DNA of 64,000 bases from Limisphaerales bacterium (GTDB lineage: Bacteria; Verrucomicrobiota; Verrucomicrobiia; Limisphaerales; SXTU01). The notes beneath the pieces are model-generated. The model saw only the letters and a list, made by a program, of their open reading frames with translations. It was not told the origin of the DNA and did not search any database. Both the position numbers and the translations under genes were made by a program. Where the stretch lies: assembly GCA_009773355.1 (NCBI GenBank), contig WRPG01000011.1, positions 1 to 64,000 on the forward strand, read 5' to 3'. This document shows, in pieces, positions 1 through 64,000 of this stretch; the first letter of the stretch is position 1, and each line of letters begins with the position of its first letter.

Positions 1-368
1 TTCACCGTGGTGCCCTTGGGCACGCGCCCGATGACGCTGAAGTTCTCGCCGGGACCGGAGCGGATGTTCAGGCGCGAAACGGCGACCGTGCCGTTGGTCA
101 GAAAGAGCGTGCTGACCCAGACCGGCGTGTTCGACGGCAGCGCGATGCGCAGCCACTTGGCCGGCTCGCCCTTGCCGGGCTTGGGATGGACGATCTCCTC
201 GAGCACGGTGATCTTCTCGCCCTGCTTGAGCTGCGTGACGACCTCGCTGCCGGTGGTGGGTTGGCCGCGGACGTTGACGCGCGCGGCCTTGACGACCGCC
301 TCGTCCGCCGCGAACGCGCCGGTGACGCTGAGGCAGAGCGCGGCGGCCAAGAGGAACTGGCACTTCAT
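1..368 (-). CDS. Secreted bacterial SH3-domain protein, 3' part outside the window
   Basis: Reading leftwards from ATG at 368, the frame stays open to the window edge, so only the first 122 codons are seen. Residues 1-20 (MKCQFLLAAALCLSVTGAFA) form a good signal peptide. Two segments with the bacterial SH3 (SH3b) pattern follow: 'ARVNVRGQPTTGSEVV' near residue 29 and 'SRLNIRSGPGENFSVIG' near residue 101. SH3b repeats usually bind peptidoglycan or cell-wall peptides, so a periplasmic or envelope role is inferred. It is transcribed divergently from the pseudopilin gene, across about 200 bp. The C-terminus and any catalytic domain are unknown. Confidence 0.8.
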   Translation of the reverse strand, partial: MKCQFLLAAALCLSVTGAFAADEAVVKAARVNVRGQPTTGSEVVTQLKQGEKITVLEEIVHPKPGKGEPAKWLRIALPSNTPVWVSTLFLTNGTVAVSRLNIRSGPGENFSVIGRVPKGTTV

Positions 369-566
369 AGTCCGGCCAGTAGAGCTTTTTCCCGGCCTCC
401 CTGTCAACCCGCGCGCGTGAAACCGGGTGCATGGAAGCGGTGAACAAGTTTCACCCGTCCGTAACGAAACGGCGCTTGCCGCACCGGCAACGGCTGGCTA
501 GCCTCCCATCGTCGAGCGTCAGGAAGCTGACGTTCGTGCGTCTCAACCAACGCCGCCCCCAACCTC

Positions 567-1418
567 ATGAAACCGACCGCGCCCCGGCCAGCCAGCCAGT
601 CCTGCCACGCCTTCACCCTCATCGAACTGCTCGTCGTCATCGCCATCATCGCGATTCTCGCCGGGATGCTGCTGCCGGCCTTGAGCAAGGCGAAGGACAA
701 GGCCAAGTCCGCGAGTTGCCTGAACAGCTCCAAGCAATGGGGACTTGGCTTGCAGGTCTACGCGTCGGACCACGAGGATGGGATACCCCGGGATGGCATG
801 AATTCAGGCGGCACCTACGGCAACGCGACGGGCAACCCCAACGATCCGACCGCTTGGTTCAATCTGCTTCCACGCTATATGAGTGACCGCCCGCTTTCCA
901 ACTACTGGACCTCTCCCGGGGTCAACAACTACGCGGCAAACCAGGCGAACCTCCCGTTTCCAGGCCGCCAAGGAAAGGTCTGGCATTGTGCCGCCGCCCG
1001 CCAAGGGGGCGCGCCCAATCCCAACGGGCAATACGGTTTCTTCAGCTTGGTCTTCAACATTGATCTTAAGAAACGGGACGCAAACTCCTTGGCGAATGCG
1101 GCCAATCATCCGTGGCCGGTCATGCCCCGCCTCGCCCAGATCAATAAGCCGGTCGCCACCGTCCTTATGTTCGACTCGGCCTTCGATCCCGTGACCGAAG
1201 TGGTGAATACCAGTCCCCAGTTCAACTCTGTGAACCCGGCCAACCGGTGGCGCAGTTTCGCCATCAGGCACGGGGGCCGGGGCGGCAACGTGGCTTTTAT
1301 TGACGGCCACTCCTCGCTCGTGGCCACCAACACCATCCTGCCCCAGCAGGCCGATGGCTTTGAAAAGCGCGGCAACGACGTCATCTTCCATCCACCTTAC
1401 CGGGACGTGAACCCGTAA
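567..1418 (+). CDS. Prepilin-type N-terminal methylation protein (H-X9-DG family pseudopilin)
   Basis: The 283-residue protein has a type IV/type II-secretion prepilin leader: a short basic N-terminus, then the cleavage motif and hydrophobic helix [20 protein letters not shown] near residues 17-36, followed by the '[11 protein letters not shown]' helix. The C-terminal part carries '[15 protein letters not shown]', the signature of prepilin-processing-associated H-X9-DG proteins, with one extra residue in the spacer. These proteins are abundant in Verrucomicrobiota and Planctomycetota; individual functions are mostly unknown. The predicted product is an inner-membrane-anchored pseudopilin cleaved by a PilD-type peptidase. 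It stands alone and converges on dgt. Confidence 0.9.
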
Positions 1419-1440
1419 GCCGGAATTTGCCGTGGGCGGC

Positions 1441-2607
1441 TCAGGCCGCCAGTTCCGCCGAAGGCTCGTCGAAGAGTCTTCCATGTTCGGCCACCGTGAA
1501 CCGGTCCGTCATTCCCGCCAGATAATCACACACTGCGCGCGGCCAGCCTTCCTTCTTCGCCTGCTTGCGCGTCCCCTCGTCGTTGGCCGCACGATGCTTG
1601 AGCAGGTGATGGAAAAGTTCCTCCAGCATCTTCGTGGCGCGGACGTGCGGGTCATGCACGGCGTCACTTAGGTAGAGGTTTTGGTAGAGGTATTTCCGCA
1701 ACTCCAGGTTCAGCTTTCGCCGGGCGTCGCTGTAGCGGATGAGCGGTTTGGGCTGGAGGCGGACTTCGTCGGCTGACTTCACCCCGGCGGCGGCGATGCG
1801 GGCCTCGCTCGTTTCCACCACGTCGCGCACATGGTCGTCAATCAGGCAGCGGATGATGAAGTAGCGGCGGCATTCGTCGGGCAGTTCGCCGTGCTCGCGC
1901 TTCGTGCGGCGCGCGGCCTCCGCCCAGAGCTTCACGTCGCGGCGGAGCTTGGCCTCGGAGAGCAGGCGGGCATCGAGGCCGTCGTCGAGGTCGTGGCTGT
2001 AATAGGCGATCTCGTCGGCGAGGTTGGCGACTTGCGCTTCGAGGGAGGAACTCTTCGCGTCGAAGCCGGGGCGTTTGCTGGGATGATCGTAGGCGGAGTA
2101 GTGCTTCACCAAACCCTCGCGCACTTCCCACGTCAGGTTCAGGCCGGGGAAGCCGGGATACTTCTGCTCCAGCTCCTCGACCACGCGCAGGCTCTGGCGG
2201 TTGTGCTCGAAGCCGCCGTGCTTCCGCATGAGCCGGTCGAGCGTCTCCTCGCCGGTGTGGCCGAAGGGCGAATGGCCGAGGTCGTGCGCGAGCGCGATGG
2301 CCTCGGTGAGGTCCTCGTTGAGCCGCAGCGCGCGCGCGATGTTCCGGGCGATGCCGGCGACTTCCATCGTGTGCGTGAGCCGGGTGCGGAGGTGGTCGCC
2401 CGTGCCGTTGAGGAAGACCTGCGTCTTGTATTCCAGCCGGCGGAACGCCCGCGAGTGGATGATGCGGTCGCGGTCGCGCTGGTAATGGGTGCGCCACTCC
2501 GGCGGCGCTTCCTGGTGCCTGCGCCCGCGCGTGTCGGCGGAGAACTGGGCGAACGGCGCGAGGAACTGCCGCTCGCGGGCTTCGAGTTCTTGGCGCGTGC
2601 AGGGCAT
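1441..2607 (-). CDS. dgt: dGTP triphosphohydrolase (dGTPase)
   Basis: Hydrolyses dGTP (or other dNTPs) to deoxynucleoside and triphosphate, in nucleotide-pool control. The HD-domain metal site is visible as 'RLTHTMEVAGIARNIAR' and 'AIALAHDLGHSPFGHTGEE', and the N-terminal signature 'RDRDRIIHSRAFRRLEYKTQVF' region is typical of the family. ATG at 2607 gives 388 residues, a normal length for the short class; a TTG three codons upstream is less likely. It is the last gene of a minus-strand run ispH, unknown gene, dgt, with only 9 bp to the preceding stop. A perfect 6-bp GC hairpin (1435-1450) straddles its stop codon, where it converges with the pseudopilin gene. Confidence 0.93.
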   Translation of the reverse strand: MPCTRQELEARERQFLAPFAQFSADTRGRRHQEAPPEWRTHYQRDRDRIIHSRAFRRLEYKTQVFLNGTGDHLRTRLTHTMEVAGIARNIARALRLNEDLTEAIALAHDLGHSPFGHTGEETLDRLMRKHGGFEHNRQSLRVVEELEQKYPGFPGLNLTWEVREGLVKHYSAYDHPSKRPGFDAKSSSLEAQVANLADEIAYYSHDLDDGLDARLLSEAKLRRDVKLWAEAARRTKREHGELPDECRRYFIIRCLIDDHVRDVVETSEARIAAAGVKSADEVRLQPKPLIRYSDARRKLNLELRKYLYQNLYLSDAVHDPHVRATKMLEELFHHLLKHRAANDEGTRKQAKKEGWPRAVCDYLAGMTDRFTVAEHGRLFDEPSAELAA

Positions 2608-2616
2608 TGGAGACAA

Positions 2617-3114
2617 TCAGCCAACCAAGTCTACAGTTCCAATCTTTCCCTTTGGGCTCAGGGAGACGGTGCACAGATGCCCGGGAAACAATTTTTCCCC
2701 CTTCAAATAGATGATCGCATGCCCCGACTTCTCGACGAATACGCTGTCAAAGCGAAGCGCCTCGGCCACACCTGCTACACTCAGTTCTCGTTGAGTCGCT
2801 TTCCACGAATTGGCGGTCTTCACCAATGCTGAAGCGGCTGTTTTCTTCAACCGCACAGTCAGCCCGGCAAGTCGTGCGCATGTCTGACACGCTTGCCTTG
2901 AAGGCAGGTCCTCGATGTCGAGGTATCCGTCCAGAGTGAGTCGCACTGGCTTGGAACCCCGGAACTCCAAGTTGCCAATCCATCGGCCTTTCCCCGGAAT
3001 TTCGACAGACTGCGTCCCACCGAAAAAGTCGCCGCTCAGTTTTAGAGAAACTGAATCGGAGTAATCCCACTCCAATGCACCCAGTTGCGGATGCAAAATT
3101 CGCTTTCGGGTCAT
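2617..3114 (-). CDS. Hypothetical protein between ispH and dgt
   Basis: A 165-residue protein starting MTRKRILHPQLGALEWDYSD. I do not recognise the family. It has no signal peptide or membrane segment and looks like a small beta-rich cytoplasmic domain ('VSLKLSGDFFGGTQSVEIPG'). Base composition is less GC-rich than in the flanking genes. An upstream in-frame extension to 3189 would overlap ispH, so ATG 3114, 7 bp after the ispH stop, is preferred. Position suggests co-transcription with ispH and dgt; no function is proposed. Confidence 0.6.
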   Translation of the reverse strand: MTRKRILHPQLGALEWDYSDSVSLKLSGDFFGGTQSVEIPGKGRWIGNLEFRGSKPVRLTLDGYLDIEDLPSRQACQTCARLAGLTVRLKKTAASALVKTANSWKATQRELSVAGVAEALRFDSVFVEKSGHAIIYLKGEKLFPGHLCTVSLSPKGKIGTVDLVG

Positions 3115-3121
3115 GTTCGCC

Positions 3122-4351
3122 TCAGTTCGCCAGCAACTCTTGCACCGCAATTCCGCGCAGCTCGAACAGCCGCCGAATCGTGTCCTCAATGAGGTTGTTC
3201 GGACAGCTCGCGCCGGCGGTGATGCCCACGGTGATGGTGCCGGCAGGCAGCCAGTTGGGCGTCGTTTCCTCGACGTGCGTGTGCTGGTTCCAGTGCCGGA
3301 TTAGCGCGGCGGACTCCATCTTCGCGGCGTTCTTGATGAAGTAGGTCGGCAGCACCTTCTCGCCCATCTCGGCGAGGTGCGATGTGTTCGACGAGTTGTA
3401 GCCGCCCACGACCAGCAGCAGGTCGAGCTTGGTGTGCAGCAGCTTCTCCAGTGCGTCCTGCCGGTCCTGCGTCGCGCCGCAGATGGTGTCGAAGAAGCGG
3501 AAGTGTTGTTCAAGCTTCTCCGTGCCGTGCTTCTTTTCCATTGCGGCCTTGAAGCGGCGCTGCACTTCCTCGGTTTCGCCGCGCAACATCGTCGTCTGGT
3601 TCGCCACGCCCACCGCCGTGAGATGCTGGTCGGGGTCGAAGCCGGGCGAGTAAGCGCCCTTGAACTTCTCCAGAAACTCCGCCTTGTCCCCGCCGCGCAG
3701 GATGAAGTCGCAGACGTAATCCGTCTCCTTGAGGTCAAAGACGACGAGGTAGTGGCCCGCGCCGTAAGCCGTCGCCTGCGAGGTCGTGGCCTTGGTCTCC
3801 TCGTGCTTGGCCTTGCCGTGAATGATGCTGGTGACGCTTTCCTTCGAGTATTGGCGGACGCGCTTCCACACGCTCATCACGTCGCCGCAGGTCGTGTCCA
3901 CGAGCAGGCAGCCCTTTTCCTCCAGCTTGCGCCGCGTGGCGACTTCGGTGCCGAATGCCGGGATGATGACCACGTCCTCGCGTTGCAGGACAGCCAGTTC
4001 CACGTCGGTCGGCTTGTTCGCCAGCATGCGGATGCCGAGGTTGCGAATCTGGTCGTTGACCTCCGGGTTGTGGATGATTTCACCCAGCAGGTAGATGGGC
4101 TTCTCCGGCGGGAAGGAGCGGCGGGCCGCGTAGGCGAGGTCAATCGCGCGCTCGACGCCGTAGCAAAAACCGAACTCCTTCGCGAGCTTGATGGTCAGGC
4201 CGGGGGCGGCGAGCTGGTTGCCGTTGGCGCGGATGCGTTCGACCAGTGTGCTGCGGTAGTGCGACTCCACCTGCGCCTGCACGGCCGACATGATGTCGGG
4301 GCGGCGGAGGTTGATTTTCTGCGGCGGCGCGGGCGGCGCAATCGTTGACAT
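3122..4351 (-). CDS. ispH: 4-hydroxy-3-methylbut-2-enyl diphosphate reductase (long, cyanobacterial/plant-like type)
   Basis: Terminal enzyme of the MEP isoprenoid pathway, converting HMBPP to IPP and DMAPP with a [4Fe-4S] cluster. Three cysteines in the expected contexts are Cys63 (EFGFCYGVERA), Cys155 (VDTTCGDVMSVW) and Cys291 (FDTICGATQDRQDA). The catalytic Glu region appears as 'HGKAKHEETKATT'. At 409 residues it is much longer than the roughly 315-residue E. coli type, and its motifs (HEET, DTIC-ATQ-RQDA, 'VVGGYNSSNTSHLAEM') resemble cyanobacterial and plant enzymes. First gene of the ispH-unknown-dgt run. Confidence 0.95.
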   Translation of the reverse strand: MSTIAPPAPPQKINLRRPDIMSAVQAQVESHYRSTLVERIRANGNQLAAPGLTIKLAKEFGFCYGVERAIDLAYAARRSFPPEKPIYLLGEIIHNPEVNDQIRNLGIRMLANKPTDVELAVLQREDVVIIPAFGTEVATRRKLEEKGCLLVDTTCGDVMSVWKRVRQYSKESVTSIIHGKAKHEETKATTSQATAYGAGHYLVVFDLKETDYVCDFILRGGDKAEFLEKFKGAYSPGFDPDQHLTAVGVANQTTMLRGETEEVQRRFKAAMEKKHGTEKLEQHFRFFDTICGATQDRQDALEKLLHTKLDLLLVVGGYNSSNTSHLAEMGEKVLPTYFIKNAAKMESAALIRHWNQHTHVEETTPNWLPAGTITVGITAGASCPNNLIEDTIRRLFELRGIAVQELLAN

Positions 4352-4415
4352 GACGAGGCTAGTGTAGCGCGCGGCGGGGCGAGGTCGAGCGTTGGTTTTG
4401 AATCACTCGCAGCGA

Positions 4416-4484
4416 GTAGCCGCCGAGGTCAGGAGGCGGACTCTCCGAGTGCAACCGAATCCGCCTCCTCACCTCAGCGGCTAC
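4416..4484. repeat. Family A REP doublet (REPIN-like), copy 1
   Basis: Two inverted arms. Arm 1 has head GTAG, stem CCGCC/GGCGG and loop GAGGTCAGGA. Arm 2, read on the minus strand, has GTAG, stem CCGCT/GGCGG and loop GAGGTGAGGA. Intergenic, between the divergent ispH and glnS genes. Compared with the other family A copies the head and loop are conserved while the stem has compensatory changes. Confidence 0.85.
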
Positions 4485-4550
4485 AGGGCTGGGTCAGGAA
4501 AACCTCTTTCGCCGCGCGGAATGCCTTTGCTACCGTCCCGCCCGCATCGA

Positions 4551-6356
<1,806 letters not shown>

Positions 6357-6456
6357 AAAAGGTGGTGCTGAAGCGCCGCTGTCGGGCGTGCCCCGGCTCA
6401 AGTCATCTCGGAAGCGAGGCTTTGCCCACCTGCGCCGCCCTGTTACGCTGCGAGCC

Positions 6457-7686
6457 GTGACCGGTTTCAACCAGCAACTCACCGCCGAGCTGTCCGTTTT
6501 GCGCGAGACAGATTTGCTGCGTGAGCTGCGGCGGGTGGAGTCGCCGGCGGGCACGCGGGCCGTCATCGCCGGGCGCGAACTGCTGAACTTCTCGTCGAAC
6601 GACTACCTCGGGCTGGCCAACCACCCCGCGCTCAAAGCGGCGGCCATCCAGGCAGTCGAGCAGTGGGGCGCTGGCTCCGGCGCGTCACGGCTCGTGTGCG
6701 GCTCGCTGGCGGTGCATCACGAGCTGGAGGAGGCGCTGGCGGCCTTCAAGGGCACGGAGGCGGCGCTGGCCTTCTCCACCGGCTACGCGGCGGCGCAGGG
6801 AGCCATCGTCGCGCTGCTGGGCAAGGGCGACGTGCTCATCGTGGACAAGCTGATCCACGCCTGCATCGTGGACGCGGCGAAGTTGTGCGGGGCGAAACTG
6901 CGCGTGTTCCGTCACAATGATTTGAACGACCTGGAGGTGAAGCTCAAGTGGGCGGCGAAGCAAACGCGGAACGCGGAACGCGGGACGCGAAACCTCAGGC
7001 CGCGAGTGCTCATCATCACGGAGAGTGTCTTCAGCATGGACGGCGACCTCGCGCCGCTGCGGAACCTCGTCGAGCTGAAGGAGCGGCACGGCGCGTGGCT
7101 GATGGTGGACGAGGCGCACGCGACCGGGTTGTTCGGCGAGCGGCGCAGCGGCCTGGTGGAGGAATTTGGCCTGACCGGCCGCGTCGAGATTCAGATGGCG
7201 ACGCTGGGCAAGGCCGTGGGCGCGGCGGGCGGGGCGATTTGCGGAAGCCGCAAGCTCGTGGACCTGCTGGCGAACCGGGCGCGGAGTTTTGTCTTTTCCA
7301 CGGCTCCGGTGCCCGCTGCGGCAGCAGCAGCGCGGGCGGGGCTGGAGCTTATCCGGTCGCAGGAAGGGGAGACGCGGCGACAGCGGCTGTGGCTGCTGGT
7401 GGAGGAATTGAAGCGCGTGCTGATCAACGCAGGGTTCCCGCCGTCAGCGGTGCGCGCGCCGATTGTGCCGGTGCTCGTGGGCGCGGAGGCGCGGGCGATG
7501 AACCTGTCCGGCGCGCTTCGGGAGGCCGGCGCGTTCGTGCCGGCGATTCGTTATCCCACTGTCGCGCGCGGCGCGGCGCGGCTGCGCTTCACCGTCTCGG
7601 CGGATCACACGGCAGAAGACTTGGCCGCATTGGGCGAAACGCTCGCTGCAACCGCCAACCGCCAATCGCCAATCGCCAATGCATAA
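6457..7686 (+). CDS. bioF: 8-amino-7-oxononanoate synthase
   Basis: PLP-dependent alpha-oxoamine synthase condensing pimeloyl-ACP/CoA with L-alanine in biotin synthesis. Visible family motifs: 'NFSSNDYLGLANHP', 'GSGASRLVCGS', 'DEAHATGLFG' and the PLP lysine in 'MATLGKAVGAAGGAI' (about Lys252). GTG 6457 (VTGFNQQLTAEL) gives 409 residues; the track's further upstream GTG adds an unlikely basic leader. Two repeat-like pieces lie in the frame: a mid-protein insert (KQTRNAERGTRNL, 6961-6998) and a C-terminal tail (ATANRQSPIANA). It overlaps bioA by 8 bp (bioA ATG at 7679). Confidence 0.93.
   Translation: MTGFNQQLTAELSVLRETDLLRELRRVESPAGTRAVIAGRELLNFSSNDYLGLANHPALKAAAIQAVEQWGAGSGASRLVCGSLAVHHELEEALAAFKGTEAALAFSTGYAAAQGAIVALLGKGDVLIVDKLIHACIVDAAKLCGAKLRVFRHNDLNDLEVKLKWAAKQTRNAERGTRNLRPRVLIITESVFSMDGDLAPLRNLVELKERHGAWLMVDEAHATGLFGERRSGLVEEFGLTGRVEIQMATLGKAVGAAGGAICGSRKLVDLLANRARSFVFSTAPVPAAAAAARAGLELIRSQEGETRRQRLWLLVEELKRVLINAGFPPSAVRAPIVPVLVGAEARAMNLSGALREAGAFVPAIRYPTVARGAARLRFTVSADHTAEDLAALGETLAATANRQSPIANA
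6961..6998. repeat. Low-complexity repeat insert in bioF
   Basis: Near-tandem CGCGGAACG-type octamers encode 'QTRNAERGTRNL' between 'KLKWAAK' and 'RPRVLIITESVFS', where the family normally has a short loop. In frame and probably surface-exposed. Confidence 0.5.
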
Positions 7687-9211
7687 GCTCGCCCGTCTCG
7701 ACCACGCGCACGTCTGGCACCCGTTCACGCAGATGCGCGACTGGCTGCGGCGCGAGCCGATTATCATCACGGCAGGGCAGGGGGCCGTGCTGCGCGACGT
7801 GCGCGGGCGCGAGTTTCTGGACGCGAACTCCTCCATCTGGACGAACCTGCATGGGCACAACCACCCGAAGCTGAACGCGGCGCTGAAGCGGCAACTCGGC
7901 AAAATCGCGCACAGCTCGGCGCTGGGTTTCGCGAATGAGCCGGCAAGCTTGCTGGCGGCGAAGCTGGTCGGAATGGCGAAAGGCGAATCTCGAATGGCGA
8001 ACCATGACACCGCACGCGCGGCGGCAGATTCGCAATTCGCAATTCGCAGTTCGCAATTGTCGAAGGTTTTTTTCTCCGACGATGGCTCCACCGCGATGGA
8101 GGTTGCGCTGAAGCTGGCCTACGAGTTCACGCGCCGCACACGCGGGCCGAAGGCGAAGCCGCGCTTCCTTTCGCTCGCGGGCGCGTATCACGGCGACACG
8201 GTCGGCGCGGTGAGTCTCGGTCACATTGACCTGTTTCACCAAGCCTACGGCGGGCTGCTCTTCAAGACGGACCAGGTGATGTCGCCGTATTGCTACCGCT
8301 GCCCGTTCAACCGCGCGCAGCCGGAGCGGGCGGACGCGCGCGAGTATCGCAAGTGCAACTGGGAATGCGTGGACAAGGTCGAGGCGAAGTGCGCGGCGGC
8401 CCGGAAACGCGGGAATGACTATGCGGCCTTCGTCTTCGAGCCATTGATGCAAGGTGCGGCGGGGATGATCCCGCAGCCGGCAGGCTGGCTGAAGCGCGTG
8501 ACGGACATCGCGCGCGGGCACGGTGCGCTGCTGGTGGCGGACGAGGTGATGACGGGATTTGGCCGCACTGGCGGAGCAGGTGAGAAAGTGGGAAAGCGTG
8601 AAAGTGAGAGAGGCGCACCTGCTCGCCAGCCCACTTTCCCACCTGCTCACTTTCTCACCGGCTCCTCCGCAGCAGGCGTGCAGCCGGACTTTCTCGCGCT
8701 GGCGAAGGGGCTGACCGGCGGCTATCTGCCGATGGCGGCCACGCTCACGACGCAGGCGGTGTTCGACGCGTTTCTCGGCGACTACGAGGAGTTCAAGACG
8801 TTCTTCCACGGGCACAGCTACACGGGCAACCAGCTCGGCGCGGCGGCGGCGCTGGCGAGCTTGGATTTGCTCGCGGGCAGGGCATCCATCGCCGCACGAG
8901 CGCGACTGGAGAAGGACTTGCGCTGCGAACTGAAGTCGCTCTGGTCGCTGCCCAACGTCGGCGATGTGCGGCGGGTCGGGCTGGTCGCGGGCGTCGAGCT
9001 GGTGCGTGCCTGGCGGACGCGCGAGCCGTTCGACCTGCGCGAGCGCGCGGGCATCCGCGTGTGCGAGGCGATGGCCCGGCGCGGCGTCCTGACGCGGCCG
9101 ATTGGCAACGTGGTCGTGCTGATGCCGCCGTATTGCACAACGACGGCGCAGGTGCGGCGGATGGTCGAGGCGCTGCGCGAGGCGGGGGAGGAAGTGCTGG
9201 GCGGAAGGTAG
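7679..9211 (+). CDS. bioA: Adenosylmethionine-8-amino-7-oxononanoate aminotransferase with two repeat-derived inserts
   Basis: Class III PLP aminotransferase using SAM to convert KAPA to DAPA in biotin synthesis. Motifs: 'HVWHPFTQM', 'SIWTNLHGHNHPKLNAAL', 'FFSDDGSTAMEVALKLAYE', 'VADEVMTGFGRTG' and the PLP lysine 'FLALAKGLTGG' (Lys343). At 510 residues it exceeds the usual 425-460. The excess sits in two repeat-encoded inserts: about residues 98-128 ('GMAKGESRMANHDTARAAAD' onwards) and about residues 298-330, right after GFGRTG. Its TAG stop (9209-9211) is part of the GTAG head of a family B repeat. bioB and bioD are not in the window. Confidence 0.93.
   Translation: MHKLARLDHAHVWHPFTQMRDWLRREPIIITAGQGAVLRDVRGREFLDANSSIWTNLHGHNHPKLNAALKRQLGKIAHSSALGFANEPASLLAAKLVGMAKGESRMANHDTARAAADSQFAIRSSQLSKVFFSDDGSTAMEVALKLAYEFTRRTRGPKAKPRFLSLAGAYHGDTVGAVSLGHIDLFHQAYGGLLFKTDQVMSPYCYRCPFNRAQPERADAREYRKCNWECVDKVEAKCAAARKRGNDYAAFVFEPLMQGAAGMIPQPAGWLKRVTDIARGHGALLVADEVMTGFGRTGGAGEKVGKRESERGAPARQPTFPPAHFLTGSSAAGVQPDFLALAKGLTGGYLPMAATLTTQAVFDAFLGDYEEFKTFFHGHSYTGNQLGAAAALASLDLLAGRASIAARARLEKDLRCELKSLWSLPNVGDVRRVGLVAGVELVRAWRTREPFDLRERAGIRVCEAMARRGVLTRPIGNVVVLMPPYCTTTAQVRRMVEALREAGEEVLGGR
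7971..8062. repeat. Inverted low-complexity repeat pair inside bioA (insert 1)
   Basis: The first arm has GGCGAA/GGCGAATC/CGAATGGCGAA units; the second has ATTCGCAATTCGCA-type units, roughly its inverse complement. The pair is translated in frame as a hydrophilic insert between the conserved 'AAKLVGMA' region and 'SKVFFSDDGSTAME'. Confidence 0.65.
8571..8670. repeat. Inverted low-complexity repeat pair inside bioA (insert 2)
   Basis: Arm 1 contains GGAGCAGGTGAGAAAGTGGG; arm 2 contains the inverse (CCCACTTTCCCACCTGCTC, then CACTTTCTCACC). It is translated in frame as 'GAGEKVGKRESERGAPARQP' and onward, replacing the short segment that normally joins GFGRTG to the PDF-LALAKG block. Confidence 0.75.
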
Positions 9212-9280
9212 CTCGACATTCTAATGTCGAGTCGTGGCACACGGAGGGCGCAGAGTCTCGACTTTGGAAAGTCGAGCTAC
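9208..9280. repeat. Family B REP doublet (REPIN-like), copy 1, between bioA and the GNAT gene
   Basis: Each arm is GTAG followed by a near-perfect hairpin. Arm 1 stem is CTCGACATT/AATGTCGAG around CT; arm 2, on the minus strand, has GTAG then CTCGACTTT/AAAGTCGAG. The stems covary (ATT/AAT versus TTT/AAA). The plus-strand GTAG provides the bioA stop TAG (9209-9211), and the opposite GTAG provides the GNAT stop TAG (9279-9277). Confidence 0.9.
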
Positions 9281-9693
9281 GAGGCGGCCGGATACCGCAC
9301 CATGTTCGTGTATTTGTGCGGTCCGAAGCCGAAGGCACGGTAGAACTCCTGCGCGTCCTTGGTGAAGAGGTCAATGCGGCAGCCCTTCAGCTCCGGGTGT
9401 TCAAGAATGCGGGTGAGCAGCCACTTGCCGAGGCCATGTCCGCGATGCGCGTCGGCGATCACCACATCGCACAAGTAACCCACCGTCGCCCGATCCGTCA
9501 CGACGCGCGCGAAGCCGACTTGCTCCGCGCCGTGGAAGAGGCCGAAGTTCAGCGAGTGGCGGAGGCTGCGCGCGATGGTTTCCGCCGACCGGTCGGCGGC
9601 CCAGTAGGTCGAGCGCAGCAGCGTGGCGACGGCGGCGAGGTCGAGGCGAGTGGTCTCGTCGGTCAACGTGTAATCGCCTTGCTGCCACTGCAT
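9277..9693 (-). CDS. GNAT-family N-acetyltransferase
   Basis: A 138-residue single-domain GNAT transferring an acetyl group from acetyl-CoA to an unknown acceptor. The acetyl-CoA-binding motif A appears as 'DVVIADAHRGHGLGKWLLTRI', followed by 'RIDLFTKDAQEFYRAFGFGP', the usual C-terminal hairpin. ATG 9693 is 6 bp downstream of the amidase stop, so the two genes probably share a transcript. The stop codon lies in the terminal CTAC of a family B repeat. Confidence 0.87.
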   Translation of the reverse strand: MQWQQGDYTLTDETTRLDLAAVATLLRSTYWAADRSAETIARSLRHSLNFGLFHGAEQVGFARVVTDRATVGYLCDVVIADAHRGHGLGKWLLTRILEHPELKGCRIDLFTKDAQEFYRAFGFGPHKYTNMVRYPAAS

Positions 9694-9698
9694 GAGAG

Positions 9699-10859
9699 TT
9701 ACTCCAGCGCCTTGGCGACCGCGAGCGCGAGCTTCTGCCGGTATTCGGCGGTGTGGATGAGCCGGGCCTCGTTGCGGTCGGAGAGGTAGCCGGCCTCGAT
9801 GAGGATGGCGGGGCGCTGCTGGGTCTTGAGCACGGCCATGAAGCGCGCGCGCTGCACGCCGCGGTCGGGCATGCCGGCGGTTTGCAGGAGCGAGCGGTGG
9901 ACGCGCATGGCGAGGCGCATGTTCTCGAAGTCCTGCGAGTTGCCGGGCAGCACGATGTTGGCGGGGTCGGCGTAGTTGCGCGTGAGCGTGGAGGCCATGC
10001 CCGCCGGGGTGAGGCAGAAGGTTTCCAGGCCGGCGGCTCCGGGCGTGGCGGCGGCGTTCAGGTGCAGGCTGAGAAAAATGTCGGCCTGATACTGCTCGGC
10101 GATGAGGACGCGCTCGGGCAGTTCGACGCCCCGGTCGGCGGTGCGCGTGAGCACGACCTTCCAGCCGCGCGCCTCAAGCAGGGGTTTGAGCCGCCTGGCC
10201 CAGTCCAGCGTGTAGTCCTTCTCATTTCCCTGCGCGCTCCGGGTGCCGTTGTCCGGGCCGCCGTGGCCGGGGTCCAGCACGATGACGCCGCGTCCGCGCG
10301 CGACGGGGCGGTTCACCTGGAGCAGCGGCGCGAGGTTTTTGTCCGCGTCGAGGCTGTGGATGAAGGGCACGCCGTTGGTCGCTGCCGGCGCGAAACCAAG
10401 ATGAAAGCGGTGGCCATTCCAGGTGGCGGCGCGCTTGCCGACGGTGAACTGAAACGCGCCCGCGCCAGACCTGACTTGAAAATCCATCGGCCCCACCCGC
10501 ACGGGCGCGGAAAAGCCCAATTGCGCCGCCCAGGTCTGCAACGGAATCCACTGCGGGCGGGCGGCGGGGCGGACGGGCGCGGGGGACGGCGGCGTCCGCG
10601 GAACCACCGGGGGTGGGGGCGTGTATTGGGGTGGGGGCGGCGGCTGGGTTTGGAAAACGGACGGTGGGGTGACGACGCGCGGCGCGGAGTAGGCCGGCGG
10701 TGGCTGGGGACGCGGCGCGCGGGTGGCGCCCGGAGTGACGCGGACGCCGGAAGGCTGGCGCTTCTCCGGCCCGCCGCAGCCGCAGAGCGCGAGCGCCAGC
10801 AGGACGGGCGTGAGCGCGAAAAACCAGCAACGTGGCAGGACGGCGGTGAGCAGGTTCAC
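9699..10859 (-). CDS. N-acetylmuramoyl-L-alanine amidase (Amidase_3), lipoprotein-like
   Basis: Zinc amidase that cleaves the amide bond between MurNAc and the stem peptide. The catalytic domain shows 'VIVLDPGHGGPDNGT' (His), 'GNEKDYTLDWA' (Glu), 'IFLSLHLNAA' (His) and 'AILIEAGYLSD' (catalytic Glu). GTG 10859 gives 386 residues starting VNLLTAVLPRCWFFALTPVL; the leader ends 'ALALCGCGG', a plausible lipobox. A Pro-rich spacer of about 70 residues follows, then a small beta domain, then the catalytic domain. Longer in-frame starts (to 11030) add a sequence lacking conservation features. Followed by the GNAT gene. Confidence 0.88.
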   Translation of the reverse strand: MNLLTAVLPRCWFFALTPVLLALALCGCGGPEKRQPSGVRVTPGATRAPRPQPPPAYSAPRVVTPPSVFQTQPPPPPQYTPPPPVVPRTPPSPAPVRPAARPQWIPLQTWAAQLGFSAPVRVGPMDFQVRSGAGAFQFTVGKRAATWNGHRFHLGFAPAATNGVPFIHSLDADKNLAPLLQVNRPVARGRGVIVLDPGHGGPDNGTRSAQGNEKDYTLDWARRLKPLLEARGWKVVLTRTADRGVELPERVLIAEQYQADIFLSLHLNAAATPGAAGLETFCLTPAGMASTLTRNYADPANIVLPGNSQDFENMRLAMRVHRSLLQTAGMPDRGVQRARFMAVLKTQQRPAILIEAGYLSDRNEARLIHTAEYRQKLALAVAKALE

Positions 10860-10980
10860 AAAGCGAGTTAGACGGCTTTTGAAACTGGAAGCGGAATCAC
10901 GCTCACCACAAGTTGCATGGGCGCAGTTTGCGAAGCGGCCCCGTTGAAGGCAACGCGATAATCGCGCGGCTTGCTGCTGG

Positions 10981-11565
10981 GTGCGCGCGCCGACATATTC
11001 CCCGCGCTTGAGAATCGTCATCGCCATCACGGGCGCGAGCGGGTCGCTCTACGCGCAGCGGCTGCTGGACAACCTCGACGCCCGCGCGCACGAGATCCAC
11101 GTCGTCCTGAGCCACTACGCGCACGCGGTGCTGGCGGAGGAATTGCCGGACGGGCTGCGGCTGCCGGCGGGCGCGGTGCAGCACGGGCTGAAGAGCATGA
11201 ACGTCCCCTTCGCCAGCGGCTCGAATCCGTTCGACGCCATGGTGGTCATCCCGTGCAGCATGGGCACGCTGGGCCGCATCGCGCATGGCACGAGCGACGA
11301 CGTGCTGCTGCGCGCGGCGGACGTGATGCTCAAGGAGCGGAAGAAGCTCATCCTCGTGCCGCGCGAGACGCCGTTGAGCCTGGTTCATGTGAAGAACCTG
11401 GAACTGCTGCTCCTGGCCGGCGCGACCATCCTGCCGGCGAACCCTTCCTTCTACACTCGCCCGCAGACGGTGGAACAGGTCGTGGACACGGTGGTGGCGC
11501 GGGTGCTGGACCACCTGGGCCTGCCGCAGCAGCTTGTGCAGCGCTGGCAGGCAGAACGGGAGTGA
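10981..11565 (+). CDS. ubiX: UbiX-type flavin prenyltransferase
   Basis: Makes prenylated FMN, the cofactor of UbiD-type decarboxylases, from FMN and DMAP. The N-terminus 'IVIAITGASGSLYAQRLLDNL' is the flavin-binding signature, and 'VIPCSMGTLGRIAHGTSDDVLLRAADVMLKE' and 'LVPRETPLSLVHVKNL' are characteristic. GTG at 10981 gives 194 residues; an internal TTG at 11008 is the alternative. No ubiD lies in the window. It is divergent from the amidase gene and converges on the cyclase. Confidence 0.92.
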   Translation: MRAPTYSPRLRIVIAITGASGSLYAQRLLDNLDARAHEIHVVLSHYAHAVLAEELPDGLRLPAGAVQHGLKSMNVPFASGSNPFDAMVVIPCSMGTLGRIAHGTSDDVLLRAADVMLKERKKLILVPRETPLSLVHVKNLELLLLAGATILPANPSFYTRPQTVEQVVDTVVARVLDHLGLPQQLVQRWQAERE

Positions 11566-11592
11566 CCGTAGCATCCACCCCGACGTTGCGCC

Positions 11593-11631
11593 CGGCATCC
11601 CAGCACGGGCGAAAGCTTTGCCCGGATGCCG
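11593..11631. terminator. Imperfect hairpin between convergent ubiX and cyclase genes
   Basis: CGGCATC pairs with GATGCCG and CGGGC with GCCCG, with a five- or six-base bulge on one side. There is no clear T-tract. It lies exactly between two converging stop codons, so a bidirectional terminator role is inferred. Confidence 0.4.
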
Positions 11632-14025
11632 TCAGGCTGTGTTCGCAGGCTTGCCAGACACAGGCGGCTTATCCGGTTTGGTGGCAGCCACATGGGCGGC
11701 AGGCAGCTCGCCGGTGCCGGGCGGCAGGAATTTTTTCCACGGCACCTCCCAGATGCGGATTGGAGTGGAGAAACCCTTCGGGGTCACCGGCTCCAGCTCG
11801 ACGCTCAAGGCTGCGAGTTCCGGCTCGTATTTCTCCAGGTCGCGGAAGGTCGCCTCGCCGATGATGATGCGGCTGTGGCCGGAGACGCCTTCCAGGCGGC
11901 TGGCCAGATTCACTTCGCGGCCGAAGATGGTGTAGTTGAGGATGTGCGCCTCGGAACCCATCATGCCCACGATGGCGGTGCCGGTGTTGATGCCGGTGCC
12001 GAGGTCCAGCAGCGGCAGCTCGTTCAGCGGCTCCTGCCCGGCGGCGGCGCGCTGGACGTTCTCCGCCTTGCGCAGCTCGTTCTTGGCGGCCCGTCCCAGA
12101 TTGATCAGGTGCATGGCGATTTGCGCGTCAATCGCGGCACGGACGCAGGCGACCGCGTGCCGCTCGTTGGGCGTGGGCGCGCCCCAGAAGGCCATCACGC
12201 AATCGCCGATGTATTTGTCCAGCGTCCCGTTGTGCTTCTTGATCTGGTCGGCGATGGCGGACAGGTAGAGATTGACCGTGTCGAGCGTGTCCTTGGCGTT
12301 CTCGTCGAAATGCGCCTCCGCCGCCGCGCCGGTGAGATTGTGGTCGCGGACGTATTTCTCCGCCCGGGCTTGGTTCGTGTCCGTGAGCTTGGTGAAGCCG
12401 CGCACGTCCGCGAAGAAAACGGTGATCTTCTCGCGCTTGCCCTCCAGCCGGATCTCCTCCCGCCCGAGCAACTGGTGGACGACGTTGGGCGAGACGAGCT
12501 TGGCGAAGACGCCGGTGACACGGCGCTTCTCCCGCTGCTCGAAGACGATGTTGTAGGTGAGCAGGGCACCGTGATTCGCCAGGAGCGCGCCAACCACCGG
12601 CAGCACGATGGGAATCCAGTAGCGATGCTCCACATAGACCTGATGAGCGAGGAAGATGTAACAAGGAGCGATGCCCCCCAGCACGGCGAGCGTCCCCCAT
12701 GGCGCATGGAGCTTCCAAGTGAGCACTGCCGCGAGCACGCCCATGACGACAACGGCCAGCAGCTCCAGCCAAAGCGGACTACGGGTGATGAAGCGATTCA
12801 TGATGATCGAATTCGCGACGTTCCAGTGTTTGCTCACGAGGAAGGCATCGTTCTCGATAGGCGTGGCTCCGCGATCTGTCAGGTCATTGCCCGTGGCGAT
12901 TGAACCGACGATCACCACCTTGTTCCGGAAGGCCGGTTCGATTCCTTCGCCTCTGCCTTCACGGCGCATCTTCTCCTGGAGCAACAGATTGGTGATCTCC
13001 TTTTTCGCAATTCGAGGGTCTTGATACTGAAGGCTCCAATCCACATGAAAGCGGCCTTCCGAGTCCACCGGCAAGGTCCGGCTGACACCATTGGTTCCCG
13101 GCAGGAAAATACGGGAGTGCTTCGGATCATACTCCGCCTGCTGCAGGTCGAGTCCCAACTCCGCTGCCGCCATCAGGATGCCCATGTGCCAGACTCGCTG
13201 ATCGCGGTAGGCTTTGCCCTGCATGGAAAAAGGCACACGACGTTCTCCGGGGAACTGCGACTTGAAGGCATTGATGTCGAACATCTGGGCCGTATCGATC
13301 GGAATCTGAATGACCAATGTCTGAGTGGTGCCAGGAACAAGAATCTCAGTCGGTCCCGTAAGCACCAACTTCGGGTTAAAATCATATCGCGCCGCGTAAC
13401 GCTCGATCACGGTATGCCAGAACCGCACGGTCCGGAACGCCCGGGCGTGCCTGAGAACCCCATCGGAGTCCCGTTCACTGGAGATGTCCCCCAGTGCCAG
13501 GGAATTTCCGAGGAACAAAGGGTTGGGAGCCAATCCGTCGCTGGTGGCGATGGCCACGTTGCCAGCCTCGCGGATGCGTGCGGCGAAGAACTCGTCCGAG
13601 GACAGTGGAGCTTGGTTGGTGGCCACCACCACCTGGGGATGATCAAACCGCAACTCGCCAAACAGCACGTCAAACGCCGTCAGTTTTGCTCCTTGCGCTT
13701 TCAACTCGGACACCAGATGGCCATAGACCGCGCGGGGCCAGTAGAGGCCGTAGCGGTAGTCCAGTTCTCCGCCCGAGCCATCGGCGATGTTCTTGATGTC
13801 ATTGTCGGAGATGAGGACAAACCCCAGGTTCGTGGCGCAGGGCGGTCTACGGTTGAGTGCGCTTCGGGCGCGTAGATCGTAGGTTTTCCACTCCAGTTCC
13901 TCAATCACGCGGCCGCTCGTGCTCCAATGCCGGAGGGATTGCAGGAAGCTGACGAACGCGATGACGCCGAGGGCGATGGCGTAAGGAATCAGCTTGGCCT
14001 TCGAGACAGTCACGCGTGCGCGCAT
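11632..14025 (-). CDS. CHASE2-domain adenylate/guanylate cyclase
   Basis: Membrane cyclase of about 797 residues. An N-terminal membrane helix ('LIPYAIALGVIAFVSFLQSL') precedes a large extracytoplasmic CHASE2 sensor. A cluster of hydrophobic helices then occurs around residues 415-500, followed by a class III nucleotide cyclase domain. Catalytic metal aspartates appear in 'ITVFFADVRGFTKLTD' and 'YIGDCVMAFWGAP'; 'GTAIVGMMGSEAHILNYTIF' and 'VNLASRLEG' complete the fold. ATG 14025 lies only 7 bp after a terminator-like T-tract; GTG 14013 is an alternative start. FecR lies immediately upstream on the same strand. Confidence 0.9.
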   Translation of the reverse strand: MRARVTVSKAKLIPYAIALGVIAFVSFLQSLRHWSTSGRVIEELEWKTYDLRARSALNRRPPCATNLGFVLISDNDIKNIADGSGGELDYRYGLYWPRAVYGHLVSELKAQGAKLTAFDVLFGELRFDHPQVVVATNQAPLSSDEFFAARIREAGNVAIATSDGLAPNPLFLGNSLALGDISSERDSDGVLRHARAFRTVRFWHTVIERYAARYDFNPKLVLTGPTEILVPGTTQTLVIQIPIDTAQMFDINAFKSQFPGERRVPFSMQGKAYRDQRVWHMGILMAAAELGLDLQQAEYDPKHSRIFLPGTNGVSRTLPVDSEGRFHVDWSLQYQDPRIAKKEITNLLLQEKMRREGRGEGIEPAFRNKVVIVGSIATGNDLTDRGATPIENDAFLVSKHWNVANSIIMNRFITRSPLWLELLAVVVMGVLAAVLTWKLHAPWGTLAVLGGIAPCYIFLAHQVYVEHRYWIPIVLPVVGALLANHGALLTYNIVFEQREKRRVTGVFAKLVSPNVVHQLLGREEIRLEGKREKITVFFADVRGFTKLTDTNQARAEKYVRDHNLTGAAAEAHFDENAKDTLDTVNLYLSAIADQIKKHNGTLDKYIGDCVMAFWGAPTPNERHAVACVRAAIDAQIAMHLINLGRAAKNELRKAENVQRAAAGQEPLNELPLLDLGTGINTGTAIVGMMGSEAHILNYTIFGREVNLASRLEGVSGHSRIIIGEATFRDLEKYEPELAALSVELEPVTPKGFSTPIRIWEVPWKKFLPPGTGELPAAHVAATKPDKPPVSGKPANTA

Positions 14026-14031
14026 CCAAAC

Positions 14032-14064
14032 AAAAAACCCAGAGCAACACAAGGTCGCTCTGGG
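14032..14064 (-). terminator. Rho-independent terminator/attenuator between the FecR and cyclase genes
   Basis: On the minus strand the stem CCCAGAGC/GCTCTGGG encloses an 11-nt loop and is followed at once by TTTTTTG. The cyclase ATG starts 7 nt after the T-tract, so the hairpin could attenuate read-through from the FecR gene into the cyclase gene. Confidence 0.8.
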
Positions 14065-14089
14065 CGAAGTTCAGCCGCACTGGGCCGGG

Positions 14090-15334
14090 CTAATTGCGCG
14101 GTGTGGTGGTGCCACCCGCCGTGTCCGGGGAAACGAAGATCACGGTCTCGCCAATCTTCGTGTCCGTCTTGGTGTTCTGCACCGGGCCACCCTTGCCCCC
14201 CTGGCCAGGACCCCGGGGTCCGCCAGCGGAACGGGTGTTCTCCGCGACGGTTTCAATGATGGACGACTGGGTTCCACCTTGGTTGCGGTTCTGCACGGCT
14301 TGGTTGATCGCTCCCGTGGTCACGTTGTTCGCGGCGGCATTGGCCACGGTCTGGTTGCTCGTGGACTGGTTGGCTGCCTGCTGGGCCGCCTGCTTCGCCT
14401 GTTGGACCGTGCCACCGTTGGCCACCGTCGCCGCCGCCGCCGCACTGGCCGCAGCGGTGGCCTGCACGACTTCGCTCTTTTGCGCGAGGTTTGCGGCAGC
14501 AGCCTGAGCGGCCGCGCGGACCGCTGGTGGAGCCTGAGCAGCGGCCTCTTGAACCGCCTGCACCAGTTCCGCCATGATCGCCTTGGCCGCCTGCGCCGCG
14601 GCGGCTGCGGAATTGCCGCCCGCCTTGCCCGCCTCCGTGGCGGCCTCGGCCGCGAGCGCGGCCGTGAACTGCTGGACGACATTGGAAACCATCCCGGACG
14701 CCTGTGTGTTCGTCGTCAGGGAAGTTGCCGTCCTGGCCAAACCGGTTGTCTCAACCGTCGCCGCCTTGACCACGCCGCCGCCGACGGTCACCGCCGTGCC
14801 GCCGATGACCAACTGCAACTGGCCGTTGACCGTGCGAAACTCGACGCGACCGATCAGGCACACGATGCGCGTTGCCCCCGCACGCAACACCGTGCCGCGG
14901 ATGCCGGCGACGCCCGCCGGGGTCTTGATCTCGTATTTGGAGGCCTTGGACAGCTTGTTGATGACGTTGGCGACGGCGGCACCCTTTTTGACCTCCAGTT
15001 GGGTGTTCACGATGGTTTCGCCCGCCTTGGTGTAATCAAGTTTGTTGAGGACAAGCGTGCTGTCCGCCTCGACGCGCAACGCGTTGCCGTTAATGCCCAT
15101 GTCCAAGTCCACATACGACCCGGCTCCGGTGGTGATGGTGGCCCCCTGCATGAGGATGTCGCCCTCCTTGATCGGCCCGTTGCCCCGGGCATCAGTGTAG
15201 GTCGCCGTGCCGACGACCTTCTTGACCTGCGCGGCACCGGGCGTCGCGGCCTCGGCAGCGGCGGTCAACAGCCAGAGGGCGGCCAGCAGCACGCCGCCGA
15301 AGGAAAGAATTGGATTGCGACCAAAGTTTTTCAT
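14090..15334 (-). CDS. Secreted FecR-domain protein with Ala/Gln-rich tail
   Basis: A 414-residue protein with a signal peptide (residues 1-29, ending TAAAEAA) and a FecR domain at about residues 40-160 ('YVDLDMGINGNALRVEADST', 'YEIKTPAGVAGIRGTVL'). A long Ala/Gln-rich, probably coiled or disordered region runs to about residue 370, then a Gly/Pro-rich end. Stand-alone FecR proteins next to CHASE2 cyclases are a recurrent arrangement. A periplasmic sensing or scaffolding partner of the downstream cyclase is inferred. Confidence 0.85.
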   Translation of the reverse strand: MKNFGRNPILSFGGVLLAALWLLTAAAEAATPGAAQVKKVVGTATYTDARGNGPIKEGDILMQGATITTGAGSYVDLDMGINGNALRVEADSTLVLNKLDYTKAGETIVNTQLEVKKGAAVANVINKLSKASKYEIKTPAGVAGIRGTVLRAGATRIVCLIGRVEFRTVNGQLQLVIGGTAVTVGGGVVKAATVETTGLARTATSLTTNTQASGMVSNVVQQFTAALAAEAATEAGKAGGNSAAAAAQAAKAIMAELVQAVQEAAAQAPPAVRAAAQAAAANLAQKSEVVQATAAASAAAAATVANGGTVQQAKQAAQQAANQSTSNQTVANAAANNVTTGAINQAVQNRNQGGTQSSIIETVAENTRSAGGPRGPGQGGKGGPVQNTKTDTKIGETVIFVSPDTAGGTTTPRN

Positions 15335-15515
15335 AAAACCAATTACGGTTGCCCGATTTACTCAGTTCCCACGTTTGGCGCAGCGTATCGGGCGGCGCTT
15401 CAAAGTCAATCCAAGATTTCCCGTAGGCGCAGCCAAACCGCCTGATTTTACAAGGGATTTACAATCGGGGATTTGACCCCCGGCGTGAACCCGTTACCGT
15501 CCCGGCCTGACTGGA

Positions 15516-16487
15516 ATGAAACCTCTCACTTCGGGATTCAAAGCGGTGGTGCAATGGTTCGATTCGGACTACGGCAGCGATGACCTCGCCACCGCCCGCG
15601 CCAAGCCGGACCAGGTGGATTTCGGGCGCTGCACCGCCTTCATCCTGCTGCACGCGGGGTGCCTCGGGGTCTTATGGGTGGGCTGGAGTTGGACGGCGGT
15701 GGCGGTGGCGGTGGCGCTTTACTTTGCGCGGATGTTCGCCATCACCGGGTTTTACCATCGCTATTTCTCGCACCGGAGCTTCTCGACCTCGCGGCTCATG
15801 CAGTTCCTCTTCGCGGTGGTTGGCTCCTCCTCCGCCCAACGCGGGCCGCTTTGGTGGGCCGCCCATCACCGGGCGCATCACCAGCACTCGGACAGGCCGG
15901 AGGACACCCATTCGCCCCGGCGGCACGGCTTTTGGTGGGCGCACATCGGCTGGATCACCAGCCCGCGCAACTTCCCCACCGACTACAGCCGGGTGAAGGA
16001 TCTCGCCAAGTATCCTGAACTCGTCTTCCTCAACCGTTTCGACGCGCTCGTCCCGCTGCTGCTCGGCGCGGCGCTCTACGGCGCGGGGGCGTGGCTCGCG
16101 CACGCGCATCCCGGCCTCGGCACCTCCGGCGCGCAGCTCCTCGTGTGGGGCTTTGTCAGCACGGTCGTCCTCTTCCACTGCACCTGCTTCATCAACTCCC
16201 TCGCGCACGTCTTCGGCCGCCAGCGCTTCGCGACCGGCGACACGAGCCGCAACAGCCTCCTGCTCGCCCTGCTCACGCTCGGGGAAGGCTGGCACAACAA
16301 CCACCACCACTACATGCACTCCACGCGCCAGGGCTTTTACTGGTGGGAAATTGACCTGACCTACTACGCGCTCAAGGCGCTCTCGTGGACCGGCCTGATC
16401 TGGAACCTGCGCCCCGTGCCGGTGGAAGTGCTGGTGGAGGGAAGGCAAGGGACGGTTCCAAGTTCAAAGTTCAAGGTTCAAAGTTGA
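15516..16487 (+). CDS. Acyl-CoA/acyl-lipid fatty acid desaturase
   Basis: Membrane di-iron desaturase of 323 residues that introduces a double bond (delta-9 type by similarity) into fatty acyl chains. The three histidine boxes are present: HRYFSH near residue 83, HRAHHQH near 120 and 'GWHNNHHHY' near 260. Hydrophobic segments flank them. The last residues 'GTVPSSKFKVQS' are encoded by a low-complexity repeat that also supplies the TGA stop. The product could supply unsaturated acyl chains to the methyltransferases encoded at 23-27 kb; that link is inference. Confidence 0.92.
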   Translation: MKPLTSGFKAVVQWFDSDYGSDDLATARAKPDQVDFGRCTAFILLHAGCLGVLWVGWSWTAVAVAVALYFARMFAITGFYHRYFSHRSFSTSRLMQFLFAVVGSSSAQRGPLWWAAHHRAHHQHSDRPEDTHSPRRHGFWWAHIGWITSPRNFPTDYSRVKDLAKYPELVFLNRFDALVPLLLGAALYGAGAWLAHAHPGLGTSGAQLLVWGFVSTVVLFHCTCFINSLAHVFGRQRFATGDTSRNSLLLALLTLGEGWHNNHHHYMHSTRQGFYWWEIDLTYYALKALSWTGLIWNLRPVPVEVLVEGRQGTVPSSKFKVQS

Positions 16488-16544
16488 ACCGTCGCGCTCG
16501 AATGCTCGGGGCAACTTTGAACTTTGAACCTGAAACCTGGAACT
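16453..16544. repeat. Inverted low-complexity repeat at the desaturase 3' end
   Basis: Arm 1 is built of GTTCAAAGTTCAAG-like units (16455-16488); arm 2 is its approximate inverse (16512-16544: CAACTTTGAACTTTGAACC). The desaturase stop TGA (16485-16487) lies inside arm 1. Confidence 0.75.
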
Positions 16545-16599
16545 CCGCCGTTCAACCCGGTCGAATGATTCGCCTGCCCCGCCCGTCACGCTTTCGATT

Positions 16600-18963
16600 T
16601 TGAAGACGCAACTTGTCCAGCCGTCGGTCCGCACGTTGAAGCCAGCCCCGTTCCCCCGGGTGGTCGTCGGGCTGTTGCTCCTGAGCCTTTGCTTCACCTC
16701 GTCAGCGAATGCCGCCGGCTTCTCGTTCTTTTCCCGCAAGCCCGACGGCCCGGCCATCTACAAACAACAATGCGCCAAGTGCCACGGCCCCGCCGGCCAG
16801 GGCGTGAAGGGCAAATACACCGACCCGCTCGTCGGCGACTGGTCGCTCGAAAAGCTCACGCGCTACATCGCCAAGACGATGCCCGAGGACAAACCCGGCT
16901 CCTGCACCGGGCCGCACGCCGACGCCGTGGCGCGCTACATCCACGACACGTTCTACTCGCGCGAGGCGCGGGCCAGGGCGCAGACCGCGCGCGTCGAACT
17001 GGTGCGGCTCACGAACCGCCAGCACCTGCTCTCCGTCGCGGACCTTTTCCGCGCCACGGGCGAGGAGCCGAAAGTCACGGCCGGCAAGGGCCTGCAAGCC
17101 GCCGGTTACAAGTCCGCCCGTGGCACCCGTCGCGAGGACCGGGCGCTGGACCGCACCGACCGGAAAATTGAGTTCGACTTCGGCACCGACCGGCCGCAAT
17201 GGGCCGGCGAGGGCACCAATGGCTTCGCCCTCCATTGGTCCGGCTCGGTCATCGCGGACGAGACCGGCGAGCATGAGTTTGTGGTCAAGGCGGCCAACGG
17301 CATCCGGCTCTGGGTCAACGACGACGACAAGCCGCTGATTGACGGCTCGGTCTCGTCGGCGAAGGGCATCGAGCACCGGGCCGGCATCCGGCTCATCGGC
17401 GGGCGCGCGTATCCCATCCGCCTCGAATTCTTCAAGGCCGCGCGCGACAAGATCGCCAACGTCGCCCTGCTCTGGCAGCCGCCGCACGGCGCGTTGCAGG
17501 TCATCCCCGCGCGCAACCTTGCCCCCGAGCGCGCCACGCCCACGTTCATCCTCACCACGCCGTTCCCCGCCGACGACAGCAGCGTGGGCTACGAACGCGG
17601 CGTCTCCATCTCGAAGGAATGGGACGAGGCGGTCACGCACGCGGCCATCGAGGTCGCCACGCACGCGGCCAAGCACCTCGACCGTCTCACGCGCGGCAAG
17701 GCCAGCGACTCCGACCGCGCGACGAAGGTGGAAGCCTTCTGCGCCGAGTTCGTCACCCGCGCCTTCCGCCGCCCGCTGACGGACGAGCAGAGGAATCTCT
17801 TTGTCACGCAGCCGTTGCGCAGCGCCGCCAAGCTGGAGGACGGCGTGAAACGCGTCGTGCTCCTCACGCTCAAGTCGCCGCGCTTCCTGTATCTCGGCCT
17901 GGAAGGCGCGGGCGCGCAGCCGGACGACTTCACCGTCGCCGAGCGGCTGTCCTTCGGGCTGTGGGATTCGCTGCCTGACACCGCGCTCACCAAGGCCGCT
18001 GCGGAAGGCAAGCTGCGCACGCGCGAGCAGGTCGCGGAGCAGGCGCGCCGCATGTTGGCCGACGCCCGCACGCGGGGGAAGATGCAGTATTTCCTCCATC
18101 GCTGGCTCCAGATGAACCACATCGAGGACCTGACCAAAGACCCGAGCGTCTTCCCCGGCTTCACGCCCGAAATCATCGCCGACCTCCGCACCTCGCTGAA
18201 CCTCTTTCTCGACGACGTGGTCTGGACCGAATCTAGCGACTACCGCCGGCTCCTGCTGGAGGACGACTTCTTCGTGAACGGCCGGCTCGCGAAGTTCTAC
18301 GGCGTGACCACCGAAGCCGCCGAGGACTTCACGCGCGTGCAACTCGACCCCAAGCAGCGCTCCGGCGTCATCACGCACCCGTATCTCCTCGCGGCGTTCT
18401 CCTACAACAAGTCCAGCTCGCCCATCCATCGCGGCGTCTTCCTCACGCGCAACATCGTGGGCCGCGCGCTGCGCCCGCCGCCGATGGCGATTGCCTTCAA
18501 GGACGGCGACTTCAAGCCCGGCATGACCATGCGCGAGAAAATCACCGAGCTGACCCGCCCGCAGGCCTGCCAGAGCTGCCACTCCGTCATCAACCCGCTC
18601 GGCTTCAGCCTGGAAAACTTCGACGCCGTGGGCCGCTTCCGTGACAAGGACGGCAACCGTCCCATCAACGCCGCCGCCGACTACACCACTGACGATGGCG
18701 GCATCGTCCGGCTCAAGGGCGCGCGGGACATCGCCGAGTTCGCCGTGAAGAGCGAGCACGCGCACAACGCGTTCGTCGAGCAGTTGTTCAGCCAGGTTGT
18801 GAAGCAGCCCATGCCCGCCTACGGGCCGGACGTGTTGAACCAGTTGCGGCTTTCCTTCGTCCAGTCGGGGTATAACATTCAGAAGCTGCTCGTGGACATC
18901 GCGACCGTGTCCGCGTTGCAGGGGACCGAGAAACCGGCCAGCACAACAAAAAAGAAAACATGA
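16600..18963 (+). CDS. Cytochrome c / PA14 / DUF1592-type secreted protein
   Basis: A 787-residue protein of the family rich in Planctomycetota and Verrucomicrobiota. The start is TTG 16600 (other in-frame TTG/GTG are possible), with a signal peptide ending '[10 protein letters not shown]'. An N-terminal haem-c motif CAKCH lies at residues 58-62. A PA14-like carbohydrate-binding domain covers about 195-330 ('[20 protein letters not shown]'). The DUF1592/DUF1588/DUF1585 series follows from about 370 to the end, including '[15 protein letters not shown]'. The substrate is unknown. Its TGA overlaps the ATG of the DUF1552 gene (ATGA), indicating translational coupling. Confidence 0.9.
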
Positions 18964-20273
18964 ACGCCCTCCATCGCCGCACGTTCCTCAAGCAGGCCGG
19001 ACTCTCCGCCGCCACGCTGCCGTTCATCACCGGCCTGCCCAGCCTCGGCCTCGCCGCGCCCGCGCGCCCACGCCAGCGGCTGGTGTTCATGTTCAGCCCC
19101 AACGGCACCATCCCCGCCGCCTACTGGCCCGACGCCGCCGGCACCGACTTCCAGCTCAAGGAAATCATGACGCCGCTCGCGGCCTTCAAGGACCGGATGC
19201 TCGTCCTCAACGGGGTCAACAACAAGGTGCGCGGCGACGGCGACAGCCACATGCGCGGCATGAGCTGCCTGCTCACGGGCATCGAGCTGTTCCCCGGCAA
19301 CATCATGGGCGGCGGCGGCCAGCCCGCCGGCTGGGCGAGCGGCATTTCCATTGACCAGGAAATCAAGAACCACCTCCAGAAGAGCGAGGACACCCGCACG
19401 CGCTTCGGCTCGCTCGAATTCGGCGTCGGCGTCACGGACCGCGCCGACCCCTGGACGCGCATGAGCTACGCCGGCGCTAACAAGCCCATCGCGCCCATCT
19501 CCGACCCCTACCAGATGTATGAGAAGCTCTACGGGCAGATGAAGGACAAGGAGAACCTCCAGAGCGTCCTCGACACCGTGAAGGGCGACCTCCAGAAGGT
19601 CGGCAAGCTCATCAGCGCCGTAGACCGCCGTTTGCTCGAGGAGCACCAGGCCCTCGTGCGCCAGATGGAGAAGGAAATCGCCAGCGCCAGCCAGAAGCCG
19701 CTGCGCGCCGCACCGCCAACATTGAACGAAGGCGTCGCCGACCAGAACGACAACCTGCCGCGCCTGAGCCGGATGCAGATTGACCTGCTCGTCAACAGCT
19801 TCGTCAACGACATGTGCCGCGTCGCCACGCTCCAGTTCACCAAGTCCGTCGGCATGGCGCGCATGAACTGGCTCGACATCAAGGACGGCCACCACTCCCT
19901 CTCCCACGAGCCGGACGGCAACGCCGAAGCCGTCGCCAAGCTCACGAAAATCAACAAGTGGTTCGCCGGCGAGCTGGCCTACCTCGTGCAGAAGCTCTCC
20001 ACCACGCCCGAGCCGGGCGGCGAAGGCATGATGCTCGACCACACCCTCATCGTGTGGACCAACGAGCTGGGCAAGGGCAACACCCACACGCTGGCGAACA
20101 TCCCGTTCCTGCTCGTCGGCGGCGCGCCCGGCTTCAAGATGGGCCGCTCGCTCCAGTTGGAGAACGTCGCGCACAACCGCCTGCACCTCGCCCTCGCCCA
20201 CGCCCTGGGCCACCGCCTCGAAACCTTCGGCAAGGCCTCCCTCTGCGACGGCGGGCCGCTGAAGCTGGGGTGA
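18960..20273 (+). CDS. DUF1552 Tat-exported protein
   Basis: A 437-residue protein with a Tat leader ('[18 protein letters not shown]') followed by the DUF1552 fold ('[18 protein letters not shown]', '[19 protein letters not shown]', '[17 protein letters not shown]', '[13 protein letters not shown]'). It resembles the sulfatase-like DUF1501 group and is almost always encoded directly after a DUF1592 protein. The pair probably acts in the periplasm on an unknown, perhaps polysaccharide-linked, substrate. The 4-bp overlap with the preceding gene supports stoichiometric synthesis. Confidence 0.92.
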
Positions 20274-20359
20274 GCGCTCTCAAATCGCTATCGTGCATCC
20301 GGCTGATTCCCACTGCCGGCGAATGGAAAGGCAAACACGGTTCGTTCCATAGCTAGCCA

Positions 20360-20701
20360 ATGAGCGACCCAACCGGAACTCGCCCCAAACTCCCCAAGGG
20401 GTGGCATTATCCAAACGAAGAGATGGCACAGAAACTTCTAGTGGAACTGCAAAAGGAGTTACCAAAAGGCCATTTGTTGTTCGGGCGGGCTGTTAAAACC
20501 TTCGCTTGGCGTGAGTGGGCAAGTGATGACGTTCTGTTCCAACACTCAGATCAACCAGACCGATTCACTGTAATTCACCTCACTTGGACAGGCAGCACTG
20601 AGGTCAACTCGAAGGTGCCAACAGTGGACTTCGACGGAACGTTCCAAGGATTCCTCAAAGAAGAGGAAACATTGTATGGGCTCAAACCAGCCGACGACTA
20701 G
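20360..20701 (+). CDS. Hypothetical 113-residue cytoplasmic protein
   Basis: Starts MSDPTGTRPKLPKGWHYPNE; no signal peptide, membrane segment or known motif. Composition is acidic with aromatic residues, and the DNA (about 50% GC by eye) is less GC-rich than its neighbours, hinting at a different origin. It lies alone between the DUF1552 gene and the lipid cluster, separated by 86 and 67 bp. I cannot assign a function. Confidence 0.55.
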   Translation: MSDPTGTRPKLPKGWHYPNEEMAQKLLVELQKELPKGHLLFGRAVKTFAWREWASDDVLFQHSDQPDRFTVIHLTWTGSTEVNSKVPTVDFDGTFQGFLKEEETLYGLKPADD

Positions 20702-20768
20702 CTTCCCCGAGCCTACCCTCACACGACCCCACGGGTTGCGTTGAATCCACCTGCACGAAAGCTTTTCG

Positions 20769-22046
20769 ATGCTGAAACTCGCCATCATCGGCACCGGCAT
20801 CGCCGGCCTGGGCTGCGCGCACTTCCTCCAGTCCCGCTTCGACCTCACGCTCTTCGAGCAGGCGGATTACCCCGGCGGCCACACCAACACCATCGCCGTC
20901 CCCGAAGGCTCCGGCCACGTCGCCTTCGACACCGGCTTCATGGTCTATAACGAGGTCACCTACCCGCACCTCACCCGCCTCTTCCGCGAGCTGGGCGTGC
21001 GCGTGAAGCCGACCCAGATGTCCTTCAGCGTCCAGCACCGGCCCAGCGGCATCGAGTTCAGCGGCAGCAGCCTGAACCACCTCTTCGCCCAGCGCCGCAA
21101 CCTCCTCCGCCCGCGCTTCTGGCGCATGCTCGCGCAGGTCAACCGCTTCAACACCGAGGCCGTCGCCGCGCTCGCCGACCCGGCGTTCGCCGCGATGACC
21201 GTGGCCGACTACGTCCGCGCGCGCGGCTACGGCGAAGACTTCCTCCGCCTCTACCTCGTGCCCATGAGCGGCGCGGTCTGGAGCACGCCGCCCGAGCTGA
21301 TGCTGGAGTTCCCCGCCGTCACGCTGCTGCGCTTCTTCCACAACCACGGCTTCCTTGGCCTCCACACCCAGCACCCGTGGCTCACCGTGGACGGCGGCGC
21401 GAAGCACTACGTGGACAAGCTCCTCGCCCCGCTCCGCGCGCAAAACCGCGTCCGCCTCAGCGCGCGCGTCACCGCCGTCCGCCGCACCGCCGATGCCGTG
21501 GCCGTCACCACCGCCGACGGGCGCACCGAGCATTTCGACCGCGTCATCCTCGCCGCCCACGCCGACCAATCCCTCGCCCTCCTCACCGACGCCGACCCCA
21601 CCGAGCGCCGGCTCCTCGGCGCGTTCCGCTACCAACCGAACCTCGCCACCGTCCACACCGACGCCTCCGTGATGCCCCGCACGCGCCTCGCGTGGTCCTC
21701 CTGGAACTACCGCGTCGAGCGCGACGCCTCGGGCCGCGAAATTCCCGCCACCATCTACTGGATGAACTCGCTGCAAGGCGTCTCCGACCGCGAAAACTAC
21801 TTCGTCTCCATCAACGGCGCGGACCAGATCGCCCCCGACAAAATTCTGCGCCGAATCGAGTATCACCACCCGCTCTTCAACCTCGCCGCCACGCAAGCCC
21901 AAGCCGAACTCCCGTCACTCAACACGCGCCCGGCAAATCGAGTCTTCTTCGCCGGCAGCTACTTCCGCTACGGCTTCCACGAGGATGCGTTCGCCTCCGC
22001 GCTGGATTGCAGCCGGGCGGTGAGTAGCGCAAAGATTTGGGAATGA
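20769..22046 (+). CDS. FAD-dependent amine-oxidase-like oxidoreductase of the lipid-modification cluster
   Basis: A 425-residue flavoprotein: Rossmann motif 'LAIIGTGIAGLGCAHFL' at residues 4-20, 'PGGHTNTI' and a C-terminal FAD motif ('RVFFAGSYFRYGFHEDAF'). Proteins of this family lie directly upstream of DUF1365 and cyclopropane-fatty-acid-synthase genes in many bacteria, as here. An oxidation or desaturation step on acyl chains is a reasonable inference. Its TGA overlaps the DUF1365 ATG (22043-22046). Confidence 0.88.
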   Translation: MLKLAIIGTGIAGLGCAHFLQSRFDLTLFEQADYPGGHTNTIAVPEGSGHVAFDTGFMVYNEVTYPHLTRLFRELGVRVKPTQMSFSVQHRPSGIEFSGSSLNHLFAQRRNLLRPRFWRMLAQVNRFNTEAVAALADPAFAAMTVADYVRARGYGEDFLRLYLVPMSGAVWSTPPELMLEFPAVTLLRFFHNHGFLGLHTQHPWLTVDGGAKHYVDKLLAPLRAQNRVRLSARVTAVRRTADAVAVTTADGRTEHFDRVILAAHADQSLALLTDADPTERRLLGAFRYQPNLATVHTDASVMPRTRLAWSSWNYRVERDASGREIPATIYWMNSLQGVSDRENYFVSINGADQIAPDKILRRIEYHHPLFNLAATQAQAELPSLNTRPANRVFFAGSYFRYGFHEDAFASALDCSRAVSSAKIWE

Positions 22047-23128
22047 GCGCCCCGCAACGTAGCTCGACATTCCAATGTCGAGATTTGGCTGGCGAGGACG
22101 CGTCGCGCGGGCAGCCCGCACCGATTGCGTCGCGGAACTCGACATCGGAATGTCGAGCTACTGGTGCGCTCCGCTCCTGCCTCTACGACTGCTCCGTGAT
22201 GCACCACCGCCTTGCGCCCAAGGAGCACCACTTCCGCTACGGCATCTTCCAGTTCTGCCTCGACCTCGACGAACTCGACACCCTCTCCACCCGCCTCCGC
22301 CTCTTCCACCGCAACCGCCCCGCCCTCTACCGCTTCAACGACCGCGACCACCTGCCCTCCCCCGGTAGCAGCCGACGTGAGGAGGCTCCATCTCCAATCG
22401 GAAAGCGGAAAGCGGAAAGCGGAAATCAAAGTCAGAGCCTCCTCACGTCGGCTGCTACTCAACCGAAACCCCATCTCCCATCTCCCATCTCCGATTCCCT
22501 CTCCGCGAAAGCGACGCTCCTCGCCTGGCTCGCCTCCCAAGGCCTCCCGCTCCCGGCCGACACCCGCGTCCTCCTCCTCACCCACTGCCGGGTCTTCGGC
22601 TACATCTTCAACCCCGTCTCGTTCTACTTCTGCCTCGACGCCCAAGATCGCCCGCTCTGCGCCGTCGCCGAAGTCGGCAACACGTTCGGCGAACAGAAAC
22701 CCTTCCTCCTCGGCCCCGAGCACTTCGACGGCGATGGCCGCTTCCGCCGCATCGTGCCGAAGCACTTTTACGTCTCGCCCTTCTTCGCGCTCGACCTCGC
22801 CTTCGACTTCAAGCTCCGCGTCCCCGGCGAACAGCTCGACATTCACATTGACGACCGCGAAGGCGACCGCCCTGTCCTGCTCACTGCCCTCACCGGCCGC
22901 CGCGTTCCGCTCACGGACGGCAATCTCGCGCGCCTCACGCTCAAGTATCCGCTCGTCACCCTCCGCGTCATCACGCTCATCCACTGGCACGCGCTGAAGC
23001 TGTGGTGGAAGAACGTCCCCTGGCACCGCAAGGCCGCGAACCCGCATCTCCAGCAAGGCGTGTTCAACCCGCATGAGTCACTGCGTGGCGGGGACACTCC
23101 TGTCCCCGCATCCCATCGCCACCACTGA
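22043..23128 (+). CDS. DUF1365 protein interrupted in frame by three palindromic elements
   Basis: A 361-residue reading frame beginning at an ATGA overlap with the oxidoreductase gene. The DUF1365 core is seen in 'LRSCLYDCSVMHHRLAPKEH', 'FRYGIFQFCLDLDEL', 'LTHCRVFGYIFNPVSFYFCL' and 'KHFYVSPFF'. After MSAPQ a family B doublet (22059-22161) is inserted. A family A doublet (22365-22458) interrupts the region after 'FNDRDHLPSPG', and a family C doublet (from 23085) provides the C-terminal 'GGDTPVPASHRHH' and the stop. The frame stays open through all three. Function of DUF1365 is unknown beyond association with cyclopropane/furan fatty-acid genes. Confidence 0.85.
   Translation: MSAPQRSSTFQCRDLAGEDASRGQPAPIASRNSTSECRATGALRSCLYDCSVMHHRLAPKEHHFRYGIFQFCLDLDELDTLSTRLRLFHRNRPALYRFNDRDHLPSPGSSRREEAPSPIGKRKAESGNQSQSLLTSAATQPKPHLPSPISDSLSAKATLLAWLASQGLPLPADTRVLLLTHCRVFGYIFNPVSFYFCLDAQDRPLCAVAEVGNTFGEQKPFLLGPEHFDGDGRFRRIVPKHFYVSPFFALDLAFDFKLRVPGEQLDIHIDDREGDRPVLLTALTGRRVPLTDGNLARLTLKYPLVTLRVITLIHWHALKLWWKNVPWHRKAANPHLQQGVFNPHESLRGGDTPVPASHRHH
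22059..22161. repeat. Family B REP doublet, copy 2, in frame at the DUF1365 N-terminus
   Basis: Head GTAG, stem CTCGACATT/AATGTCGAG around CC; the opposite arm is GTAG with stem CTCGACATT/GAATGTCGAG-type pairing. The interior between arms differs from copy 1 at 9208-9280. It is translated as about 34 extra residues after MSAPQ. Confidence 0.9.
22365..22458. repeat. Family A REP doublet, copy 2, in frame inside the DUF1365 gene
   Basis: Two identical inverted arms: head GTAG, stem (C)AGCC/GGCT(C), loop GACGTGAGGA. The interior contains near-tandem GGAAAGC units. Translated as 'SSRREEAPSPIGKRKAESGN' and onward. Confidence 0.92.
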
Positions 23129-23160
23129 TGCGCCCCAGCGGACAGGAGTGTCCGCCCCAC
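23085..23160. repeat. Family C inverted hairpin doublet, copy 1, at the DUF1365 3' end
   Basis: Arm 1: head GTGG, hairpin CGGGGACA/TGTCCCCG with loop CTCC. Arm 2 on the minus strand: head GTGGGG, hairpin CGGACA/TGTCCG with the same CTCC loop. Stem bases covary. The DUF1365 stop TGA (23126-23128) lies between the arms. Confidence 0.85.
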
Positions 23161-23217
23161 TCCATGATTTCCCCGCCTTGCGCCTTGGCGTCATCGCGTT
23201 AGCATTCCGCCGCCCAC

Positions 23218-24486
23218 ATGAGCACCATCACCCGTTCCGAAGCCGACGTGCCGGTCAAACCGCTCCGTGCCGGCTTCTACCAGCGCGCCATCGAGCAGTC
23301 GCTTGCGCGCATGACGCTCGGCTGCCTGCACGTCACGCTCCCCGGCGGCGCGACGCGGCGCTTCGGCCACGCGCCGCAGGTCACGGCCCACCTCCACGTC
23401 AACCGCCCCGAGTTCTTCAAGCGCTGCGTGCTCTACGGCGACATCGGCTTCGGCGAGGCCTACGTGGACGGCGATTGGGACACGGATAATCTCCCCGCAG
23501 TGCTCGGCTGGTTCATCGAGAACGTCGAGCAAGCTCCCGGCATGTCCGGCTCGCACGCGCAACCCGCCGCGTTGAACCTCCTGCGCTTCGGCAACCGCCT
23601 GAAACACCTCTTCCGCCCCAACTCGCGCAAGTGGAGCCGCCAAAACATCGCCGACCACTACGACCTCGGAAACGAGTTTTACAAGTTGTGGCTCGACGAA
23701 TCCATGACCTACTCGTGTGGCATCTGGACCGCGCCCGAGCAGACCATCGAGTCCGCGCAGGCTGCAAAATACGAGGCGCTTTGCCGCACGCTCCGGCTCA
23801 AGCCCACCGACCACGTCCTGGAAATCGGCTCCGGCTGGGGCGGCCTCGCCTGCCACGCCGTGAAGAAATACGGCTGCCAGGTCACTACGCTCACGCTCTC
23901 CAAGGCCCAGCATGACTACTGCCGTGAGCGCTTCGTCCGCGAGGGCGTCGGCGACAACGCCGAGGTCCGCCTCCAGGACTACCGCGACGTCACGGGCCGC
24001 TTCGACAAAATCATCTCCATCGAGATGCTCGAAGCCGTCGGTGAAAACTACGTGGACGGCTATTTCTCCCAGTGCCATCGCCTGCTCAAGCATCACGGCC
24101 TGCTCGCGCTGCAATACATCACCAGTCCCGACAGCCGCTACCACCAGTTCACCAAGGGCGTGGACTGGATTCAGAAGCACATCTTCCCCGGCTCGCTGCT
24201 CATGTCCATCGGCCGCGTGAACCAGGCCATTGACCGGATGACCGACCTGCACATGTTCGAGCTGCGCGACCTCGGCCTGCACTACGTCCGCACGCTCCAG
24301 GAGTGGCGCAAGCGTTTCAACGCCCACCACGACGAGCTGCACAAGCTCAAGTTCGACGACCGCTTCATCCGCAAGTGGAACTACTACCTGAGCTACTGCG
24401 AGGCCGCCTTCGCCCACCGTAACATCAGCGTGGTGCAGGCCATCTACACGCGCCCGAACAACCGGACGCTGATGCGAACGGAGTGA
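23218..24486 (+). CDS. Cyclopropane-fatty-acid-synthase-like SAM methyltransferase 1
   Basis: A 422-residue protein of the CFA synthase family, transferring a SAM methyl or methylene to an unsaturated phospholipid acyl chain. An N-terminal lipid-binding domain is followed by 'NIADHYDLGNEFYKLWLDES', 'MTYSCGIW', the SAM motif 'VLEIGSGWGGLA' (about residues 200-211) and 'ISIEMLEAVGE', then 'QYITSPDSRY' and 'WIQKHIFPGSLL'. It is the central enzyme of the cluster. Related cluster members in alphaproteobacteria make methylated or furan fatty acids; the product here is not known. Its TGA begins the low-complexity repeat at 24482. Confidence 0.92.
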   Translation: MSTITRSEADVPVKPLRAGFYQRAIEQSLARMTLGCLHVTLPGGATRRFGHAPQVTAHLHVNRPEFFKRCVLYGDIGFGEAYVDGDWDTDNLPAVLGWFIENVEQAPGMSGSHAQPAALNLLRFGNRLKHLFRPNSRKWSRQNIADHYDLGNEFYKLWLDESMTYSCGIWTAPEQTIESAQAAKYEALCRTLRLKPTDHVLEIGSGWGGLACHAVKKYGCQVTTLTLSKAQHDYCRERFVREGVGDNAEVRLQDYRDVTGRFDKIISIEMLEAVGENYVDGYFSQCHRLLKHHGLLALQYITSPDSRYHQFTKGVDWIQKHIFPGSLLMSIGRVNQAIDRMTDLHMFELRDLGLHYVRTLQEWRKRFNAHHDELHKLKFDDRFIRKWNYYLSYCEAAFAHRNISVVQAIYTRPNNRTLMRTE

Positions 24487-24549
24487 TGGAGTGCTGGAGT
24501 GCTGGAGCAATGTCCCGGCCGCCAATCATCACTCCATCACTCCAATACT
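24482..24549. repeat. Inverted low-complexity repeat at the 3' end of methyltransferase 1
   Basis: Near-tandem GGAGTGCT units (24486-24507) face an inverted arm CACTCCATCACTCC (24530-24546). The methyltransferase stop codon lies at the outer edge of arm 1. Confidence 0.7.
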
Positions 24550-24562
24550 TCACCTCCCCGCC

Positions 24563-24907
24563 ATGCTCCCCCTCCGCCTCGCCGCCGCCTTCGTGCTCAT
24601 CGCCATGCTCGCCGTGACGACCTGGGCCAGCCTGCAAATCCCGCTTTGGAAGTCGCCGAGCGAAGTCCTCACGCACCCGTGGTTCATCGCCACGCTGTTC
24701 GACACCTACTTGGCCTTCCTGACCTTCTACGTCTGGCTCGCCTACAAGGAGACCTCGAACCTCGCACGCGTCGCTTGGCTCGTGGCCATCCTCCTGCTGG
24801 GCAACATCGCAATGGCGATTTACCTGCTCCGCGAACTCTTCCGCCTGCCGGCCAGCGCGACTATGGAAGACCTGCTGCTCCGGCGGGAACTCAAACCAGC
24901 CGCATGA
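24563..24907 (+). CDS. DUF1475-like small membrane protein
   Basis: A 114-residue protein with three hydrophobic helices (about residues 3-24, 37-58, 68-90). The central 'THPWFIATLFDTYLAFLTFY' segment and 'WLAYKETSN', 'LLGNIAMAIYLLREL' match DUF1475 as I remember it. ATG 24563 follows the repeat closely. It lies between methyltransferase 1 and DUF1295, a typical position in cyclopropane/furan fatty-acid clusters, and is probably an inner-membrane accessory factor. Confidence 0.72.
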   Translation: MLPLRLAAAFVLIAMLAVTTWASLQIPLWKSPSEVLTHPWFIATLFDTYLAFLTFYVWLAYKETSNLARVAWLVAILLLGNIAMAIYLLRELFRLPASATMEDLLLRRELKPAA

Positions 24908-24947
24908 CGCCCCGCTTGTCACCAACGCGCCCGAAGTCCCGCCGCGT

Positions 24948-24998
24948 CTTGGACTGCGGCGGCAAGCGCAGCGCGACGCCGCTTTCCCGTCCCGCGAA
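24948..24998. repeat. GC-rich hairpin cluster upstream of the DUF1295 gene
   Basis: GCGGCG pairs with CGCCGC over 24954-24982, and CCGCTT with AAGCGG over 24979-25002. It fills most of the non-coding stretch between the DUF1475 gene and the family C repeat. Possibly another palindromic family with a single copy here. Confidence 0.4.
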
Positions 24999-25009
24999 GC
25001 GGAATCCCC

Positions 25010-25086
25010 GTGATGGGGACACTCTTGTCCCCCAGTCTGTAGCAGCGGCGGCAGCAGGCCACGGCGGACAAGTGTGTCCGCCCCAC
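25010..25086. repeat. Family C inverted hairpin doublet, copy 2
   Basis: Arm 1: GTGAT head, hairpin GGGGACA/TGTCCCC with loop CTCT. Arm 2 (minus strand): head GTGGG, hairpin GGCGGACA/TGTCCGCC with loop CACT. Intergenic, 44 bp before the DUF1295 start. Confidence 0.85.
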
Positions 25087-25130
25087 GCTCGCTCCACAAC
25101 GCTGGGTCGGAGACCGGCGCTCCACTCGCC

Positions 25131-25970
25131 ATGCTGAACGCCGTCCTCACCATGCTCGGCTTCGCACTGGCGTTCGTCGCCATCGAGATGACGATCACTT
25201 GGCTCATAGCGCGTTGGCTACGGAACAACGGCATCGTGGACATCGTGTGGTCCGCTGGGTTTGCACCGCTGGCTTTCATACTCTTCATGTTTGGGATCGA
25301 AGACCTCGATTTCCAAGCGCTCCCCCGCCAGCAGGCCATCACAATCATGGTCTTAGTCTGGAGCCTCCGGCTTGGCAGTCACCTTCTTGTCCGCGTCTGG
25401 TCACATCACCCGCGAGAAGATGTCCGCTACGCGAAACTGCGAGGGGAATGGGGCGCGGCTACTGACCGCAAGATGTTCGGTTTTTTCCAACTCCAAGGCG
25501 TGCTCCAAATCGTGCTGTCGCTGCCCTTGGTGGTGGTGCACTTGGACAGCCAACGAGTCGCAACGGGCTACAGCCTCGGTATTACAGGCTGTCTCGGCGT
25601 TGCGCTCTGGCTCACCGGCCTCCTCGGCGAATCCCTTGCCGACCGCCAGCTCGCCCGCTTCCGCGCGGACCCGGCGAACCAGGGCAAGGTCTGCCAGGCC
25701 GGCCTGTGGAACTGGTCGCGGCACCCGAACTACTTCTTCGAGTGGCTGGTGTGGGTGGGCTATGCCGTCTTCGCGCTCGGTTCGCCGTGGGGCTGGCTGG
25801 GCCTCAGCGCGCCCGCGCTGATGCTGCACTTCCTCCTCAACGTCACCGGCATCCCCATGACCGAGGAGCTGTCCCTCAAGTCCAAGGGCGACGCCTACCG
25901 CGATTACCAACGCACCACCAGCGCCTTCGTGCCGTGGTTAAAAAAGACAACCACGGATGAACACAGATGA
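25131..25970 (+). CDS. DUF1295 family membrane protein (steroid-5-alpha-reductase-like)
   Basis: A 279-residue polytopic membrane protein. The family signature 'GLWNWSRHPNYFFEWLVW' is near residues 196-213, followed by 'TGIPMTEELSLKSKGDAYRD'. Proteins of this fold resemble isoprenylcysteine methyltransferases and steroid reductases, and in these clusters are linked to modified fatty acids. The C-terminal 'KKTTTDEHR' and its stop come from the low-complexity repeat at 25948. ATG 25131 leaves a natural N-terminal helix (MLNAVLTMLGFALAFVAIEM). Confidence 0.87.
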   Translation: MLNAVLTMLGFALAFVAIEMTITWLIARWLRNNGIVDIVWSAGFAPLAFILFMFGIEDLDFQALPRQQAITIMVLVWSLRLGSHLLVRVWSHHPREDVRYAKLRGEWGAATDRKMFGFFQLQGVLQIVLSLPLVVVHLDSQRVATGYSLGITGCLGVALWLTGLLGESLADRQLARFRADPANQGKVCQAGLWNWSRHPNYFFEWLVWVGYAVFALGSPWGWLGLSAPALMLHFLLNVTGIPMTEELSLKSKGDAYRDYQRTTSAFVPWLKKTTTDEHR

Positions 25971-26058
25971 ACACGGATGCAGAAACCAAGGTGCAGATTC
26001 CTTTCGCCTTCGCAGCAGAGTCGCCCCATCCGTGTGAATCTGTGTTCATCCGTGGTTG
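25948..26058. repeat. Long inverted low-complexity repeat at the DUF1295 3' end
   Basis: Arm 1 (25948-25979) consists of near-tandem GGATGAACACA units; arm 2 (26026-26058) is almost exactly its inverse (CATCCGTGTGAATCTGTGTTC). The DUF1295 stop TGA lies within arm 1, and methyltransferase 2 starts 10 bp after the repeat. Confidence 0.85.
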
Positions 26059-26068
26059 ATAAATCCCC

Positions 26069-27205
26069 ATGATTGACTCCCTGCTCGAACGCAATCTCCT
26101 CCCCGACCCGCTGCTCCGCTTCGGCATCCGCCGCCTGCTGGCGCAGCGGTTGCGCGAGGAGGACAAGGGCAGCGCCGAGGCGCAGCGGGCGCACTTGCAG
26201 GCACTCATCGAGGAGCTGCGCCGCTCGCCCATCGCCATCGAGACGGCGGCGGCGAACGAGCAGCACTACGAGGTGCCTACGCGCTTCTATCAGCTCTGCC
26301 TCGGGCCGCGGTTGAAATACAGCGGCGCGCTCTGGCCCGCCGGCGTCACCACGCTCGCCGAGGCCGAGGAGCGGATGCTCGCCCTCTACGCCGAGCGCGC
26401 CCAACTCGCCGACGGTCAGGACATCCTCGAACTCGGCTGCGGCTGGGGCTCGCTGTCGTTGTGGATGGCCGAGAAGTTTCCCAAGGCCCGTATCACCGGC
26501 GTCTCGAATTCGCGGACGCAAAAGGAGTTCATTGACGCCGAGGCGGCGCGGCGCGGCTTGAAGAATCTCCGCATCATCACCTGCGACATGAACCGGTTTG
26601 AGCCGCCCCCCTCGGAGAGTAGGAGACGACGTGAGGAGTCTCTAACTTCCTTCGCAGCGTCCGACTTTCAGCCAGCTCCCGATTCTGAGCAGAGCCTCCT
26701 CACGTCGTCTCCTACGGGTGAGTTCGACCGCGTCGTCTCCATCGAGATGTTCGAGCACATGAAGAACTACCAGCGGCTCATGGCGAACGTCGCCCGTTGG
26801 CTGCGGCCGGGCGGACAGCTCTTCGTCCACATCTTTACGCACCGGGAGTTCGCCTACCACTTCGTCGCGCGGGACGAGACGGACTGGATGGCGCGCTACT
26901 TCTTCACCGGCGGCATCATGCCCAGCGACGACCTGCTGCTCTACTTTCAGGACGACCTCCGCCTCGTGAACCACTGGCGCGTCAACGGCCAGCACTACGA
27001 GAAAACCGCGAACGCATGGCTTGCGAACATGGACGCGAACGAGCCGGAGATTCGCCGCATCTTCGCCGCGACTTACGGCACGGGAAACGAAACCAAGTGG
27101 TGGGTTTACTGGCGGGTCTTCTACATGGCCTGCGCGGAGCTGTGGGGCTACCGCGAAGGCAACGAGTGGCTCGTCTCGCACTACCTGTTCCGCAAGCCCG
27201 CGTAG
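26069..27205 (+). CDS. Cyclopropane-fatty-acid-synthase-like SAM methyltransferase 2, with in-frame REP insert
   Basis: A 378-residue methyltransferase distinct from the first. Motifs: '[20 protein letters not shown]', '[14 protein letters not shown]', SAM-binding '[20 protein letters not shown]' (about 119-138), '[13 protein letters not shown]' and '[12 protein letters not shown]'. Between '[10 protein letters not shown]' and '[11 protein letters not shown]', where related enzymes have a short loop, a family A doublet encodes about 32 residues (from '[17 protein letters not shown]'). The stop codon TAG (27203-27205) is part of the GTAG head of another family A copy. It ends the lipid cluster. 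Confidence 0.9.
26619..26715. repeat. Family A REP doublet, copy 3, in frame inside methyltransferase 2
   Basis: Arm 1: GTAG, stem GAGAC/GTCTC, loop GACGTGAGGA. Arm 2 (minus strand): GTAG, GAGAC/GGCTC (one mismatch), same loop. Arm 2 looks like a hybrid of two stem variants. Confidence 0.92.
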
Positions 27206-27287
27206 GAGACGACGTGAGGAGTCTCTAACTTCTCTTCCGCGTTCCGGCTTCCGAGGTTGAATGGAGACTCCTCACGTCGTCTCCTAC
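27202..27287. repeat. Family A REP doublet, copy 4, at the methyltransferase 2 3' end
   Basis: Both arms have GTAG, stem GAGAC/GTCTC and loop GACGTGAGGA. The head supplies the TAG stop of methyltransferase 2. The other end lies 7 bp from the stop of the convergent LmbE gene, so it sits exactly between two gene ends. Confidence 0.93.
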
Positions 27288-27293
27288 ACCGAG

Positions 27294-28151
27294 TCAGGCG
27301 AACAACCCCGTCGGATTCTCCCCGCTCGCGAGCGCCTTGCCACCTTCAAACACCTTCTCCAGCGCGTGCCCATTCCACCGCCGCAGCCGGTAGAGTGTAG
27401 CGAAGGTGAAGTCCGGCGCGGTCCCGCCTTGGCCGCCCACCACCTCGCCGCCGCGCCGCACGTTGTCCAACATCCACGCCGGCAGCGTGAGGTGATACGG
27501 GTTCCGCCGCACTTCACCCACATGGAACGTCAGCGCCGTGATGAGGTCGGCGAGGTCGGTCGCGCTGATCTCCACCATCAAGTTCGGGGACGGCATCTGC
27601 CCCCAGAACTCCGTCTCGACCGCGACCGTGCGGAAGTCCGCCGGGAGCGAACGCAAGGCATCCAGCACCAAGTGATGCGTCCCGATGTGCGAGCTGTTCC
27701 AGTCCGCATCGTGGGGGAAGAAAATCGCCTGCGGCCGGTGCTTCGCGAGAATGTCCGCGATGACTTTCACCGACGCGGCCCAATGCGCCGGGTCTTTCGC
27801 GCGCGTGGCCACGTTCACCTTCTCCAGCCCACCCGGCACCGTCTGCACCAGCCCGAAGCCGATGCAGTCACAGCACGCCTGCAACTCCTCCCAGCGCCCC
27901 GCCTGCCGCGCCTGGTTGCTGCCCTGCGTGACGGCCACGTTGATGACGTTCCACTTCGCCTCGCGCAACAGCCGCAGCGCCAGCCCACCGATGATGACCT
28001 CGTCGTCCGGGTGCGGGGAAAAGATGAGCGCGACCGGAGCATCGGCTGGAACATCAGGACGCGGACAACGTGGAAAACCGCCGAGCGGCCAGGCCTTGCC
28101 GTCCTTCGCGAAGCGCGCGTATTCCGAGACGAAGTGCAGATACGGATTCAT
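27294..28151 (-). CDS. PIG-L/LmbE-family deacetylase
   Basis: A 285-residue zinc-dependent N-deacetylase of the LmbE/PIG-L family, acting on N-acetylglucosaminyl-type substrates. The metal motif 'LIFSPHPDDEVIIGGLAL' and the downstream 'FFPHDADWNSSHIGTHHLV' supply His/Asp ligands. ATG 28151 (MNPYLHFVSEYARFAKDG) is chosen over a GTG at 28220 that lies inside the family D repeat. No signal peptide is seen. The substrate is unknown; the neighbouring genes do not indicate a pathway. Confidence 0.86.
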   Translation of the reverse strand: MNPYLHFVSEYARFAKDGKAWPLGGFPRCPRPDVPADAPVALIFSPHPDDEVIIGGLALRLLREAKWNVINVAVTQGSNQARQAGRWEELQACCDCIGFGLVQTVPGGLEKVNVATRAKDPAHWAASVKVIADILAKHRPQAIFFPHDADWNSSHIGTHHLVLDALRSLPADFRTVAVETEFWGQMPSPNLMVEISATDLADLITALTFHVGEVRRNPYHLTLPAWMLDNVRRGGEVVGGQGGTAPDFTFATLYRLRRWNGHALEKVFEGGKALASGENPTGLFA

Positions 28152-28207
28152 TTGCGTGCGGGGATTTAGCCCGCGCGCGGCAGGCGTCGCAATCTCGGAG
28201 ATGCTCC

Positions 28208-28265
28208 GTTTGGTGTCCACGCTTCAGCGTGTCCCGCCTGACACCCTGAAGGGTGGACACCGAAC
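28208..28265. repeat. Family D inverted hairpin doublet
   Basis: Arm 1: head GTTTGGTGTC, hairpin CACGCT/AGCGTG around TC. Arm 2 (minus strand): head GTTCGGTGTC, hairpin CACCCT/AGGGTG around TC. The G-C to C-G change is compensated. It lies in the divergent promoter region between the LmbE and amidohydrolase genes. Confidence 0.88.
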
Positions 28266-28313
28266 GATGGACTTTCTCCTTGCCGCCTCGCGCCTGCTCC
28301 GAACACTCCCGCC

Positions 28314-30002
28314 ATGACCTCGCGCCGAAAATTCCTCGCCGCCTCGACCGCATCCGCCGCGCTCGCTGGCTGCGCGACGTTGCGCGCCGACTGCGACCTG
28401 CTCATCCGCAACGGCACGCTTTACGACGGCAGCGGCGGCCAGCCGTTCACCGGCGACATCGCGGTGCGCGGCGACCAGATCGTCGGCGTCGGCAGCGTGA
28501 CCGGCATCACGGCGCGGCACACGGTGGACGCGCGTGGCCTCGCGGTCGCGCCCGGCTTCATCAACATGTTGAGCTGGGCCACCGAGTCGCTGATTCAGGA
28601 TGGCCGGTCGCAGAGCGAGATTCGGCAGGGTGTCACGCTTGAAGTCATGGGTGAAGGCTGGTCCATGGGACCGCTGAACCCCGCGATGAAAGCTGGAATT
28701 CTCAAGGACCAGGGCGACATCAAGTATCCGGTCGAGTGGACCACGCTGGACGAATACCTGCGCTTCCTCGTGCGCCGGAAGATCTCCTGCAACGTCGCGT
28801 CCTTCATCGGCCCGGAGACCGTGCGAATCCACGAGCTGGGCTACGAGGACCGCGCGCCCGACGCCGCCGAGCTGGCGCGGATGCAGGCGCTGGTCCGCAC
28901 CGCGATGCGCGACGGCGCGCTGGGCATCGCCTCCTCGCTCATCTACGCGCCGGGCTTCTACGCGAAGACGGACGAGTTGATTGCCTTGTGCAAGGTCGCG
29001 GCGGAATACGACGGCCTTTACATCTCGCACCTGCGCAGCGAGGGCAACCAGTTCGTCGAGGCGCTGGACGAACTGCTCACCATCGCGCGCGAGGCGAAGA
29101 TTCGCGCCGAGGTCTATCACCTCAAGGCCGCCGGGCAGGCGAACTGGCCCAAGCTCGACACCGTCATCCGCAAGATCGAGGCCGCGCGCGCCAGCGGCCT
29201 GGCCATCACGGCGGACATGTATACCTACACCGCCGGCCAGACGGGCCTCGATGCCGCGATGCCGCCGTGGGTGCAGGAGGGCGGCTATCCCGAGTGGGCC
29301 AGGCGACTGCAAGACCCCGCCATCCGCGAGCGCGTCCGCCGCGAGATGGCCACGCCCACGGACAAATGGGAAAACCTCTACCTCGCCGCCGGCAGCGCGG
29401 ACCGCGTCATCCTTGTCGGCTTCAAGAACGAGAAGCTCAAGCCACTCACCGGCAAAACGCTCGCCGAAGTTTCCAAGCTGCGTGGCAAATCGCCGGAGGA
29501 AACCGCGATGGATCTCGTCGTCGAGGACGGCAGCCGCGTTGGGACGGTGTATTTCCTGATGAGCGAGGACAACGTGCGGAAGCAAATCAAGCTGCCCTGG
29601 GTGAGCTTTTGCAGCGACTCGCCGTCGCTCGCGCCCGAGGGTGTCTTCCTCAAGTCCAGCACGCACCCGCGCGCCTACGGGAGCTTCGCGCGCCTGCTGG
29701 GCCGCTACGTGCGCGACGAGAAGCTCATCCCGCTCGCCGACGCCATCCGGCGGCTCACAAGTTTCCCGGCGGCGAACCTGCGGCTCAAACAACGCGGCTG
29801 GCTGCGGCCCGGTTACTTCGCGGACATCGTCGGCTTCGACCCCGCGCGCGTGCAGGACCACGCGACCTTCGAGAAGCCGCACCAGTATTCCACCGGTGTC
29901 GTCCACGTCTGGGTCAACGGCCAGCAAGTTCTGCTCGACGGCGAGCACACCGGCGCGAAGCCGGGTCAAGTCGTGCGCGGGCCGGGGTGGAAGAAGGTGT
30001 GA
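28314..30002 (+). CDS. D-aminoacylase-like amidohydrolase lacking the first metal motif
   Basis: A 562-residue exported protein of the N-acyl-D-amino-acid deacylase family. A Tat/lipoprotein-like leader (RRKFLAASTASAALAGCATL) precedes the amidohydrolase barrel. The usual 'APGFID-H-H' metal motif reads 'VAPGFINMLSWATESL', so both histidines are missing. Later ligands appear intact: 'YISHLRSEGNQ' and 'EVYHLKAAGQ'. Whether it is catalytic as a mononuclear enzyme is uncertain. The stop lies 3 bp before a low-complexity inverted repeat. Confidence 0.85.
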   Translation: MTSRRKFLAASTASAALAGCATLRADCDLLIRNGTLYDGSGGQPFTGDIAVRGDQIVGVGSVTGITARHTVDARGLAVAPGFINMLSWATESLIQDGRSQSEIRQGVTLEVMGEGWSMGPLNPAMKAGILKDQGDIKYPVEWTTLDEYLRFLVRRKISCNVASFIGPETVRIHELGYEDRAPDAAELARMQALVRTAMRDGALGIASSLIYAPGFYAKTDELIALCKVAAEYDGLYISHLRSEGNQFVEALDELLTIAREAKIRAEVYHLKAAGQANWPKLDTVIRKIEAARASGLAITADMYTYTAGQTGLDAAMPPWVQEGGYPEWARRLQDPAIRERVRREMATPTDKWENLYLAAGSADRVILVGFKNEKLKPLTGKTLAEVSKLRGKSPEETAMDLVVEDGSRVGTVYFLMSEDNVRKQIKLPWVSFCSDSPSLAPEGVFLKSSTHPRAYGSFARLLGRYVRDEKLIPLADAIRRLTSFPAANLRLKQRGWLRPGYFADIVGFDPARVQDHATFEKPHQYSTGVVHVWVNGQQVLLDGEHTGAKPGQVVRGPGWKKV

Positions 30003-30004
30003 AA

Positions 30005-30113
30005 TCCCAAGCTCCAAGTTCCAAATCCCAACGAAGCTCCAAGCCCCAATTCTCCGTCTGCGATGGACCCCGGCCATGATTTGCAGCTTGGGGTTTGGAA
30101 TTTGGAGCTTCGT
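30005..30113. repeat. Inverted low-complexity repeat downstream of the amidohydrolase
   Basis: Arm 1 has near-tandem AAGCTCCAAGTTCCAAATCCC units (30007-30049). Arm 2 (30083-30112) is the inverse: CTTGGGGTTTGGAATTTGG and GAGCTTCG. It lies entirely between genes. Confidence 0.8.
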
Positions 30114-30158
30114 TTTCGGTATGGCTTCGGCACGCGGAGGTGAGCAGACTGCGCGGCG

Positions 30159-30962
30159 ATGAAACCCTGTCGAACCGGTTCCGTGTTTCGGGTTTTGAGT
30201 TACGCGTTGGCGTTGTTCGCCGCCGGCTCGGCGCGGGCACAGGAGAGCACCAACGGCTTCGCCTTCGCGGACTTTCTCCTCGCCCCGCTGCGCGTCCATC
30301 TGCTCACGGCGACGAACGAGCCGGCCATTCACACTACGCTCACGAGCAACGATGTGACGCGCATCCTCGGCAAGGTCAACCGCGTCTGGGCGCAGGCCGG
30401 CATCACGTTTTACCTGGAGTCGCTGCGCATCGAGCCGACGGCCAACGCGACGAACTATCTCGAAAACACCAAGGAGGACGAACGCGCCACCTTGCTCTCA
30501 TTACGACCCAAGGCCTCGCTCGCCACGAACTGCTTCCACGTCTTCTACCTGAAGCGCATCCGGCCCAACGGCGTTTATTTCAACGCGCAGGGCATCTTCG
30601 TGAAGGACACCGCGTCGCTGCGCCCGGTGGAAGGTGGCCTGGATGAACCGCTGCCGCGCGTGACCTCGCACGAGCTGGGCCACGCGCTCACGCTCCCGCA
30701 CCGGCAGGAGGTGACGAACCTGCTTGCCTCCGGCATGTCCGGCGGCTGGCTGAACGCGGCGGAAATCAGGCAGGCCCGCGAGGCGGCGAAGAAGAAGGCG
30801 TGGATCCAGCCTGCGCCCGAGGTGCTGCGGCAGGCGGAGGAGCGGGACAAGGCCGGCGCTTTCGTCGAGGGCCGGCGCTTCTGGCAGCGCCTCGCGCACC
30901 TTCCGCTGGAAAGCGACGTGCTGCGCGCCGCGCGCCGCCGCTCAGGGACGACCGGCAAGTAG
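30159..30962 (+). CDS. Secreted metzincin-like zinc metalloprotease
   Basis: A 267-residue protein with a signal peptide ending 'AAGSARAQ'. The zinc signature 'VTSHELGHALTLPHRQEV' (HExxHxxxxxH; the canonical Gly after the second His is replaced by Leu-Thr-Leu) is followed by a probable Met-turn 'LLASGMSGGWL'. Together they suggest a metzincin of the gametolysin/pappalysin kind. The substrate is unknown. It ends 3 bp before the next gene, with which it is probably co-transcribed. Confidence 0.75.
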   Translation: MKPCRTGSVFRVLSYALALFAAGSARAQESTNGFAFADFLLAPLRVHLLTATNEPAIHTTLTSNDVTRILGKVNRVWAQAGITFYLESLRIEPTANATNYLENTKEDERATLLSLRPKASLATNCFHVFYLKRIRPNGVYFNAQGIFVKDTASLRPVEGGLDEPLPRVTSHELGHALTLPHRQEVTNLLASGMSGGWLNAAEIRQAREAAKKKAWIQPAPEVLRQAEERDKAGAFVEGRRFWQRLAHLPLESDVLRAARRRSGTTGK

Positions 30963-30965
30963 CGC

Positions 30966-33014
30966 ATGAGCCAGCCGACCGTCGTCCCCGCCGGCAGCCC
31001 GCCTTCCGTCACGCGCGGGCACGAAGGGTGGTGGCTGGCCGGGGCCGTCGCTGCGTTCGTGTTGTTTCCCATCGGCGTGCCCAAGTTCCTCTTCCTTGGC
31101 GCGGGGCTGTGGCTGGCGTGCCGCGTTCTTGGAACGGCGGCCTGGGCGATGGGGTGCGCCTGGTTTGCCGCCGCCTTGTTTGCCAGCACGTTCCTGCTCA
31201 CCCCCGTCTGCGCGTCGCAGGCGCTGCGGGCGGCGGGTGAAACCGCCGGCGCGTCGCTGCCGGTGCAACTCGCGCTGCTCGCCTTTGGCGCGGTGTGGGT
31301 GTGGCTGGCGGTCGCGCCGCCCCCGCCGGTGCTGGCGCGGGCGGGCGCGCTGCGGTGGCGGTTCGCGCTGCTCTGGCCGGTGCTGCTGGTGGGCGCGAAC
31401 TTCCTGCCGTGGGAGGCGGACATCGCTTACGGCGGCGATGAACATTACCACTTGAAAGCGCTGGTGGTGAGCCGGCTGTTGACAGGCGAGCTCCTCCGAC
31501 AAGGTGGGTTTGCGCTGGCGGGACTGGTCTGGCTCGGGGCCGGGGTCTGGCTGGCCGTCCGTGGCTCGAGCTTGGAAAGCCGGCCCAGGATTGCATGGGC
31601 ACTCGCCGGGCTGGCACTTGCGGCGTGCGCGCCGTGGCTCTACGTGCCGGAGATGCTAGCCGACGCCTTCAACCAGGACCGGATGCTGCGCTATCCCGGC
31701 AGCCAGCCGTGGTTCAGCGCGTGGTTGTGGGAGCTTACGCGCGGCAACTGGGGCGCGGGCGTGCTGTTCGGCTTTGATACGCTGCGGTTCACGCCCATGC
31801 TCGCGGTGCTGCTGCTGGGCCTCGTGCTGGCGCAGGAGCCGCGCTGGCGGCAGGCCCCGCCCGTGCTTCCGTTGCTGGCTGTGCTCGCGGTGGCGACGGC
31901 TCCGACGCTGCTCTACCACGGCACGCTGCTGTATCTGGAACTGGCGTTGCTGCCGCCGCTCGTGCTGATGCTGCGCGCGGGCCGCCGCTGGCTGCTGGCC
32001 GCGCCGGCGTCGCTCGCGGGCAGCAACGCCTGGTGGGCGGCGCTCACGCTGGGCTTCCTCAAGGACACCGGCGTCATCGCGGTGGGAATCCTCTGGCTGA
32101 CGCGGGCGGCGGTGCGCGGCCTTTTCCTGACCCGTCGGGGTGAACTCAATTTCGCCGCGCTGAAGGCCGAGGCGCGCGTGGCCTTTGTCACGCTCGGGCC
32201 GGGCCTGCTTTACCTTGCTCTCCGTGCGCTGCACGGCTCGCGGCCTTACCAGCCGCATTTGGAAAACCTCCTTTCTGGCGGACTTTGGCTCCAGGCGACG
32301 CGCGCCGTGCTCGATCAATTTGGCTGCCTCTGGCTGCCGGCGCTCGCGGGCGCGTGGCTGTTCGCACGCCGCCGCGCCTGGGCGCAACTGCTCGCCGCCA
32401 GCACGCTTTTCGGCGGCATCTGGCTGTTCCACCTCGTTGAGGAACCACGTTGGGTCGGCCTCGCGCGCTTCAACCTTCTGCTGCTGCCCGCCGTGGTGGT
32501 GCTCGCATGGGAGGGACTCGGCACGCTGCTGGTTCGGCGCACTGCCGCCCTGGTCGCGCTGCTGCTCCTGCTCGCCGGCAACGCGTGGCTCAGTCCCGTG
32601 GACCGCACGGGCCAGCGCGCCGTCTGGGGCGGCTCAGGCGAACGCTGGTATGACTACACCGAATGCCTCGTGGAACTGCGCAAGCTCAAGCCCGACGCCC
32701 GCCTCGCCCTCGCGAACGTCGCGCATAGCTACGGCATCGGCATGATCCTGCAACGGCTCGACTGGTGGGCGGACGTGGCGAATCTGCCCGTGGCGCACCC
32801 CACCGATGCCCTGGCAAACCTTCGCGCCGCACTGGCACTGGCCGCCAAGGGTGAGTTCGACTTCGTCGTCTTCCGTTGGGAGGAGATGCCGCTCGTCGCA
32901 CAGGATTTTCAGCAAGCGGGCTTCGTCCGGTTGCGGGACTACCCGTCGCGCGGGGGCACGCTCACGGTCTTTGCGCGTGGTGCCGGCGGCTTGCAGTCGC
33001 CGCCCCGTCCGTGA
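30966..33014 (+). CDS. Large polytopic membrane protein (glycosyltransferase-39-like)
   Basis: A 682-residue protein with about a dozen hydrophobic helices from residue 25 to 560, then a soluble C-terminal region. 'NFLPWEADIAYGGDEHYHLK' early in an extracytoplasmic loop resembles the acidic loop of GT-C/PMT-like glycosyltransferases, so sugar transfer from a lipid carrier is a possibility only. The last residues 'GAGGLQSPPRP' and the stop come from a family E repeat (32980-33050). Confidence 0.7.
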   Translation: MSQPTVVPAGSPPSVTRGHEGWWLAGAVAAFVLFPIGVPKFLFLGAGLWLACRVLGTAAWAMGCAWFAAALFASTFLLTPVCASQALRAAGETAGASLPVQLALLAFGAVWVWLAVAPPPPVLARAGALRWRFALLWPVLLVGANFLPWEADIAYGGDEHYHLKALVVSRLLTGELLRQGGFALAGLVWLGAGVWLAVRGSSLESRPRIAWALAGLALAACAPWLYVPEMLADAFNQDRMLRYPGSQPWFSAWLWELTRGNWGAGVLFGFDTLRFTPMLAVLLLGLVLAQEPRWRQAPPVLPLLAVLAVATAPTLLYHGTLLYLELALLPPLVLMLRAGRRWLLAAPASLAGSNAWWAALTLGFLKDTGVIAVGILWLTRAAVRGLFLTRRGELNFAALKAEARVAFVTLGPGLLYLALRALHGSRPYQPHLENLLSGGLWLQATRAVLDQFGCLWLPALAGAWLFARRRAWAQLLAASTLFGGIWLFHLVEEPRWVGLARFNLLLLPAVVVLAWEGLGTLLVRRTAALVALLLLLAGNAWLSPVDRTGQRAVWGGSGERWYDYTECLVELRKLKPDARLALANVAHSYGIGMILQRLDWWADVANLPVAHPTDALANLRAALALAAKGEFDFVVFRWEEMPLVAQDFQQAGFVRLRDYPSRGGTLTVFARGAGGLQSPPRP

Positions 33015-33050
33015 CGGCTGGTCCAGACGGTGACAGCAAGTCACCGGCCC
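32980..33050. repeat. Family E inverted hairpin doublet, copy 1
   Basis: Arm 1: head GTGCCGG, hairpin CGGCT/AGTCG around TGC (one G-T wobble). Arm 2 (minus strand) has a degenerate GGGCCGG head and hairpin GTGAC/GTCAC around a TTGCT loop. The TGA stop of the membrane protein (33012-33014) lies between the arms. Confidence 0.75.
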
Positions 33051-33058
33051 GGGGCAGC

Positions 33059-34096
33059 TCAAACCTCCACCGTGTGCCCGTGCGCGATGCTGTCCTCGGC
33101 GGCGATGGCCAGGAGGCTGCCATCCACGCAGTCTGCGACGGTCGTGAGCGGGCGCCGGCCGTCCAACACCGCGTCCACGAACGCGGCGTGCATCTCGTCG
33201 AAGCCGAGATGGTTGCCCCAGCCCTCGCCAGTCGGCGACTCGATGTGATGGACAATCGGCTCCTTCTGCCCGGAGCCGCGCCGCCACTGGAGGATGTCCA
33301 CGGTTGAGATGCGCGTCTGGAGGGAACCGGCCTCGCCGACGACGCCGAGTTCCAAGTCCTCGTGCGGGAAGTCACGGCCAAAGAGGCAGATCTGGAGCGA
33401 GCCGAGCGTGCCGTTGTCATACTCGAAGCTCACGGTGGCGTGGTCGTTGACCTGGTGCTCCGGCTCGACGACGTGCATGACCGCGCTCGCGCCGAAGGCC
33501 GCCACGCGCACGGGCCGCGCGCCGGCCCACCAGTTCATCAGGTCGAACTGGTGGCAGTTCTTGTCCACGAGCATCCCGCCGGAGCGGCGCTGGTCCTGAA
33601 TCCAGTTCTGCGACTTGGGCTGGAACGGGCCGCGAAACTCACGCGTCCAGACCATGCGCGGGCGGCCGATGTCGCCCGCGTCCACGAGCGCCTTCACCTT
33701 CTGGAAGAACGGCGAGTAGCGCAGCTCGTGGCCGATCATCACCACGCGGTCCGTCTTCGCGGCGGCCTTCTCCAGCAGGCGGCACTCGGCGCGCGTGATG
33801 CCGCAGGGCTTTTCGAGGAAGAGATGCTTGCCGGCCTTGAGCGTCTCCAGCGCGAGTGGGACGTGGTTGAAGTTCGGCGTCGAGATGCAGACCGCGTCGA
33901 GGTCGGAGTGGATAAGTTCGTGCTCGTCGCTGAAGACGCGGGCGTTCGGCGCGACTTCGAGGGCGCGGCGCAAGTTGGTTTCGTTGCGACCGCAGATGGC
34001 GGTGGCTTCGGAACGGGCGGCGAGCTTGGTGTGGAACTGGCGGACGTGGCTGATGCCCATCGCGCCAATGCCGAGGAAGCCGATGCGGAGTTTCAT
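33059..34096 (-). CDS. Gfo/Idh/MocA-family oxidoreductase
   Basis: A 345-residue NAD(P)-dependent sugar or inositol dehydrogenase-like protein. Rossmann motif 'LRIGFLGIGAMGISHVRQF' at residues 2-20, family motif 'LFLEKPCGITRAEC', and a C-terminal alpha/beta domain with 'GGMLVDKNCHQFDLMNWWAG' holding the usual catalytic histidine region. No signal peptide, so cytoplasmic. It converges on the membrane-protein gene, with the family E repeat between them. The substrate cannot be told from sequence. Confidence 0.9.
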   Translation of the reverse strand: MKLRIGFLGIGAMGISHVRQFHTKLAARSEATAICGRNETNLRRALEVAPNARVFSDEHELIHSDLDAVCISTPNFNHVPLALETLKAGKHLFLEKPCGITRAECRLLEKAAAKTDRVVMIGHELRYSPFFQKVKALVDAGDIGRPRMVWTREFRGPFQPKSQNWIQDQRRSGGMLVDKNCHQFDLMNWWAGARPVRVAAFGASAVMHVVEPEHQVNDHATVSFEYDNGTLGSLQICLFGRDFPHEDLELGVVGEAGSLQTRISTVDILQWRRGSGQKEPIVHHIESPTGEGWGNHLGFDEMHAAFVDAVLDGRRPLTTVADCVDGSLLAIAAEDSIAHGHTVEV

Positions 34097-34169
34097 GCGG
34101 GAAGTGGAACATCAAAGACTGCCACTGCCAAGGAAGGGAAAGATCCGCCACAGAAAGGCGTATCCTAAC

Positions 34170-35501
34170 TCAGCGCGCTTCTTCCGATGCGGGTTGCCGC
34201 TCGGCGCGCTGCTTCTCGCCGCGCCAGTAGCCAGGGAGGTTGGGCTTGGTCTCGACGAGAATTTCCAGGATGGCCCGCCGCGTCTCGGCGGGGATGTTTG
34301 CGAACTCCGGCGACGTGTCCTGGCCGGTCAGGACTTCGTGCAGCCGTTGCAGGACGTGTTCGCGCATGGGCTTGGGCAGCAGGTCAAACGCCTCGGAGTA
34401 AATGAGGAAGCTGCACGGGTATTTGAACAGGCGCGTCTCCAGGTCGAGTTGCCGGAGCGAGCGGCCTTTGCGGTCCTTGGGGCCGAGCGTGGCGAAATAG
34501 TCGGCGTAGCCGGACGTGCCCCTGACCTTTGCCTTGAGCGGCGTCTCCTCGGTGAAGAGCAGGTATTTCAGGAAGCCCTCGCTCATGCTGCGCAGGTAGC
34601 GGATGTGCTGATAGCGGCTCAGGGCCATCGTTGTCTCGTAGTGGAGCCGGGTGAGGAAGTTGTGCATGTGCGCCTCGTGCTCCAGCACCATGAGCGCGAC
34701 GATGTCGCTGTGCGGGGTGGCGTAGCTGTCGAGGTCCACGAGCTTCTTGAGGCTGGTGAGGTTGCCGAGGTAGTTCGGCTTTTCCTCGGCCTTGGCGAAG
34801 GCGGCCTTGCCGAAGAGATTGCCCCGATGCGTCACTTTGCCGTGCGTGCCGGTGACATACCAGCCGCCCCAACGGTCTTCGAGCGGCGTGCGGTGGTTCA
34901 CTTCGGAGACGCCCGTGATGAGGTCAATGATGCCCTGCTCGTCGGTCTTGAACGAGCGGATGAGATGGCCGGGCACGCCCATCGTCTTCGCGGACGCATG
35001 GCATTCAAGGCACTGGTTGTTGCGCACGAACTTGGGCTGGTCCGTTGCGGTCTGCTCCAGGGTGTAGAAGACGCCGCCCAGTTTCGCGTCCACCTCGCTG
35101 AACTCCATCACCGGCGCGCCGGGAATCCAGCCGACGTAGACATCGTCGTTGAAGAACACCGCGCGCGGCGTCTGCGGCGCGATGCGCTCGCGCTGGAGCG
35201 AGGTTTTCGAGAACAAGAGCGTCTGCGACTTGGGCGAGATTTCCAGTGCGGCGAGCACGGAGTCACGCCAGCCGGTCTGCGGATCGAACTTCAGCTTCAC
35301 CTCGCCCCGGTCAAGGCGCGACTGGAGCCGGGTGATCGGCCCGGTGGAAGGCGTCTTGTTGTAGCTGATGGTGTCCTCCTCAAACGGCACCATGTGCGTC
35401 GCGCCCTGGAAGTCGGACTGCGCCGCGGCGATCCAGGGCAATGCGGAGGTTGCGACGGCGACGATCCACCGGGCGGCACGGTCTGGGCGGGCAGCTAACA
35501 T
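34170..35501 (-). CDS. Exported protein with a single haem c motif
   Basis: A 443-residue protein with a signal peptide (residues 1-28, ending WIAAAQ). One CxxCH haem-c site is present in 'NNQCLECHASAKTMGVPGHL'. Aromatic and His-rich segments follow ('HEAHMHNFLTRLHYETT'). It resembles uncharacterised cytochrome-like proteins of Planctomycetota and Verrucomicrobiota. A periplasmic redox role is inferred. ATG 35501 is preceded by a 167-bp region shared with the divergently transcribed Dabb gene. Confidence 0.75.
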   Translation of the reverse strand: MLAARPDRAARWIVAVATSALPWIAAAQSDFQGATHMVPFEEDTISYNKTPSTGPITRLQSRLDRGEVKLKFDPQTGWRDSVLAALEISPKSQTLLFSKTSLQRERIAPQTPRAVFFNDDVYVGWIPGAPVMEFSEVDAKLGGVFYTLEQTATDQPKFVRNNQCLECHASAKTMGVPGHLIRSFKTDEQGIIDLITGVSEVNHRTPLEDRWGGWYVTGTHGKVTHRGNLFGKAAFAKAEEKPNYLGNLTSLKKLVDLDSYATPHSDIVALMVLEHEAHMHNFLTRLHYETTMALSRYQHIRYLRSMSEGFLKYLLFTEETPLKAKVRGTSGYADYFATLGPKDRKGRSLRQLDLETRLFKYPCSFLIYSEAFDLLPKPMREHVLQRLHEVLTGQDTSPEFANIPAETRRAILEILVETKPNLPGYWRGEKQRAERQPASEEAR

Positions 35502-35668
35502 GGTTCAACTAGACTACGCGGCGGCGCGGATGGATTCACGAATCTTGGCGCGGGCTGGGCAGGAATTGCACGAACGCGCGTTTGACTTGCCCCGGCCAGT
35601 CCCCATACTCCGCCGAAATTCAATCGTCCGGGCGGCGGGGTTTTCCGGCGCGGGCACACGACAACACT

Positions 35669-35971
35669 ATGGCCAAAGTCAAACACATCGCACTGATCCA
35701 GTTCAAAGCCGACACGACGCCGGATCAGATTGACCAGATTTTCAACGCCCTGCTGGACCTCTCCGAGAGCATCCCTGGCGTCGAGGACTTCATCTCCGGG
35801 CCGAACAACAGCCCCGAGGGCCAGAGCGCCGGCCACACGCACGCCTTCGTGATGACGCTCACCGACGCCGCCGCGCGCGACGCCTATCTTACGCACCCGG
35901 AGCACCAGGCTTTCGTGCAGAACGCCATGCCGCTCATCGAAAAGGTGACGGTGGTGGACTTCGAGTTGTGA
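35669..35971 (+). CDS. Dabb (stress-responsive alpha/beta barrel) domain protein
   Basis: A compact 100-residue cytoplasmic protein with the Dabb pattern: 'VKHIALIQFKADTTPDQIDQ', 'IPGVEDFISGPNNSPEG', 'THAFVMTLTDAAARDAYLTH', 'HQAFVQNAMPLIEKVTVVDF'. Dabb proteins dimerise as ferredoxin-like barrels; most have no known substrate. ATG 35669 is preferred over upstream in-frame starts because it begins exactly at the domain. Probably monocistronic. Confidence 0.9.
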   Translation: MAKVKHIALIQFKADTTPDQIDQIFNALLDLSESIPGVEDFISGPNNSPEGQSAGHTHAFVMTLTDAAARDAYLTHPEHQAFVQNAMPLIEKVTVVDFEL

Positions 35972-36017
35972 ACCAGCCGGCGGTGCTGTAGAAGCAGCGC
36001 ATGTCCTCACGCACTTC

Positions 36018-36089
36018 GTGCCGGCGGCTTCCAGCCGTCGTCCCTCGCCCCGTTCCTGTCCCAAGACGGCGACTGCAAGTCGCCGGCAC
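36018..36089. repeat. Family E inverted hairpin doublet, copy 2
   Basis: Arm 1: GTGCCGG, hairpin CGGCT/AGCCG around TCC. Arm 2 (minus strand): GTGCCGG, hairpin CGACT/AGTCG around TGC. Compensated G-C to A-T change. It is exactly 72 bp (24 codons) and ends just before the start of the next gene's signal peptide, leaving the frame from ATG 36001 open. Confidence 0.85.
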
Positions 36090-36090
36090 G

Positions 36091-37419
36091 ATGCTGGCCT
36101 TTTGCCTTTTCACTTTCTCCTTTTGCCTTCCACTTCAAGCGTGGGGTCCGCACGGCGAAATCACCCAGGCCGCCCTCGACGCCCTCAGTCCCGACGACGC
36201 GCTCCTCAAGCACCTCGGCACCAACGCGCCCAAGCTCGTCCACTACTGCTGGCTGGGCGACTACCGCCGCACGCCCTACGAGCGGCAGGGCGAGTTCTTC
36301 TACGCGGACGACTACCTGCTCTTCCCTGGCATGGAGCGGCACCTCGACCATCTCGTGCCCGAGGTCAAGCGCACCTACGAGCCGTATTTCCGCCGCGCGC
36401 TCCAGGCGCTGCGCACCGAGACGCCGCTGAACGCCGCGCGCTGGATTGGCTCGCTGCTGCACTTCGTCGAGGACACCGGCTCGCCGCCGCACTCGGCGGA
36501 GATTCGCGGCGACGTGCACAGCAAGATGGAAAACTGGGTGGACGCAAAGCTTATCCATCTGCCTGGCTACCGCCCGCAACTCCTCGGCGACACGGAGGAG
36601 AAGGCGCTCGCCGGTTTCCTCCGGCGCATGGACGGCCTCATCGCCTACTCGAAGGAACGCGGCGACCGCTGCCGCCCGCTGGTGCTCGCCGACAAGCGTG
36701 CGGAGGTGGAACCCATCGTCCTCGAAAGCGCGCTGGAGACGAGCCGCGTGGTGGCGGATTTGTTGCATACGCTGGGGAAGTTCGTCCCGAAGGCGGTCGG
36801 CTCCCAGGTGTTCAATTTCGAAGTGGCTATCGTGCCGAGAGGCAACCTGCGACTCCCCATCAAGATCGTGCTGCACGGCACCCCATTTTCGACCCTCTGC
36901 GACGCCGACGGACGGACCTCCTTCCGCAATCTGCCTCCCAACCTTTACACCATGAGGGCGTTTGCCGATGGCGAGGAAGGCAATGGGACTTCGCAAACCT
37001 TGAAGGTCGCTCCAAATGGACAAGGCGGAACAATCGGAATGACCTCCTCGGACACTCATGCGGCTCTCAATTTCATTCGCAACCCCGGGTTCGTCATCTC
37101 CTGGCTGAAAGTCCCGGCCCCCGACTGCTGGTATCCCACAAAGACCGCGTGGGAAGGCGACCTCATCCCGCTCAAGGACGGCGCGCGCTACACGCTGCGC
37201 CTGAACTGGCAGGCCCAGCCCGGCCCCGGTGATGTCGTCCTCCGTTTCCGCCCAAACACGCACCCCGGCCTGCCCGTCGTGGACTCCGCGCCCTTGAAAC
37301 CCGGCACCACCGAGCACGCCTTCACCGGCTCGGACAAGCTGAAGTGGGCGCAAATCCTCATCCGCACCACCAACGCGCCCACCACGCTGCTCAAGAGCGT
37401 CGCGATCACGCCGGAGTAA
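36091..37419 (+). CDS. Zinc-dependent phospholipase C / S1-P1 nuclease-like secreted protein
   Basis: The ATG 36091 start gives 442 residues beginning with a signal peptide (MLAFCLFTFSFCLPLQA). The mature N-terminus 'WGPHGEITQAALDAL' puts Trp and His at the chain start, as in PLC/P1-nuclease zinc enzymes. Further ligand candidates occur in 'WIGSLLHFVEDTGSPPHSAE' and 'IRGDVHSKMENWVD'. A beta-rich C-terminal extension of about 180 residues follows. The frame is open back to ATG 36001 through a family E repeat. An insertion separating the original start from the signal peptide is possible; if so, the protein may begin with 30 extra residues. Confidence 0.75.
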   Translation: MLAFCLFTFSFCLPLQAWGPHGEITQAALDALSPDDALLKHLGTNAPKLVHYCWLGDYRRTPYERQGEFFYADDYLLFPGMERHLDHLVPEVKRTYEPYFRRALQALRTETPLNAARWIGSLLHFVEDTGSPPHSAEIRGDVHSKMENWVDAKLIHLPGYRPQLLGDTEEKALAGFLRRMDGLIAYSKERGDRCRPLVLADKRAEVEPIVLESALETSRVVADLLHTLGKFVPKAVGSQVFNFEVAIVPRGNLRLPIKIVLHGTPFSTLCDADGRTSFRNLPPNLYTMRAFADGEEGNGTSQTLKVAPNGQGGTIGMTSSDTHAALNFIRNPGFVISWLKVPAPDCWYPTKTAWEGDLIPLKDGARYTLRLNWQAQPGPGDVVLRFRPNTHPGLPVVDSAPLKPGTTEHAFTGSDKLKWAQILIRTTNAPTTLLKSVAITPE

Positions 37420-37428
37420 TCTTGCTAG

Positions 37429-37489
37429 GGCCTTGCTGTGCAAGGCCTCGTTTATCCAGATGGAATGACGAGGCCGCGCGCAGCGCGGC
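37429..37489. terminator. Hairpin cluster after the phospholipase-like gene
   Basis: GGCCTTGC/GCAAGGCC (37429-37447, loop TGT) is followed by TCGTTT. A second perfect hairpin GGCCGCGC/GCGCGGCC lies at 37471-37489, and GGCCTCGT pairs with ACGAGGCC around it. Terminator or another palindromic element; the sequence cannot decide. Confidence 0.5.
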
Positions 37490-37602
37490 CCCAAGTTCAG
37501 GGGCAGGGCAAGGGTGAGGGAGAAAGGCCGCCTGCGCCCAAGCGGGGTTGGATGACTCAAGGAACTCGTTGCCGCGCTCCCTCACTCCGGCAGCGCTTCG
37601 TC

Positions 37603-38535
37603 TCAGTGCATCTCCACGTCGCACGAGCCGATGCCTTTGCGGTAGTAGTTGAACTGCACGTTCGGGTGGTCGGCGAGGAGGGACATGGGGACGGCGCTGT
37701 CCACGATGCGGTTGGCAATCATGTAGGCGGTCAGGCGCTGCCCAAAGGGGTTGTCGTGACAGCCTGCGTGCCAGATGGAGACCTTTTCCGCGAGCCAGGT
37801 CTCGACCGGGCCGACGGTGATGGCCTGCTTCGGGACGAGGGTGACGTTGCCGCCGCCGCTGGTGCGCGCGTTCTGCGCGATGGTCACGGGGTGCAGGTCC
37901 ACGACGCGCGTGGCGAGCTTGCGATAGTCCACCGGAGACGGGGGAGCATCCTTGTATTTGCCCTTGCGGGGGAGCGGATCGTTGAAGGCCCAGTGTTTGA
38001 TGTCGCCCTGGCCGCCTTGCATGACGCAGCAGCGGACGCCAGCGTTCCAGGTGGCGCGGTAGGCGCGGGTGTCGGCCTTGGGGAAGTGCATGTTGGCATC
38101 CGGCATGGCGAGCTTGCGGTCAATGCGGTTGAAGCACATTTCCCGGTCGCACTTCTCGAAGGAGAGCGGGTGGGTGACGGCGGCTTCCCGGCCGTCAATG
38201 ACCCATTCGTCCATGCCCCAGAAGTGGGCGTCGCGCAGCTTGAGGCCCATCTCGTTGACGATGCGCGCGACGAGCGGCAACTGCTCCGTGGGGCCGATGG
38301 GACCGCAGATGCCGGCGGGATTGTCGGGCGTGGCCTGCTTCCAGGCGTGGATGTATTCGAGGGCCTCGGCGCAGTAGAAGTCCTCGAGGGTGTCGTAGAA
38401 GACGACCTTGAAGCCGGGGCGCGACAACTTGAAAAGTTTCTCCGGCGTGAGGCGCGCGGCGGCTTCGATGATGCTGGTGTCGAGCGTGGTGTAGTCCCAC
38501 CAGGCGGGGGCGAGTGAGGAGAGCTTGCGTGACAT
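37603..38535 (-). CDS. Glucosamine-6-phosphate deaminase-like (NagB/RpiA/SoL fold) protein
   Basis: A 310-residue protein. '[12 protein letters not shown]' matches the NagB 'MDEY' active-site loop, and '[18 protein letters not shown]' corresponds to the 'GIGxDGHIAFNEP' motif with substitutions, notably no clear DGH. Substrate specificity may therefore differ from GlcN6P. ATG 38535 ([13 protein letters not shown]) is preferred over a longer start. It is isolated from other amino-sugar genes. The intergenic stretch upstream (38536-38682) holds a low-complexity inverted repeat. Confidence 0.75.
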
Positions 38536-38571
38536 GGCGGCGGTTGTAAGCGGAGGGCGGGGCGGGGGCAA

Positions 38572-38665
38572 GTTTTCAGTGTTCAGTATTCAGTTTTCAG
38601 TCCGTGCCAGCCACAGCTCCGCGCAAGCGGTCCGGCCACTGAACACTGGTTGCTGAATACTGAAC
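38572..38665. repeat. Inverted low-complexity repeat between pheT and the NagB-like gene
   Basis: Near-tandem TTCAGTGTTCAGTATTCAG units (38574-38600) face CACTGAACACTGG and GCTGAATACTGAAC (38637-38665). It lies 17 bp downstream of the pheT stop and 37 bp upstream of the NagB-like start. Confidence 0.8.
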
Positions 38666-38682
38666 CCTGCCCGCCTTGCTGC

Positions 38683-41118
38683 CTACTCCCGCACCGTCGC
38701 CTGGAGCTTCTGCTTCAGCGCGTCCACGGCCTTCGCGTGTGCGGCGTTCACGTCGTTGTCCGTGAGCGTCTTGTCGGAGGCGCGGTAGGTGAAAGCGTAG
38801 GCGAGGCTCTTCTGGCCGGCGGGCACGTTCTTGCCCCGGAACACATCGAACAGCTCCACGCTCTCCAGGTTCGCCGGCTTGGCCTGTTTTACGGCGGACA
38901 GCACGGAGTCGTGCGTGGTGGCCTCGGGCACGAGCATCGCCACGTCGCGGCGGCTGGCGGGGAACTGCGGGAGCGGCTTGAAGGACTTCGCCCGGTTGCC
39001 GCGCGCGAGGAGTTCGTCGAGCCGCAGCTCGGCGAGGAAGACGGCGTCGCGCAGGTCGTATTGCTTCGCCAGCGCGGGCAGGAGCTGGCCGAGTTCGCCG
39101 AGCTGCACCTTGCCGCCGAGCGTGACGGCGGCGGACTCAAGGAACAGCGTAGTCGGCTCGGCGCGCTTGCCGAATTGAATGCCGCGCAGGCCAAAATGTT
39201 CCAGCACGTCCTCGACGAGGCTCTTGAGGTCCATGGCGTCAAACTTCGCGTCGCGGTCGTCACCGCTCCAGAAAGCCAGCGCGCGCTGGCCGGTGAGGGC
39301 GATGGCTATGCGGCGCTCTTCCTTGGGCTGGCCGTTCACGTTGGTGAACACGCGGCCAATCTCGAACAGAGCCACATCATGGTTCTGCCGGTGGAGATTG
39401 TGCCGGAGCGTGTCCAGCAGGCCGGGCAGCAGGCTCGGGCGCAGCACGTCCATGTCGGCACTGAGCGGATTGGCCAGCTTCACGATTTCGGTTTCCGCGA
39501 GGCGGCAGTTGGCGTGGCTTACCAGGGTCTGGCCCTGTGCCTCGTTCAAGCCAAGGCCGGTGAGCAGGCGGCGCACGTCGGCAAGCTGGTCATAAACGGC
39601 GTCGAAGGCATTCGTGCCGACCGCGCCGCGCGGGGTGGTGCTGGGGATCTTGTCCACGCCGTGCAGGCGGGCGATTTCCTCGATGAGGTCCACCTCGCGC
39701 TTGAGATCCACGCGGAAGGTGGGGATGGAGAAGGTTGCCGACTGCCGATTGGCGATTGGCAATTGTCCCAGACCGAGGCTCGTGAGGAGTTTCACCTGCT
39801 GCTCCGGCTCGATGGCGACCCCGAGCAGTTCGTCCGTCTTGGCGAACCGGAGTGAGATTTCCTTCAGTGCGGCGGGATTCGGATAAGCATCCACCACACC
39901 GGGGACGAGCGTGCCACCGGCGGTTTCAAGGATGAGCTGCGCCGCGCGCTGGCTGGCATAGTCGGCGATGCCCACGTCGCAGCCACGTTCGAAGCGGTAG
40001 CTGGACTCGCTGCGCAGACCAAGCGCTTTACTGGTGCGGCGGATGTTGGTCGGGAGGAAATACGCGCTCTCGATGAGCACGTCGCGCGTGTCGTCGCGAA
40101 TCTCCGTGTTCGCGCCGCCCATCACGCCAGCGAGCGCAATGCCCTTCTGCTCGTCGGCGATGAGGAGCATGTCGGCGGTCAGCGTGCGCTCCTGATTGTC
40201 GAGCGTCTTGAACTTCTCCTCTGCGGCGGCACGGCGGATGACGATGGTGGGCTTGCCGTCCGCACCCTTGGCGATGAGGTGGTAGTCGAATGCGTGCAAC
40301 GGCTGGCCGGTCTCGAGCATCACGTAGTTCGTCACGTCCACCACATTGCTGATGCTACGGATGCCGACCTTCTCCAACGTCTGCCGCAGCCAGTCCGGGC
40401 TGGGACCGACCTTCACGCCCGTCACAACGCGCGCGGTATAGCGCGGGCAAAGCTCCGGCTCCTGCAAGTTCACCGCGACGAACTTGCCCACTTCCTCACT
40501 GATGACTGAACGCTGATTACTGATTACTGGCAGCTTGAGCGGATTCCCTGTCAGCGCCGCAATCTCCCGCGCGATGCCGATGACGCTGTTGAGGTCGGGC
40601 CGGTTCGGCGTGACTTCGAGGTCATACACCACGTCGCTGCCCGCGCGGCCGAGATGCTCGGCGAACGGCTGGCCGACCTTCGCGTCCGGCGGCAGGATGA
40701 TGATGCCGTCGCCGTCCTCGCCGAGGCCGAGTTCCTTGTTCGAGCACATCATGCCCTGGCTTACGACGCCAAAAACCTTGCGCTCCTTGATGACGAACGG
40801 CTCCTTCTCGCCCGGCTTCAGCGGCAGCGCGAAGTTCGGCAGGATGAGCGCGACCTTGTCGCCCGGCTGGTGGTTCTGCGCCCCGCAGATGATGGTGCGA
40901 TCGCCAGTGCCGTCGGCGACGCGGTTGACGGAGAGCTTGTCTGAGCCGGCGACCTTGTCCTTGGCGAGCACCTGCCCGACGACGACGCCCGCAAACTCGC
41001 CGCCGAGCTTCTGCACGCCCTCGACTTCGAGGCCGAGCATGGTGAGCCGCTCCGCCAGTTCCTCGGGCGACCAGTTGAAATCAACGTATTGCTTGAGCCA
41101 GTTCAGGGTGACTTTCAT
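38683..41118 (-). CDS. pheT: Phenylalanyl-tRNA synthetase beta subunit
   Basis: Beta subunit of the alpha2-beta2 enzyme, 811 residues from ATG 41118 (MKVTLNWLKQYVDFNWSPEE). The EMAP/tRNA-binding domain is at about 40-155 ('KLSVNRVADGTGDRTIICGA'). B3/B4 editing and B5 domains follow, with the FDX-ACB anticodon-binding domain at the C-terminus ('FPASRRDVAMLVPEATTHDS'). Two short repeat-like inserts occur, at 'VISNQRSVISEE' and 'GQLPIANRQSA'. Its ATG overlaps the stop of the methyltransferase gene by 4 bp, instead of following pheS directly. Confidence 0.94.
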   Translation of the reverse strand: MKVTLNWLKQYVDFNWSPEELAERLTMLGLEVEGVQKLGGEFAGVVVGQVLAKDKVAGSDKLSVNRVADGTGDRTIICGAQNHQPGDKVALILPNFALPLKPGEKEPFVIKERKVFGVVSQGMMCSNKELGLGEDGDGIIILPPDAKVGQPFAEHLGRAGSDVVYDLEVTPNRPDLNSVIGIAREIAALTGNPLKLPVISNQRSVISEEVGKFVAVNLQEPELCPRYTARVVTGVKVGPSPDWLRQTLEKVGIRSISNVVDVTNYVMLETGQPLHAFDYHLIAKGADGKPTIVIRRAAAEEKFKTLDNQERTLTADMLLIADEQKGIALAGVMGGANTEIRDDTRDVLIESAYFLPTNIRRTSKALGLRSESSYRFERGCDVGIADYASQRAAQLILETAGGTLVPGVVDAYPNPAALKEISLRFAKTDELLGVAIEPEQQVKLLTSLGLGQLPIANRQSATFSIPTFRVDLKREVDLIEEIARLHGVDKIPSTTPRGAVGTNAFDAVYDQLADVRRLLTGLGLNEAQGQTLVSHANCRLAETEIVKLANPLSADMDVLRPSLLPGLLDTLRHNLHRQNHDVALFEIGRVFTNVNGQPKEERRIAIALTGQRALAFWSGDDRDAKFDAMDLKSLVEDVLEHFGLRGIQFGKRAEPTTLFLESAAVTLGGKVQLGELGQLLPALAKQYDLRDAVFLAELRLDELLARGNRAKSFKPLPQFPASRRDVAMLVPEATTHDSVLSAVKQAKPANLESVELFDVFRGKNVPAGQKSLAYAFTYRASDKTLTDNDVNAAHAKAVDALKQKLQATVRE
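39735..39767. repeat. Low-complexity repeat insert in pheT (1)
   Basis: Near-tandem GCCGATTGGCGATTGGCAA units encode 'LPIANRQSA'. The same peptide theme ends BioF (ANRQSPIAN), showing a shared repeat type in opposite genomic orientation. Confidence 0.55.
40497..40530. repeat. Low-complexity repeat insert in pheT (2)
   Basis: Near-tandem CTGATTACTGATTACTG units encode 'VISNQRSVIS' before 'EEVGKFVAVNL', within the B3/B4 region. Confidence 0.55.
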
Positions 41119-42059
41119 TTCAAAGCTTTCTTCTTCGCGCGCTGGGTCCGAATCCGGTAGGCAACGGGCTTCTCGTTCAAGATCAACGCCTCTTCCGACA
41201 AAGCGGGCGCGTGGATGCACTCGAAGCTGGAGGACGAGAAGAGGTTTTGGTTCTCGTCGAGAATCCTGCGCGCCGTCATGCGGCAATACTCGGGGTCAAT
41301 CTCGATGCCGATGCTGTTTCGGTTCCACTTCATGGCCGCCAGCATCGAGGTGCCGCTGCCGCAGAACGGGTCGAGCACCGTGTCGCCGTGGAAGGAAAAC
41401 ATCCGCACAAGTCGCGTGGCGAGTTCGAGCGGATAAGGAGCCGGGTGTTCGCGGGTGGAAGCGCCCGTGACCGTCCAAATCTGGCGGAACCACTCATTGA
41501 ACTCCGCCTTGGGAATCATGCTGAGGCGGCGTTGTTCCTCGGTGGGCTGGCGATAGCCGCCGGGCTTGCGCTGCATCAAGATGAATTCGATGTCGTTCTT
41601 TACGATGGCGTTCGGCTCGTAAGGCTTGCCGAGAAACTTGCTGCTCGTGTTCGCCTCGAACGCCGCGTTGGAAATCTTGTGCCAGATGATGGGGTTGAGG
41701 TTGTCGAATCCCAGCTTGCGGCAGATGACGCAAATGTCGGCGTGCAGGGGAACCACCACATGTCGCCCGTGTTCCTTGCGTGAAAGACAGACATCGCCGA
41801 CCACGCACACGAGCCGTCCACCGGGCACCAGCACCCGATAGGCTTCTGACCAGACACGGCGGAGGTCGTCCAGAAACTCCTCGTAATCCAAGATGTGCCC
41901 CATCTGGCCGGGGCTGTCGTTGTAACGCTTCAGCTTCCAGTAGGGCGGCGACGTGACCACCAGATGCACCGACTCGTCCGCGATGTAGGGAAACCCCCGC
42001 GCGTCGCCTTGGTAGAGGCGATGCGCGGACGGGGCACCGTTGATTGCGGATTGCTTCAT
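41115..42059 (-). CDS. Type II DNA adenine/cytosine-N4 methyltransferase (beta class)
   Basis: A 314-residue amino-methyltransferase that would protect the host from the adjacent nuclease. Catalytic motif IV 'VVTSPPYWKLKRYND' comes before the SAM-binding motif I 'DPFCGSGTSMLAAMKWNRNS', the beta-class order. 'SPPY' is more common in N4-cytosine enzymes but also occurs in N6-adenine ones. ATG 42059 (MKQSAINGAPSAH) is used; a GTG lies one codon upstream. The start lies 3 bp after the endonuclease stop; the stop overlaps the pheT start (ATGA). Confidence 0.88.
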   Translation of the reverse strand: MKQSAINGAPSAHRLYQGDARGFPYIADESVHLVVTSPPYWKLKRYNDSPGQMGHILDYEEFLDDLRRVWSEAYRVLVPGGRLVCVVGDVCLSRKEHGRHVVVPLHADICVICRKLGFDNLNPIIWHKISNAAFEANTSSKFLGKPYEPNAIVKNDIEFILMQRKPGGYRQPTEEQRRLSMIPKAEFNEWFRQIWTVTGASTREHPAPYPLELATRLVRMFSFHGDTVLDPFCGSGTSMLAAMKWNRNSIGIEIDPEYCRMTARRILDENQNLFSSSSFECIHAPALSEEALILNEKPVAYRIRTQRAKKKALK

Positions 42060-42062
42060 CAC

Positions 42063-42791
42063 TCAGTCCTTGAATCTTGCAGCGTGAGCCGCCAGCGACT
42101 GCGCAAACTGAAGGAAGGTTAAGTCTTCCGCCGGTTCAGTGAATCCACCCTTCAACCCGGCTTGTTGCTCCGACAACAGGCAGGCGGAAGCGTCGTAATG
42201 CCGCTCGCGGACTAGCTTGCGACAAAACAGCTCGTAGCGCTTGGCATAGGAAGCGTTGACGAACTCCGGGAAGACATTGAAGTGCGGCTGCTTCACCTTC
42301 ACTGGACGCCGCGAACCTTCACAATCTTCCAGCAGGAAGATGTAGCCGAGCCACGGGCGGATAGTCTTGTTGAAAGCGCCTTCGCGAAACGCAGTCCACA
42401 AGTCCAGTGCGCTGCCCATTGCCTCCTCGGTGCGGTTGTTGAAATTGTTTCCGAACGAAGGTCCAACCTGCGACTTTGTTTCCAACGCCGTGATGAGTTG
42501 GGAGTCGCACACGACGAGTAAATCCCACTCTTTAGTTGGCCGGAAGAAGCCGGGCAATTCGAGCGCCGTGTTGTGATGGATGTGCTTTTCGTTGATGCCC
42601 GCCTCGACAATCAACTCCGTCACTAGCGCGACGAAGCCGTCCATCTGTGCCCCACCCGTGACGGCACTGCGAGCACCTTGGTCGCGCTGGCCGAACGTGC
42701 CTTGCTTGGCCGACTGGCGTTGGCGCGTGGCCCAATAGCTCGTGACAGCTTTGGCAACGCGGCGGTTCAGGTCGGTTGAGGTGTGGCTCAT
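42063..42791 (-). CDS. Type II restriction endonuclease, XhoI/PaeR7I family
   Basis: A 242-residue enzyme, close to the roughly 245 of this family. Characteristic blocks: 'KAVTSYWATRQRQ', 'DQGARSAVTGGAQMDGFV', 'LPGFFRPTKEWDLLVV', the PD-(D/E)XK-like 'ALETKSQVGPSFGNNFNNRT', 'EEAMGSALDLWTAFREGAF' and 'PWLGYIFLLED'. Family members cut CTCGAG, so that target is predicted but unproven here. All key blocks are intact, implying an active nuclease. It precedes its methyltransferase with 3 bp between the genes, and both lie within the phe operon. Confidence 0.88.
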   Translation of the reverse strand: MSHTSTDLNRRVAKAVTSYWATRQRQSAKQGTFGQRDQGARSAVTGGAQMDGFVALVTELIVEAGINEKHIHHNTALELPGFFRPTKEWDLLVVCDSQLITALETKSQVGPSFGNNFNNRTEEAMGSALDLWTAFREGAFNKTIRPWLGYIFLLEDCEGSRRPVKVKQPHFNVFPEFVNASYAKRYELFCRKLVRERHYDASACLLSEQQAGLKGGFTEPAEDLTFLQFAQSLAAHAARFKD

Positions 42792-42805
42792 TGAATTCGG
42801 GTTCG

Positions 42806-43009
42806 TCAGAACGGCGCAGGCTGCCCATAGAGTCGCCGAAAGAGCTGGCGCTTGAATTCCATCGGTGAAAGTCCCGCTGGGAGAGAGGCCACTACCATTT
42901 CTCGTGCGGCATCGAACGAGCGCACGCCCATCATAAAGCGCTCTTCGCCGGAACGAGCCATGATTCGCTCTCGGATGAGCGCGGCTATTTCTGGAGGAGT
43001 GTCAGTCAT
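42806..43009 (-). CDS. Small conserved protein upstream of the restriction gene
   Basis: A 67-residue protein: MTDTPPEIAALIRERIMARS, then 'GEERFMMGVRSFDAAREMV' and 'LSPMEFKRQLFRRLYGQ'. I recall similar small proteins in many bacteria without known function. It has no obvious helix-turn-helix, so calling it a controller (C) protein is not supported. It starts 7 bp after the pheS stop and ends 14 bp before the endonuclease start, making it the first gene of the inserted cassette or an older passenger of the operon. Confidence 0.65.
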   Translation of the reverse strand: MTDTPPEIAALIRERIMARSGEERFMMGVRSFDAAREMVVASLPAGLSPMEFKRQLFRRLYGQPAPF

Positions 43010-43016
43010 GACGGGG

Positions 43017-44021
43017 TTAGAACTGCCTCAAGAACCGCACATCGTTCTCATAGAACAGGCGGATGTCCGTGATGCCGTAGCGGAGCATGGCGATGCGTTC
43101 GATGCCGAAGCCGAAGGCCCATCCGGTCCAGACTTCGGGGTCGTAGCCGACGTTCTCGAAGACCTGTGGATGCACCATGCCGCAACCGGCGATCTCCAGC
43201 CAGTCCTTGCCGAGCTTCTTCACAAGGGCGTTGGTGAAATCAATTTCCAGGCTCGGCTCGGTGTAGCTGAAGTAGTGCGGGCGGAAGCGGAGCTTCACGT
43301 CGCCGCCGAGCACGTCCTTGAACACGGCCTCGACGGTGCCCTTAAGGTCGCCGACGGTGACGTTGCGGTCAACGTAGAGGCCCTCGATCTGGTGGAAGGT
43401 CGGGTTGTGCGTGGCGTCGGCGTTGTCGCGGCGATAGACGCGACCCGGGACGATGATGCGGATGGGCGGGGGCTGCGACTGCATCACGCGGATTTGCACC
43501 GATGACGTATGCGTGCGGAGCAGCGGACGCTTGTCACTGGCAAGATAGAACGTGTCCTGCGAGTCGCGGGCGGGGTGGTCGGCGGGGGTGTTGAGGGCGT
43601 CGAAGCAGTGATACTCGTCCTCGATTTCGGGTCCGTCAGCGACTGCGAAGCCGACTTTGCGGAAGGCCTTCACGATGTCGTCAGTGATCTGCGTGAGCGG
43701 GTGAAGCTTGCCCACGGCGCGGCGGCGACCGGGGAGCGTCCAGTCGGTCGGCTCCTTGGGCAGGGCGGCCTTGAATTCGAGTTCGCTGCGACGGTTGGCG
43801 AGGGCGGTTTCGAGCTCGGCCTTAACGGCGTTGATGGCCTTGCCGGCGGCGGGGCGTTCCTCCTTCGGCAGCGTGCCGAGCTGCTTCATCAGCGCGGTGA
43901 ACTTGCCATCGCCGCCGAGAAGCGCGCCCTTGGTATGCTCCAGCGCGGGCAGGTCGGTGGCGGCGGCAAGCGCGGCGAGCGCCTCGGCTTTCAACGGGTC
44001 GAGTTGGGCGAGCAAGGACAT
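43017..44021 (-). CDS. pheS: Phenylalanyl-tRNA synthetase alpha subunit
   Basis: Catalytic subunit, 334 residues from ATG 44021 (MSLLAQLDPLKAEALAAL). An N-terminal coiled-coil tRNA-binding region precedes the class II core with motif 1 'GRRRAVGKLHPLTQITDDIV', 'RTHTSSVQIRVMQSQ', 'YRRDNADATHNPTFHQIEGL' (motif 2) and 'GWAFGFGIERIAMLRYGI' (motif 3). It follows rplT and is separated from pheT by the three-gene restriction cassette. Confidence 0.95.
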   Translation of the reverse strand: MSLLAQLDPLKAEALAALAAATDLPALEHTKGALLGGDGKFTALMKQLGTLPKEERPAAGKAINAVKAELETALANRRSELEFKAALPKEPTDWTLPGRRRAVGKLHPLTQITDDIVKAFRKVGFAVADGPEIEDEYHCFDALNTPADHPARDSQDTFYLASDKRPLLRTHTSSVQIRVMQSQPPPIRIIVPGRVYRRDNADATHNPTFHQIEGLYVDRNVTVGDLKGTVEAVFKDVLGGDVKLRFRPHYFSYTEPSLEIDFTNALVKKLGKDWLEIAGCGMVHPQVFENVGYDPEVWTGWAFGFGIERIAMLRYGITDIRLFYENDVRFLRQF

Positions 44022-44121
44022 AGAGCAAGGGGAATTAGCCGCGAAAGGGCGCACAGGACGCAAAGGAAAAATCTCCCTCGTTGGGTTTGAGTTGGTGAAC
44101 GGCGTTCATTGGGAAAAGCAA

Positions 44122-44150
44122 AACGGGCGGCCCTGTGCAGGTCGCCCGTT
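44122..44150 (-). terminator. Terminator/attenuator-like hairpin between rplT and pheS
   Basis: On the minus strand AACGGGCG pairs with CGCCCGTT, followed by TTGCTTTTCCC. It lies 26 bp after the rplT stop and 100 bp before pheS, where it could attenuate read-through. No Phe-rich leader peptide was identified. Confidence 0.6.
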
Positions 44151-44176
44151 GCTTGAAAAGCGGTTGTGGCGGTCGC

Positions 44177-44560
44177 TTAAGCCTTCGCGAGCGTGGCGGC
44201 GGGCTTGGCCGCGAGGGCGGTCTTCGCGGCGCTGACCAGCTCGCCAAACGCGGCGGCATCGGTGGCAGCGAGGTCGGAGAGCACCTTGCGGTCGAGGCCG
44301 ATCTGGGCGGCCTTGAGGCCCTCCATGAAGCGGCTGTAGGTGAGACCGGCCTCGCGGACGGCGGCGTTGATGCGGACCTGCCAGAGGCGGCGGTAGATGC
44401 GCTTCTTGGTCTTGCGGTCGCGGTAGGCGTATTGGCGCGCGTGGTCAACGGCGTCGGAAGCGTAGCGGTAGAGCTTGGAGCGCTTCAGGCGAAAGCCTTT
44501 GGCGGCGGTGAGCATCCGTTTACGACGTTTGCGGGAGGCGGGGGCGTTAGTGACGCGCAT
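44177..44560 (-). CDS. rplT: 50S ribosomal protein L20
   Basis: A basic 127-residue ribosomal protein with the L20 signature 'RKRRKRMLTAAKGFRLKRSK' near the N-terminus, then 'YAYRDRKTKKRIYRRLWQVR', 'INAAVREAGLTYSRFMEGLK' and 'LDRKVLSDLA'. L20 binds 23S rRNA early in assembly. It follows rpmI in the usual order, but infC, which often heads this operon, is not present. Confidence 0.96.
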   Translation of the reverse strand: MRVTNAPASRKRRKRMLTAAKGFRLKRSKLYRYASDAVDHARQYAYRDRKTKKRIYRRLWQVRINAAVREAGLTYSRFMEGLKAAQIGLDRKVLSDLAATDAAAFGELVSAAKTALAAKPAATLAKA

Positions 44561-44571
44561 GGATCAGGAGG

Positions 44572-44606
44572 GAGTTGAAAGTTGAACGGTGAAAGTTGAA
44601 TGCCTC
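44572..44606. repeat. Short low-complexity repeat between rpmI and rplT
   Basis: GTTGAAAGTTGAACGGTGAAAGTTGAA-like units (44575-44600), one arm only. It resembles the repeat arm at 16455. It sits between the rpmI stop and the rplT start and could affect the L20 ribosome-binding site. Confidence 0.4.
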
Positions 44607-44814
44607 AGTGACTGAAGGGCAGGCTGGCCGTGACGCGATACATGTCGGTTTTGTCCACCAAGGCGCGCTTGCCGAGCGAGCGACGGCGCTTGGCGCTCTT
44701 GCCGGAGAGCAAGTGGCGGCGACCAGCGCGCGAGCGGAGAATCTTGCCGGTGCCGGTGATCTTAAACCGCTTGGCCACCGACTTCTTGGTTCTGATGCCT
44801 TTGGGACGACGCAT
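44605..44814 (-). CDS. rpmI: 50S ribosomal protein L35
   Basis: A very basic 69-residue protein: MRRPKGIRTKKSVAKRFKIT, 'GTGKILRSRAGRRHLLSGKS', 'AKRRRSLGKRALVDKTDMYR'. This is the L35 pattern, and the position immediately before rplT confirms it. It heads the rpmI-rplT-pheS-(restriction cassette)-pheT transcript. Its promoter is expected in 44815-44964, shared with the divergent isomerase gene. Confidence 0.95.
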   Translation of the reverse strand: MRRPKGIRTKKSVAKRFKITGTGKILRSRAGRRHLLSGKSAKRRRSLGKRALVDKTDMYRVTASLPFSH

Positions 44815-44964
44815 AAATTGATCTCGTTCTCTAAAAAAGAGGGCGCACTGTAGGCAACGGGCAGGGGTGGTGCAAGCGGGAATTTTGGCTGGCAAGATTC
44901 GCTTTGACGCCAGCAGCGGCTGGGATTGAACTGGCAGCCAGCACAAGCATTCCTTTCCAACGCC

Positions 44965-45834
44965 ATGAACCCCTCCCTCTCCCGCCGTTCCGCCCTCGCC
45001 TGCGCCGCCGCCGTCACCGCCGCGCTGGGGCAACGCCTCACCGCCGCCGATGCCGCCGCGAAGGTGAAAATCAACCACTCCGCCTGCAAGTGGTGTTACT
45101 CGAAGATTCCGCTCGATGACCTCTGCGCCGCCGGCAAGCAGTTCGGCCTGCAATCCGTCGAACTGCTCGACCCGCCGGACTTCGCCACAGTGAAGAAGCA
45201 CGGCCTGCACTGCGCGATGGTGAGCTTCCCGCAGAAGAACGGCATTGGCACGATTTCCAAGGCCTTCAACCGCTTGGAGCACCACGACACGCTGGTGGAG
45301 ATTTACACCGAGCGCATCAAGCAGTGCGCCGACGCCGGCTTCAAGCAGCTCATCTGCTTCTCCGGCAACCGCGCCGGCCTCGACGACGAGGCGGGCCTGA
45401 AGAACTGCGCCACCGGCCTCAAGCGCATCCTCCCGCTGGCCGAGAAGCACGGCGTCACGCTCGTGATGGAGCTGCTCAACAGCCGCGTGAACCACAAGGA
45501 TTACCAGTGCGACAAGTCCGCGTGGGGCATCGCGCTCTGCAAGGCCATCGGCTCCGAGCGCTTCAAGCTGCTCTACGACATCTACCATATGCAGATCATG
45601 GAGGGCGACGTCATCGCCACCATCCAGCGCGACCACCAGTATTTCGCCCACTACCACACCGGCGGCGTGCCGGGCCGCAACGAGATTGACGACACCCAGG
45701 AGCTGAACTACCCGGCCATCATGCGCGCCATCCAAGCCACCGGCTACAAGGGCTACGTGGGCCAGGAGTTCATCCCCAAGCGCGAGGACAAGATCGCGTC
45801 GCTCAAGCAAGGCGTGCAGATTTGCACGGTGTGA
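44965..45834 (+). CDS. Hydroxypyruvate-isomerase-like TIM-barrel protein (paralogue 1)
   Basis: A 289-residue protein of the xylose-isomerase-like TIM-barrel superfamily. A Tat-like leader (LSRRSALACAAAVTAAL) is followed by 'FGLQSVELLDPPD', 'LVMELLNSRVNHKDYQ', 'KLLYDIYHMQIMEGDVIAT', 'HYHTGGVPGRNEIDD' and 'YVGQEFIPKRED', the metal-binding Glu/Asp/His/Glu set of hydroxypyruvate and sugar-phosphate isomerases. The export signal implies a periplasmic sugar substrate. ATG 44965 fits the leader. It is 7 bp from the following gene. Confidence 0.85.
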   Translation: MNPSLSRRSALACAAAVTAALGQRLTAADAAAKVKINHSACKWCYSKIPLDDLCAAGKQFGLQSVELLDPPDFATVKKHGLHCAMVSFPQKNGIGTISKAFNRLEHHDTLVEIYTERIKQCADAGFKQLICFSGNRAGLDDEAGLKNCATGLKRILPLAEKHGVTLVMELLNSRVNHKDYQCDKSAWGIALCKAIGSERFKLLYDIYHMQIMEGDVIATIQRDHQYFAHYHTGGVPGRNEIDDTQELNYPAIMRAIQATGYKGYVGQEFIPKREDKIASLKQGVQICTV

Positions 45835-45841
45835 ACAGGTT

Positions 45842-46819
45842 ATGGGATTGTTGAAACAAGTCGTCCTCGGCGGAGCCAACTGGTGGGCGGGCCGGCTGAA
45901 AAAGAAGGCCGACAGCCGCACTGCTGAATACCGGCAGCACATTGCCGGCGTGCGCCGCAAGGCACCGCCGCTCGCGGTCAAGCTGGTTTCCACACCGGAA
46001 CCCGCATGGCTCCAAGAGTGGGTAGTCGCCAAGTCTGCGGCAGACGCGCTAACCCGGCGCGGTTTCTCGTGTGCAGGCGGTGTAACGCTTGCCGGAGCAC
46101 CGCAGTGGCAAGGTGTGGGGTTCGTGAATGTGGAACAATCCGCGTCCGCCATGCTTTTGAAGCTGGGAGACCAACTGCACACGTCGCTTGGCACCTTTTT
46201 CACTGACGGCGGCCTGTTCTCCGTCACAGACATGGCGGCCCGGTCCGGCCAGGTATTTCCTCCGTGGTTCGAGCGGCATCGGCTGACCGGCCTCACCACC
46301 GAGCAGTTGATTGACCAGTTCCTCGCCAAACGCCCCACGCGCCCATTCCGTGCTGTTGACGCGGACAGTTTTGCCGCCGGTGAAGAAGAAGCCTTCGCAC
46401 GCATGCAGGCCTGGCTCGCAGAGCGCGGCGGTGCGTCGGTGGAGGAACTTGCCGAACAGTTCAAGGCTGCGGGAAAGCTTCCATCGGGTGAGGAAGCGGG
46501 TTCCTTCCTTGCCCAACTCCGCCTTCACGAGATCGAGAAGGCGGCGTGGAACTGGCTCCGACTGCAACCCGAGCTGCCCTTTCCGCAGGACGACGCAATC
46601 GAATGGCTGGCGGTGGTGCATGACGAACTGCCCGTGGATGACCTCGCCAACACCTATTGGTGCTATGCGGGAGATTTCGGTGTTCGGGCGGATGTGTTTG
46701 AGGATGCACCGCCCCGCGGAGCCTTCGCCCGTGTCAACGCCGGCCGGGGTAACAAACTTCAGAAAGTGTTCACTAAGGAAACTGGACTGCCCGTTGACTT
46801 CTATCTGCCTGCCGATTGA
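45842..46819 (+). CDS. Hypothetical protein between two isomerase paralogues
   Basis: A 325-residue cytoplasmic protein (MGLLKQVVLGGANWWAGRLK). I recognise no domain. 'ARMQAWLAERGGASVEELAE' suggests a helical segment. Codon use is somewhat less GC-rich than in the isomerase genes. Its close spacing to both neighbours (7 bp and 19 bp) suggests one transcript, yet it interrupts a pair of related genes, so a later insertion between duplicated isomerases is plausible. Confidence 0.6.
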   Translation: MGLLKQVVLGGANWWAGRLKKKADSRTAEYRQHIAGVRRKAPPLAVKLVSTPEPAWLQEWVVAKSAADALTRRGFSCAGGVTLAGAPQWQGVGFVNVEQSASAMLLKLGDQLHTSLGTFFTDGGLFSVTDMAARSGQVFPPWFERHRLTGLTTEQLIDQFLAKRPTRPFRAVDADSFAAGEEEAFARMQAWLAERGGASVEELAEQFKAAGKLPSGEEAGSFLAQLRLHEIEKAAWNWLRLQPELPFPQDDAIEWLAVVHDELPVDDLANTYWCYAGDFGVRADVFEDAPPRGAFARVNAGRGNKLQKVFTKETGLPVDFYLPAD

Positions 46820-46838
46820 CCGCTTCATTGACAAAGTC

Positions 46839-47717
46839 ATGAAAACCTCCCGCCGCTCCGCCCTCAAGACCGCCGCGTTCGCCGGCGTGTCCGTGCTCAC
46901 CGCGTCCAAAGTCCGCGCCGCCGAGGCCGGGGACTTCTACGTCGCGAAGAACGGGCGCATCAACCAGTCCCTCGTCACCTGGAACTTCCGCCCGCTCACC
47001 GTGCCGGATCTCGCCAAGCTCGCGGTGAAGTTCGGCGTGAAGTCCATCGAGTTGGTCGGGCCGGAGCACTGGCCGATGCTCAAGGAACTGGGCCTCAAGT
47101 GCGCCATCGCCGGCAGCCACGGCTTCGCCAAGGGCTTCGCGCAGCCGGACCAGCACGCGGAGTGTTTGAAGGTGCTGGAGCAGCGCATCGGGCAGTGCGC
47201 CGCGCACGGCGTGCCGAGCGTCATCACCTTCTCCGGCTTCCGCAAGGGCCTGACGACGGACGACGCCACGAAGAACACCATCGCCGGCCTCAAGAAAATC
47301 GCGCCCTTCGCGGAGAAGCACAAAGTCACCGTCGCGCTGGAGATGCTGAACTCGAAGGTCAACGTCGAGATGAAGGGCCATCCGGACTACTTCTGCGACG
47401 ACATGGACCTGAGCGTCCGCATCCTAAAGGAAGTCGGCTCGCCCTACGTGAAAGTGCTCTATGACATCTACCATGTGCAGATCATGCACGGCGACGTCAT
47501 CAGCCGGCTGCGCCAATACAAGGACTTCATCGCGCACTACCACACGGCCGGGAATCCGGGCCGCAACGAGATTGATGCCACACAGGAGATCAACTACCCG
47601 CCCATCATGCGCGCCATCGCGGAGACGAAATACGCCGGCTACGTGGGCCAGGAGTTCATCCCGGTGCGCGAACATGTGAAGTCCATCAACGAGTCAGTGA
47701 GGATTTGCGACGTGTGA
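46839..47717 (+). CDS. Hydroxypyruvate-isomerase-like TIM-barrel protein (paralogue 2)
   Basis: A 292-residue Tat-exported protein (SRRSALKTAAFAGVSVLTAS), clearly related to the gene at 44965. Shared blocks: 'KSIELVGPEHWP', 'VALEMLNSKVNVEMKGHPDY', 'KVLYDIYHVQIMHGDVISR', 'HYHTAGNPGRNEIDATQE', 'YVGQEFIPVREH'. The metal-site residues are retained in both. ATG 46839 is selected because it starts the leader; the longer upstream frame overlaps the preceding gene out of frame. Confidence 0.87.
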   Translation: MKTSRRSALKTAAFAGVSVLTASKVRAAEAGDFYVAKNGRINQSLVTWNFRPLTVPDLAKLAVKFGVKSIELVGPEHWPMLKELGLKCAIAGSHGFAKGFAQPDQHAECLKVLEQRIGQCAAHGVPSVITFSGFRKGLTTDDATKNTIAGLKKIAPFAEKHKVTVALEMLNSKVNVEMKGHPDYFCDDMDLSVRILKEVGSPYVKVLYDIYHVQIMHGDVISRLRQYKDFIAHYHTAGNPGRNEIDATQEINYPPIMRAIAETKYAGYVGQEFIPVREHVKSINESVRICDV

Positions 47718-47838
47718 ACCGGGCCCGGGCATTCACGTGGCAATCGAAACTGTTTGCCAGGCTTGCCCCCGGGAGCTGGCGATGTCCGTTTAGCTTGTCT
47801 CAAGCCGATTGACTGGCTAGCTTGCAAGCAGACTCCCA

Positions 47839-48591
47839 GTGACAGACGAACTGGACACACAAGCGGGCCAGACTCGCGCCGCAGGCGTTTTCGCCACGAC
47901 GCACTGGACGCTGGTCATGGACGCTGCCGACAGCCAGGCCGAAGGCGCTACCAAGGCGCTCGAACAGCTCTGCGCGACTTACTGGTATCCCCTCTACGCC
48001 TACGTGCGGCGCACGGGCCGGCCGGCAGACGAGGCGCGCGATCTGACGCAGGAGTTTTTCGCGCGAGTGCTGGAGAAGAAGATTCTCAAGGTCGCCGACC
48101 AGGAGCGTGGCAAGTTCCGCACCTTCCTGTTGACGGCGTTGAAGAACTTCCTGGCGAAGGAGCATGAGAAGGCCGGTCGGCAGAAGCGCGGCGGCGGCGC
48201 GACGCATCTCTCGCTCGACTTCCAGGACGCCGAGGGCCGCTACCTCCACGAACCGAGCCATGAGCAGGCGCCCGACCTGCTCTTCGAGCGCGAGTGGGCC
48301 AAGGCGCTGCTCCAACGCGTGCTGCTGCGCCTGCGCGAGGAGTTCGTCGCCGCCGGGCAGCAGGAGCGCTTCGACGGCCTGTGCCCGCACCTGGTCGAGC
48401 CGGAGGAAAGCGCCTCCTACGCGGAGACCGCCGCGCGACTCGGCCTGTCCGAGGGCGCGGTAAAGACCGCCATGCACCGGCTGCGCGCCCGCTACCGGGA
48501 TTTGTATCGCGAGGAAATCGCCCTGCTCGTGGGTGGCCCCAACGAGGTCGAGGCCGAGATTCAGCACCTGTTCCGCACGCTGGAAGGCTAG
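47839..48591 (+). CDS. ECF-family RNA polymerase sigma factor, kinase-linked
   Basis: A 250-residue sigma factor starting at GTG 47839. Region 2 spans about residues 40-110 ('YWYPLYAYVRRTGRPADEAR', 'DLTQEFFARVLEK', 'GKFRTFLLTALKNFLAKE'). Region 4 has the helix-turn-helix 'SYAETAARLGLSEGAVKTAM'. It directly precedes a Ser/Thr kinase gene, as in the kinase-linked ECF groups of Planctomycetota and Verrucomicrobiota. Kinase-dependent control instead of an anti-sigma factor is inferred. Its likely targets share a GTAACC-N15-GRTA motif (see separate entries). Confidence 0.9.
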   Translation: MTDELDTQAGQTRAAGVFATTHWTLVMDAADSQAEGATKALEQLCATYWYPLYAYVRRTGRPADEARDLTQEFFARVLEKKILKVADQERGKFRTFLLTALKNFLAKEHEKAGRQKRGGGATHLSLDFQDAEGRYLHEPSHEQAPDLLFEREWAKALLQRVLLRLREEFVAAGQQERFDGLCPHLVEPEESASYAETAARLGLSEGAVKTAMHRLRARYRDLYREEIALLVGGPNEVEAEIQHLFRTLEG

Positions 48592-48608
48592 GCCGCCGAA
48601 AGTATTCC

Positions 48609-48640
48609 GTAACCCCTGGAGCTTCGCGCGGTAGCAGCGG
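48609..48640 (+). promoter_or_regulatory. ECF-type promoter candidate for the WD40 kinase gene
   Basis: GTAACC (48609-48614), a 15-nt spacer, then GGTAGCAGCGG (48630-48640). The spacing and element sequences recur upstream of the genes at 53530 and 53964. The downstream element ends 8 bp before the ATG, so a short or leaderless transcript would result. Confidence 0.6.
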
Positions 48641-48648
48641 ATGTTCGT

Positions 48649-51600
48649 ATGCCCGTGACGCAGTCACCCATCTGCCGCAACTGCGGCAAGCTGCCCGAAC
48701 CTGGCTCGCCGCTCGGCCTGTGCTCGCGCTGCCTGATGCAGCGGCTGTTCGACGCGCGGCCCGCGACCTCCAGTGGGCGGGAAACGAAGTCCGGGCCGGC
48801 CAGCCAGCCGGCGAACAAGGATTTCCGCGTGTTGCGCGAGCTGGCGCAGGGCGGCATGGGCACCATCTTCGAGGCGGCGGAGCCGGGCTTGGACCGCACC
48901 GTGGCGATGAAAGTTCTGCGCCACGACTCCCGCCTGCTCAAGGGCGGCAGCGAGCGGTTCCTGCGCGAGGCGCGGGTGCTTGCCTTGCTCGAGCATCCGA
49001 ACATCGTGCCCATCCACGCGCTGGGTCAGGACGCCGAGGGCCGGCCGTTCTACACGATGAAGCGCGTGCGCGGCCAGACGTTGCAGGCCGTCATCAACCA
49101 GCTCCGCCGTGGCGACCGCACCACTCTCCACGAGTTCAGCCTCGACAAGCTGCTCACCGTTTTCCTCAAGGTCTGCGACGCGATCGCCTTCGCGCACTCG
49201 CGCGGCATCATCCACCGCGACCTCAAGCCGGAGAACATCATGGTGGGCGAGTTCGGCGAGGTGCTGGTCATGGACTGGGGGCTGGCCAAGTTCGAGCACG
49301 ACCACCTGCATGAGATTGCCCGGGACGTGGACACGGAGTTCGCCACGCGCATGGGGATGGTGGCGGACGAGGAGTTCCGCCCGTCGGACAGCGGGCTGAC
49401 GATGGACGGCGCGGTGATGGGCACGCCGCAGTTCATGCCGCCGGAGCAGGCGGCGGGGAAGATCGCGGAGATTGACGCGCGCTCGGATGTCTTCGCGCTC
49501 GGGGCCATCCTTTACTGCATCCTCACGCTGCGCCCGCCGTTCCGAGGCAAGAACCTCAACGAAGTCCTCCACAAGGTCCGCTCCGGCGCGGCCATCAAGC
49601 CGCCGACGGTCTTCAATCGCCCGCCCACCAAGCCCGGCGAACGCGGCGCGCCGGCTCAGGAGGAATCATCGCCGCGCCTCGAACTGTCTGTCGGCCTCGC
49701 GCATTGCCCGAATGGCCGCGTGCCGGCCGCGCTTTCCGGCGTGACCATGCGCGCGCTGGAGTTCAAGCCGGCGAACCGCTACCAGACCGTCACCGCGTTG
49801 TCGGTGGACATCACGGCGTATCGGGGCGGCTTCGCCACGTCCGTCGAGCACGTCGGCGCGCTCGGCCAGGTCTGGCTGCTGGCCCTGCGGCATCGGCTGG
49901 CGGCCTCGCTGCTGGGCGTGATGGTCGTGCTCACCGCAGTCTTCATTGTCCAGCTCGTGCGCAGCGAGCGCAGCGCGACGCAGCACGCGGAGAAGGCGGA
50001 GAAGAACGAGCAGCGCGCCACGTCCGCCCAGCAACAGACGGAGCTGATGGCCGGCGACCTCCGCCGCTCACTGTCGCACGCCTACGTGTCCGAGGGCTGG
50101 AAGCTGCAAAGCGACGGCGCGCCGTTCCGCGCCTTGCCCGTCTTCACCAAGGCACTCGAACTGGAGGCCGCCGACCCGGAGCGCACGGCCATCAACCGCC
50201 TGCGCCTGAGCGTGCTGATGAGCCAGTCGCCCGGCCTGCTCCAGTTCTTCAATCCCGGCGGCACCATCACGGATGCGGACCTCATCACGGACGCGCAAGG
50301 CACGCGGCTGGCGCTGGGCGTGGCGGGCACGAACGGCACGTTCTCGGCGGGCGTCTGGAACCCGGCGGATGGCCGGCTGCTCACGCCGTTGATGAGCCAC
50401 GCCGGGCGCGTGAACTCGGTGCGTTTCGACCGCGCCGGCGACCGCCTCGTCACCGCTGGCGAGGACAAGTTCGTCCGTGTCTGGGACGCGCGGAAGGGCA
50501 CGCTTATCCTGGGACCGCTGAAGCATGGCGAGGCGGTGTGGCAGGCGGTCTTCAGTCCCGACGGCAAATGGATTGCCTCCTCCGACAATCACAAGCCGGG
50601 CGGTTGGGGAGCCTTGAGCGGCGGGGAAGCCTTGGTCTATCGCCGGCGGAACGGCACGACCACGCTGTGGAACGCAGCCACGGGCAAGCCGCGCTGGGAG
50701 ACGCCCGTCGAGGGCCGCAACGCGCAGCTCCTGGTGTTCAGCCCGGACGGCACGCAACTGGCCGAGGGCTACCACACCTTTGTCAGCGCGGTCACGCGGG
50801 TCACGGACGGGGAGATTGTGAGTCACTTCCCTGAGATCTGGTGGGTCAACGACATCGTCTATTCCGTGCCCGCCAACCGCGTCGTGGCCTGCGGCCTGTG
50901 GACGCAGCAAATCAAGCCCGGCGCGCGGCTCTTCGAGGCGGCGACGCTTGCACCCATCGGCGAAATGCTGCCGCACGAGCAGGAAGTGTATTGCGCGGCG
51001 TTCACTCCCGATGGGCGGCTCTTTGCCACCGGCGGACGCGACCGGTTGGCCCGCGTTTTTGATTCGGCCACCAGCGCGCCGATGCTGGCCGGGCTGGCGC
51101 ACGCGGCCCCGGTGACGCGGCTGGAGTTCAGCACCGACGGCTCGCAGCTCGCCGCCGGCTGTGAGAACGGCGATGTGCGCGTGTGGGATCCCCGGACGGG
51201 CACGCCGCTCTCACCCTGGCTGCCGCACGACTCCGCCGTGCTACGGCTGCGCTTCGAAGCACGCGGCGAGCGGCTGCTGACCGTTACCCGTGACGGCGTT
51301 CGCACTTGGGATCTGCGGACGGGCGCGGTGCCCCGCCATGTGTTTCCTGAGACCAGTTCTCAGCAGGTGGTCATGGAAGGATTCGACCAGTCGGGCAAAC
51401 ATGTTTTTAGTTTCCTCCGAGCCACCGCCCTGCTGCGCCTGTGGTCAGTCGCCACGGGCCGGCTGGTGGAGGCGCCGCTGCGTGTGGAAGGCGGTCGGGA
51501 TCCGGTCGGCTACGACCCGGAGCGGCGGCTGGTTTTCACCTTCCTGCCCGGCGAGGGCGTGCGGACGCTGAACATGCGCGACGGCAGCCTGGCCGCCGCC

Positions 51601-53457
51601 GTGCTCGCGCCGCAACACCGGCTGCTGAATCCGTTCATCCACTGGAGTTCCGACGGACGCATCGTGCTGGCGGGCTCCCGGAAGGAATTCCAGATCTGCG
51701 ACGCCGACGACGGGCGCGTCCGGCAGAGCCTTACCAGCCAGACTACGGGCATTACCGCCCGCTGGGGCGCGCTGGGGGACCGCGCCGCCCTCGAGCTGGG
51801 CGGCGGCAAATACCAAGTAATGGATCTGCTCACCGGCAAGGTCCAGTGGACCGGGACCTACACCGCGCGGTTCCTGGCCGAACTGCTTTTCTCGCCAGAT
51901 GGCAAGCTGCTGGCTGTGCGCGGGCAGGAGGATCAAACCCAGGTCTTCGACGCACGGACCGGCGCTCCCGTCACGCCGGTTCTCCGCCGCGCGGAGGCCG
52001 GGGCCGGCGCGGCGTTCAGTCCCAACAGCCAGCGCATCGCCACCGCCGGGGCGGACGGCGCGGTGCGCATCTGGAGCGCGGCCGATGGCCGCCCATTGAC
52101 CGACTGGCTGCGGCACCGCAGCGCCGTGATTCGCGTGCGCTTCAGCCACGACGGTCGGTTGCTGCTCTCGGCCAGCACGGATCGCACGGTGATTGCGTGG
52201 GACGCGGTCACCGGCGATCTCGTGGCCCCGCCCTATCTGCACGAGACGCGGATCAATGGCCTGCACCTGAGCGCGGATGGGCGGCACTTCCTGACCATGC
52301 AAGGCGTGGACCGTTCGATGCGGCTGTGGGCGATGCCAATGGACAATCCGGCCTTCACCGCCGCCGACTGGCGGAAGACCTGCCGGCTCTTTGGCGGCTC
52401 CGAGAACCGCCCCGAGCCGGGCCAGCCGGACATCGTGCCGGCTGAACAGGCGGCCAACTGGCTCGCCCTCGCGACGCGGCATCCGCTGGAGTTCCACCGT
52501 GCCGAAGCCGGCGGCACCGGCTGGCTGGAATCCTCCGCGTGGGCGGCGTGGAAGCGCGGCGATTGGGAGCGCGCCGTGCAGGACTACGGTCGCGTCATCC
52601 AGGCCGACCCCGGGGCCAGCGACCAACGCATGATGCGCGCGACGGCGGCGCTCCGCGCAGCGGAGACGCTGACCGGTGAGCCGCGCACCGCCCGGCTGCG
52701 AACGGCGGTCGAAGACGTGACCCAGACGCTGGCGTGGCTGGCCGGCAGCGGGCCGCACGCGAAGGAACTACGCGGTCATCTGCTGGAGCAGCGCTCGCAC
52801 GCGCTCTATGCACAGGGGGATTTTACCGCCGCGCGCGGGGACTTTGGCGCCGCGCATGACCTGCCCGCCGCCGCGTCGTTGGGCAAAGGCTCAGTTGACC
52901 TGTCCACCTGGTTCAACGCGCGCAGCCCGGCGGACGAGGAAACGCGCGGCCGGCTCAAACCGTTCCTCGATCGTGGCACGACCGCGCTCGCGGAGGCGGG
53001 CGGGTTGGCGTTTGACGTGCGGGCGCTGGTCCACTTGCGCGGCCCCGCGAAGAACGCACTGCCGCACCAGCCCGAGCGCATCGCCGGAATCCCCGTGGGC
53101 CGGGCGTGCGCGAAGCTGCACTTCCTGCACGGGCACGCAAATCTGGTTTCCGCCCGCACCGAAGTCGGCAGCTACGTCATCCGCTACACCGACGGCGGCA
53201 GCGAGACCATCCCGCTCATCAGCGGCGTCAACACCGGCCCGTGGGCATTGCCGGCCACTGTGACCAACGCGCCGCCCCGCGCGAACGAGGTCTGGAAGGG
53301 TGAATCCCAGCGCCTCAACAACCGGGTGCCCAACCGCCTCCGCGTGCTGCTCCACACCTGGACCAATCCGCACCCGACCCGACCCATCGCCGCGCTGGAC
53401 TTCGTCTCCGCCGGCACGGACGCCGCGCCGTTCCTCATCGCCGTCACCGGCGAGTAA
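48649..53457 (+). CDS. Membrane Ser/Thr protein kinase with WD40 repeats
   Basis: A 1602-residue protein. An N-terminal zinc ribbon has Cys9, Cys12, Cys25 and Cys28 ('CRNCGKLPEPGSPLGLCSRC'). The kinase domain covers about 58-400: Gly loop 'LAQGGMGTIFEAAEPG', Lys88, HRDLKPEN (Asp191), DWG in place of DFG (Asp209), and 'GTPQFMPPEQAAG'. One membrane helix lies at about 415-438 ('LAASLLGVMVVLTAVFIVQL'), then a coiled coil, then a WD40 propeller region at about 575-1235 ('DRLVTAGEDKFVRVWDARKG'). A TPR-like segment and a beta-sandwich C-terminus follow. The WD40 part would lie outside the membrane and may sense a ligand. Confidence 0.92.
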   Translation: MPVTQSPICRNCGKLPEPGSPLGLCSRCLMQRLFDARPATSSGRETKSGPASQPANKDFRVLRELAQGGMGTIFEAAEPGLDRTVAMKVLRHDSRLLKGGSERFLREARVLALLEHPNIVPIHALGQDAEGRPFYTMKRVRGQTLQAVINQLRRGDRTTLHEFSLDKLLTVFLKVCDAIAFAHSRGIIHRDLKPENIMVGEFGEVLVMDWGLAKFEHDHLHEIARDVDTEFATRMGMVADEEFRPSDSGLTMDGAVMGTPQFMPPEQAAGKIAEIDARSDVFALGAILYCILTLRPPFRGKNLNEVLHKVRSGAAIKPPTVFNRPPTKPGERGAPAQEESSPRLELSVGLAHCPNGRVPAALSGVTMRALEFKPANRYQTVTALSVDITAYRGGFATSVEHVGALGQVWLLALRHRLAASLLGVMVVLTAVFIVQLVRSERSATQHAEKAEKNEQRATSAQQQTELMAGDLRRSLSHAYVSEGWKLQSDGAPFRALPVFTKALELEAADPERTAINRLRLSVLMSQSPGLLQFFNPGGTITDADLITDAQGTRLALGVAGTNGTFSAGVWNPADGRLLTPLMSHAGRVNSVRFDRAGDRLVTAGEDKFVRVWDARKGTLILGPLKHGEAVWQAVFSPDGKWIASSDNHKPGGWGALSGGEALVYRRRNGTTTLWNAATGKPRWETPVEGRNAQLLVFSPDGTQLAEGYHTFVSAVTRVTDGEIVSHFPEIWWVNDIVYSVPANRVVACGLWTQQIKPGARLFEAATLAPIGEMLPHEQEVYCAAFTPDGRLFATGGRDRLARVFDSATSAPMLAGLAHAAPVTRLEFSTDGSQLAAGCENGDVRVWDPRTGTPLSPWLPHDSAVLRLRFEARGERLLTVTRDGVRTWDLRTGAVPRHVFPETSSQQVVMEGFDQSGKHVFSFLRATALLRLWSVATGRLVEAPLRVEGGRDPVGYDPERRLVFTFLPGEGVRTLNMRDGSLAAAVLAPQHRLLNPFIHWSSDGRIVLAGSRKEFQICDADDGRVRQSLTSQTTGITARWGALGDRAALELGGGKYQVMDLLTGKVQWTGTYTARFLAELLFSPDGKLLAVRGQEDQTQVFDARTGAPVTPVLRRAEAGAGAAFSPNSQRIATAGADGAVRIWSAADGRPLTDWLRHRSAVIRVRFSHDGRLLLSASTDRTVIAWDAVTGDLVAPPYLHETRINGLHLSADGRHFLTMQGVDRSMRLWAMPMDNPAFTAADWRKTCRLFGGSENRPEPGQPDIVPAEQAANWLALATRHPLEFHRAEAGGTGWLESSAWAAWKRGDWERAVQDYGRVIQADPGASDQRMMRATAALRAAETLTGEPRTARLRTAVEDVTQTLAWLAGSGPHAKELRGHLLEQRSHALYAQGDFTAARGDFGAAHDLPAAASLGKGSVDLSTWFNARSPADEETRGRLKPFLDRGTTALAEAGGLAFDVRALVHLRGPAKNALPHQPERIAGIPVGRACAKLHFLHGHANLVSARTEVGSYVIRYTDGGSETIPLISGVNTGPWALPATVTNAPPRANEVWKGESQRLNNRVPNRLRVLLHTWTNPHPTRPIAALDFVSAGTDAAPFLIAVTGE

Positions 53458-53489
53458 ACGAGGTGGGCCGCTGCGGCGGCAGATTTCCC

Positions 53490-53521
53490 GTAACCTCCGC
53501 TGGCAATTGCGGTATGCACGG
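53490..53521 (+). promoter_or_regulatory. ECF-type promoter candidate for the kinase-remnant gene
   Basis: GTAACC (53490-53495), a 15-nt spacer, then GGTATGCACGG (53511-53521). Distance to the ATG is the same as at the kinase gene, so the promoter and N-terminal coding region appear to have been duplicated together. Confidence 0.6.
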
Positions 53522-53529
53522 AGGATCGT

Positions 53530-53763
53530 ATGCCCCGCACTCCACCAGCCGCCTGCCGCAACTGCGGCAAGGTGCCCGAGCCTGATTTGCCGCACGGGCT
53601 GTGCGCCCGCTGCCTGATGATCCGGCTGCTCGATGGTCCGGTGGCGGAGGAATCTCCCACCGAGCCGTCCGCCGCGCCGCGCCGCCTCACCCGCATCATT
53701 CCGCCTCAGCCGGGCGGGCCGGATGCTCCCGGAGCGAATCCGCCACTCCCGCCGTCGTGCTGA
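53530..53763 (+). CDS. Small zinc-ribbon protein: truncated paralogue of the kinase N-terminus
   Basis: A 77-residue protein whose first 40 residues (CRNCGKVPEPDLPHGLCARC, then LMIRLLDG) closely match the kinase's N-terminal zinc ribbon (CRNCGKLPEPGSPLGLCSRC, LMQRLFD). All four cysteines are kept. The kinase domain is absent; a Pro-rich tail follows (RLTRIIPPQPGGPDAPGANP). It may be a decaying duplicate, or a stand-alone zinc-ribbon partner able to compete with the kinase for an interaction. The conserved upstream motif argues for expression. Confidence 0.7.
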   Translation: MPRTPPAACRNCGKVPEPDLPHGLCARCLMIRLLDGPVAEESPTEPSAAPRRLTRIIPPQPGGPDAPGANPPLPPSC

Positions 53764-53863
53764 GGCCGCACCGTGACCGGGCCAGTCAACGGCGAGGAGC
53801 GCGGCCTTCTTCCCCCTGCGGGTGGCCTTCCGCAGGTTTCTCAAAAAAACTTTACGCAGCCCA

Positions 53864-53895
53864 GTAACCATTCCGCGTTTTCGGGATAGCAGCGG
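53864..53895 (+). promoter_or_regulatory. ECF-type promoter candidate for the collagen-like gene
   Basis: GTAACC (53864-53869), a 15-nt spacer, then GATAGCAGCGG (53885-53895), one base different from the kinase element. It lies 68 bp before the ATG, leaving room for a normal leader. Confidence 0.6.
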
Positions 53896-53963
53896 GTGAA
53901 GGCTCCCGGTATTGAGGCAGTTGCCGGGCGTCGGCAGAAAACGCGCAACCTCAAACATCGCCC

Positions 53964-56900
53964 ATGAAAACCCGGCCCTTCCCCTCCCCGTTCCGTCCCG
54001 CCGCTCTGCTCGCCGCCGGCTGGCTCGGCGTCGCCTCGCTGCTGACCCCGCTGCACGTCGCGCCCGCCTGGGCGGACGATGACGACGACCGCGAGCGCAA
54101 CAGCCACCTCATCATCCTCGGGGCCGAGCCGGACCTGGCCGGCGGCACCATGATCATCACCGGGCAGAACTTCAGCCGGCATCCGCTGCGCAAGCCGTTC
54201 CGCGCCACGGTGGGCTTGTTCGCGCCCAACCAGGGCGTGTTGAACCTGACCGTGCTCGGCTTCAACTCCGCCTCGCAGGAACTTGCCGTGCGCCTGCCCG
54301 CCGGCATCAGCAACACGCCCGGCACGTTTATCCTCACCGTGCAGGTGGGGAACGGGCAGTCCGGGTATGATGCGTTTGATGTCGCCATCGGCAGCACCGG
54401 CCTGACCGGCCCGCAGGGTCCGGCTGGCCCGGCGGGACCGCAAGGTCCGGTTGGTCCCCAAGGCCCCATTGGCCTCACCGGTGCGCAAGGCCCGACGGGC
54501 CCGACGGGTGCCACCGGTCCGCAAGGCGCGCAGGGCGTGCGCGGCATGACTTTCCGTGGTTCGTGGGCGGCAGCGACCGGTTACTCGACCGACGACGCCG
54601 TGACCCACAACGGTTCGGCCTGGCTCGCACTTCAGGCGAACAGCAACGCCACGCCCGTCGAGGGCGCGAACTGGGCGCTGCTCTCCTCCAAGGGCGACAC
54701 CGGAGCGACCGGTGCAACCGGCCCGCAAGGTCCGCAAGGCTTGACAGGCGCGACCGGAGCAACGGGCGCAACGGGCGCAACGGGAGCCACCGGTCCCCAA
54801 GGCCCGATTGGCCTGACCGGCGCAACGGGAGCCACTGGCGCGCAAGGTCCAGCCGGAGTGAACGGCACGAACGGCGTTGACGGCGCGCAAGGCCCGGCTG
54901 GTCCGGCCGGCCCGCAAGGTCCGCAAGGCCTGACGGGTGCCACGGGTGCGACCGGACCCACCGGCCCGCAAGGCCCGATTGGTTTGACTGGCGCGACGGG
55001 TCCAGTCGGTTCTCAAGGACCCATCGGCCTGACTGGCGGAACTGGCCCGCAGGGGCCGATCGGCTTGACGGGCGCGACTGGCACAACCGGCCCGCAAGGT
55101 CCGGCTGGTGCGAACGGCACGAATGGCGTGGATGGCGCGCAAGGCCCCGCTGGTCCTCAAGGTCCGCAAGGCTTGACGGGTGCCACAGGCGCAACCGGAG
55201 CCACCGGGCCACAGGGTCCGATTGGCTTGACCGGAGCCACTGGTCCAGTTGGCCCAGTCGGACCCCAAGGCCCCGTCGGTTTGACCGGCGCAACCGGCGC
55301 GACTGGCCCGCAAGGCATCGCCGGAACGAACGGCACCAACGGCGTTGACGGTGCCCAAGGCCCCGCCGGTCCCGCCGGCCCGCAGGGTTCGCAAGGCTTA
55401 ACAGGTGCCACCGGTGCGACCGGGGCCACCGGCCCTCAAGGCCCGATTGGGTTGACCGGCCCCGCTGGTCCCCAAGGCCCCGTCGGCTTGACTGGCGCGA
55501 CCGGCGCAACGGGTGCCACCGGTGCCACTGGTTCAGCCGGCCCCGCCGGCCCGACCGGCGCGCGCGGCCTGACCTTCCGCGGCGTGTGGAGCGCGGGCAG
55601 CAGCTACGCGCCGGACGACGCCGTGTTCTCCAACGGCTCCGCGTGGTTCGCGCTGCAAGCCAGCAGCAACTCCGTCCCCGTCGAGGGCGTGACGTGGACC
55701 ATGCTTGCCGCCAAAGGCGACACCGGTGCAACCGGTCCCACTGGCGCGACGGGAGCGACGGGCGCAACCGGTCCTCAAGGTCCCATCGGGTTGACGGGTG
55801 CGACTGGCCCGCAAGGCATTGCCGGCGCGAATGGCACGAACGGCGTTGATGGGGCGCAAGGTCCGACCGGTGCGACGGGTGACACCGGTGCCGGCTATGG
55901 CGGGACGAGCACCACCGGCCGCACCATCTCGACTGGCTCCAAAGCCTTCACCACCCAAAGCGGTCTGGCGTATGTCGTCGGCTCCCGCGTGCGGGCGGCC
56001 AATTCAGCCGTGAACTACATGGAAGGCGTCGTGACCGCCTACTCGGGCACGTCGCTCACCGTGAGCATGGACAACACTTCCGGCAGCGGCTCGTTTTCTT
56101 CCTGGAGCTTCTCGCTGGCTGGTGACAAAGGCGACACTGGTGCCACTGGCCCGCAAGGCATTGCCGGCACGAATGGCACGAACGGCGTGGATGGGGCGCA
56201 AGGCCCCGCCGGCCCGACGGGTCCGCAAGGGGCCACCGGAGCCACCGGCCCGCAAGGTCCGACCGGGTTGACGGGCGCGACTGGTCCCCAAGGTCCGATT
56301 GGTCTGACCGGTGCCACTGGTCCGCAAGGCCCCGTCGGTCTCACCGGTGCGACGGGTGCCACGGGTGCCACGGGTGCCACCGGTCTCCAAGGCGCGCGCG
56401 GCCTGACCTATCGCGGGGCGTGGAGCGCGAGCAGCAACTACCTCGCGGACGACGCGGTCTTCCACAACGGCTCCGCGTGGTTCGCGAAACTCGCCAACCT
56501 GAACAAGACACCGGCGGAAGGCACGAACTGGACGACCTTGGCGCAAAAGGGCGACACCGGCGCGACCGGCACCACTGGTGCGACGGGTGCCACCGGTCCT
56601 CAAGGCCCCATCGGCTTGACCGGCGCGACGGGCGCGACGGGTCCGCAGGGTCCCACTGGCACCACGGGCGCGACCGGTGCCACCGGCCCGCAAGGCCCCG
56701 CCGGCGCTTCTCCCTTCGCGCTCATCGGCACGAACGCGACCTACACCGCCGGCAACGTCGGCGTCGGCACCACCAACCCGGCCACTGCGGTGGCCGTGGT
56801 GGGCACCGTGAGCGCCACCAGCTTCGCGGGCGACGGCTCCGGCCTCACCAACGTCAGCACCGCCGCGCTGACTGGCACCATCGGCACCGCGCAACTGGCG

Positions 56901-59366
56901 AACAGCAGCGTGACCGCCGCGAAGATCGCCACCGGGGCCGTCGGACCGAACGAGATTGCCTCCGGAGTCGTGGACACCACGCACCTCGCCAGCGGCGCGG
57001 TTACCAGCGGCAAGCTCGCCGCCGGGGCCGTGGGCACGGCGCAGATTGCGGACGCCTCCGTCACCTCGGCCAAAATCTCCGGCACGCTGACCGCCGGGCA
57101 GATTCCGAACCTCGACGCCTCGAAAATCACCAGCGGCGTCTTCACCGGCAACGGCAGCGGCCTGACCAACCTGAGCGCCGCGCAGTTGAGCAGCGGCACG
57201 CTGCCCAACGGCCGGCTCTCCGGCAGCTATGGCGGGCCGCTGAACTTCAACAACGCGGCCAACAGCTACAGCGGCAGCGGCGCGAACCTGACTTCGCTCA
57301 ACCCGGCGAACCTCGCCGCCGGCACGGCCGCCATCAGCATCACGGGCAACGCCGCCACGGCCACCACCGCCGCCAGCGCGGACTCGGTCGCCAGCTCGAA
57401 CATCGTCGGCCAGTTGGTTCCCTCGCAGATTCCGAATCTCAGCGCGGTGAAAATCACCGCCGGCACGCTGGCGGACGCCCGGCTCTCTGCGAACGTCGCC
57501 CTGCTCGATGCCGACCAGACCTTCACCGGCACGAACACGTTCTCCGGCCTCGCCACGGGCACGTTTAGCGGCAACGGCAGCGGCTTGACCAGCCTGAGCG
57601 CGGCGCAGTTGAGCAGCGGCACGGTTCCGAGCGCCCGCTTGTCCGGCACTTACGCCATCAGCATCAGCGGCAACGCGGCCACGGCCACGACGGCGACCTC
57701 CGCCACCAGTGCGACTACGGCCACCAGCTTCTCCGGCAGCTTGGCGGGGGATGTGACCGGGACGCAGGGCGCGACGGCGATTGCCGCCGGCACCGTCACG
57801 GGCAAGGCCCTCACCGGCTTCGTCTCGGGAGCCGGCACGGTCACGGCGGGCGACACCATCCTCACGGCCTTCAACAAGCTCAACGGGAACCTCTCGCTCA
57901 AGGCTCCGCTGGCCTCGCCGACCTTCACCGGCACCATCAGCGGCAACGGCAGCGGGCTGACCAGCCTGAACGCCTCGCAGTTGACCAGCGGCACGGTGCC
58001 CTCCTCCGTGCTGGACAACACCTGGCTGCAAGGCGGCAACAGCGGCACCACGCCCGGCACCGACTTCATCGGCACCACGGACAGCCAGGCGCTGGAGTTC
58101 AAGGTCAATGGTGCTCGCGCCTTCCGGCTGGAGCCAACGACTAACAGCCCCAATGTGATCGGTGGCTCCAGCGGAAACTATATTGCAAGCGGAGTCTACG
58201 GCGCGACAATCAGCGGTGGTGGAAACATTGACGTCGGTCTCACCAACAGCATTTACGCCAGTTCCGCGACGATTGGCGGAGGGAAGGGGAATCTCATCGA
58301 AGCTGAGGCGCTCAATGGCACCATCGCAGGTGGTTATGGAAATGCCATTCTATACAATGCTGACAGGGCCACGATCGGTGGCGGCGACCGCAATCAAGTT
58401 CAGACCAATTCCCTCCGTTCGGTGATCAGCGGTGGATTGCAAAACGTGATCAGCAATGACTCAGCCTACACAGTGATTAGCGGTGGCAGAGGCAACCTGA
58501 TTGGCACGAATTCCGATTACTCCACCATTGGCGGGGGTTACCAAAATCAGGTGGGCAATGGAATAGCCGGAAGCGTGTATTCGACCGTGGCGGGCGGCAG
58601 CAACAACGTCTGCCAAGCAGACAAATCGTTCATCGGCGGTGGATTCAACAACAAGACCTTCTATTCGATCGGAACGACCATCGCTGGAGGAGCCAACAAC
58701 CTGATAAGCAGCAACTCCACTCGTGCCACCATTGGCGGCGGTGAAAGCAATACGATTCAAACTAATGGTGACTACGCCGTGATCCCCGGCGGTCGCGACA
58801 ACCTCGCCACGAACTACGCCTTCGCCGCCGGCTACAACGCGGAGGCCAAACACACCGGCGCGTTCGTCTGGAGCGACAGCAACGGCACCGCGACTGCCTC
58901 CACCAACAACAACTCCGTCACCATGCGCGCCAGTGGCGGCTACCGGCTCTTCACCGGCACCAGCAGCGTCGGCAGTTTCCTCGGCGCCGGTGGCACGAGC
59001 TGGTCCGCCATCTCCGACCGCGAGGTGAAGAAGAACTTCGCGCCCGTCAACGGCCTCGAAGTGCTGGAGAAGCTCGACCGCGTGGCGGTGCAGAGCTGGA
59101 ACTACAAATGGGAGGCGGACGGCACGGTGCCGCACCTCGGCCCCATCGCGCAGGAGTTCAAGGCCGCCTTCTTCCCCGGCCGCGACGACAAGAGCATCAG
59201 CACGCTGGAGTTCGATGGCGTTGAACTCGCCGCCATCCAGGGCCTGAACCAGAAGGTCACGGCCCAGCAGTCCGAGCTGAAGGCCAAGCAGGAGAAGATC
59301 AAGTCCCTGGAGCAGCGCCTCGCGGACCTGGAGAAGCTCGTGCGCGGCGCGCTCGGCAAGCAATAG
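53964..59366 (+). CDS. Giant collagen-like surface protein with chitin-binding-like modules and a peptidase-S74 chaperone
   Basis: An 1800-residue protein. Signal peptide 1-37; an IPT/TIG-like domain at about 45-148; then Gly-X-Y collagen repeats ([13 protein letters not shown]) to about residue 913. The repeats are interrupted by three related modules at about 192-246, 531-586 and 811-862 ('[20 protein letters not shown]', 'GSAWFALQ'), resembling CBM5/12 carbohydrate-binding folds, and one different module at about 642-720. Left-handed beta-roll or YadA-head-like repeats follow ('[10 protein letters not shown]', '[10 protein letters not shown]'). The C-terminal S74 intramolecular chaperone ('[20 protein letters not shown]', '[12 protein letters not shown]') self-cleaves after trimerisation. 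A secreted trimeric fibre is predicted. Confidence 0.9.
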
Positions 59367-59383
59367 CGTCAGCCAGCCAAACC

Positions 59384-59436
59384 GGCGGTCCAGCCGGACC
59401 GCCCTTCACGCAACGCCCGGTCCCGACCGGGCGTTG
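59384..59436. terminator. Two strong hairpins after the collagen-like gene
   Basis: GGCGGTCC/GGACCGCC (59384-59403, loop AGCC) and CAACGCCCGGTC/GACCGGGCGTTG (59411-59436, loop CC). Both perfect, 18 bp after the stop; likely transcription end. Confidence 0.75.
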
Positions 59437-59442
59437 TGCTGT

Positions 59443-59484
59443 TCATGCCAGCAGCTTGCGGCGCGCCGTCTCGAGCTTCTTCAC
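59443..59484 (-). pseudogene. Second fragment of a phosphohexomutase C-terminus
   Basis: On the minus strand this encodes VKKLETARRKLLA and a stop, closely matching 'MKKLETACRKILAG' of the fragment at 60370-60477. The two pieces flank the nucleotidyltransferase pair in the same orientation, like a partial direct repeat. Confidence 0.55.
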
Positions 59485-60224
59485 CGGCTGTGGCGCAGGC
59501 GTTCCAGCTCCGCCTTGAGCGGCTGCCAATACTGACGGTCCAGTTCCCGTTCGCGCTTTTCCTCCGCGTCCAGCCCGGCTTGAAGCGCGTTCGTGTCACC
59601 GGTCGCGGCGAAGGCCAGCAGCGGACGTGTCCGCACCAGTTCCTCGCACTGCGAAGGATGTTGCCCGGCCAGTTCGACGAGCAGTTCGGGCGTCCGCAGT
59701 TCGCGCAGCCAGAAACGCACGCGCTCCGCGCTCGCGGTTTTGTGTTCCGCGTAATAGTCCGCCTCCAGCAGCCGACGCAGCATCGGCCAGTCTTTGTCGC
59801 GCTGCGTTTTCTTGGCTGCGACCAGGTCGGGCAGGGAAAGCAGTTCGTAGGTGATGCCGTCCGCATCCGCCAGCACCGTGCGGCGCTCCCACAGCTCCGG
59901 GAATGTTGCGACGCCACGCATCACGGACATCACATCCACCCGCATTTCCGCCGCGTCGGGATGTCCGCATCGAAAGTGGACGGCGTGGCCGCGCAGGAGG
60001 AAATCGAGCTCAAATGGCGGCACGGCGATGCGGCGGGCCTGCAAGTCCGTGAGCGCAGACTGGAGCCGGTCGAGATTGCCCGGCTCGGCCAGCACCGCGA
60101 GGTCGGTGTCGCGGCTAAACTCCGCCGCGCCGTAGAACACGCAGGCCTGTCCGCCCATCAACAGGGCGCGCACCTGCCGCGTGGCCATCGTGGAAAGGAC
60201 TTTGCGAATCGGGTTCGGAATCAA
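59481..60224 (-). CDS. Nucleotidyltransferase-like protein (toxin-antitoxin type)
   Basis: A 247-residue protein with a minimal nucleotidyltransferase fold: 'LLMGGQACVFYGAAEFSRDT' and 'DLAVL' correspond to the G[G/S]x(9-13)DxD signature; 'ELDFLLRGHAVHFRC' and 'VDVMSVMRG' supply further acidic residues. A helical C-terminus follows. TTG 60224 is chosen because it retains the helix 'IRKVLSTMATRQVRALLMGG'; ATG 60188 is the alternative. It overlaps the upstream small gene by about 110 bp. A modification or toxin-antitoxin role is inferred from the pairing only. Confidence 0.75.
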   Translation of the reverse strand: MIPNPIRKVLSTMATRQVRALLMGGQACVFYGAAEFSRDTDLAVLAEPGNLDRLQSALTDLQARRIAVPPFELDFLLRGHAVHFRCGHPDAAEMRVDVMSVMRGVATFPELWERRTVLADADGITYELLSLPDLVAAKKTQRDKDWPMLRRLLEADYYAEHKTASAERVRFWLRELRTPELLVELAGQHPSQCEELVRTRPLLAFAATGDTNALQAGLDAEEKRERELDRQYWQPLKAELERLRHSR

Positions 60225-60345
60225 GTGAGCCTCCCATTGCCAGATAAGCCACCCAGAGCTTCTGGCTTTCGTGCCAGCGCTCCAGCGGCGTGAGCCGATA
60301 CCAGTCGGCCCACTCGCCCTCGACGATGTCCTCGGGCTGAATCAC
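60115..60345 (-). CDS. Small partner of the nucleotidyltransferase, overlapping it
   Basis: A 76-residue protein: MIQPEDIVEGEWADWYRLTP, 'LERWHESQKLWVAYLAMGGS', 'LDSEPDSQSPF'. The ending 'GRTGLRVLRRGGV' lies inside the overlap with the nucleotidyltransferase gene. I recall small proteins of this form next to nucleotidyltransferases in Verrucomicrobiota, so the overlapping C-terminus is probably real. The long overlap in another frame enforces coupled translation. A partner or antitoxin function is inference. Confidence 0.6.
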   Translation of the reverse strand: MIQPEDIVEGEWADWYRLTPLERWHESQKLWVAYLAMGGSLDSEPDSQSPFHDGHAAGARPVDGRTGLRVLRRGGV

Positions 60346-60369
60346 GCGGCCAGCCTGCCACGCGCCGCG

Positions 60370-60477
60370 TCAGCCCGCCAGAATCTTCCGACACGCCGTC
60401 TCCAGCTTCTTCATCTGCCTGGTGGACTTGGCCTCGATGTAGCAGCGGATGAGCGGCTCGGTGCCGTAGCTCAAATC
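60370..60477 (-). pseudogene. C-terminal remnant of a phosphomannomutase/phosphoglucosamine mutase gene
   Basis: On the minus strand this reads DLSYGTEPLIRCYIEAKSTR, then QMKKLETACRKILAG and a stop. 'GTEPLIRxYIEAKS' is the conserved phosphate-binding end of alpha-D-phosphohexomutases. The frame is closed upstream by an in-frame TGA (60478-60480), so only the last 35 codons remain. Confidence 0.8.
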
Positions 60478-60509
60478 TCAGGGGTTCGATTGTTTTTTCC
60501 CCGCGCTGG

Positions 60510-60545
60510 CTTGTCGGTCATATGACCGACAAGCTTGTCGGTCAT
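60510..60545. promoter_or_regulatory. Three alternating 12-bp half-sites: operator-like palindrome
   Basis: CTTGTCGGTCAT, ATGACCGACAAG and CTTGTCGGTCAT are adjacent and exact, forming two overlapping 24-bp perfect palindromes. The array lies about 120 bp upstream of the AraC-type regulator start and could bind that regulator or a dimeric repressor. Confidence 0.65.
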
Positions 60546-60665
60546 TTTACGTCTTGGGTTGTGGCGGGCTGGAGCAACAAACTGGCTTGGTTGAATCCCA
60601 GTCAATCCGCCCGCACTCGGAGTCGAGGACAGTCGGGCCAGTGGACTGCGGTTCAGCCAGCAACC

Positions 60666-61055
60666 ATGTCCAGCCGCAGCCTAGACCGCGCCGCGCCCGC
60701 CACTCGGGAGTATTGGCGATTGCTGGCCGAACGATCTGGCTGGGACGTGCCAGCCGCCGCCGAGTTGCTCAATGTCTCCCTCCGGCAGCTTGAGCGCCTG
60801 AGCCAGCGCGAGCTCGGCTGCACCCCGACCGAATGGATGCAGTGCGAACGCATGGCCGCCGCCGTCCGGCTCCTCGCCACCGGCCAGCCGGTCAAGGTGG
60901 TGGCCATGAATCTCGGCTACACGCGTTCCGCGAACTTCAGCCGTGACTTCAAGCGCCACTTCGGCCGTAACCCGCGCACCTTTGCCCCGCACTCGCTCTT
61001 TGGGTTGACTTTTGGTTCATACATTGCCGGGAAGGAGCAAGGCTCAGAGGGCTGA
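60666..61055 (+). CDS. AraC-family transcriptional regulator, DNA-binding domain only
   Basis: A 129-residue protein with the two helix-turn-helix motifs of AraC/XylS proteins: 'WDVPAAAELLNVSLRQLERL' (about 30-49) and 'VKVVAMNLGYTRSANFSRDF' (about 79-98), then 'KRHFGRNPRTF'. There is no ligand-binding domain. ATG 60666 is chosen; the upstream in-frame GTG region is long and lacks features. The preceding palindromic array is a likely binding site. Confidence 0.83.
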   Translation: MSSRSLDRAAPATREYWRLLAERSGWDVPAAAELLNVSLRQLERLSQRELGCTPTEWMQCERMAAAVRLLATGQPVKVVAMNLGYTRSANFSRDFKRHFGRNPRTFAPHSLFGLTFGSYIAGKEQGSEG

Positions 61056-61187
61056 GGAAGAGATGAGGGCCGTATCAGCGGCCCACTCACGCAGTCAACT
61101 GCTTGCTGCATCGGCTTTGTTCCATGAGGCCTCGCTTCAACCCCATGAGCAGGCATTTCTTGTGACATTTTGGCGCTTCCAATTTTA

Positions 61188-61397
61188 GGAACTGCCTCCT
61201 CATGGGCAGGAATTGGCCTCTCATACGTGGAAACTGACCCTTTATGCGAAGGAACTGCCTCTCCATACATCGGAATCGGCTCCTCATGGACAGGAACCAC
61301 CCCTTCATGCTCGGGAACTGCCTGCCCATGCACTGGAACTGCTGGTTCCTGGGCGGGAAGCGGCCTCCCATGAGCGCAAACCGCCGGCACATGAATT
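61188..61397. repeat. Ten degenerate 21-bp tandem repeats
   Basis: Units start at 61188 and follow every 21 bp: GGAACTGCCTCCTCATGGGC, GGAATTGGCCTCTCATACGT, GAAACTGACCCTTTATGCGA and so on, with consensus GGAACTGCCYCYTCATGNNC plus one base. Because 21 is divisible by 3, several frames on both strands stay open and encode 7-residue repeats. No frame has a credible start and leader, so I treat it as a non-coding minisatellite. The rest of 61056-61602 holds no recognised gene. Confidence 0.85.
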
Positions 61398-61474
61398 TCA
61401 GACGTTCTCTTGAGAATTGAAGAAAGTGGGCAATGCACTCGTTTTGCGCCCCGTTGAGCCGGTTCCCCTAGGGG

Positions 61475-61535
61475 AAGTGTCGCTCCCTGATACTTTTTGT
61501 CGCCCGGTGATACCAAATGTCGCCTGGTGATACCT
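61475..61535. repeat. 20-bp direct repeats upstream of the 330-residue hypothetical gene
   Basis: GATACTTTTTGTCGCCCGGT (61489-61508) and GATACCAAATGTCGCCTGGT (61509-61528) are adjacent, followed by GATACC and preceded by a partial TGTCGCTCCCT. Three or so half-sites ending about 70 bp before ATG 61603 suggest an activator or repressor site. Confidence 0.6.
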
Positions 61536-61602
61536 AGTTCTCCTTGGTTGGTCCTTGCCCGCATTTCAAAATCGGCGGCACTCAACCCAAGCCAACCACA
61601 TC

Positions 61603-62595
61603 ATGGGACGCATCAAAGAGTCCGACCGCCTGCCACTGCTGGATGACCACGCGAGCCATTGGGGCGAGGCCAACGCCCTCACCGCCAACCCGGTGGTGCT
61701 CGACCTCAACACCGTTCCGCCCAGCACGCTGACCCTCGCGCAATTCGAGCAGCTCCGGGAGGATTACGAGGCCAAGGGCAATGCCGAGAGCGAGCTGGAG
61801 CTGACCATCCTCCCCACGTTGCGCCAGGATCGCGACCTCCTGTTCGGCATCAGCCCGACGGACGAGACCGCCCTGTGGTTCTGGTTGATGAAATACAAAC
61901 CCGCTGTCCGCCTGAAGCTGGGCCGCAAAAAATCTCTGTCCCGCACCATCCCGAACCTGGGCGAGATCATCCCCGGCACCTACCTGAGCCTCCTTCAGCG
62001 GTTCATTGACCACTGGGAGCTGGTGAACCCCGCCCTCCCCGCGCCCTTCGTGCTGGGCACCATGACCCTCGCGGACCTCATCGCCAAGCGCGACGCCATC
62101 GAGGCCAAGGCCAAGCTCATCGCCAAGAAGGAGGCCGCGCTGGCCCTGCTCCGGCAGCAGCGCGAAGACCTCTTCGGCGACGTGGTGGAGGACGACCGCG
62201 ACGACACCAGCCTCGTGACCATCATGGAAACCTACCATGTGGCCATCGAGTTGAAGTTCGCTGGCCAGGCCATTGTGACGACGCTCCCACGCATCTTCCC
62301 GGAGCAGGACGGACCGTTGCCCAAGTTCAAGTTCAACTGGCGCGACCTCGGCGGCGGCCAGCTCAAGACCTGGGTCGCCGATCCCGCCGTGACCACTGCC
62401 GCAACGCTCTACCTCAAGGAAGGTGCCGTGGAACAAACCAAGCCCTTCACCCCCGGTGTGGAGGACTCTGTGACCGTCCAGACCTGGATCGGCATTGCCA
62501 TGGTCGGTGAGCTGGACGTGCTCGAACTGAGGGATGCGGAGGGAAAGACCATTGCCAGGGGAAACAGGGATTCGGGGCTGGGGGAGCCGAGTTAA
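61603..62595 (+). CDS. Hypothetical protein of 330 residues
   Basis: Starts MGRIKESDRLPLLDDHASHW. No signal peptide or membrane helix. A helical middle ('ADLIAKRDAIEAKAKLIAKK' and 'EAALALLRQQREDLFGDVVE') could be a coiled coil, followed by a beta-rich C-terminal third. I recognise no family. The protein starts just after the 20-bp direct repeats and is followed by another unknown gene after 32 bp. No function is proposed. Confidence 0.7.
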   Translation: MGRIKESDRLPLLDDHASHWGEANALTANPVVLDLNTVPPSTLTLAQFEQLREDYEAKGNAESELELTILPTLRQDRDLLFGISPTDETALWFWLMKYKPAVRLKLGRKKSLSRTIPNLGEIIPGTYLSLLQRFIDHWELVNPALPAPFVLGTMTLADLIAKRDAIEAKAKLIAKKEAALALLRQQREDLFGDVVEDDRDDTSLVTIMETYHVAIELKFAGQAIVTTLPRIFPEQDGPLPKFKFNWRDLGGGQLKTWVADPAVTTAATLYLKEGAVEQTKPFTPGVEDSVTVQTWIGIAMVGELDVLELRDAEGKTIARGNRDSGLGEPS

Positions 62596-62627
62596 AATTC
62601 ACAGTTCAACAATAAAGCCAAGGCAAC

Positions 62628-64000
62628 ATGAAAACATCAGAAATTGTAGTCACCAAATCCCATCACTGCCTCGTTAACCTAGCGCTCTGCGCCTTCCTGC
62701 TGGGCGGAATATCATACTGTCCAGCTCTTGAGTGGTTTTACGGCGCGCCTGGAAGTTCAAACCGGGTTCACTTTGGAGTCAGGGCAGGCGGGTATCAGCT
62801 ACATGCGGCGGTCGGGGGCGAAGTTACTCATACGATAGTGGGCACCAACGGAGCGACGAATTTTACTTTCCTCTGTGCCCACGAGTATTTGAGTGGGAAA
62901 GGCTCCAGCAATTCCTTCAGCCTCACTGCCGTGCAAAAAGCCACCAATGTTTTCCATACTGTAGAAGCGTTCGAATCCGCAGGTGCTGGCGCTTGGCGAA
63001 CCGCTACTAATCTTGAAAGTGATCACTACATGGATAAGATTGTCGCCTTCGGTATCACCGGATGGCTAAATCCTCGGCTCGTGAGCGCTCACATGGAGGG
63101 GCAGGAATCCTATGTCGATTACGAGCCAGGCGATGGAACTCACGACTGGCTGGGTGGTGGCACTTCAAATATGCGATTAGAATCACATGGAATAGATGAA
63201 GGCTTTCTAATTTACAATAAGCAATTTGTCCAGTATGAGTATTGGAACACATCGCCTGAGTTTACTTCTGGAAGTTACCCTGCTCTATTCGAACGTTACG
63301 ATTGGGGGACCAATTTTCCTTCGACTTGGAATTATACAAATGTGTGGACTGGAAACATTATCACAAATACGAACGGTTCCCCGCTTGTGATTACGAATAC
63401 TAAATCCGAGCTGGTTCGAATGCCATATATCGCTCGCATAGAGGCAATAACTAATTTTTCCACGTTCACTACTGGAAGCTATTATGGATACGAACCACAA
63501 ATTCAAACGAACAGCGGCGATTATTTCCGGGTTCCTGTGGGCGCCAGGGACATCTCCAGCGGCACCAGAGATATAGTGACTCAAGATGATTGGCCGTTTC
63601 TTTCCACGAACCTGTTCCAAACATTTGCTGACCCGAGTCATGGTCCGAACGGCGTAGCAGATCCAACCTTCTCTCGCCCTGACGAGCGGCAAGTGGCTTG
63701 GTATGGGACGAATGCAGACCTGCTAAACTCCCAAGGCATCATTGAAACAAGACTGGCATTGCCGGTTCTTGGAACTGGCTATCAATATACTGGCACTAAC
63801 GGCTCTCCTGGAACGAACTGGACGCTTGTCGGCTACGTCGACACTTTTGAAGTGAAAGAGGCAACGCCCAGTTTGAGCGATTACCTTGCCGCAGCAGGGC
63901 AGAGCGCAATCGGGGATCCGACTGATTCCACTGAGGCCGCCAAAATCACTGGCTTTTGTTTCCAAGTTGCTGCGAAACTCGGAACTTGGTTAGAGCGCAA
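62628..64000 (+). CDS. Large secreted protein of unknown function, 3' end outside the window
   Basis: From ATG 62628 the frame is open for 457 codons to the window edge. The N-terminus (MKTSEIVVTKSHHCLVNLAL) plus a hydrophobic stretch 'LCAFLLGGISYCPA' forms a signal peptide. The mature part is rich in Asn, Thr, Tyr and Trp ('YTNVWTGNIITNTNGS', 'GYQYTGTNGSPGTNWTL'), suggesting an extracellular beta-structure. GC content is clearly lower than elsewhere in the window, so a transferred or fast-evolving gene is plausible. No domain is recognised. Confidence 0.78.
   Translation, partial: MKTSEIVVTKSHHCLVNLALCAFLLGGISYCPALEWFYGAPGSSNRVHFGVRAGGYQLHAAVGGEVTHTIVGTNGATNFTFLCAHEYLSGKGSSNSFSLTAVQKATNVFHTVEAFESAGAGAWRTATNLESDHYMDKIVAFGITGWLNPRLVSAHMEGQESYVDYEPGDGTHDWLGGGTSNMRLESHGIDEGFLIYNKQFVQYEYWNTSPEFTSGSYPALFERYDWGTNFPSTWNYTNVWTGNIITNTNGSPLVITNTKSELVRMPYIARIEAITNFSTFTTGSYYGYEPQIQTNSGDYFRVPVGARDISSGTRDIVTQDDWPFLSTNLFQTFADPSHGPNGVADPTFSRPDERQVAWYGTNADLLNSQGIIETRLALPVLGTGYQYTGTNGSPGTNWTLVGYVDTFEVKEATPSLSDYLAAAGQSAIGDPTDSTEAAKITGFCFQVAAKLGTWLER

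Follow-up and report, generated by a model that had tools for sequence, protein, structure and literature searches.

How can a conserved enzyme gene hold three repeat elements of different families and still keep an open frame from end to end? A DUF1365 gene of a lake bacterium raises this question. It lies in a 64,000-nucleotide stretch of DNA (the window) in which the original prediction had placed three palindromic pairs within one open reading frame. We found all three where they had been predicted, in a frame that is open from ATG to TGA (22043-23128, 361 codons) and whose product matches PF07103 nearly end to end (profile positions 1-233 of 235, E=1.1e-73). The locus has the following features.

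20769-22046, forward strand: FAD/NAD-binding amine-oxidase-like gene (UfaD-like; PF01593, PF13450).
22043-23128, forward strand: DUF1365 gene (UfaO-like; PF07103, E=1.1e-73), host of the three elements.
22059-22161, no strand assigned: family B REPIN, 103 nt, codons 6-40, with arms GTAGCTCGACATTCCAATGTCGAG (left) and CTCGACATCGGAATGTCGAGCTAC (right).
22365-22458, no strand assigned: family A REPIN, 94 nt, codons 108-139, with 24-nt arms that are 100% complementary.
22399-22425, forward strand: (CGGAAAG)n heptanucleotide array, in frame, within the spacer of element A.
22470-22492, forward strand: (CCCATCT)3 heptanucleotide array, in frame, directly after element A.
23078-23167, no strand assigned: family C palindromic pair, with arms at 23078-23105 and 23140-23167 that are 82% complementary.
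23126-23128, forward strand: TGA stop codon of the DUF1365 gene, from the spacer of element C.
23218-24486, forward strand: cyclopropane-fatty-acid-synthase-like gene (UfaM-like; PF02353, E=4.3e-86).

The B arms (22059-22082 and 22138-22161) are 96% complementary, and the A arms lie at 22365-22388 and 22435-22458. The genome holds 124 exact matches to the B arm, 75 exact matches to the 22-nt core of the A arm and 16 matches to the 14-nt core of C, compared with 0 for the reversed-pattern control in each case; a 16-nt core of A is present in 93 of the 196 genomes of the order. The inserts are 35 (B), 32 (A) and 14 (C) residues long, and the repeat-derived codons (6-40, 108-139 and 348-361) number 81 in total, within the predicted range of 80-90. 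Family C had been expected to form both the C-terminus and the stop. It does supply the last 14 codons, 348-361, and the TGA, but only half of the element falls within the gene: 'RGGDTPVPASHRHH' and the stop at 23126-23128 come from its left arm and spacer, and its right arm is 3' of the gene.

At B (flanks CCCGCAAC and TGGTGCGC) and A (flanks CTCCCCCG and TCAACCGA), the two elements checked, we detected no target-site duplication around the terminal inverted repeats, and we rejected a classical MITE on this ground. An Rfam scan of 21500-23800 returned no match. Self-splicing or intein-like removal, considered from Pfam and Rfam searches only, is not needed, since the elements are in frame.

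REPINs are miniature non-autonomous elements made of two facing REP palindromes and moved by RAYT transposases, which are HUH enzymes with a single catalytic tyrosine. We built arm families from de novo 16-mers and counted arms with up to 4 mismatches in 2.05 Mb (33%) of the 6.16-Mb, 162-contig genome, comprising a set of stretches and the window. Thirteen families yielded 396 arms, compared with 7 for reversed controls. They share a common plan in which a tag (GTAG, GGAG, GTGC or GTGG) is followed by a hairpin-forming sequence; the A and B arms start with GTAG, and the tag of the C arm is of the GTGG type. In the same 2.05 Mb, arms formed 161 head-to-head pairs, compared with 3 tail-to-tail pairs and 8 same-orientation neighbors, and this excess of head-to-head pairs indicates a REPIN architecture. 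The elements are both inverted pairs of REPs and dispersed at high copy number.

Three Y1_Tnp (PF01797) matches are present in the genome. One is a RAYT gene (contig C27, 209748-210536) that encodes a PNHVHVL (HUH) motif, carries exact B arms on each side and is flanked by two B REPINs; its C-terminus extends into a B arm. Against the NCBIfam model REP_Tyr_transpos, this protein scores 56.6 (E=2.5e-15), below the cut-off of 80. A second Y1_Tnp gene, flanked by D-type REPs, is above the cut-off for the NCBIfam REP-associated tyrosine transposase. Among sister species, G010 has a Y1_Tnp gene between F arms, and G002 has a RAYT (Y1_Tnp) gene between C-like arms with 3-4 mismatches. A search of the genus for a RAYT with family A arms found none, and we infer that this family, too, is mobilized by a RAYT. 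To judge from sequence, the elements are REPINs, that is, head-to-head pairs of GTAG-type REPs that are apparently mobilized by RAYT transposases. Elsewhere in the genome, a D-type REPIN links the end of a 4-hydroxyproline epimerase gene to a RAYT gene without a change of frame, giving a 599-aa open frame (L151:3952-5748; G000:C27:163952-165751).

The gene could be a pseudogene, or its B element could be 5' untranslated with the true start downstream; according to a published caution, N-terminal REPs in many cases reflect errors of annotation (PMC3733652). The DUF1365 ATG shares 4 nt with the stop of the upstream UfaD-like gene (ATGA at 22043-22046), and this start-stop overlap is retained as ATGA, GTGA or TTGA in relatives, most congeners among them. 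An in-frame TTG at 22085, within B, is a potential start that would bypass the left arm of the element. No in-frame ATG, GTG or TTG separates the right arm of B from the SCLYDC motif, and the next in-frame starts after B, at 22196 and 22199, both fall within this invariant motif. Because the overlap is conserved and no in-frame start precedes SCLYDC, production of the whole protein would require translation of at least the right half of B. The core of the gene has a dN/dS of 0.10-0.15 when compared with seven relatives and is under purifying selection, and the PF07103 domain continues on both sides of the middle element A. With the coupled start conserved, dN/dS near 0.1 and a single Pfam domain flanking element A, we consider a pseudogene or an untranslated B very improbable.

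An AlphaFold2 prediction from 46 sequences shows a confident core, in which 198 residues score 90 or higher and most blocks exceed 90. Confidence is low at about residues 1-40, 110-150 and 350-361, where the three inserts lie, and the model places these in predicted disordered tails and one loop of the protein. UfaO of furan fatty acid synthesis is a DUF1365 protein whose companions are ufaD and ufaM (PMC7380195). In both the ufa genes and the window, a DUF1365 gene lies between an FAD/NAD oxidoreductase gene and a methylase/cyclopropane-synthase-like gene, and the window locus has the PF07103 domain together with the ufa-like neighbors; the window gene differs from UfaO in its three added repeat-derived segments. 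By analogy, we regard its product as a UfaO-like lipid enzyme with a putative role in furan fatty acid synthesis.

We compared the DUF1365 gene across same-genus genomes, G046 (same order, different family) and named metagenome-assembly loci, mostly from Verrucomicrobiota. The two internal sites were occupied as follows, G000 being the source genome.

N-terminal site: family B in G000; GTAGCGGCGGTCTGTGACCGCC in G002.
N-terminal site: GTAGTCGC-type pair in G005, G009 and G010; GGAGCGCCGAGC-type pair in G001, G003 and G046.
Middle site: family A in G000 and G005; GTAGGGCGCG pair in G002 and G046.

Four families thus occur at the N-terminal site (B, GTAGCGGCGGTCTG, GTAGTCGC and GGAGCGCCGAGC), and no REPIN insert is found there in G004, G006 or L094. 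Two or three families occur at the middle site, where L097 has an A-like insert, judged by translation, and the remaining species have short or heptamer-rich loops. We saw no REPIN-sized insert elsewhere in the DUF1365 gene of close relatives. Counting one event per family and site, we arrive at a minimum of six independent insertions in two small regions. Empty orthologs and other families at the same sites bear out the view that mobile palindromic elements were inserted in frame. This recurrence fits a tolerance of these positions for new sequence; a target preference may account for it instead. Metagenome misassembly at short repeats could in principle have made the arrangement, given 162 contigs and arms that are themselves short repeats. 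However, the sequence on either side of each element belongs without interruption to one conserved gene, and genomes assembled separately have comparable in-frame inserts at these sites, leaving misassembly scarcely credible. In the G046 genome (L089; G046:C18), the DUF1365 gene is as close to that of the window as those of congeners (dS 0.32) and has the same kind of N-terminal insert, a closeness that points to transfer, contamination or misplacement of a genome assigned to another family.

In our reading, which we hold with high confidence, the three REPINs in the DUF1365 gene are read through and have been kept where extra residues are harmless. Three REPINs would have landed just past the start, in a variable surface loop and across the stop. 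Each would have left the reading frame open, so that the ribosome would read through it and add a disordered peptide (35, 32 and 14 residues), and insertions that shifted the frame, bore a stop or hit the core would have been purged by selection. The elements would then persist because their positions tolerate extra residues. The inserts are probably translated, and we infer that the added peptides are neutral. Alternatively, the peptides may have been recruited for function and be held by positive or purifying selection. Two other genes lend this idea some weight: in most species the loop after FGHFLPFP of an aminotransferase contains a recognizable, decayed A3 element, and in AroA an A2 element is common to G000 and G007. 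The DUF1365 inserts, in contrast, vary in family and length across species and are absent in some, are predicted by AlphaFold2 to be disordered, and share their loops with unrelated heptamer arrays. We therefore view recruitment as unlikely.

The original prediction had offered two accounts of the open frame: either the elements are tuned to be translatable, or selection has kept only harmless insertions. Using a phased fifth-order Markov gene finder trained on the stretches, we scored the 120 bp that flank every REPIN on either side. Same-strand coding was found on both sides of 32 REPINs; in frames assigned by our own gene caller in 33% of the genome, 29 of these were in frame and open, 0 were in frame with a stop and 3 were out of frame. 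The 29 of 32 compare with an expectation of 1/3 (binomial P=2e-11), in a ratio that describes survivors, as genes wrecked by an out-of-frame insertion are no longer called coding. Because gene-end elements, such as B and C in DUF1365, were scored one-sided, the in-frame figure is conservative. REPINs were also depleted within genes, where 32 of 161 lay, compared with about half of random positions (P=3e-15). Both the frame count and the intragenic depletion support selection that keeps only harmless insertions.

That the elements were shaped for translatability, having lost stops so that insertion into a gene costs little, gained initial support from whole elements, which have 4.03 of 6 frames open compared with 3.46 in dinucleotide shuffles, an excess that intergenic copies show equally. 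Copies of one family are non-independent, however. Across seven arm superfamilies, 38 of 42 frames are open compared with 35.0 +/- 1.85 expected, with no family below P=0.3, and spacers have 4.90 open frames compared with 4.88 in shuffles; neither arms nor spacers differ significantly from shuffles in translatability. The GTAG tag retains a TAG stop in one frame, and the strong depletion of copies in genes implies that insertion is still costly. We dropped tuned translatability, which now appears quite unlikely, once arms, spacers and superfamilies had been analyzed apart; selection acting as a filter explains the data better.

The host genes of REPINs include addA (four), addB, ybeY, aroA, aminotransferases, an ABC transporter and a sulfatase. 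An addA-like gene (L173:10617-14633; G000:C132) holds four in-frame REPINs of three families, and its addB-like neighbor (L173:14845-18501; G000:C132) holds one. Two DUF1549/DUF1553 paralogs (L192:4176-6641 and L232:11750-14560) carry different REPINs, B and A1, in the same loop after SATYRQ. The window has two further A2 REPINs, at 26619-26715 and 27202-27287; of these, one lies inside the gene called at 26069-27205 and the other spans its end. Most in-frame copies (26 of 29) have lengths of 1 or 2 mod 3, with the boundaries of non-GTAG families chosen by us. We therefore rejected an exact GTAG-to-CTAC insertion that alters no further base; as lengths are mostly not a multiple of 3, insertion must be accompanied by the gain or loss of bases. 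Empty loops are highly variable, and the only sign of a target consensus is a slight bias toward C near -3/-4, beyond the tag.

Rickettsia palindromic elements (RPEs) had been proposed as the nearest precedent. Like RPEs, the elements described here are palindromic repeats that lie in frame in protein genes and are apparently translated. R. conorii RPEs, however, end in CGTC (PMC3733652), whereas the present elements have GTAG or GTGG/GGAG/GTGC tags and, for some families, a RAYT. We rejected assignment to the RPE class because A and B carry GTAG and C a GTGG-type tag in place of CGTC, although in-frame insertion is common to both; the elements behave like RPEs and are not classed as RPEs. Intragenic GTAG REPs are a closer precedent: a 2013 study described in-frame cases, which were most numerous in the verrucomicrobium Opitutus terrae and among which repair genes were prominent, and most O. 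terrae GTAG-20 elements are mutated to GTGG (PMC3733652). Both sets are GTAG-tagged palindrome dimers that lie in frame in ORFs, add 20-30 residues each, sometimes occur several to a gene and often hit repair genes (PMC3733652), here addA four times and addB once. In contrast to the published cases, three families here share one short gene, and different families occupy the same two sites across sister species, to which recB of two Xanthomonas species offers a partial parallel (PMC3733652). As in the REPIN/RAYT systems (PMC3116915), REPs form head-to-head pairs at high copy number and a RAYT gene lies between copies of its own REP, here family B; REPs are 'extragenic' by name, whereas about one fifth of the pairs here lie within open frames.

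In-frame intragenic REPs are thus already published, including in a verrucomicrobium, and the DUF1365 case is a member of this group. What is new is the recurrence of unrelated families at fixed loops, the genome-wide frame count and the presence of heptanucleotide arrays in the same loops. Reported intragenic REPs are hard to tell from annotation errors, and DUF1365 provides a clean comparative case, with insert-free relatives, unrelated inserts at the same sites, purifying selection and a family with a known assay. Repeats of this kind can lengthen conserved enzymes by tens of residues, and with this gene the tolerance or recruitment of new peptide by proteins can be tested directly.

A 7-base period is by a wide margin the commonest short tandem repeat in the 2.05 Mb, with 73 arrays (0-1 in shuffles), followed by period 14 with 16 arrays. 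The arrays have mostly 2-4 copies, and 41 of the 73 lie well inside genes. Sister species have different heptamers at the position of (CCCATCT)3, and some A-family REPIN spacers are heptamer arrays. In YbeY (L243-L252) and AroA (L267-L278), one and the same loop carries either a REPIN or a heptamer array, depending on the species; a class-III aminotransferase (L279-L287) and DUF1365 likewise contain inserts of both types. The A3 element after FGHFLPFP of the aminotransferase is old, decaying and common to several species. We tentatively suggest, while thinking it more doubtful than probable, that REPINs and heptamer arrays are coupled routes that add in-frame sequence to shared enzyme loops, and that one may seed the other. 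If so, new disordered segments would keep arising in the proteins of this genome, and some of them would become fixed. Further heptamer arrays lie in the window at 6963-6983, 7660-7680 and 8028-8048, and peptides encoded by such arrays include IGNRQSAIGN and FKVQGSRFK.
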